Positions 1 to 34,065 of a stretch of 34,065 bases of DNA are shown piece by piece; position 1 is the stretch's first letter; every line of letters begins with the position of its first letter. Position numbers and translations under genes: made by a program. The notes beneath the pieces are model-generated. The model did no database searches. It had not been told where the DNA came from and saw only the letters and a list, made by a program, of their open reading frames with translations. Origin of the DNA: an uncultured Pelagibacteraceae bacterium (GTDB taxonomy: Bacteria > Pseudomonadota > Alphaproteobacteria > Pelagibacterales > Pelagibacteraceae). Location of the stretch: NCBI GenBank assembly GCA_902573385.1, contig CACGJS010000005.1, forward strand, positions 1 to 34,065. Reading direction: 5' to 3'.

Positions 1-671
1 ACATAAAAAAAGGGATTAAAATTGCTTATCGTTAAAAAAAAAGAAGGAAGTCTATCAATAGAATAAAAAACACCTGAAAGAAAACTTAGTGGAGTTATGA
101 TAAAATTAGTTACAGTAGCTGTATGGTCAAATTTTTCAGCCCAAAGACCACTAATAAAACCTAATGCACCAAGAAGAAAGGACCCTAAAAAAGAAAAAAT
201 AAAAATATAAAATATATTATAAATCTGTATTTCTACTATAATAGAAAATACTAAAATTGAAATTATTGCAATAAGCAAACTTCTAGTTATGGCCGCTAAA
301 ATTATTGCCATAGATACCTCTAGAGCAGATAGAGGTGCATAGAGCATATCAACAATGTTTCCTTGAATTTTTCCAATCATTAAGGATGATACTGAATGAC
401 TAAAAGATTGAGTTAATATACTCATTGCAATTAATCCTGGCGCTAAAAAACTAATAAAAGGATATCCAAGAACATCTCCTTTTTCATCTCCTAAAGCAAG
501 TGTTAGAACAGATAAAAATAATAAGCTAGAAACTAAAGGTGATAATAAAGTTTGCTGCCACACAGCTAAAAATCTATTGCATTCTTTAAACCATAAACTT
601 TTGAATCCGATCCAATTTATTAACCCAAAATGACGGACCCCAATCTCATATTTATTTTGTAATTCAACCAT
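1..671 (-). CDS. ABC-2 type transporter permease (3' end truncated by window edge)
   Basis: Reverse-strand reading from ATG at 671 gives MVELQNKYEIGVRHFGLINWIGFKSLWFKECNRFLAVWQQTLLSPLVSSLLFLSVLTLALG...LSGVFYSIDRLPSFFLTISNFNPFFY, open to the edge; multi-TM ABC-2 pattern. Confidence 0.85.
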   Translation of the reverse strand, partial: MVELQNKYEIGVRHFGLINWIGFKSLWFKECNRFLAVWQQTLLSPLVSSLLFLSVLTLALGDEKGDVLGYPFISFLAPGLIAMSILTQSFSHSVSSLMIGKIQGNIVDMLYAPLSALEVSMAIILAAITRSLLIAIISILVFSIIVEIQIYNIFYIFIFSFLGSFLLGALGFISGLWAEKFDHTATVTNFIITPLSFLSGVFYSIDRLPSFFLTISNFNPFFY

Positions 672-800
672 AAGTAAATATATCTACCGTTTTTTTTCAA
701 TTTTTGTGAAAAAAACAAGAAATTCGCTTGAATTAATTTATTTATTGTGAGTTACTGTATATAGATATAAATTAAATATATAACACAATATATAGAAATT

Positions 801-1304
801 ATGACCTGGAAAGATCCTAAAAAAGTTGAGCAATTGAAAGAATTATGGGGAAAAGGCAATACTGCAAGCCAAATTGCAGAAATAATAGGAGGAATAACCA
901 GAAATGCAGTTATTGGTAAAGCGCACAGATTAAACTTATCTGCAAAAATTAAAAGTAGAAAGTTTTCTAAAAATCAAAACCCTAATAAATTAAATACTGA
1001 GACAAATGGAAATCAAAATCGTGGAAAAAGAAGTAGATTCAAATCTCTTTTAATTGAGAAAGATTTTGAACCTGAAAACCCAAAAAGTCTAGAAGAACTA
1101 GATGAAAATTCATGTAAGTGGCCCATCGGCCATCCAGATGAAAGCTCATTTTATTTCTGTGGAAGATCTTCTTTAAAAGATTTTTCTTATTGTAAACTTC
1201 ATTTACTTTACGCTTTTCAACAACCAAAAAATAAGAAAGAAGGAACTGAAGATAAAGAAGAAGAAGTTCCTCAATTTATAGAAAAAAAAATTCAATCTGC
1301 TTAA
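801..1304 (+). CDS. gcrA: GcrA family cell cycle regulator
   Basis: N-terminal W...LWxxGxTASQIAxxxGGxTRNAVIGKAHRLxL and C-terminal C.WPIGHP...FCGR...YC..H pattern typical of GcrA. Confidence 0.92.
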   Translation: MTWKDPKKVEQLKELWGKGNTASQIAEIIGGITRNAVIGKAHRLNLSAKIKSRKFSKNQNPNKLNTETNGNQNRGKRSRFKSLLIEKDFEPENPKSLEELDENSCKWPIGHPDESSFYFCGRSSLKDFSYCKLHLLYAFQQPKNKKEGTEDKEEEVPQFIEKKIQSA

Positions 1305-1426
1305 TTTTTAATTTTTTTTTTAACCTAATTTAAAAAATTATTATTATTTTTTATTTTAAATATTTTACTTGCTTATATAAACTTATTAATATTCTTAATA
1401 ATTAGAAATATTAACAAAATTATATT

Positions 1427-2389
1427 TTATTCTTTAACATACTTGTTTGTAGAAAATTGACCTGCATCTTTCCACATAAAACTATATTTTTCTACTTCTT
1501 TATCAAATATAGATAAGCTTGGAATGCCAATATCAAAATTAGTTTTATACTCACCAGAAGGAATATTATCATGAGCTAATAATTTTAGCTGATCTTCAGT
1601 TATTAAAGGTTTAGGAAATTTTTGCAAAATTTTAGCAGATAACTTTGCAATAAATAAAGGTAAAGGAATGATAACTCTTTTTTTATTAACGAGTTTCAAT
1701 AATCTTTTTAAAATTTCTTTAAAAGTTATAACTTCCTTTCCAATACACTCAATCGTCATCGAATTTATCTTTTTATCAATCACCTGATAAATTATTTCTG
1801 TCAAATCTGAAACATGTATAGGCATAAATTTTGTATCACCTCTATAATAAACTGGAAAAAATGGCATTCTATTTAACAATGTCATTAAGTTTGTAGTAAA
1901 GTTGTCATCCACAGAATAGACAACCGACGGTCTTAAGATAACCGAATTTGAAAAGTTATTTTTAATGTTAACTTCACCTTCTAATTTACTTTTTGCATAT
2001 TCTGAATCTTTAACTTTTTCAATACCAAGAGATGATAAATGAATGAATTGTTTAATTTTACATTCTTTACAAATTTTTGATAATAAATATGGAAAATCTG
2101 AATGAATAATTTTAAATGTATTAAACTTTCCTTTTTCATACAATATACCAATCATATTAATACATACATCTGCATGACTGACTAATTCCCTTAATTTTTT
2201 TTCATTAAAGATATTTGCCTCTACGCATTCAATCCATCCGGCAGATGCTTGCGTTTTTAAAATATAGCCTTTTTGATGAAGATTTCTTGTAACAACAGTA
2301 ACTTTATAATTATTTTTTGTTAACTTTCTAATTAAATTACGTCCTATTTGGCCACTAGCGCCAAAAATTAGACAATTTATTGGTTTCAT
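1427..2389 (-). CDS. NAD(P)-binding, complex I NDUFA9-like / SDR-family protein
   Basis: N-terminal FGASGQIGRNLIRKL Rossmann motif; HLSSLG...YAKSKLEGE; NDUFA9-like architecture. Confidence 0.8.
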   Translation of the reverse strand: MKPINCLIFGASGQIGRNLIRKLTKNNYKVTVVTRNLHQKGYILKTQASAGWIECVEANIFNEKKLRELVSHADVCINMIGILYEKGKFNTFKIIHSDFPYLLSKICKECKIKQFIHLSSLGIEKVKDSEYAKSKLEGEVNIKNNFSNSVILRPSVVYSVDDNFTTNLMTLLNRMPFFPVYYRGDTKFMPIHVSDLTEIIYQVIDKKINSMTIECIGKEVITFKEILKRLLKLVNKKRVIIPLPLFIAKLSAKILQKFPKPLITEDQLKLLAHDNIPSGEYKTNFDIGIPSLSIFDKEVEKYSFMWKDAGQFSTNKYVKE

Positions 2390-2405
2390 ATATATATAAT
2401 TATAA
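2390..2405. promoter_or_regulatory. Putative bidirectional promoter in a 16-bp divergent intergenic region
   Basis: Palindrome TATAATTATA at 2395-2404 gives TATAAT on both strands between divergent ATGs at 2389(-) and 2406(+). Confidence 0.5.
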
Positions 2406-3017
2406 ATGAATATTGATATTAAGCTTCATAAAATTGATATACCAGCCGATATTGAATTAGGCAACATTGTTGCTATTGATGGAGAGTTTATGGGACTTGA
2501 TGTAAAAAGAGACCCTCTTTGTTTAATTCAAATCTCATCTGGTAATCATGACGCACATATAGTTCAGCTTGATAGGGAAAAATTTGAAGCTCCCAATCTA
2601 GTAAAATTGTTTAAAAATAAATCTATAACTAAAATATTTCATTATGGAAGGGCTGATATGGCTCATATTAAATATTATTTAAAAGTTAATGTCGAAAATA
2701 TCCTTGATACAAAAATTGCATCAAAACTAGCCAGATCTTATTCTGACAGTCACTCATTAAAAGTTTTAATTAAAGAATTTATAAATATAGATATTAGCAA
2801 ACAATTTCAAAATTCTGATTTTGGAGGTGAACTTACTGAGGCTCAATTAAAATATTGTGCAAATGATGTTATTTATCTTCATAAGATTCATAATGAACTT
2901 AACAAAATTCTAGTGAGAGAAAAACGAATAAATTTATATAAAGATTGTCTAAAATTTTTACAAACTAGAGTTGACCTAGATCTAGCTTCGTTTAAAGATG
3001 ATATTTGGTCTCATTAA
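2406..3017 (+). CDS. rnd: Ribonuclease D-like 3'-5' exonuclease (short form, no HRDC domain)
   Basis: DEDD exonuclease motifs: AIDGEFMGL, LDTKIASKLA, YCANDVIYL. Confidence 0.85.
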   Translation: MNIDIKLHKIDIPADIELGNIVAIDGEFMGLDVKRDPLCLIQISSGNHDAHIVQLDREKFEAPNLVKLFKNKSITKIFHYGRADMAHIKYYLKVNVENILDTKIASKLARSYSDSHSLKVLIKEFINIDISKQFQNSDFGGELTEAQLKYCANDVIYLHKIHNELNKILVREKRINLYKDCLKFLQTRVDLDLASFKDDIWSH

Positions 3018-3989
3018 ATGAAAAAAAAGAATTATAAAAAAATTGCAAAAAATGTAATTGAGCTAGAAATAAAAGCGCTACAAAAATTAAAAGCGTCATT
3101 AAATAATTCTTTTGATAAAGCAGTAGACGCAATAGTAAAATGTCAATCTAAAACTATTTTATGTGGTGTTGGAAAAAGTGGTTTAATTGCCTCTAAAATT
3201 GCTGCAACACTTTCGTCTGTTGGAAGCCCTTCATTTGCTCTTTCAGCCAGCGATTGTTCTCATGGAGACTTAGGAAGTATTTCAAAAAAAGATATTCTTA
3301 TTTTAATTAGTTATTCAGGTGAAACTCAAGAATTAAAAAATATAATTCAATATGCAAACCGAAATAAAATAAAATTAATTGGAATTGTTTCAAAGAAAAA
3401 TTCTACACTTTATAAAGCGGCAGATATAAAACTATATATCCCAGAAGTAAAAGAAGCTGGCCTAGGTGTAGTGCCTACTTCAAGTACAAGCATTCAATTA
3501 GCGATAGGAGATGCACTCGCTGTGGCAAGCTTAAATAAAAAAAAATTTAATAAATATGATTTTTCTAAACTTCATCCAAGCGGAAGCTTAGGTGCCCAAC
3601 TTAAGAGTGTAGAAGACTTGATGATAACTGGAAGCAAAATTCCTTTTATAAATGAAAATCAAAAAATGAAAAATGCACTTAAAATAATAACAAATAAAAA
3701 TCTTGGTGTCTTAATTGTAAAAAACAAACAAGGAAAAACTACAGGAATAATTACAGATGGACAAATACGAAGGATCAGTCAAAAGAATAAAGATTTACAA
3801 AGTTTACAAGTTAAGCAAGTAATGACTAAAAACCCAATTAGTATAGATAAAAGTACGTTGGCTGCTAAAGCTTTAAGTATAATGAATGATAAAAAAATTA
3901 CCTGCTTATGCGTAACTAATCAAAATATAAAGAACAAAACAATTGGTATTTTACACATTCATAATATTCTTGAAAACAGCATACAATAA
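3018..3989 (+). CDS. kdsD: KpsF/GutQ family arabinose-5-phosphate isomerase (SIS + CBS)
   Basis: GVGKSGLIASKIAATLSSVGSPSF...CSHGDLGSI SIS domain and two CBS repeats. Confidence 0.93.
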   Translation: MKKKNYKKIAKNVIELEIKALQKLKASLNNSFDKAVDAIVKCQSKTILCGVGKSGLIASKIAATLSSVGSPSFALSASDCSHGDLGSISKKDILILISYSGETQELKNIIQYANRNKIKLIGIVSKKNSTLYKAADIKLYIPEVKEAGLGVVPTSSTSIQLAIGDALAVASLNKKKFNKYDFSKLHPSGSLGAQLKSVEDLMITGSKIPFINENQKMKNALKIITNKNLGVLIVKNKQGKTTGIITDGQIRRISQKNKDLQSLQVKQVMTKNPISIDKSTLAAKALSIMNDKKITCLCVTNQNIKNKTIGILHIHNILENSIQ

Positions 3990-4601
3990 ATGTGGAAAAA
4001 GATTTTTATTCAAATAATTTTATTTCTGTTAATTATTTTTTTAATTTTTTATACATATAAAATTTATTTTAAAAATGAAAAAAAAGTTGAAATAAATGGA
4101 ATTCAAGATATCCAAAAAGAAAATATAATTAATTCTGATAGTTCTCTTTTAAAAGAAAATGAAGAGGCTCCTAATTTAATTAAAGATCTAAAATATATTT
4201 CAAAGGATATTTTAGGAAATGAATATATAATTAGTTCTGAATACAGTACATTAAATTTAGAAAAAACTAATATTATAAATATGGAAGATGTTAGTGCTAC
4301 GATAACCATGCTAGACAAAGAACCAATATTTGTAAAGTCAAAATTTGCAATATATGATAATGAGAGTTATGAAACTATCTTTTTTGATAATGTTGTGATT
4401 AATTACATTGATAATATAGTTAATAGTGAAAAATTTGAAATATCAATTAAAGATAATTTTGCACAGGTTTCAGAAAAGGTAATATATCAAAATCCGAATA
4501 TAAAACTTGAAGCAGACGTAATAGAAATTGACTTACTAACAAAAAACTCTAAAATTTTCATGATTGATAATAAAAAAAAAATAAAAATAATTAATAAATA
4601 A
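3990..4601 (+). CDS. lptC: LptC-like LPS export periplasmic protein
   Basis: N-terminal TM anchor plus beta-rich repeats; position between kdsD and lptB. Confidence 0.7.
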   Translation: MWKKIFIQIILFLLIIFLIFYTYKIYFKNEKKVEINGIQDIQKENIINSDSSLLKENEEAPNLIKDLKYISKDILGNEYIISSEYSTLNLEKTNIINMEDVSATITMLDKEPIFVKSKFAIYDNESYETIFFDNVVINYIDNIVNSEKFEISIKDNFAQVSEKVIYQNPNIKLEADVIEIDLLTKNSKIFMIDNKKKIKIINK

Positions 4602-4604
4602 AAA

Positions 4605-5381
4605 GTGGCAATAATTAAAAAATTTAGAATTAAGTCCTTTAAAAAAAACAAAGTACTTGTATCTTTAAATAAAATATCTTTATCATTTGGTAAAAGAAGA
4701 ATACTTGAAGATATTAGCTTTAATATTAATGAAGGAGAAATACTTGGAATGCTAGGTCCAAATGGGGTTGGTAAATCAACAATTTTTAATATTATTACGG
4801 GACAAACTAAACCAGACAGCGGATCAATACTTTTCAATAAAGTGAATGCAACAAATTATCCTATCTACTTAAGAACTACAAAATTCAAAATAGGATATGT
4901 GCCACAATATGGTGGTTATTTTCATGACCTTACGTTAATGGAAAATTTAAATGCAATTGCAGAAATTTTAATTAAAGATCCTAGTAGGAGAATTTTTAAA
5001 ATCAATGATTTAATTTCAAAATTTGAGTTAGACTCCGTATTAAATGTAAAAGCAAAATTCTTATCCGGTGGACAAAAAAAAAAATTAGTTATTGCCTTGG
5101 CTCTATTAGGAGACCCTAAAGTTCTTCTTTTAGACGAATGTTTTGCAGCACTGGATGTTTTAACAATAAAAATGTTACAACAATTGATTGTTAACTTACA
5201 AGCTGAAAAAAATATTGGTATATGTATTTGTGACCATCAGGCTAGAGATTTACTGTCTTGTGTTGATATTGCTATAATTTTATCAAATTGTAAAATCATC
5301 GCTCATGGAACTCCATCTGAGTTAATTAATAATGACGAAGCAAAATCACACTATTTTGGTGAGTCATTTAAATTTAATTAA
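4605..5381 (+). CDS. lptB: LPS export ABC transporter ATP-binding protein (GTG start)
   Basis: Walker A GPNGVGKST, signature LSGGQKKK, Walker B VLLLDE, H-loop CDHQ; LptB-type synteny. Confidence 0.88.
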   Translation: MAIIKKFRIKSFKKNKVLVSLNKISLSFGKRRILEDISFNINEGEILGMLGPNGVGKSTIFNIITGQTKPDSGSILFNKVNATNYPIYLRTTKFKIGYVPQYGGYFHDLTLMENLNAIAEILIKDPSRRIFKINDLISKFELDSVLNVKAKFLSGGQKKKLVIALALLGDPKVLLLDECFAALDVLTIKMLQQLIVNLQAEKNIGICICDHQARDLLSCVDIAIILSNCKIIAHGTPSELINNDEAKSHYFGESFKFN

Positions 5382-5394
5382 AAGAACTTTATAA

Positions 5395-6729
5395 ATGAAT
5401 AAAGTTATTTGTATAAATGATAAAATTAAACCTTTTAACGAAACAATAAATATTGATGGAGACAAAAGTCTTTCTATAAGATTTGCAATACTTGCAAGCC
5501 TTGCTGAAGGTAAATCAAGAGCTTTTAATCTTTTAAAATCAGAGGATGTATTAAGTACATTAAATTGTTTAAAAAAATTAGGTATAAAAATAATTATCAA
5601 AAAAAACTATTGTGAAATCTTTGGCAAAGGTCTTAACGGTTATTTTTATAAAAATGATTTAACCCTTAATGCAGGAAATAGCGGAACAGCTGCAAGACTA
5701 CTTTCAACTGCTGCATTAAATTCTCCAAAATTTATACGAATCACAGGAGATAATTCTCTTAAAAAAAGAGATATGAAAAGAATTATTAAACCACTAGAAA
5801 AATTTGGAGCTCAATTTAAAAAAAATAAAGGAACACTACCATTGTTTATCAAGGGATCTGATAGATTAAAACCTATTAAATTCTCAGAAAATCTGGGAAG
5901 TGCTCAAGTAAAATCTGTAGTTTTAATTTCTGCCTTGCTAAGTTCAAATAAAATAACAATATTAAAATGTAAACCATCAAGAACACATACGGAACTCTTA
6001 TTTAAATATCTTAAAATTCCAATTACAATAAAAAAAACAAATAAATTTGATTATATTAAGATAAGAGGAAAAAAAAGTTTTAAAGGTTTTAATTATAAAA
6101 TACCTGGTGATATTTCATCAGCTAGTTTTTTAATAGTTTTAACCCTATTATCTAAAAACTCAAAATTAACAATTAAGAATATAAATGTTAATCCTTCTAG
6201 GACAGGGATAATAACAATATTAAACAAAATGGGAGCTGCTATAAAATTAAAGAATAAAAAGATTTATAAAGGGGAGAATACTGCAGATATTTTTGTAAAA
6301 AGCATAAACAACTTAAAAGCAATTAATCTGCCAAAAAACTTTAATAATAGTACTGCTATAGATGAATTTAATTTAATATTTCTTTGTGCGGCTCTAGCAA
6401 AAGGTGTGAGCACATTTCAAGGATTATTAGAATTACAATCAAAAGAGTCAAAAAGATTAGACTGGGGTTTTAGAATGTTAAAAATGATAGGTATAAAATC
6501 TGAAAAAATTAGCAACCATGGAATTAAGATTTGGGGTAAACCTAATTTGAAATTAAATAAAAATTATATCATAAAAGATTATCTCAAAGATCATCGTATC
6601 GCTATGACTAGCATTGTTTTAGCTCTTACACTTGGTGGAAATTTTAAAATTTATAATCCAGATTCAATAAAAACAAGCTTTCCTTCATTTAAAAAAATAA
6701 TTAAAAACTTAGGCGGAAAAATAAATTGA
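5395..6729 (+). CDS. aroA: 3-phosphoshikimate 1-carboxyvinyltransferase (EPSP synthase)
   Basis: GDKSLSIR, LNAGNSGTAARL, GSAQVKSVVL, KDHRIAM motifs. Confidence 0.93.
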   Translation: MNKVICINDKIKPFNETINIDGDKSLSIRFAILASLAEGKSRAFNLLKSEDVLSTLNCLKKLGIKIIIKKNYCEIFGKGLNGYFYKNDLTLNAGNSGTAARLLSTAALNSPKFIRITGDNSLKKRDMKRIIKPLEKFGAQFKKNKGTLPLFIKGSDRLKPIKFSENLGSAQVKSVVLISALLSSNKITILKCKPSRTHTELLFKYLKIPITIKKTNKFDYIKIRGKKSFKGFNYKIPGDISSASFLIVLTLLSKNSKLTIKNINVNPSRTGIITILNKMGAAIKLKNKKIYKGENTADIFVKSINNLKAINLPKNFNNSTAIDEFNLIFLCAALAKGVSTFQGLLELQSKESKRLDWGFRMLKMIGIKSEKISNHGIKIWGKPNLKLNKNYIIKDYLKDHRIAMTSIVLALTLGGNFKIYNPDSIKTSFPSFKKIIKNLGGKIN

Positions 6730-7382
6730 AAAAAAGAAAAAATATTATTACTGTAGCAATAGATAGTCCGGCTGCTGCTGGAGCAGGCTCTCAGGCAAAA
6801 CTAATTTCAAAACACTATAATCTACTACATCTCGATACAGGGCGCATATATAGACTTATTGGTAAGTTAAAATTAAAAAATGATAAAAATTTTACTTATT
6901 CTAAGATTAGAAAAATAATGAAAAGTTTAAAAATTAATGATTTAAAAAACAAAAACTTATTATCCGATAAAGTTGCTACCTCAGCATCAATAATTGCAAA
7001 AGATAAAGCTATTAGAAAAATTGTTCATGATTTTCAAAAAAAGTGTGCATATAGCCCACCTAAAAAATTTTCTGGAAGTGTTTTAGATGGAAGGGATATT
7101 ACAAGTGTGATAATGAAAAAAGCAATGTTTAAATTCTTTATAACAGCGGATGTAAAAACAAGAGCTAAAAGAAGATTTAAAGAGTTAAAGCCAAAAAATA
7201 AGAGTTTGACCTATAATGAAGTACTTAAAAGTATCAAAAAACGTGATAAAAGCGACTATAATAGAAAAATATCCCCTTTAAAAAAAACTAAAGACAGTAT
7301 CTTGATAAATTCAACTAACCATAATATAAGCAGCTGCTTTTTAAAAATAAAGCATATTATGGATAGGAAACTTAAAGCTTAA
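6726..7382 (+). CDS. cmk: Cytidylate kinase-like protein (TTG start) with aberrant Walker A
   Basis: AIDSPAAAGAGSQAKL, LDTGRIYR, LDGRDITSVIMKKAMFKFFITAD, IKKRDKSDYNRKISPLK; cmk-rpsA synteny. Confidence 0.85.
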   Translation: MKKRKNIITVAIDSPAAAGAGSQAKLISKHYNLLHLDTGRIYRLIGKLKLKNDKNFTYSKIRKIMKSLKINDLKNKNLLSDKVATSASIIAKDKAIRKIVHDFQKKCAYSPPKKFSGSVLDGRDITSVIMKKAMFKFFITADVKTRAKRRFKELKPKNKSLTYNEVLKSIKKRDKSDYNRKISPLKKTKDSILINSTNHNISSCFLKIKHIMDRKLKA

Positions 7383-9115
7383 TGGAAATTTATAAAGAAT
7401 TAAAGACTCCAGCATCAAAAGAATTTGAAAAACTACTTAATAGCCAATTTTCTAAAAATAAAATTACAGAAGGTTCAATCATAGAAGGTAAAATCAATAA
7501 AATTACAGACAAATTTGTATTTCTTTTTATTGAAGGATTAAAAAGTGAGCCAGTCCTTGATATTAATGAATTAAAAAGTATGGGTTTACTTGAGAAAGCA
7601 AAAGTTGGTGAAAAAATATCAGTTTTACTTGAAAGAATTGAAGATAAAAACGGGGAAGTTTTAGTCTCAGCGAGCAAAGCAGCCAAGATAGCCGGATGGG
7701 ATAAATTAGTTGAAGCATATGACAAAGATTTACCTGTAATGGGTAAAATTACTTCAAAATGCAAAGGTGGAGCTATAGTTGAACATATTGATACTGGCTC
7801 ATTAATGTTTTGTCCAGGTTCTCAAATTTCGGATAAACCTTTAAAAGATATATCTCACTTAATGCATGAACCACAAAAGTTTAAATTAATAAAACTAGAT
7901 AAAATTCGAGGTAACGCATGTGTATCACGTAGAGAAATAATTTCTTCTTTTAAAAAAGAAGATAAAAAAATTATAGTCGAAAAATTTAAAGTTGGAGATA
8001 TTATTAAAGGTGCGACAGTCAAAGGTTACAGTAGCTTTGGTTGTTTTTTTGATGTAGATGGAACACTTGATGTTCTAGTTCATGTTCAGGAAATCTCTTA
8101 TTCTAGAGTCAATCACCCTAACGAAATATTTAATATTGGTGAAAAACATGATTTGAAAGTAATTAGTGTAGATCTAGAAAAACTTCAAGTGGGCTGTAGT
8201 ATAAAACAACTATCACCAGATCCCTTTGAACATATTCAAAACTATGAATTAAATAAAAAATATAAAGTTAAAGTAGTTAAATTGATGGACTTTGGTGCAT
8301 TTTGTGAATTAGAACCAGGATTAAGTACATTGCTACATTCAAGTGAATTAAGCTGGACTAAAAAAAATCCATCAGTAAAAAAAATGTTCCAAATTGGTGA
8401 TGAAATAGATTGTATCATAACAGAAATAGACAAAGAGAAAAGAAGAGTGGCCATATCTCACAAATTAACAAAGGAAAATCCTTTTTCAATTTTAGAAAAA
8501 GAATATCCTATAGGTACAGAAATTGAAGGTTTTGTTAGTAATATGAATGAATATGCTCTTTATGTAAAAATTGATAATTTAGAGATAGATGCATTTTTAC
8601 ACTGCAATGATCTTTCATACTCTAATAATGGAGAAGATGAGCTTAAAAAATATAAAAAAGGAGATAAGCTTAAAGTTAAAATTCTTGAAATTAAATCAGA
8701 TCAACAAAAGGTAAGGGTCGGCTTAAAACAAACTCAACCAGATCCTTTTGATTGGTTTAAAAACAAAAAAATTAACTCTACAATTACTGTAAAAGTATCA
8801 TCATCAGATAATAAGGGTTTAACGGTAAAACCTGAAGGATGCGAAATGGAATTTACTATTAAAAAATCACAAATTGCAATAAACGCTGCTGATGCTAGAC
8901 CAACAAGATTCGTTGGTGGAGAGAGAATAGATGCTGCTATTGCAGAATTAGATATGGAAAAAAGGAAAGTTACATTAAGTATAAAATTACTAGAAGAACT
9001 TCAAAATAAAGAAGCGGTATCAAAGTTTAGCTCTACTCTGTCTGGAAAAAATCTACCTTTTTCATCTTTGTCAGACCAGTTAAACAAAAAAGAAAAGAAA
9101 ACTAAAGAAGAATAA
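7382..9115 (+). CDS. rpsA: 30S ribosomal protein S1
   Basis: Multiple S1 repeats (VKGYSSFGCFFDVDG, VVKLMDFGAFCELEPG); ~577 aa; downstream of cmk. Confidence 0.96.
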   Translation: MEIYKELKTPASKEFEKLLNSQFSKNKITEGSIIEGKINKITDKFVFLFIEGLKSEPVLDINELKSMGLLEKAKVGEKISVLLERIEDKNGEVLVSASKAAKIAGWDKLVEAYDKDLPVMGKITSKCKGGAIVEHIDTGSLMFCPGSQISDKPLKDISHLMHEPQKFKLIKLDKIRGNACVSRREIISSFKKEDKKIIVEKFKVGDIIKGATVKGYSSFGCFFDVDGTLDVLVHVQEISYSRVNHPNEIFNIGEKHDLKVISVDLEKLQVGCSIKQLSPDPFEHIQNYELNKKYKVKVVKLMDFGAFCELEPGLSTLLHSSELSWTKKNPSVKKMFQIGDEIDCIITEIDKEKRRVAISHKLTKENPFSILEKEYPIGTEIEGFVSNMNEYALYVKIDNLEIDAFLHCNDLSYSNNGEDELKKYKKGDKLKVKILEIKSDQQKVRVGLKQTQPDPFDWFKNKKINSTITVKVSSSDNKGLTVKPEGCEMEFTIKKSQIAINAADARPTRFVGGERIDAAIAELDMEKRKVTLSIKLLEELQNKEAVSKFSSTLSGKNLPFSSLSDQLNKKEKKTKEE

Positions 9116-9121
9116 CATAAA

Positions 9122-9409
9122 TTGGCTATTGTAAAATCAAAGCTTTTAAAACAACTTGCTAATAATTATCCTAATTTTTTAAAAAAAGATTTAGAAAAAT
9201 TTTTTAATATTTTTTTAACTGAGATTAAAAATTCTCTTAAAAGAAATGAAAGAGTAGAATTAAGAGGTTTTGGGATGTGGTCAACACATTTACAAAAAGC
9301 AAGAATCTCTAGAAATCCCAAAACAGGAGAAAGAATTGCAACTCCAGAGAAAAAAACAATTCACTTTAAAATGGCTAAAGAACTGTTTAAAAAATTAAAT
9401 AATGAATAA
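9122..9409 (+). CDS. ihfB: Integration host factor subunit beta (HU/IHF family; TTG start)
   Basis: VELRGFGMWSTHLQKARISRNPKTGERI; follows rpsA. Confidence 0.88.
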   Translation: MAIVKSKLLKQLANNYPNFLKKDLEKFFNIFLTEIKNSLKRNERVELRGFGMWSTHLQKARISRNPKTGERIATPEKKTIHFKMAKELFKKLNNE

Positions 9410-10100
9410 TAGAAATATATTTGTTGCTTGTGATACTTCTAGAATAAGCCAGATTAAAAAAATAATCAATCAAATACAGAATAATAGACTTAAAATTATA
9501 CCAAAATTTGGATTACAATTCTTTTACTCTAGAAGTGGCAGAAAATTTTTAGAAAAGTTTAAAGAAGATTTTTGGTTAGATTTAAAGATAAATGATATTC
9601 CACAAACAGCATTATCAGCAGTAGATAGTTTAAAAGATTTAAAAAAATGTAAATATATAACTGTTCATGCAAATGGAGGTTTTGAAATGCTTAGAGTTAT
9701 TAAGAAAAAAGCCAAAACAATTAACAAAAATTTAAAAGTATTAGGTGTTACAGTTTTAACAAGTCTTAATAACAAATCTCTTAAGGAAATAGGTCATACA
9801 AAGACGGTAGAACAATTAGTATTAAAACAAGCTACAATTATAAAAAAATCAGGTTGTGATGGAGTAGTTTGTTCTGCTCATGAAGCAAAATTATTAAGAA
9901 AAAAATATAAAAACTTATTTATTATCACCCCGGGAATAAGATTACCTGGAGATAATACAAATGATCAATCCAAAGCAAGAGTAATGACACCAAATGAAGC
10001 TTTTAAAAATAAAGTATCAGGTATTGTAATAGGAAGATCTTTAATTAAAGGAAATATTAAAAATAATATTAAAAGATTAATTGATCACTTAAATCAATGA
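9402..10100 (+). CDS. pyrF: Orotidine 5'-phosphate decarboxylase
   Basis: WLDLKINDIPQTA (DxKxxD), ITVHANGG, TPGIRLPGDNTNDQ. Confidence 0.92.
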   Translation: MNNRNIFVACDTSRISQIKKIINQIQNNRLKIIPKFGLQFFYSRSGRKFLEKFKEDFWLDLKINDIPQTALSAVDSLKDLKKCKYITVHANGGFEMLRVIKKKAKTINKNLKVLGVTVLTSLNNKSLKEIGHTKTVEQLVLKQATIIKKSGCDGVVCSAHEAKLLRKKYKNLFIITPGIRLPGDNTNDQSKARVMTPNEAFKNKVSGIVIGRSLIKGNIKNNIKRLIDHLNQ

Positions 10101-10726
10101 TCAAAGGTTGTAAAATCTGTGGGATCTCTGATCTCGATACACTTAATTTCATTATTAATCATCCCTATCCACCTCAATTTATTGGTTTCATTTGCAATTA
10201 TAAAAAAAGCTCACGATACGTTGAGATTGAAAAGTTAAACGAACTAGCAAAAGTAGATAAAAAAAAATCAAATTTTGTAGCAGTGTTAGTGAAACCAGAT
10301 GAGGATATTTTAGAAAAAATTAAACACCTTCCTTTTGATTATTATCAAATTTATGATTGTTCGCCTAAAGAAATTGAAATAATTAAACAAAGATATAATA
10401 AGAAAATCATTACCGCTTTAACTATAAATGACAAAACTGATGTTCAAAAATGTCATCTGTTCTCTAAAGTAACTGACATTTATTTGTTTGATAGCAAAGG
10501 TTATGAAAAGAGTATGGCTTTTGATCATAAGCTTATTCAAGAAATAAAGATCAACAAACCACTAATGATAGCTGGAAATATTCAGGTAGATGATAATCTT
10601 GAAAATTATAAAAAAATAGCAGATATTATAGATATATCTGGGGGACTTGAGACTTCTGGGTTAAAAGATAATTCCAAAATAAATATTTTTTTAAATAAGG
10701 TACAATATATTAATAATGAAACTTAA
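10097..10726 (+). CDS. trpF: Phosphoribosylanthranilate isomerase (divergent)
   Basis: KGCKICGISD N-terminus, SSRYV, IYLFDSKG, IDISGGLETSGLKD; trpF-trpB-trpA synteny. Confidence 0.82.
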   Translation: MIKGCKICGISDLDTLNFIINHPYPPQFIGFICNYKKSSRYVEIEKLNELAKVDKKKSNFVAVLVKPDEDILEKIKHLPFDYYQIYDCSPKEIEIIKQRYNKKIITALTINDKTDVQKCHLFSKVTDIYLFDSKGYEKSMAFDHKLIQEIKINKPLMIAGNIQVDDNLENYKKIADIIDISGGLETSGLKDNSKINIFLNKVQYINNET

Positions 10727-11945
10727 AAAAGGAATTTCTCTAATTGATCAACATGATCAAAATGGATTTTGGGGTAATAAATTTGGAGGAAGTTTTATTC
10801 CAGAGACTTTAAAAAAACCAATTGAAGACCTAACAAATGAATTTAAGAAATTAAGAAAAGATAAAAAATTTATTAAAAAAAGAAATTTTTATTTTAAAAA
10901 CTATATAGGAACCCCAACTTCATTTGTAAAACTTAATAATCTATCTAATCATTTAGGAGGTGCTCAAATTTGGGCAAAGGTTGTCTCTGAGGCAAATGGA
11001 GGCGCGCACAAGATATATAACGCAACAGTCCATGCTTTAATTTGTAAAGCTATGGGTAAAAAATATATCGTTGGTGATACAGGCGCTGGCTATGCTGGAA
11101 AAATGCTCAGTATGGCTGCTAAAAAATTTGGTCTTAAATGTAAAATATTCATGGGAGCAAAAGATATTAAAAGACAAAAACCTAACTGTGATGCGATGAA
11201 AAAAAATGGAGCTGAAATAGTTCCAGTTTATTCAGGTAGCCAAACGTTAGTTGATGCTGTCAGTGAATGTATGAGGTATTGGGTATCAAATTGTGACAAC
11301 ACTCACATGTGTGTTGGAAGCACTGTTGGTCCAAATATATTTGTTAAAATTTGTGGTTGGAGTACAGCACAAATCTCTAGAGAATTAAAAGTACAATTAA
11401 AATCAAAATTTAAAAAAATTCCAAATAAAATAAAACTAATTAATTGTGTGGGTGGTGGAAGTTCTGCTTATGGTTTTTGGAGTGAATTTATTGATTATGA
11501 TAAAAAACAAATTGAGTTAATTGGTGTTGAGGCTGGTGGACCAAAAAAATCAAAACTTCATGCAGCACCTTTAAGTAGAGGTGCGAAATTAGGAATACTT
11601 CATGGAGCTGCTGCCTATTGCTGTCAAAATAATGAAGGACAAATAAATGAGACTGAGTCTATTAGTGCGGGACTTGACTACCCATCAGTTTCTCCAATTC
11701 ACTGTTTTTTAAAAGATACTAAAAGAGCAAGATACACTTATGCAACAGACGAAGATGCACTAAACGCTTATCAACTAGTTACAAAACTTGAAAATATAAA
11801 TCCAAGTTTAGAGCCTAGTCATGCATTTGCAGAAGCTATTAAAATAGCACCCAAACTAAGTAAGGACACCATAATCATCGTCAATTCATGTGGGGATGCC
11901 AAAAAAGATAGGGATATTTTAAGAGAAAGATTGGGTAAAAAATAA
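10716..11945 (+). CDS. trpB: Tryptophan synthase beta-chain homologue with altered active-site motifs
   Basis: Collinear with TrpB (NGGAHKI, YMGA-like FMGAKD, GVEAGG, SISAGLDYPSV); next to trpA. Confidence 0.88.
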   Translation: MKLKKGISLIDQHDQNGFWGNKFGGSFIPETLKKPIEDLTNEFKKLRKDKKFIKKRNFYFKNYIGTPTSFVKLNNLSNHLGGAQIWAKVVSEANGGAHKIYNATVHALICKAMGKKYIVGDTGAGYAGKMLSMAAKKFGLKCKIFMGAKDIKRQKPNCDAMKKNGAEIVPVYSGSQTLVDAVSECMRYWVSNCDNTHMCVGSTVGPNIFVKICGWSTAQISRELKVQLKSKFKKIPNKIKLINCVGGGSSAYGFWSEFIDYDKKQIELIGVEAGGPKKSKLHAAPLSRGAKLGILHGAAAYCCQNNEGQINETESISAGLDYPSVSPIHCFLKDTKRARYTYATDEDALNAYQLVTKLENINPSLEPSHAFAEAIKIAPKLSKDTIIIVNSCGDAKKDRDILRERLGKK

Positions 11946-12745
11946 TGGCTTCTTTAATAAATCAAGCATTTAAAAAAGCAAAAAGTGAAAATAGACCTGC
12001 ATTACTGACTTACACAGTTGCAGGAGATAATACTAAAAAAAAATCACTGGAAATACTTAAATCAATTTCTAACTACGCAGATATTTGTGAACTAGGTTTT
12101 CCTCACAACACTCCAATTGCTGATGGAGGTCAAATTCAAACTAGCGCTTATCGGGCAATTAATAATGGGATTAAAATCAATGACGTTTTTTCAGTTGCTA
12201 AAGACTTTAAAAAATCAAAAAAAACTAAACCAATTATCTTGATGGGTTATTACAATATGATCTTTCAATATAACGAAAATAAATTTATAGAAAAATGCAA
12301 AAATGTAAAAGTTGATGGTTTAATAGTTGTAGACCTGCCTTATCCTGAGAATAAAAAGTTTTCTAATAAATGTAAAAGAAAAGGAATTAATTTTATTCAA
12401 CTCGTTTCTCCTACAACATCACCAAATAGATTAAAAAAAATCATCAAAGATTCTCATGATATGATTTATTATATCAGTATGCTTTCAACTACTGGAGGAA
12501 AGTTAAAAGTTGTTCCTAAAAAAATATTAGAAAGATACAGTAAAATTAAAAACCAAAATAAATCTAAAAATGTTGTTATAGGATTTGGAATTACTGAAAA
12601 AACAATAAAATCATTAAAAAAAGCAGATGGATTAGTGGTTGGAAGTGCAATTTGTAAGGAAATTTCAAACTCTATTAAAAAGAGACAAAATCCTGTCACA
12701 AATGTAACTAATATTGTAAAAAGATTAAAAAAAAAAATAACATGA
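11945..12745 (+). CDS. trpA: Tryptophan synthase alpha chain
   Basis: CELGFPHNTPIADGGQIQ, ILMGYYNMIFQY, DGLIVVDLPYPE, VIGFGI motifs. Confidence 0.92.
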   Translation: MASLINQAFKKAKSENRPALLTYTVAGDNTKKKSLEILKSISNYADICELGFPHNTPIADGGQIQTSAYRAINNGIKINDVFSVAKDFKKSKKTKPIILMGYYNMIFQYNENKFIEKCKNVKVDGLIVVDLPYPENKKFSNKCKRKGINFIQLVSPTTSPNRLKKIIKDSHDMIYYISMLSTTGGKLKVVPKKILERYSKIKNQNKSKNVVIGFGITEKTIKSLKKADGLVVGSAICKEISNSIKKRQNPVTNVTNIVKRLKKKIT

Positions 12746-13674
12746 ATTGGATAACAAAAAAACTTTCTCATTTAAGTGAAAAAATTAAAACAGTAATAAA
12801 AAAGAGACCTACAAAAGAAGAAATTGAAAACAGTGATTGGACTTCATGTTGTAAGGGACCATTATTAAAAAAAGAATTAGAGGAAAATTTATGGGTTTGC
12901 CCTTCTTGTAATAAACATCATAGAATTAATTGTAAACAAAGATTCGATATTGTTTTTGGTAAAAATAATTATGAAATTTTAAAAACACCCATTCCACAAG
13001 ATGACCCATTAAATTGGAAGGATTCTAAAACTTATAAAGATAGATTGAAGATAGCTCGAAAAAAAACAGGAATGGAGTGTGGTATAATGGTTATTAACAC
13101 AAAAATTAATAATATAAATATTACAGCTTGTGCGTCTGACTTTGCTTTTATAGGAGGTTCTGTAGGAGCAGCTGAGGGTGAAGCAATACTTTATGGAATT
13201 CAACATGCAATAGAAAACAACCAACCTTTTGTAAATTTTACATCTGGGGGAGGAATGAGAATGTTTGAGTCTTTAATTGCACTATCCCAAATGACAAGAA
13301 CAACATTAGCTGTTAATGAGCTTAAAAAAAATAATTTACCGTATATTGTTTGTTTAACAGATCCAACAACTGGTGGAATTTCTGCTTCATACGCAATGCT
13401 TGGTGATATTGCATTTGCTGAACCTGGAGCTCTTATAGCTTTTGCAGGAGCTAGAGTTATTCAAGGAACTGTCAAAGAAGAATTACCTGAAGGCTTTCAA
13501 AGAAGTGAATACGTCAAAAAAACTGGTTTTGTAGATTTGATAGTGGAAAGAAGAGATTTAAGAGAAAAAATTGGATCTACATTATCAATTCTCTTAAAGA
13601 AAAGTTCTGCTATAAATTCAGAAAATAATGAAACTTCGAAAGATAGTAGAACGCTTACAAAAGCTGCATCCTAA
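12742..13674 (+). CDS. accD: Acetyl-CoA carboxylase carboxyltransferase subunit beta
   Basis: N-terminal zinc ribbon region, LTDPTTGGISASYAMLGDIAFAEPGALIAFAG, LPEGFQRSEY. Confidence 0.95.
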   Translation: MNWITKKLSHLSEKIKTVIKKRPTKEEIENSDWTSCCKGPLLKKELEENLWVCPSCNKHHRINCKQRFDIVFGKNNYEILKTPIPQDDPLNWKDSKTYKDRLKIARKKTGMECGIMVINTKINNINITACASDFAFIGGSVGAAEGEAILYGIQHAIENNQPFVNFTSGGGMRMFESLIALSQMTRTTLAVNELKKNNLPYIVCLTDPTTGGISASYAMLGDIAFAEPGALIAFAGARVIQGTVKEELPEGFQRSEYVKKTGFVDLIVERRDLREKIGSTLSILLKKSSAINSENNETSKDSRTLTKAAS

Positions 13675-14896
13675 AGAAATAGATCTTAGTTTAGAAAGAA
13701 CCAAAAACCTTCTTCAAAAATTAGGAAATCCAGAAAAAAAAATCAATTGTATCTCTGTTGTTGGTACTAACGGCAAGTATTCAACTATACAAGCACTACA
13801 CGCAATTCTCAAAGAAGCAAATTATAAGTGTAATATTTATACAAGTCCTCATATTCAAAAAATTAATGAGCGGTTTGTCTTTAATGATCAACCTTTAAAT
13901 GACGATCAATTACTTGATTTATTCACAGAAGTAGAAGAAATCAACAATGGTTCAAAAATAACCTTTTTTGAAATTCTAACTGTTTGTTATTTTTATTTTG
14001 CCAGTAAATTTCCAAATAATATAAATTTAATTGAAGCAGGTTTATTCCATAGATTTGATGCAACGAATATTCTAACTAAAAACTTAGCTAGTGTAATTAC
14101 AGTATTGGGAAATGATCATTTAGATTGGTTGCCAGAAAAAGAACAAACTATTGAAAGAATTATATTTGAAAAAACTTCTTCATTGTTAGAGTCAAAAATT
14201 ATTATTGCTAAACAAAATTCAAAAAAAATTAATAATTGTATTAAAAAAACTATTTTAAAGAATAAATCAAAAAAAATTTTTTTTAATGAAGATTATAATT
14301 TTGGAATGAATGAAAATGATTTTTTTTATTATGAAGATCAAATAGGCGCTTTAAAACTTCCAAAACCAAATTTACTGGGTCTTTTTCAATTAGAAAATAT
14401 TTCTACAGCAATAGCAACTTCCAGACAATTAACAGATTATAAAATTACAAATGAGCATATTAAAAATGGAATTACTAAAATTCAAAGTATTGCCAGACTT
14501 CAGGAAATTAAATCTGGTAAATTAAAAAAACTAGTTAAAAATAATCAATTATTTGTAGATGGTTCTCATAATCCATTAGGTGCAAAAGCACTTAATCAAT
14601 ATCTTCAAAGTATTAAATCTAACAAACATATTATTTTAGGGATGATGTCTAATAAAGATCATGAAAAATATATGAGCTACTTTGAAGACATCAAGTCATT
14701 GACAACAATAGATATCCAAAATCAACCGAATAGTATTAAAGGAAGCAAACTTAAAAATAAAATCAAAAATTTTAAAAATATCAAATGTGAAACTTCGATT
14801 GAAAATGCTATTAAGTCCATTAACCTTGAAGAAAATGATATCATTTTAATTACAGGATCTTTATATCTTGCGGGAGAAGTTTTAAATTTAAACTAG
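13628..14896 (+). CDS. folC: Folylpolyglutamate synthase / dihydrofolate synthase family protein
   Basis: VVGTNGKYST, YTSPHIQKINERF, FFEILT, RFDATN, NDHLDWL; follows accD. Confidence 0.9.
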   Translation: MKLRKIVERLQKLHPKEIDLSLERTKNLLQKLGNPEKKINCISVVGTNGKYSTIQALHAILKEANYKCNIYTSPHIQKINERFVFNDQPLNDDQLLDLFTEVEEINNGSKITFFEILTVCYFYFASKFPNNINLIEAGLFHRFDATNILTKNLASVITVLGNDHLDWLPEKEQTIERIIFEKTSSLLESKIIIAKQNSKKINNCIKKTILKNKSKKIFFNEDYNFGMNENDFFYYEDQIGALKLPKPNLLGLFQLENISTAIATSRQLTDYKITNEHIKNGITKIQSIARLQEIKSGKLKKLVKNNQLFVDGSHNPLGAKALNQYLQSIKSNKHIILGMMSNKDHEKYMSYFEDIKSLTTIDIQNQPNSIKGSKLKNKIKNFKNIKCETSIENAIKSINLEENDIILITGSLYLAGEVLNLN

Positions 14897-15213
14897 ATAT
14901 TTTCTTTTATCCAAGAAACAATATCTGACTTAGGTACTAAACCGACCTTAGTAGATTTTAATTCCCCATCTTTAAACAGCAACATTGTGGGAATCCCTCT
15001 AACTCCGTATTTAGTTGGAGTATTTGGCTCATTATCAATGTTGTGTTTTGCTATTATAACTTGATCTGTCATTTCATCTGAAATTTCTTCTAATGTTGGT
15101 CCTATTTGCTTACAAGGACCACACCACTCAGCCCAAAAATCAACTACAATTGGTTTTGACGATTTCAATACTTCTACTTCGAAATTGTCATCTGTTACAC
15201 TTACGGTTGCCAT
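14893..15213 (-). CDS. trxA: Thioredoxin
   Basis: VVDFWAEWCGPCKQIGP, GIPTMLLFKDG. Confidence 0.96.
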   Translation of the reverse strand: MATVSVTDDNFEVEVLKSSKPIVVDFWAEWCGPCKQIGPTLEEISDEMTDQVIIAKHNIDNEPNTPTKYGVRGIPTMLLFKDGELKSTKVGLVPKSDIVSWIKENI

Positions 15214-15289
15214 AATAGATCCTATATATTTGATTCAAACTATTATTCAATGTGTAAAAAGGTATTTTTTTGATTAATTCACAATATAA

Positions 15290-16717
15290 TTAAGCTTGTT
15301 CATATTTTTTCTGAATGCCCTCAACAAACAGGTTAATTTCATCTAAAAATTTAAGCTTTTCTTCATCTTTTTCATTGGTATATCTGTCTCTTAAATTATC
15401 ACACTCAAAATAAAATTCCTTACAAGTCCACCATTTCTCCTTGTTCTCACTAAGTATTCTTTCAGCTATTCCTCTTTTAATTATTTTAAACATTTCTGCT
15501 GGTAGTGTTTCTGGTGATTCTTGATATATTATTTTCTTACCAAAACTTACCATTCTTTCATCTTCGAATTTATCTAGTAAAACTAATTTATCTTTCCAAG
15601 AAGCTAAATGCCATTTTGGAAATAGAGCAATATCTTTTTGAGGTGTAAATTTTTTATAAATTGTTTCTTCAGCAAGTAAATCTATTTGAGATTCAAATTG
15701 TGCTTTTTCTTCCGCAGTTTCTCTTAGCGCTGTCAAAATATTTTGAGAAAATTTCTCATTACTATTCACCAATTTTGCACGTTCTTTTATTAAATCAGGA
15801 TCAAGTTTGCTATAAGGTTCTACTTGCATTCCATAGCTTGGATCTAAAATTATAGGAGCTTTATTTGAACGAATAGTTCTTAAAAACTTCAATTTTTTAA
15901 TAGCATTTTTTAATTCAGAAATTGACATATTGAATAATGGAGTTGGATCAATTTTAAGATCAAATGCCTGGCCCCATTGATAAACTGGATGAATACAAAA
16001 TTTTGGGTGAAGTGGAGCAACTACAAATCGATAATTATTACCAAAATGGTATTCAGCTAAAGTAAACATTTTTTTTGTTTTAAAGATTGTTTCAGTATCA
16101 CTTTTATTTGAAGTTTTTAAAAATGTATCCCAAGTTTGAGGTTGATTTTTTTTAATCAAACCTAATACTTTAACTGTTAGTTCAGCATCAAATAAGGCTG
16201 AGTGAGCACCACTAGATTCAAAGCCATTCATTCTAGCTAAAGACTCTAGCTTCATTACTGCATTACCTTTTGAATTTATCTCTGTTTTTAAAACGTTTTC
16301 ATCTACAGCATGGGCTCCTCTTGCTATATTTAAACCGTCATGTCTTTTATTAGGCGTAGCATTTGTAATATAAGGATACCTGATTCCCCTAAAAAATTCA
16401 TTTCTTATCATCTCATCATCAAAACCAATGTTTGACCAACCCATAAATATTGCTGGACTCCATTTTTTAAATATTGCCTCTAACTGTCCTAACATTTGAT
16501 AATGACTTAAATTTCCTTTAGTTAAGAGATCAACACTAGTTTTATTAACTATTAAGGCCATAGCTTGAGGTACTTCTCCTTCTGGTAATCTACATCTAAA
16601 GTTAAATCTATCTAATTCTTTAAAATTTTGATCAACTAAAATACCACCCACTTCAATAATGCTTCCCCAGGAAGTGTTAGCACTACTAGATTCTATGTCC
16701 CATATTACTAAATTCAT
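15290..16717 (-). CDS. sbcB: Exonuclease I-like DEDDh exonuclease
   Basis: WDIESS, GWSNIGFDDEMIRNEFFRG, GAHSALFDAELT; ~475 aa ExoI-like layout. Confidence 0.8.
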   Translation of the reverse strand: MNLVIWDIESSSANTSWGSIIEVGGILVDQNFKELDRFNFRCRLPEGEVPQAMALIVNKTSVDLLTKGNLSHYQMLGQLEAIFKKWSPAIFMGWSNIGFDDEMIRNEFFRGIRYPYITNATPNKRHDGLNIARGAHAVDENVLKTEINSKGNAVMKLESLARMNGFESSGAHSALFDAELTVKVLGLIKKNQPQTWDTFLKTSNKSDTETIFKTKKMFTLAEYHFGNNYRFVVAPLHPKFCIHPVYQWGQAFDLKIDPTPLFNMSISELKNAIKKLKFLRTIRSNKAPIILDPSYGMQVEPYSKLDPDLIKERAKLVNSNEKFSQNILTALRETAEEKAQFESQIDLLAEETIYKKFTPQKDIALFPKWHLASWKDKLVLLDKFEDERMVSFGKKIIYQESPETLPAEMFKIIKRGIAERILSENKEKWWTCKEFYFECDNLRDRYTNEKDEEKLKFLDEINLFVEGIQKKYEQA

Positions 16718-16718
16718 A

Positions 16719-17477
16719 TTAATTCATATTCCTTTGTTGATAAAATTGTTCAACTTTTTCTAAAAACTTATTTTGATATTCTTCCAATTTTTTACCTTGA
16801 ATTCTAAAATCTTGAAATAAATTGTCTATCGTACAAAGTAAAACAATTCCCTGAGTAATTCTTGAATTATATACAACATTATGAGCTAATGAATAAGCTC
16901 CTAATTGTAAATAATAATCCTCAATCCACTCTTCTTTTTTAGGTTTGTTTGATTGTTTAAAATCTATAATTGTTTCTTGTCCCTCATAAACCCCACATGC
17001 ATCACAAGTTCCTGCATATTTTCCTGGATAATACAACGTTGCTTCTGTTCCCCAAATTTCTGATAGTTTATTTTTAATACCATGTTCAATAATTTCATCT
17101 GCCATTTTTTTTGATTTATTATTTTTCTCTTCTAATAACTCTAAATTTAATTGGCCTAGTAAATATTTTTCCAAAAAGGTATGCATAGAAGTTCCTCTAT
17201 TTGATGCTTCATTTTTAATTCTATTTGCTTCCGTCACTCCTACTCTTGCTTTCCAATTAGCAAGTGAAGCTTTTTTTTCTTCACTTTGAGTTGCTTGTAA
17301 TATGGATGTAACAGACGGAAGTTTTTCCTGGTTTACAGTATACATTCTTGAACCACTAACTGTTAATCTCATAGATTTTGGATATGAAAATTTATTATTC
17401 CACTGCATATAGTTTCTTATAAGCGGTATTGAAGAAAAAAAGAAATTAATTTTTGGCTTGTTTTGAATGGTCAACAA
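16719..17477 (-). CDS. PD-(D/E)XK nuclease family protein, MGME1-like (start uncertain)
   Basis: LPSVTSILQAT...LANWKARVG...RGTSMHTFLEKYL...CDACGVYEGQETIIDFKQSNKPK...LQLGAYSLAHN; in-frame Met at residue 24 (~17408) would avoid overlap with rmuC. Confidence 0.72.
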   Translation of the reverse strand: MLTIQNKPKINFFFSSIPLIRNYMQWNNKFSYPKSMRLTVSGSRMYTVNQEKLPSVTSILQATQSEEKKASLANWKARVGVTEANRIKNEASNRGTSMHTFLEKYLLGQLNLELLEEKNNKSKKMADEIIEHGIKNKLSEIWGTEATLYYPGKYAGTCDACGVYEGQETIIDFKQSNKPKKEEWIEDYYLQLGAYSLAHNVVYNSRITQGIVLLCTIDNLFQDFRIQGKKLEEYQNKFLEKVEQFYQQRNMN

Positions 17478-18543
17478 ATTTTTCTACATTTTCTGTTTGA
17501 ATAGCTTTTTCAATTTTTTCAGGATCTTTAATATTTTCCAAAGTTCTAGTAATTGATCTTGCATCTGTTCCAAACTTGTCAACTACACCCATTGCTTCTT
17601 CTAATTTTTTTCTTAAAATTATTACATTATCGAAATGTTTTGCAAATCTAGTACTGATTGTTTTTAAATGATTGTAAATTTCTGTAGCACCCTTTTGAAC
17701 TTTTAAAGAATGAAAGCCCATATACAATGATTGTAAGTAAGCAGATAAAGTATTAGGGCCACAAATTACAACTTTATATTTTTTCATTATCTCTTGAGTT
17801 AATAATTCTTTAGTACTTGGATCTTGGTACTCTGTTAATTCTTTATATAAACTTTCAGTTGGTGCATAAACAATTGCGAAGTCTGTAGTTTTTGGTGGCA
17901 CGATATATTTTTCTTTTACACTTTTAGCTTTATTTTTAAATGCTGTAGCTAATTTTGCTCTTGCATCAGCAACTGCTCTTTTATCATCAGCATCATAACC
18001 ATCGGTAATTGCTTTAAATTTTTCTAATGGAAAATGAGAATCAACTGGAACCATAACATCGCCTTGAAGTCTGATTGCGTATTCTACATTTTCACTTGTG
18101 TCCTCTTTCATCTTAACGTTTGTCATGAATTGAGAGGCAGGTAATAAATCTTTGATCAAAGCATCCAAACTAAACTCCGCTAGAACACCATATTTTTTAA
18201 CTCCTGCTAAAATTTTAGTAATTCCTTCTTGGCTCTGATTTAGTAATTGAACTTGTTGATTAAAATTTCCAACTTTTTCATCCACTTTTGTTAAAGCTTC
18301 TGTCATATCTTTGGTCACTCCAGTTGATAGAGCATTAAATGATGTGGACATTGAACCTAGGGAGGTATTGATAGTGGTATTTACACTATCTTTTAATTTA
18401 ACAATTTCTGCATTTAAATTCGCTATTTCTTCAGCCTCTTTATTTTCATCCTTATCTTTAGGCTTAAATCTTAAATTAAGATATAGAATGCCCAAAGTAG
18501 CACCAAGCAATATGATTAATATAATTAATAAAATAGTGTCCAT
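17446..18543 (-). CDS. rmuC: DNA recombination protein RmuC family
   Basis: N-terminal TM, coiled coil, then DALIKDLLPASQFMTNVKM, VPVDSHFPLEKF, TTDFAIVYAPTESLY. Confidence 0.92.
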   Translation of the reverse strand: MDTILLIILIILLGATLGILYLNLRFKPKDKDENKEAEEIANLNAEIVKLKDSVNTTINTSLGSMSTSFNALSTGVTKDMTEALTKVDEKVGNFNQQVQLLNQSQEGITKILAGVKKYGVLAEFSLDALIKDLLPASQFMTNVKMKEDTSENVEYAIRLQGDVMVPVDSHFPLEKFKAITDGYDADDKRAVADARAKLATAFKNKAKSVKEKYIVPPKTTDFAIVYAPTESLYKELTEYQDPSTKELLTQEIMKKYKVVICGPNTLSAYLQSLYMGFHSLKVQKGATEIYNHLKTISTRFAKHFDNVIILRKKLEEAMGVVDKFGTDARSITRTLENIKDPEKIEKAIQTENVEKFVDHSKQAKN

Positions 18544-18609
18544 GATTCTTTTTATATTATTTTATAGTAAAAATTTGATTAATATATTTAATTATTTAAA
18601 AGTATCTCT

Positions 18610-18741
18610 ATGGAATTAGTCTTAATATTAAAAATGTTCTTTATTATTGGAGTTATTATTGCTGCTTATGCTATTTTAAGAAACCTTGATATTATTAAGA
18701 TTATCTTAGTTTATTTTAAAGACTTAATTCTTAGAAAGTAA
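18610..18741 (+). CDS. Putative 43-aa single-TM small protein
   Basis: ATG-to-TAA ORF MELVLILKMFFIIGVIIAAYAILRNLDIIKIILVYFKDLILRK filling the rmuC-hisG gap; below the length cutoff of the ORF track; no clear SD. Confidence 0.45.
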   Translation: MELVLILKMFFIIGVIIAAYAILRNLDIIKIILVYFKDLILRK

Positions 18742-19413
18742 TTTAACTAATTTTTTAAGTAAGTTAATTTTTAGAGCTGATTTAGAAATCATCATACAGG
18801 CTTCAGATTTTAATATTTTACCATCTTTAAGAATTCGAAGATTATTAGCTCTTAAAGTTTCTCCAGTTGAGGTAATATCAGTTATAATCTCAGAGGAACC
18901 AGTAAAAGGATATGCCTCAGTCGCTCCTAAGCTACTTACAAGTTTAAATTGCGTAACTCCTTTAGAAAATAAAAATTCTCTTGTTAGGTTTGGATATTTT
19001 GTTGCAACTCTTAACCTTTTCTTTTTTTTATCCTTAAACTCAAAAGCAATTTCTTCTAAATCAGCAACGGTTTGAACATCAATCCAAGGATCTGGAATAG
19101 CAATAACTAAGTTTGCTTTTCCAAAATTATAGCTCTTAATTACATTTATTTTTTTTTGAATATTAATTTCACTTTCTTTTAATAAGTCATACCCTGAAAA
19201 ACCAAGATCTAAAGATCCATCACCAAGTCTTTCGACAATTTCTCTTGCGTGAAGATATAAAATCTTAATATTAGTTATATTTTTAATAGATCCTAATAAG
19301 TCTCTTTCTCCTCTTTCAGATATTAAATCTAATTTATTTTTTTTAAAAATTTCTAAAATACCTTTTTTAAGTCTACCTTTACTGGGTATTCCAATATTAA
19401 TTACATTTTTCAT
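18724..19413 (-). CDS. hisG: ATP phosphoribosyltransferase, short form
   Basis: NIGIPSKGRLKKGILE, DLGFSGYDLL, FTGSSEIITDITSTGETLRANNL; paired with hisZ. Confidence 0.95.
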   Translation of the reverse strand: MKNVINIGIPSKGRLKKGILEIFKKNKLDLISERGERDLLGSIKNITNIKILYLHAREIVERLGDGSLDLGFSGYDLLKESEINIQKKINVIKSYNFGKANLVIAIPDPWIDVQTVADLEEIAFEFKDKKKKRLRVATKYPNLTREFLFSKGVTQFKLVSSLGATEAYPFTGSSEIITDITSTGETLRANNLRILKDGKILKSEACMMISKSALKINLLKKLVKLLSKN

Positions 19414-19415
19414 TA

Positions 19416-20471
19416 TTAATAATTTAAATTTAAAGCAGCTCCTACTGCTGGGACTTGTTTTTTTGATCCAAGGTCTGAGATTAAGTTATCGAATCTTCCA
19501 CCGTTACATATATTAATGTTTTTATATTTGGATTTAATATCAATTTTAAAAACCATACCTGTATAATATTCTAATTGACGCCCAAAAGATGTTGAAAACT
19601 CCACATTTAATTTTTGAGTTTTATTTAATGAAGTTGGAAAATATTTTTGATCAACAGCTAAATTAATCTTATTTTTTTTAAAGAAGGCATTAAGTTTTTC
19701 AGCAGCTTGGCCCATCGGACAGTTAATCTTTAAAAACTCTTTAATAATTTTTGATACATTTTTTCCTCGACTTGTTCTTCTTGGGTCTTTAATTTTATTA
19801 TCAAATCTCTTTAAAATTTCTTCAATTGATCGCCCAGCAACTACAGTTTGTTGTTTATCTTTTAACATTTTTGAATATCTTTTTTTATCAACTTCAACAA
19901 TTGTTGGATCAACATCAGAGTTAGTTTCTAATCTTTTTAATAAATCATTAAAATAATCTTCTCTCCAAAAGTGTCTCGAAAGCCTAAGTTTCCATCTTTT
20001 TGGAATATCTAACTTAGAAATTAATAAATTAAAAATCTCAACATTACCAATCTTCAAAGTTCCCTTTGAATAATTTAAATTTGATAAAGATTTTAAAGCA
20101 GTATTAATAATTTCTTTGTCATCATTTTTTTCGTCTTTAGAGCCAATTATTTCAAAACCGACTTGGTTTCTAATAATAGAATCTTTCTTATTATCTGATT
20201 TTCTATAAGCCTGACCACTATAAAATATCTTTTCCTTACCTTTTAAATTACCTTCTAAATATCTTAAGCATGATGCTATAGTTAGATCAGGTCTTAAACA
20301 AAGTTCACTACCATTTTGATCAATAAATGAGAAAATAAATTTTCTAAAACTCTCTCCTGATCTTTGTACAATATGGTCAGCTTCGATTACCGAGGGTAAA
20401 TCAATGTATTTAAACCCTTTAGACTTTACCGACCTAAGGATTTTTTCAGATAAATTTTTTAATTTCATCAA
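19416..20471 (-). CDS. hisZ: ATP phosphoribosyltransferase regulatory subunit
   Basis: HisRS-like catalytic-core paralogue (LRPDLTIASCLRYL, FYSGQAYR, EYYTGMVFKI) next to short hisG. Confidence 0.9.
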   Translation of the reverse strand: MMKLKNLSEKILRSVKSKGFKYIDLPSVIEADHIVQRSGESFRKFIFSFIDQNGSELCLRPDLTIASCLRYLEGNLKGKEKIFYSGQAYRKSDNKKDSIIRNQVGFEIIGSKDEKNDDKEIINTALKSLSNLNYSKGTLKIGNVEIFNLLISKLDIPKRWKLRLSRHFWREDYFNDLLKRLETNSDVDPTIVEVDKKRYSKMLKDKQQTVVAGRSIEEILKRFDNKIKDPRRTSRGKNVSKIIKEFLKINCPMGQAAEKLNAFFKKNKINLAVDQKYFPTSLNKTQKLNVEFSTSFGRQLEYYTGMVFKIDIKSKYKNINICNGGRFDNLISDLGSKKQVPAVGAALNLNY

Positions 20472-21843
20472 TTAATTTTTCTTTTGAAAATGTAACTTGA
20501 TTGTTTTTACCCTTAACACCTAAAAGGTTTTTTAAAGTAATTGTATTATCTTTAAATTCATTTTCGCCACATATGACTGCTACGGGACATTTTTTTTTAT
20601 TTGCATAAGTTAATTGCTTACCAAGATTTTTTTTACTATCTAAAAATATTTCAGATTCAATATCGTTATTTCTTAAAACTTTCAAAATTTCGTAATAATT
20701 TTTTAAGTATTTGTCATCCATTACACAAATAATTACAGGTTTTTTTTCATCTACCTTAATTTGATCCAGTTGCAGCATGGTAAATAAAAGTCGGTCTACT
20801 CCAATACTCATTCCAGTTCCTGGAATATCTATACCTTTAAATCTTGATATAAGTTTATTATATTGTCCACCCGAACAAATACTACCAATATCAACTTCTT
20901 TACCTTTATTGTTTTTTACTTTGAAATTTAAATTTGTTTCAACACAAAAACCATCATAATAAGCAAGACCTCTAACAATAGTAAAATTGGTTTTTATTTG
21001 GTCTATATAGTCACCATAACTTATAACTTCCAATAGATCTTTTAGCTCTTTAATTCCTTCTTGAGACAAAGGATTTTTTAAATTTTCTTTTAATTCTTTT
21101 AAATTTTTTACTTTTAAAAAATTAATAATTTGAGAGGCCTCATTATCTGTTAAATCTGCACCTTTAGTAACTGCTCCACTTCCGTCTACTCTTTCTTTTT
21201 TTAATAAATCTTCAACACCTTTTAAACCAAAGCCAGGCTTATCTAACTTATCTATCGCTCTCATAACCTTAATTTTTTTGTCCTCAGATATTTTTAAGTC
21301 TTCAATTAACCCTTGAACAATTTTTCTATTGCTAATGTTAACAACAAACTGATCTTTTTTTAATCCACAGGCGAGAAGCGTGCTAGCAATTAAATTACAA
21401 AGTTCAGCATTTGCTTGTGCGGGGTTAACATTGCCTACAATATCACAATCTGCTTGAGTAAATTCTCGGTATCTAGCATTACCTGCTTTTTCATTTCTAA
21501 ATACATTTTGAATTGCGTATCTCTTATAAGGTAAAGGTAATTCTTGATTATTTTGTGCAACAAATCTAGCTAATGGACTTGATAAATCATATCTAAGGGT
21601 AATATTTTTTTCTCCATCTTTAAATGAGAATACATCAGACATAGGATTACTATCATCATCTGCTAGAAATGATCCTATATTTTCGCTAATTTCAAATGAT
21701 GGAGTTTCAAGTGGCTCAAAACCAAACTTTAAAAAATTATTCTCAATAATATTAATTAACTTTTTTTTGAGAATTAATTTCTTATTCCATCTATCTTCAA
21801 AACCTGAGGGTAGCCCAGGGATTAATTTATTTTCTATTTTCAT
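20446..21843 (-). CDS. hisS: Histidyl-tRNA synthetase (divergent alphaproteobacterial type)
   Basis: LRYDLSSPLARFVA, FRNEKAGNARYREFTQADCDIVG, GLAYYDGFCVE; start revised from 21876 to ATG at 21843 because the ORF-track start lies inside tRNA-His. Confidence 0.94.
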   Translation of the reverse strand: MKIENKLIPGLPSGFEDRWNKKLILKKKLINIIENNFLKFGFEPLETPSFEISENIGSFLADDDSNPMSDVFSFKDGEKNITLRYDLSSPLARFVAQNNQELPLPYKRYAIQNVFRNEKAGNARYREFTQADCDIVGNVNPAQANAELCNLIASTLLACGLKKDQFVVNISNRKIVQGLIEDLKISEDKKIKVMRAIDKLDKPGFGLKGVEDLLKKERVDGSGAVTKGADLTDNEASQIINFLKVKNLKELKENLKNPLSQEGIKELKDLLEVISYGDYIDQIKTNFTIVRGLAYYDGFCVETNLNFKVKNNKGKEVDIGSICSGGQYNKLISRFKGIDIPGTGMSIGVDRLLFTMLQLDQIKVDEKKPVIICVMDDKYLKNYYEILKVLRNNDIESEIFLDSKKNLGKQLTYANKKKCPVAVICGENEFKDNTITLKNLLGVKGKNNQVTFSKEKLIDEIKKFI

Positions 21844-21849
21844 TTTTTT

Positions 21850-21924
21850 TGGTACCCCCGCTTGGAATCGCACCAAAAACTAAAGTTCCACAAACTTCCG
21901 TGATAACTATTTCACCACAGGGGC
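21850..21924 (-). tRNA. tRNA-His (GTG), CCA encoded
   Basis: GCCCCTG TG GTGA AATAGTTA TCAC G GAAGT TTGTGGA ACTTT AGTT TTTGG TGCGATT CCAAG CGGGGGT A CCA; all four stems pair. Confidence 0.93.
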
Positions 21925-21976
21925 ATTCATTGTTTTTATATTATTTTGTATGGATTTAAAATTATATTATAAATAA

Positions 21977-21994
21977 ATAGCTGCTAGCAGCTAT
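21977..21994. repeat. 18-bp perfect palindrome ATAGCTGCTAGCAGCTAT
   Basis: Self-reverse-complementary over 18 nt in the cspA/tRNA-His intergenic region. Confidence 0.85.
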
Positions 21995-22150
21995 GGAAAT
22001 GTTTTCTTTGAGTGCTTTTACTTATAATATATCTATTAATCATTGGGGCTCTTTTAACTATAAAAATATTTATTTGCAAGGTCAAAATTAATATTTTATT
22101 CGGCTAAATATAATTAGAAAAAATTCTAATATAATTGATGTAAAATTGAA

Positions 22151-22360
22151 TTATGACGTTTTTTTTAAGTTTACAGCTGAAGGGCCTTTTTCTCCTTCAG
22201 AGACTTCAAATGTTAATTCATCTCCCTCATTAAGAAACTTTAATCCTGCTTCCCTTGCAGCTGAAGCATGAACAAATACATCTTTTTCTTTATCTTCACG
22301 CTCAATAAAACCATAGCCCTTTTTTGAATTATACCATTTTACTTTTCCTTTTAAGCTCAT
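22151..22360 (-). CDS. cspA: Cold shock protein (CspA family)
   Basis: [34 protein letters not shown]; start revised to 22360, preceded by GAGAGAGGAAAA SD-like sequence. Confidence 0.94.
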
Positions 22361-22450
22361 TTTTCCTCTCTCTAAATTATTATATAAAAAATTATTAGAT
22401 TTTATTATCCTTTGCAAGATCAATTAAGTGTTGAAAATATTGCATGTGAG

Positions 22451-22525
22451 TGGTGCCTCGAGCATGATTCGCACATGCGACACAAGCCTTTTCAGGGCTC
22501 TGCTCTACTCCTGAGCTACCGAGGC
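22451..22525 (-). tRNA. tRNA-Phe (GAA), CCA encoded
   Basis: GCCTCGG TA GCTC AGGAGTA GAGC A GAGCC CTGAAAA GGCTT GTGTC GCATG TGCGAAT CATGC TCGAGGC A CCA. Confidence 0.94.
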
Positions 22526-22530
22526 ATAAT

Positions 22531-22746
22531 TTATCCTCTAAAGATTATTCTTCCTTTAGTAAGATCATAAGGCGTTACTTCTACAGTAACACTATCACCT
22601 TGTAATACACGAATTCTATTTTTTCTTAACTTTCCCGCAGCATGAGCGGTTACAATATGATTGTTTTCTAATTGTACCCTAAACATAGCATTTGGTAATA
22701 AATCTATTACCTTGCCTTTAAATTCAAGTAAATCTTGCTTTGACAA
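22531..22746 (-). CDS. infA: Translation initiation factor IF-1
   Basis: [59 protein letters not shown]. Confidence 0.97.
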
Positions 22747-22748
22747 AT

Positions 22749-24041
22749 TTATTTTCTCCTAATTCTTTTTTCTACTGATTTAGCATGTCCAACTAAACCT
22801 TCATAGTTTGCAAGTGTTATAACTGATGGACCAAGGGTTTCAATCCCTTTTTTTGATATGTTTATATATGAAATTCTTTTATTAAATTCATTGACACTAA
22901 TACCACTTGAGTATCTTGATGAAGAATTTGTTGGTAATACATGATTAGATCCAATATTATAATCAGTCATAGCCATTACAGCATATTTACCTACACAAAT
23001 AGATCCTGAATTTTTAATTTTATTAACTATATTTTTATAATCTTTTATATTTAGTTCCAAATGCTCAGGTGATATTTTATTCACAACATTAATAATTTTT
23101 TTTTTTGAAGTAATATGAATTAAAATACCATTCATTAAAATACTATTTTTAGCAATAGCTGCTCTTGGTAATTCTTTTAATTGTTTAAAAATTTCAATTT
23201 TAACTTTTTTAATTATATCTTTAGAATTCGATATTAAAATACACTGTGCATGAGTATCGTGTTCAGCTTGACCAATTAGATCACTAGCAACCCATTCTGG
23301 ATTTGAAAACTTGTCACAAACAATAGTAACTTCAGAAGGTCCTGCAATCATGCCTTCAATGCCTACGTCACCAAAAACTTCTTTTTTAGCTGCCGTTACA
23401 TATAAATTTCCTGGTCCTACAATTTTATCAACTTTTTTTATTTTTTTAGTTCCATAAGCAGCACCAGCAATTGCTGATGGTCCTCCAATTGAATAGATTT
23501 CTTTAATTTTACATTTTTTAGCCGCGTACAATACTGCTGAGTTTTGTTTCCCTTTTTGACCTGGGTTAATCATTATTATTCTTTTAACTCCAGCAACTAG
23601 CGCTGGAATAGCATTCATCAAAACACTAGAAGGGTATGAGACTGTAGAGCCTGGCACATAGATTGCAACAGATTCTAAAGGAGTATACTTATATTCTAAT
23701 TTATTTTTTAATTTGTCTGTGTAAGAAATATTACTAAGTTTTTTTTTTTGTAATAAATGAAATTTGTAAATTCTATTATATGAAAGATCAATTGCTTTTT
23801 TTACCTTCTTATCAAGCAATGAGATAGATTTATTTATTTGTTTAGAAGTCGGTATAATAATATTATTTTTATTAAACTTTTTTTCGTACTTAAGGATAGC
23901 TTTATCCCCATTTTTTTTTACATCTTTAATAATTTTAGTAACCGAAATTGAGCTAAGTTGAATTTTATTTTTTCTTTCTAATAGTAACTTATCTAAAGTT
24001 AAGTCAAAATTTTTAGATTTGCTGTTTAATGTTTTAATCAT
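22749..24041 (-). CDS. hisD: Histidinol dehydrogenase
   Basis: [62 protein letters not shown]. Confidence 0.96.
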
Positions 24042-24050
24042 TTAATTAAT

Positions 24051-24437
24051 TTAGTTTTGATCTTCTAGGGTTGCTTCAATTATTTCTGTTGATAAACTTA
24101 TATATGCATTATTAGTAAAGATTAAATTTATCTCATAATTATTATTATTCTTTAAATAATTCATTGTGATTAGTTCAAGTTTTTTATCTGGGTCATCTCT
24201 TTTTATATTTTTAGATTTAACACTATCTACAAATTCAAATTTGCAAATACTATTAATTTTTTTTTCTTTATTTTCTACTTCTATATTTAATCTTTTCATA
24301 TACAGTAAAAAAACCTTACTGTTTTCAAGGTATTTTATATTTGCAAATTTTACTTCTGCTCCTGCACAACAGGCTGCAATCATTCGTAGACCTTCATTAT
24401 CTGTTGCTATTATTTTTGCTAAATATTTTTTATCCAT
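24051..24437 (-). CDS. DUF2948 family protein
   Basis: Small protein with LAKIIATDNEGLRMIAACCAGAEV between murA and hisD, the usual alphaproteobacterial location. Confidence 0.72.
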   Translation of the reverse strand: MDKKYLAKIIATDNEGLRMIAACCAGAEVKFANIKYLENSKVFLLYMKRLNIEVENKEKKINSICKFEFVDSVKSKNIKRDDPDKKLELITMNYLKNNNNYEINLIFTNNAYISLSTEIIEATLEDQN

Positions 24438-25690
24438 TAATTAACCCTTTTTATTTTAGCACCAACTTTTTTCAATTTTTTTTCTATATCTTCATAACCC
24501 CTATCAAGATGATATATTCTATTAATAACAGACTTTCCTTTAGAAGCTAAAGCTGCGAGGATTAAAGATACTGACGCTCTTAAATCTGTTGCCATTAGTT
24601 CTGCTGCTTGAAATTTAATATTTCCTTCTATTATAGCTTTATTACCAGAAGTAAAAATTTTTGCCCCCATACGATTTAACTCTGAGACATGCATAAATCT
24701 ATTTTCAAATATCTCTTCTTTGATATAAGATTTTTTATTTGCTTTACACAATAAGACCATCATTTGCGCTTGTAGATCAGTAGGAAAACCTGGATATGGT
24801 GATGTTTTGATGTTTATATTTTTAATTTTTTTATTTCCTTCAATAATAATCTCTTTTTTTTTTATTATTATTTTAGCTCCAATTTTTTTCAATACTTTAA
24901 TTTCAGTATTTATAATCTGCGGATCAATGCCTAAAATCTTAAGTTTTCCCTCAGTCAGTGCAGCTGCAATTAAGTATGTTCCTGCTTCAATTCTATCAGG
25001 CATAACTTGATAACTTAACGCATTAGGTTTTGCTTTACCTATAATTTTAATAGTTCTTTTTGAAATCCATTTAACTTTACATCCCATTTTATTTAAAAAA
25101 TTAACCAAGTCTTTTATCTCAGGTTCGATTGCACAATTTGATAAAACTGTTTTTCCTTTTGCTAAACAAGAAGCTATAATTAAATTTTCTGTTGCTCCAA
25201 CTGAAATTTTGGGGAATCTAATATTTGCTCCAATCAATCCTTTAGGTGCGTTTGCATGAACATAACCTTGAATAATTTTAAATTTTACTCCAAGTTTAGA
25301 TAATGCTTTTAAATGAATATTTATTGGTCTTGTGCCAATCGCACAACCTCCTGGTAATGATACTTTTGCTTTACCAAATTTTGCGAGTAATGGTCCAAGA
25401 ACTAAAATTCCAGCTCTCATAGTTTTAACTAAACCATATGATGCAAAAGTTTTTACCTGTTTATTATTTTTAATAGTTGTTATTTTTTTATTTTTTTCAA
25501 TAATGGAGCCTAATGATTTTAGCAATAATAACATGGTTTCAATATCTTTTACTCTCGGTAAGTTGGCTAAGGATATTTTTTTATTTGACAATAATGTTGC
25601 TGCTAAAATTGGTAATGATGCGTTCTTCGAGCCTGATATTTTAATTTGTCCCTTGAGCCTAGTTGCTCCAAAGACTTCTAATTTTTTCAT
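24437..25690 (-). CDS. murA: UDP-N-acetylglucosamine 1-carboxyvinyltransferase
   Basis: KISGSKNASLPILAA, LPGGCAIGTRPINIHLKAL (active-site Cys), PGFPTDLQAQ. Confidence 0.96.
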   Translation of the reverse strand: MKKLEVFGATRLKGQIKISGSKNASLPILAATLLSNKKISLANLPRVKDIETMLLLLKSLGSIIEKNKKITTIKNNKQVKTFASYGLVKTMRAGILVLGPLLAKFGKAKVSLPGGCAIGTRPINIHLKALSKLGVKFKIIQGYVHANAPKGLIGANIRFPKISVGATENLIIASCLAKGKTVLSNCAIEPEIKDLVNFLNKMGCKVKWISKRTIKIIGKAKPNALSYQVMPDRIEAGTYLIAAALTEGKLKILGIDPQIINTEIKVLKKIGAKIIIKKKEIIIEGNKKIKNINIKTSPYPGFPTDLQAQMMVLLCKANKKSYIKEEIFENRFMHVSELNRMGAKIFTSGNKAIIEGNIKFQAAELMATDLRASVSLILAALASKGKSVINRIYHLDRGYEDIEKKLKKVGAKIKRVN

Positions 25691-25695
25691 AATAA

Positions 25696-26253
25696 TTATA
25701 CTTTAGGTAAAGTTACTGTCTTCTGATGCATATACTTACCTTTACGGTCCGCATAAGATGTTTCTGGAGATTGATCTCCTTTTAAAAATAAAAATTGAGC
25801 AACTCCCTCATTGGCATATATTTTTGCTGGTAGTGGAGTTGTATTGCTAAATTCTAGCGTAACCGTTCCATTAAACTCACTCTCAATGGGAGTAACATTT
25901 ACTATAATCCCAGTTCTAGCATATGTACTTTTTCCAACAACTATACACATTATATCTCTTGGTATTTTAAAAACCTCTATAGTTGAGCCTAAAGCAAAAG
26001 AGTTTGGTGGAATAATAATAAAATCTGAACTTTTTTTTGTAAAAAAATTGTCAGAAGTAAATTTTTTTGGGTCAACAACTGAGGAATTTACATTATGAAA
26101 TATTTTAAACTCCTCACCAACCCTTGCATCATATCCAAATGAACTCAAGCCATAAGAAATTTTACCTTCTCTCACTTGTTTGTCTAAAAATGGAAAAATC
26201 ATATTTTCTTCAAGTGCAAGTTTTTTTATCGACTTGTCAGAAAGTATTGACAT
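25696..26253 (-). CDS. dcd: dCTP deaminase
   Basis: [49 protein letters not shown]. Confidence 0.95.
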
Positions 26254-26354
26254 TATTTAATATTTTTCTTTAATTTTTTTTGAAAAATTTTTCTTTTTTT
26301 AAGATTTTTTTTAAGAGCTAAAACTAATTTATATTTTTTTTTTTGACTATTCAT
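26253..26354 (-). CDS. Putative 33-aa lysine-rich small protein
   Basis: [33 protein letters not shown]; start overlaps upstream stop (ATGA), stop overlaps dcd start (TAATG); below ORF-track cutoff. Confidence 0.6.
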
Positions 26355-26551
26355 TCTTTATCTGGATTAGTTAAAAAATCTAAAGTTATAGGCTTTGAAG
26401 CATCTAAAGTTTTTTCTGCAACTGCTTCTTTTTTGGAGCCTTCTTTAGCTTTACGTTTTGCTTTTTTTTCAGCAAGCTTTTTCTCTCTCTTAGCTTGCTT
26501 CTCCATAAGCTTGCTGCCTTTGGTTGATTTATAATCGTAATGAATTCCCAT
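26351..26551 (-). CDS. Small Lys/Ala/Glu-rich hypothetical protein
   Basis: [66 protein letters not shown]; codirectional and coupled to the downstream smORF and dcd. Confidence 0.7.
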   Translation of the reverse strand: MGIHYDYKSTKGSKLMEKQAKREKKLAEKKAKRKAKEGSKKEAVAEKTLDASKPITLDFLTNPDKE

Positions 26552-26653
26552 AAAATTTCCTCTGGTAGATATAAATCATTATACGAAAAAAATTAAGGCA
26601 ATATTTTGAAAAAAATGATTTATTACATAAATATTTCAAAAAATGTGAAATAT

Positions 26654-26727
26654 GCCCCTATAGTTAAATGGTATAACATGTCCATGGTAAGGATAAATTT
26701 TAAGTTCGATTCTTGATAGGGGCACCA
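26654..26727 (+). tRNA. tRNA-Thr (GGT), CCA encoded
   Basis: GCCCCTA TA GTTA AATGGTA TAAC A TGTCC ATGGTAA GGATA AATT TTAAG TTCGATT CTTGA TAGGGGC A CCA. Confidence 0.93.
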
Positions 26728-26729
26728 GA

Positions 26730-27449
26730 TTAATTTTTATAAAATAGTTTTCTAGCTATGATTGTTAATATAACTAATCCCATAAAGCTAAGAATTGGAA
26801 TATATATTTCTGTTGAATATATTAAATCTTTCAATTTAGGAGCTTCAAGATTTTGCTTAATAATTTTTTCAAGACCACTTCCTATTGATACTACTAAAAA
26901 TAATTGGGGAGCAATACCCAAAAATGTTGCCCAGAAAAAATTTTTTACTTTCACATTAAAAATACACGGTAATACATTTGATAAAGCAAAAGGAATTCCC
27001 CCAATAAAACGATAAACAATAAGATATAAAAATTCAGAATCTTTAAATTTTATTTCCAATTTTTTAAATCTAACCAAAAATTTTCTTTTTATAAAATCTT
27101 TAAGAAAATAATTACCAAAAATATATAAAATTGTTGCCCCTATACTCATGCCCAAAAGTACAATGATTAATCCAATCCATTTACCAAAAATAAATCCTGC
27201 AACCAAAGCTACAGGGGTGCCAAACCCTGCCATTACTACCCATAAAATTGTTGATATAAGGAATATTGAAGATATCAAAAGTAAATTTGATCTTTTTAAA
27301 TCAAAAAAATATTCTCTATTATTTTTGATAAATTCATAGCTAGTTATTTCTTCAAAAGTAAATTTTTTAAAAAAAAAGTACAAAAATGATGAAACAACAA
27401 TTAAGTAAAATAAACCTACGATTATTTTAATTTTTTTTGATTTTTCCAT
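26730..27449 (-). CDS. TVP38/TMEM64 (VTT domain, DedA-like) membrane protein
   Basis: Multi-TM; GTPVALVAGFIFGKWIGLIIVLLGMSIGATILYIFGNY; YRFIGGIPFALSNVLPCIFNVK. Confidence 0.87.
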   Translation of the reverse strand: MEKSKKIKIIVGLFYLIVVSSFLYFFFKKFTFEEITSYEFIKNNREYFFDLKRSNLLLISSIFLISTILWVVMAGFGTPVALVAGFIFGKWIGLIIVLLGMSIGATILYIFGNYFLKDFIKRKFLVRFKKLEIKFKDSEFLYLIVYRFIGGIPFALSNVLPCIFNVKVKNFFWATFLGIAPQLFLVVSIGSGLEKIIKQNLEAPKLKDLIYSTEIYIPILSFMGLVILTIIARKLFYKN

Positions 27450-27539
27450 AATTAATAAGGTTATTATAAAATCTTCTATTTGCTATTTATATATATAATT
27501 ACTATAAAGAGCGAAATTTTAAAAATTTAATTCAATTAT

Positions 27540-27680
27540 ATGAAAAGAACTTATCAACCATCAAACATTAAAAGAGCTAGAAAGCATGGCTTCAGATCAA
27601 AAATGAAAACTAAAGGTGGAATAAAGCTCCTAGCTAGAAGAAGAGCTAAAGGAAGAAAGTCCTTAACAGTATCAGCCTAA
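27540..27680 (+). CDS. rpmH: 50S ribosomal protein L34
   Basis: [46 protein letters not shown], read directly; 46 aa, below ORF-track cutoff. Confidence 0.97.
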
Positions 27681-27685
27681 ATACA

Positions 27686-28030
27686 ATGAAAAGCAAAATA
27701 GTTGCTCTTTCCAAAAATGAAGATTTCAAAAACTTACTTAAGAAGAGAAAAATTTCTAATAAATATTTAACTATTTTTTTTGGTTTTTTAGAAGAAAAAG
27801 ATAATAAAAAATTAAATATCAGCTTTGTAACCAAAAAAAAACAAATTGGTAATGCTATAAAAAGAAATAAAATTAAGCGAAGATTAAGAAATATTTTAAA
27901 TGAAGCTGTTAAAAAAATAACAATAAACTTTAATTATTCATATCTTGTGATAGCTAAAACAACTATGTTAAATAATGAATATACGATAATAAAAGATACT
28001 TTATTTAAAGATTTTAAAAGGATTAAATAG
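27686..28030 (+). CDS. rnpA: Ribonuclease P protein component
   Basis: GNAIKRNKIKRRLRNIL RNR motif; follows rpmH. Confidence 0.93.
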   Translation: MKSKIVALSKNEDFKNLLKKRKISNKYLTIFFGFLEEKDNKKLNISFVTKKKQIGNAIKRNKIKRRLRNILNEAVKKITINFNYSYLVIAKTTMLNNEYTIIKDTLFKDFKRIK

Positions 28031-28281
28031 TGAAAATTATTTCAAGTTTATTAATAGGTATAATCAAATTTTATAAAATGATTATTAGTCCTTACTTAAC
28101 TCCGTCATGTAGGTACCTTCCAACTTGCTCTGATTATACTATTGATTGTTTGAAAACTTACGGATTAATCAAAGGAACTGTTAAAAGTGTAAAAAGAATT
28201 TTATCTTGTCATCCTATAAAATTTTTAGGTGGAGGAGAAGGTTTTGATCCAGCAGTTAAAGAAACAAAGGTTAAAAAATAA
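28030..28281 (+). CDS. yidD: Membrane protein insertion efficiency factor YidD
   Basis: YKMIISPYLTPSCRYLPTCSDYTIDCLKTYG...RILSCHP. Confidence 0.96.
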   Translation: MKIISSLLIGIIKFYKMIISPYLTPSCRYLPTCSDYTIDCLKTYGLIKGTVKSVKRILSCHPIKFLGGGEGFDPAVKETKVKK

Positions 28282-29972
28282 TGGATAGTAAAAATGTAAT
28301 AGCTGCCATATCCCTTAGTGCTGCAGTAATTATTTTATATTCTCTTTTCTTTGCGCCTAGCCAGGAAGAAATTAAACAAAAACAAATCACACAAGAAAAA
28401 TTTAAACAAGAAAAAATCTTACAGAATTCAGATACTCCTAGTTTAGATAAAAATGAAAACCAAGAAAAACTTTCTAGAAAAGAGGCTTTAAATCAAAGTG
28501 GTAGAGTTCAATTTGAAAATAACAGTATAGTAGGCTCTATTTCTTTAAAAGGTGCTACGATAGATGATTTAATTTTTAAAGAATATAATATTGATCTTAA
28601 TAGTAATGAAAAGGTAACTTTATTAAGTCCAAGAAATGTTAATGATGGTTATTTGATTGAAAGTGGTTTTGTTACAACTAATAAAAATATAGATGTTCCA
28701 GATGCATCAACTGTCTGGGAAATTTCAGGAAATAAAAGATTAGCCAATAATAGCCCTATAAAATTAACTTGGAGTAATTCTCAGGGTATTACATTTGAGA
28801 AACATATTAGCTTAGATGATCAATTTTTATTTACTGTGGTAGAAAAAATAATTAATGAATCAGATAAATCTTATAATTTTTATTCATACGCCCAAATAAT
28901 AAGAAATAAATTACCAAAAATATCTGGTTTTTATATTCTGCATGAAGGCTTTCTATCAGTGCTTGATGATGAGCTAATTGAAGAAGATTATGATGATATT
29001 CAAGAAAAAAAATTTACACAAATAGCACAAGAAGGATTTGTGGGTATTTCTGATAAATATTGGATTACATCAATTATTCCTCAAAAAGGTAAGGAATTTA
29101 AAACAACATTCGATTATAAAAACAAGTTCAGAGCTAATTACATATCCACTCAAGGTACAGAAGTTGGACCAAATAGCTCTATAGAGGAAAAAGTTCAAAT
29201 TATTGCTGCCGCTAAAAGAGTAAATATTATTGATGGTTATGCCGAGAAATTGAAAATTAATAAATTTGATCTAGTTATAGATTGGGGATTTATGTATTTT
29301 ATTACAAAACCTTTGTTCTTTGCGCTAGACTATTTTTTTAAATTGCTTGGAAACTACGGCCTAGCAATTATTGCAGTGACTGTTTGTATTAGATTAGCAT
29401 TCTTCCCTCTTGCTAATTTTAGTTTCAAAAGTATGGGCAAAATGAAACTTCTAGCTCCAGAGATGGCAAGATTAAAAGAGCTTCATAAGGAAGATAAAAT
29501 GAAATTACAACAAGCAATGATGGCACTTTATAAGAAAGAAAAAGTTAATCCTATGTCAGGGTGTTTACCCATACTGGTCCAAATACCTGTTTTCTTCGCA
29601 TTTTATAAAATTCTTTTTGTGACTTTAGAAATGCGTCATATGCCTTTCTACGGATGGATAAAAGACTTAAGTGACAGAGATCCAACTTCAATATTTAATC
29701 TTTTTGGATTAATTCCCTGGGATCCACCTTCATTCTTATTAATAGGAGCTTGGCCTATCATCATGGGTATTACTATGTTTATTCAACAAAAACTTAACCC
29801 AACACCACCAGATCCAATACAAGCAAAAATATTTATGTTCTTTCCATTATTTTTAACAGTAATATTAGCTCCATTCGCAGCTGGTCTTGTAATCTATTGG
29901 AGCTTCAATAATATCTTTACTATGATCCAGCAATATATTGTTCAAAGAAAAATGACTGTTAAAACCACTTAA
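28281..29972 (+). CDS. yidC: Membrane protein insertase YidC
   Basis: N-terminal TM plus periplasmic domain, YGLAIIAVTVCIRLAFFPL, MSGCLPILVQIPVFFAFYKILF. Confidence 0.97.
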   Translation: MDSKNVIAAISLSAAVIILYSLFFAPSQEEIKQKQITQEKFKQEKILQNSDTPSLDKNENQEKLSRKEALNQSGRVQFENNSIVGSISLKGATIDDLIFKEYNIDLNSNEKVTLLSPRNVNDGYLIESGFVTTNKNIDVPDASTVWEISGNKRLANNSPIKLTWSNSQGITFEKHISLDDQFLFTVVEKIINESDKSYNFYSYAQIIRNKLPKISGFYILHEGFLSVLDDELIEEDYDDIQEKKFTQIAQEGFVGISDKYWITSIIPQKGKEFKTTFDYKNKFRANYISTQGTEVGPNSSIEEKVQIIAAAKRVNIIDGYAEKLKINKFDLVIDWGFMYFITKPLFFALDYFFKLLGNYGLAIIAVTVCIRLAFFPLANFSFKSMGKMKLLAPEMARLKELHKEDKMKLQQAMMALYKKEKVNPMSGCLPILVQIPVFFAFYKILFVTLEMRHMPFYGWIKDLSDRDPTSIFNLFGLIPWDPPSFLLIGAWPIIMGITMFIQQKLNPTPPDPIQAKIFMFFPLFLTVILAPFAAGLVIYWSFNNIFTMIQQYIVQRKMTVKTT

Positions 29973-30839
29973 ATGTCATCATTGAAAGAAGAAGATTTAA
30001 TTAATATTTTACCTAAAGATGGCCCAACTGTTGAAGAAACTACCAAATATTTAGAAAAATATACTGAAGATTTTATTATAATTAAAATGGGAGGATCGGT
30101 TCTCTCTAGTAAAAATCTATTTAATAGCCTGATACAAGATATTGTTATTTTAAAAAAATTAGGTTTATTCATTTTTTTAATTCATGGTGGTGGTTCAAAA
30201 ATTTCAAAAAAATTAGATGATTTAAATATTAAAAGTAATTTTATAAATGGTTTAAGAATTACAGATAAAAATATCATAAGCATCGTAGAGGATACATTGG
30301 TTAATTTCAACAAAGAGATTGTTAAAGCTTTAAAAAATCAATCTTGTGCTGCTACAGAAGTTACATCTAAAGAAAATAATGTAATTATTGTCAAACCTGA
30401 AAATGATATATTGGGCTATGTTGGAAAACCTACAAATATTAAAGCTGATATTTTAAACAAAATTGTAAATGCTAACAAAATACCAGTTATAGCATCTTTG
30501 GGTTTAGATGAAAATGATCAAACCTTTAATATAAACGCTGACTCTGTTGCCGCTGCAATTGCTAAAAAACTTAAAGCTAGAAGACTATTAATTCTTAGCG
30601 ATGTTGAGGGTGTATTAGATAAAGACAAAAAACTAATTTCTGAAATCAACTCCATGAAAGCTAAACAATTGGTTAATGATGGCGTCATATCAGGAGGAAT
30701 GATACCTAAAATTAATAACTGTTTAGACGTTGCAAAAAATGGTGTTAAAGCAGTATGTATTATTGATGGAAGAAAAAATCATTCTATACTTTTTGAATTA
30801 CTTTCTGACAAAGGTTCTGGAACTTTAATAAGAGAATGA
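29973..30839 (+). CDS. argB: Acetylglutamate kinase
   Basis: IIKMGGSV, LIHGGGSKISKKL, NINADSVAAAIAKKLKARRLLILSDVEGV, GGMIPKI. Confidence 0.95.
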   Translation: MSSLKEEDLINILPKDGPTVEETTKYLEKYTEDFIIIKMGGSVLSSKNLFNSLIQDIVILKKLGLFIFLIHGGGSKISKKLDDLNIKSNFINGLRITDKNIISIVEDTLVNFNKEIVKALKNQSCAATEVTSKENNVIIVKPENDILGYVGKPTNIKADILNKIVNANKIPVIASLGLDENDQTFNINADSVAAAIAKKLKARRLLILSDVEGVLDKDKKLISEINSMKAKQLVNDGVISGGMIPKINNCLDVAKNGVKAVCIIDGRKNHSILFELLSDKGSGTLIRE

Positions 30840-31507
30840 AAAAATTATTAGATATAAAATACTGGATTTTTGATCTTGATAATACATTATACTCAGGACA
30901 AACTAGGGTATTTTCTGAAGTAGATAAAAAAATGAGTGCATTCATATCAAAAAAAATGAATATAGATTTGTTTAAAGCTAAAGAAATCCAAAAAAAATAT
31001 TTCTATGAATATGGTACAACACTCTCTGGATTAATGAAAAAAGATGATATTGACCCGAATGAATTTCTAGAATTTGTACATGATATAGATATTAGTTGGT
31101 TACCTAAAGATCTAAAGTTAAGAGAAGAATTAATAAAAATTAATGAAAAGAAATATATATTTACTAATGGGTCTCTTGCACACGTAGAGAATGTTACTAA
31201 ACAATTAGGAATTGATGGATTGTTTGACGGAGTTTTTGATATAGTAGATGCTGAGTTTGTTCCAAAACCTCAGGCTGATCCTTATAGAAAAATAATAAAA
31301 AAATTTGATATAGAACCAACAAAATCTATATTAATTGAGGATATTGCTCATAATTTAGAACAAGCTAAAAATCTAGGAATGAAAACATGTTGGCTTGAAA
31401 ATGATGAAGCTTTTGCAAAAAAAGATGCAGATAAACCATATATTGATTACAAGATTAAGAACTTGCCTTCTTTTCTTCAAGAAATTAATATATTAAAAGC
31501 AGCATGA
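30836..31507 (+). CDS. HAD-family pyrimidine 5'-nucleotidase-like hydrolase
   Basis: WIFDLDNTLYSG, IFTNGSLAHVENV, KPQADPYRKII, LIEDIAHNLEQAKNLGM. Confidence 0.88.
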   Translation: MKKLLDIKYWIFDLDNTLYSGQTRVFSEVDKKMSAFISKKMNIDLFKAKEIQKKYFYEYGTTLSGLMKKDDIDPNEFLEFVHDIDISWLPKDLKLREELIKINEKKYIFTNGSLAHVENVTKQLGIDGLFDGVFDIVDAEFVPKPQADPYRKIIKKFDIEPTKSILIEDIAHNLEQAKNLGMKTCWLENDEAFAKKDADKPYIDYKIKNLPSFLQEINILKAA

Positions 31508-31529
31508 ACTAACCTAATAATAATAAGAT

Positions 31530-32360
31530 ATGACAGAATCTGAAAAAATAATTAATGATGCTTGGGAAAATAAAGATAAAATAAATACGAACTCTGATAA
31601 AAACCTAAAAAATACAATTAACCAAATTATTGAAGACTTAGACACAGGAACAGCAAGAGTAGCTGAAAAAATTAATGGTGAATGGATTACCCATCAGCAT
31701 ATTAAAAAAGCTATTATGTTAAGCTTTAGACTTCATGGTATGGAAACATTAACTGGCCCTTATAGCGCTTGGCATGACAAAGCTCATTTACTAAAAGGAA
31801 AGACTGCTGGCTGGAAGAAAGAGGATTTTGAAAAAGCTGGCTTTAGAATGGTTCCTAACTCCCCAGTTAGAAAAGGATCTTTCGTTGGAAAAAATGCCGT
31901 CCTAATGCCATGTTATGTAAATATTGGAGCTTATATTGATGAAGGTACCATGATGGATACTTTTAGTCGTGCAGGCAGCTGTTGCCAAATTGGAAAAAAT
32001 TGTCATATATCTGCTGGCTCAGGAATTGGTGGTGTTTTGGAACCTGCTCAAGCACTACCAACAATTATTGAAGACAATGTATTTGTTGGAGCAATGTCTG
32101 AAGTTGTAGAAGGAGTAATAGTTGGAGAAGGTTCTGTATTAAGTATGGGAATGTATATTGGTCAATCAACTAAGATTGTTAATAGAAAAACAGGCGAAAT
32201 TATTTATGGAAAAATACCGCCTTATTCAGTTGTTGTACCTGGATCTCTACCAGATAAAAATAATCCATCAGCACCATCTTTATATTGTGCAGTAATTATT
32301 AAACAAGTTGATGAAAAAACTAGATCAAAAACTTCTGTTAATGATCTATTGAGAGACTAA
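31530..32360 (+). CDS. dapD: 2,3,4,5-tetrahydropyridine-2,6-dicarboxylate N-succinyltransferase
   Basis: Left-handed beta-helix; MPCYVNIGAYIDEGTMMDTFSRAGSCCQIGKNCHISAGSGIGGVLEP. Confidence 0.97.
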   Translation: MTESEKIINDAWENKDKINTNSDKNLKNTINQIIEDLDTGTARVAEKINGEWITHQHIKKAIMLSFRLHGMETLTGPYSAWHDKAHLLKGKTAGWKKEDFEKAGFRMVPNSPVRKGSFVGKNAVLMPCYVNIGAYIDEGTMMDTFSRAGSCCQIGKNCHISAGSGIGGVLEPAQALPTIIEDNVFVGAMSEVVEGVIVGEGSVLSMGMYIGQSTKIVNRKTGEIIYGKIPPYSVVVPGSLPDKNNPSAPSLYCAVIIKQVDEKTRSKTSVNDLLRD

Positions 32361-32361
32361 A

Positions 32362-33516
32362 ATGCCATCTTACAATGAAATTACACTAGCAAAAGAGCTA
32401 ATAAAATTTCCAAGCATTACACCTATTGATGCTGGCATAATGAAGTTCTTAGAAAAAAAACTAACTGCTATTGGGTTTAAATGTAAAATATTAGAGTTTA
32501 AAGATAAAAAATCTAAACCAGTTAAAAACTTATATGCAAGGCTTGGTAAATCTCAACCAAACTTTATGTTTGCAGGTCACTTAGATGTAGTACCTCCTGG
32601 AGATCTAAAGGATTGGACTGTTAAGCCTTTTAGTCCAGCAATTAAAAAGAATCATCTTATTGGAAGAGGCGCAAATGATATGAAAAGTGCAATTGCAAGC
32701 TGGGTTGTTGCGGTAAATAATTTTGTATCAAATAATAAAAAAATTAAAGGCTCCATTAGTTTACTTATTACTGGAGATGAAGAAGGTATAGCAATCAATG
32801 GAACAAAAAAAGTAGTAGATTATTTAAAAAAGAAAAAAGAAAAAATAGATTTTTGTTTAGTAGGAGAGCCAACAAATCCCAATAAGCTTGGTGAAATGAT
32901 TAAAATTGGAAGAAGAGGAAGTATCACTGGAAAATTAACAGTGATTGGAGTTCAAGGACATGTAGCTTACCCGGATAGAGCAAATAACCCCTCTAATACA
33001 ATAGTTAGAATTTTAAAAGAATTAAAAGAAATTAAATTTGATAAAGGTACAAAAGATTTTCAACCTACTAATTTAGAGGTAACGAAAATCAATATAAATA
33101 ATACTGCTGATAATATTATTCCTGGCATTGCTAAAGCCACATTTAACATTAGGTTTAATAATAAGCACTCCTCATCTAGTTTAAAAAGCAAATTAAATGG
33201 AATTTTTAAAAAAATGTCTAAAAAAAATAAATCTAATTTTAAAATAGAATATCATGTATCAGGGGAAGCTTTTTTAACTAAACCAAATGAAACAACTTAC
33301 ATGATTCAAAATATTATAAAAAAAATTACTAAAATTAATCCTAAACTATCTACAACTGGTGGAACATCTGATGCAAGATTCATTAGAAAAATTGCACCTT
33401 GTCTAGAGTTTGGTTTGGTAGGCAAAACAATGCATAAAGTAGATGAAGCAGTATCCATTTCAGATTTAAAAAAATTAACGAAAATATATTTTGAAATTCT
33501 TAAAAATTACTTTTAA
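32362..33516 (+). CDS. dapE: Succinyl-diaminopimelate desuccinylase
   Basis: FAGHLDVVPPGDLKDW, GRGANDMKSAIASWV, TGDEEG, TTGGTSDARF. Confidence 0.96.
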   Translation: MPSYNEITLAKELIKFPSITPIDAGIMKFLEKKLTAIGFKCKILEFKDKKSKPVKNLYARLGKSQPNFMFAGHLDVVPPGDLKDWTVKPFSPAIKKNHLIGRGANDMKSAIASWVVAVNNFVSNNKKIKGSISLLITGDEEGIAINGTKKVVDYLKKKKEKIDFCLVGEPTNPNKLGEMIKIGRRGSITGKLTVIGVQGHVAYPDRANNPSNTIVRILKELKEIKFDKGTKDFQPTNLEVTKININNTADNIIPGIAKATFNIRFNNKHSSSSLKSKLNGIFKKMSKKNKSNFKIEYHVSGEAFLTKPNETTYMIQNIIKKITKINPKLSTTGGTSDARFIRKIAPCLEFGLVGKTMHKVDEAVSISDLKKLTKIYFEILKNYF

Positions 33517-33602
33517 TGATTTGCATTAAAGTAGATATTCCAAAAGAACTAAGTGATATTAATGATGAATTAAAAGCCATTTATCAAGAATATCAATCTT
33601 AA
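33516..33602 (+). CDS. Putative 28-aa small protein
   Basis: MICIKVDIPKELSDINDELKAIYQEYQS; TAATG overlap with dapE stop, stop directly abuts next ATG at 33603. Confidence 0.45.
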   Translation: MICIKVDIPKELSDINDELKAIYQEYQS

Positions 33603-34065
33603 ATGAAAACTGCTTTAATAACTTCTGATACTTACCAGAATCATGATACTGGAGAAGGACATCCAGAAAAAGTAGACAGAGTTACAGCTGTAATAGATAA
33701 TTTTAAAAAACTAGATAATAAAAACCTTATTTGGAAAAAACCAGTAAAATTTAATAAATCACTTTTAGAAACTACTCATAATTCTGATTATATAAATTTT
33801 GTAGAAAAATCTTTTCCAAAACAAGGTTTGTCTTTTTTAGATGGAGATACAATTATCTCACCAGGGAGTAAAGAAGCTACATCAGATGCTGTTGGCTCAA
33901 TTATTGCAGCTATTGATGGTGTTCAAAATAAAGAATTTAAAAATGCTTTTTGTGCAGTCAGACCACCCGGACACCATGCGGAAAAAAATAAAGCTATGGG
34001 TTTTTGTATCTATAACAACATAGCTGTAGGAGCTCATTATTTAATAGAGAAATACAAATTTAACA
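33603..34065 (+). CDS. Histone deacetylase/acetoin utilisation (AcuC) family protein, 3' truncated
   Basis: MKTALITSDTYQNHDTGEGHPEKVDRVTAVIDNF...FLDGDTIISPGSKEAT...CAVRPPGHHAEKNKAMGFCIYNNIAVGAHYL; open to window edge. Confidence 0.93.
   Translation, partial: MKTALITSDTYQNHDTGEGHPEKVDRVTAVIDNFKKLDNKNLIWKKPVKFNKSLLETTHNSDYINFVEKSFPKQGLSFLDGDTIISPGSKEATSDAVGSIIAAIDGVQNKEFKNAFCAVRPPGHHAEKNKAMGFCIYNNIAVGAHYLIEKYKFN

Follow-up and report, generated by a model that had tools for sequence, protein, structure and literature searches.

The cytidylate kinase homologue (Cmk) encoded in the window, by which we mean the whole stretch of 34,065 nucleotides that was analysed, has lost the Walker A lysine, and comparison with its relatives suggests that, its P-loop having been remodelled, it is probably still active in phosphorylating CMP, serving as the housekeeping CMP/dCMP kinase of its lineage. 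The tight conservation of this form, together with its exchange for ordinary lysine-bearing versions, suggests that its function is retained. Among SAR11, the most abundant heterotrophs of the ocean, a large clade with a cultured isolate in it appears to depend on a lysine-less CMP kinase.

The cmk gene and its altered P-loop

The window comes from a fragmented assembly (genome G000, 61% complete) that belongs to the Pelagibacteraceae by its relatives. The genes around cmk and the altered positions of its P-loop are the following:

5395-6729, + strand: aroA (EPSP synthase), lying upstream of cmk in the aroA-cmk-rpsA block
6726-7382, + strand: cmk, cytidylate kinase homologue without Walker A lysine; open frame of 218 aa, above the curated cut-offs of PF02224 and TIGR00017, AF2 model available
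7382-9115, + strand: rpsA (ribosomal protein S1), lying downstream of cmk; it served as marker for the host tree
6762-6791, + strand: altered P-loop, residues 13-22, DSPAAAGAGS (canonical DGPxxxGKGT), from alignment to E. coli Cmk and entropy
6765-6767, + strand: Ser14 replacing the first P-loop Gly (E. coli Gly12); Ser in 117/117 lysine-less Cmks
6783-6785, + strand: Ala20 (GCA) replacing the catalytic Lys (E. coli Lys18); Ala in 113 and Gly in 4 of 117, Lys in 82/82 lysine-bearing Cmks

The frame begins with TTG, overlaps the aroA stop by 4 nt and shares its last base with the rpsA start; its product contains VAIDSPAAAGAGSQAK around the P-loop. Profile searches gave the protein 141 bits with PF02224 (cut-off 26) and 139.8 with TIGR00017 (cut-off 135.55), the latter being matched by 15/15 members of A1. 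The AF2 model (pLDDT 90, pTM 0.85) shows the NMP-kinase fold with the CMP-binding insert; its top PDB matches were Cmk without exception, at TM values of about 0.8, and confidence was high also at the altered loop, where the block pLDDT was 92-96. The Walker A pattern GxxxxGK(S/T/G) is absent, since the corresponding SPAAAGAGS has Ser in place of Gly and Ala in place of Lys. The other sequence and fold features of the family are present, so that the protein belongs to the Cmks by descent without being a canonical Walker A kinase.

Both substitutions had been proposed in an earlier, sequence-only reading of this DNA, and the alignment to E. coli Cmk confirms them, including the alanine codon. 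The same reading held that the other Cmk motifs are kept, and indeed LDTGRIYR, LDGRD and RDKSDYNR are all present. Upstream in the window (3990-5381), lptB comes immediately after an LptC-like frame, and a separate lptA frame is missing from the space between the two.

Distribution, conservation and exchange of the lysine-less form

We searched 297 genomes of the order and obtained Cmk matches in 259. The lysine-less set was made of the sequences read among those sharing roughly 50% identity or more with the window protein; it comprises 117 distinct Cmks from Pelagibacteraceae with the loop DSPxxxG(A/G)G(T/S), all without lysine, and 20 further loci taken from the lower-identity part of the match list read DSP...GAGT in 20/20 cases. 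The isolate Ca. Pelagibacter ubique HTCC9565 (G024; NZ_LANA01000001.1) carries a Cmk of this kind. Among the lysine-bearing Cmks that were aligned (n=82: 32 from the order, 50 from other Alphaproteobacteria and E. coli), Gly12 accompanies Lys18 in 82/82. The K-to-A change, for which a check in close relatives had been recommended, is thus fixed in a large Pelagibacteraceae clade and not peculiar to one genome.

Three loci deserve separate mention. In a Pelagibacteraceae genome (G164; L109, G164:C1:353000-364500), the Cmk at the aroA-rpsA locus (5465-6157) has the loop DATAGSGSTS, with VLNGRD in place of LDGRD, and falls inside the lysine-less clade. In another alphaproteobacterial family, the single Cmk of G357 (L275, G357:C13:1-12000; about 7-579, minus strand, adjoining aroA) has the loop DGPAAVGTGT, where the Walker A lysine is replaced by Thr through the codon ACC, two changes away from AAA/AAG; this one genome represents a possible second, independent loss, in a sample that outside the order covered 51 sequences only (50 lysine-bearing and G357). 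On the contig NYYU01000013.1 (L123), labelled as a Parcubacteria group bacterium, the cmk is lysine-less and of the usual Pelagibacteraceae kind; the contig is probably mislabelled or part of a mixed bin.

To evaluate the conservation of the loop, we calculated its entropy in the 117 lysine-less sequences, which was 0.10 bit against 0.98 for the mean column. The canonical loops of the lysine-bearing relatives, a more diverse set, have an entropy of 0.78, so that the non-canonical loop is the more uniform of the two. Ser14 is encoded by both TCN and AGY codons and Ala20 by all four GCN codons, the residues being nearly invariant, and the median dN/dS is 0.19 (490 pairs with dS below 1; approximate, as a simple counting method was used). 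Near-invariance despite synonymous codons, combined with low dN/dS, indicates strong purifying selection, the new loop being selected for and not drifting. A decaying gene was rejected on these values, in agreement with the previous statement that the gene is not decayed, and the nucleotide-binding loop does not show the relaxed constraint that would mark a pseudokinase.

When the P-loop columns were masked, a quick tree search still placed the lysine-less Pelagibacteraceae Cmks in one clade (SH-aLRT 96), and therefore a single loss of the Walker A lysine, long ago, suffices for the family. The lysine-bearing Cmks of the Pelagibacterales (DGSSASGKTT, DGESASGKST and DGPAASGKGT types) occur in the same genus or family, some of them at the same locus, and presumably do the same job; they differ by an intact GK(T/S/G) and are roughly 31-44% identical to the window protein. 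In the genus, the type with DGSSASGKTT and similar loops occupies the same aroA-rpsA slot, and the DGESASGKST type is found elsewhere, in genomes where aroA directly adjoins rpsA (locus type versus elsewhere type, Fisher 2e-9, kinship ignored). At L252-L265 (G005, G003, G017, G040 and others), aroA and rpsA are cleanly without cmk, separated by a short gap, and a lysine-bearing Cmk lies elsewhere.

On the RpsA tree, likewise from a quick search, the Cmk types are interspersed, and at least 6 changes of the lysine-less state are needed if only the starred branches are counted; as rpsA is linked to the cmk locus and could have undergone recombination of its own, the swaps can be counted only approximately. 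Repeated swapping in genomes that have one gene each speaks for equivalent function. The sister genomes with a lysine-bearing Cmk in the same operon slot also provide ready-made enzyme pairs for testing the role of the lysine. The one clear case of both kinds in one genome, which we count against an active kinase, is G179 (<95% complete), where contig G179:C7 (L102, L101) has a lysine-bearing Cmk at aroA-rpsA and a lysine-less one elsewhere. In G088, a decayed lysine-less cmk with many stops lies between aroA and rpsA (L100, G088:C2:110500-121000, about 5276-5870) and an intact lysine-less copy about 37 kb away (L099); this pair is a relocation caught in progress. In two other genera of the family (L045, L046, L092, L093 in G032, G158, G001, G007), aroA and cmk form one frame of 657-669 codons, resembling the known bifunctional AroA-Cmk fusion.

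Active site, gene complement and probable function

The segments of the window protein that bear on catalysis, besides the P-loop, are listed here:

6837-6854, + strand: TGRIYR, CMP-binding segment with invariant Arg43; position 40 is a candidate helper (alignment)
7089-7097, + strand: Gly122-Arg123-Asp124 (GRD), CMP phosphate/base contacts, invariant (alignment; roles from PMC7259600)
7161-7184, + strand: start of the LID, Arg146 to Glu153, with Arg150 and Glu153 kept (alignment offset to T. thermophilus Arg153 and Glu156)
7242-7265, + strand: LID segment RDKSDYNR, Arg173/Asp177/Arg180 (E. coli Arg181/Asp185/Arg188), invariant (alignment)
7278-7295, + strand: LKKTKD loop, candidate compensating loop; Lys/Arg187 in 117/117 and Thr188 in 117/117 lysine-less Cmks

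The CMP site known from E. coli (S36, R41, S101, R110, R131, D132, D185, R188) is preserved in the lysine-less Cmks: Thr/Ser38, R43, R97, R123, D124, D177 and R180 are found in 117/117 and S88 in 107/117. The LID arginines for phosphoryl transfer (R150, R173, R180) are likewise present in 117/117. In the ADP-CDP complex of T. thermophilus Cmk, the donor phosphate is held by P-loop amides, Lys15 bridges donor and acceptor phosphates, the transferred phosphate is bound by Arg153 and Arg171, and the ATP ribose by Glu156 (PMC7259600). Through the alignment offset (window 119-179 to chain 122-177), Lys15, Arg153, Arg171 and Glu156 correspond to Ala20, Arg150, Arg173 and Glu153, so that the donor and acceptor residues are kept in the window protein and the lysine is not. 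The bridging role of this lysine in T. thermophilus Cmk counts against an active enzyme.

We searched for a residue that could stand in for the lysine. There is no new lysine within the altered loop; positions gained as basic in the lysine-less clade are 40, 49, 186, 187 and 209, of which 40 and 187 are candidates by conservation alone. A basic residue occupies position 40 in 114/117 lysine-less Cmks versus 19% of the lysine-bearing relatives in the order, and also in the G054/G009 type; position 187 is basic also in several lysine-bearing relatives. A single invariant replacement was not found: 40 is not invariant and 186-189 are partly common to lysine-bearing relatives. Positions 187 and 40 are the best candidates and may compensate in part.

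The P-loop lost its lysine once in Pelagibacteraceae and was then fixed as IDSPxxxGAG(T/S), and for this loop it is possible to hypothesize the following mechanism. Phosphate would still be moved from ATP to CMP, with the donor held through the P-loop main-chain amides, the Thr/Ser22 hydroxyl, Arg150 and Glu153, and the transition-state charge normally shared by the lysine would be carried by Arg150/Arg173/Arg123; a basic residue at 187, in the LKKTKD loop, or at 40 may help. The probable cost would be in ATP affinity or rate. A more demanding proposal is that this is a fully competent SAR11 NMP kinase, working without the Walker A lysine by means of the LID arginines and the remodelled loop IDSPxxxGAG(T/S), or drawing on another phosphate donor; judged from the sequences, this could well be so, but we stop short of calling it probable. 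The usual teaching is that nucleotide kinases cannot do without the P-loop lysine; if the proposal is true, the SAR11 Cmk would show that NMP kinases can.

We also evaluated whether other genes could supply CMP kinase activity. With PF02224 above cut-off, at most one Cmk per genome was found in 63 genomes of the order (nearly all >=95% complete), except for G088, with its decayed second copy, and G086, where the gene is in two pieces. Among genomes of the genus at least 95% complete, 28 had only a lysine-less Cmk (some of them classed by identity rather than read), 14 only a lysine-bearing one and 0/42 both; 3 were without Cmk, and in these rpsA was missing as well. In G011, G013, G020, G024 (HTCC9565) and G026, which are single-contig or near-complete, the lysine-less Cmk is the only Cmk. 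G241 (<95% complete) has two lysine-less copies. A true absence of Cmk in G060, G078, G166 and others was rejected as an assembly gap, rpsA being missing too. In five genomes (G153, G157, G160, G172, G235) cmk is missing from between aroA and rpsA and no Cmk was found at another site. With a completeness of 87-92%, and grouping as they do with genomes that have their Cmk away from this locus, they may lack it simply through being incomplete.

As for other kinase families, one ADK-family gene (PF00406) was present in each of twelve genomes searched, and in the six genomes read it is adk with an intact GPPGAGKGT. No separate Cytidylate_kin2 gene (PF13189) was found in five near-complete lysine-less genomes. 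An extra match in G072 was discarded as a Cytidylate_kin2 CMP kinase because its GMMGSGKSS loop and length are, by reading, those of a shikimate kinase; weak PF02224 matches (14-20 bits) were discarded as second Cmks because their frame lengths fit other P-loop proteins, such as adk and, by reading, MiaA, shikimate kinase and Tmk. The search for a second CMP kinase that the sequence-only reading had advised thus revealed none recognisable in near-complete lysine-less genomes. Its hint of a crippled enzyme is opposed by this status of sole detectable CMP kinase, by the strong conservation of the loop and by the mutual replacement of genes with and without the lysine throughout the genus.

Four other explanations have to be weighed against an active CMP kinase. 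The protein might be a CMP-binding pseudoenzyme that has kept the acceptor site, lost phosphotransfer and taken a regulatory or structural role, CMP being handled by another route. Its P-loop lacks the first glycine as well as the Walker A lysine, the K14A mutant of Kti12 is nearly inactive (PMC7363723), and cmk is not essential in Y. pseudotuberculosis, according to the title of PMC3603445; as cmk can be dispensable in other bacteria, an inactive version would be tolerable in principle. We nevertheless regard this as unlikely: the LID arginines and the ATP-ribose Glu, relevant to phosphotransfer and donor binding, are kept, and the two kinds of gene swap one for one. Moreover, an ATP-free pseudoenzyme would be expected to let its loop drift, and the P-loop is among the most conserved parts.

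A changed donor (another NTP, PPi, polyphosphate) or acceptor, reflected in the remodelled loop and the LKKTKD segment, is improbable. The donor-holding P-loop is indeed the most altered segment, and clade-specific changes go beyond the lysine (Ser14, Leu79, Thr/Ile126, Lys187, Thr188, Asn195); however, Thr188 and Lys187 occur in lysine-bearing relatives too, the CMP-contacting residues are nearly all invariant, ATP-ribose Glu153 is kept, and the fact that ordinary Cmks substitute for it implies an unchanged net function of the enzyme. It is very improbable that an unrecognised enzyme phosphorylates CMP and the lysine-less cmk is on its way out, as the decayed copy at the aroA-rpsA locus of G088 and a frameshifted copy in G159 could indicate, given that near-complete lysine-less genomes hold no second Cmk, extra ADK-family kinase or Cytidylate_kin2 gene, that G088 has its intact copy elsewhere, and that dN/dS is low across the clade. 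A sequencing or assembly artefact, for which nothing speaks but the fragmented, incomplete window genome, has practically no chance of being correct and is ruled out by the relatives in more than 100 assemblies, including an isolate genome: AAA/AAG to GCA takes two base changes, which one miscalled base cannot explain, and a state common to 117 distinct sequences and 20 loci is not a read error. An active CMP kinase remains our preferred reading, and it should be noted, as a warning, that a missing motif residue alone is not enough to call a protein inactive.

Comparison with known enzymes

The window protein is like the bacterial Cmks (PF02224, TIGR00017; E. coli, S. aureus 2h92, T. thermophilus 3akc) in sequence family, fold, CMP site, LID arginines and aroA-cmk-rpsA context, and differs from them in the Gly to Ser and Lys to Ala changes of the P-loop. 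In the lysine-less Cmks, moreover, E. coli Arg92 is replaced by Leu and Asp203 by Asn, and position 187, within the LKKTKD loop, is strictly basic.

In the open-licence literature we found no paper on a lysine-less Cmk in Pelagibacter/SAR11 and no report of natural Walker A lysine loss with retained activity in an NMP kinase. The effect of removing the lysine varies among P-loop enzymes, CoaE K14A having lost only 19% of kcat (PMC3019153). In phage Mu gp28 terminase, a deviant Walker A protein as far as it is described where PMC7363723 cites it, the signature lysine is replaced as in the lysine-less Cmk, but a nearby upstream K64 is proposed as substitute, and the SAR11 Cmk loop has no such lysine. 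The closest parallel is Kti12 of Eurotiomycetes, where a natural, clade-wide K-to-L replacement (K14L) keeps activity, the enzyme being active at high ATP (PMC7363723). Kti12 is a fungal tRNA-binding ATPase in which Lys to Leu is tied to a long linker, whereas the SAR11 Cmk is an NMP kinase with Lys to Ala and a change of the first Gly too. Natural loss of the Walker A lysine with activity is therefore already known from Kti12, and our comparison suggests that Cmk adds an NMP kinase variant of it.
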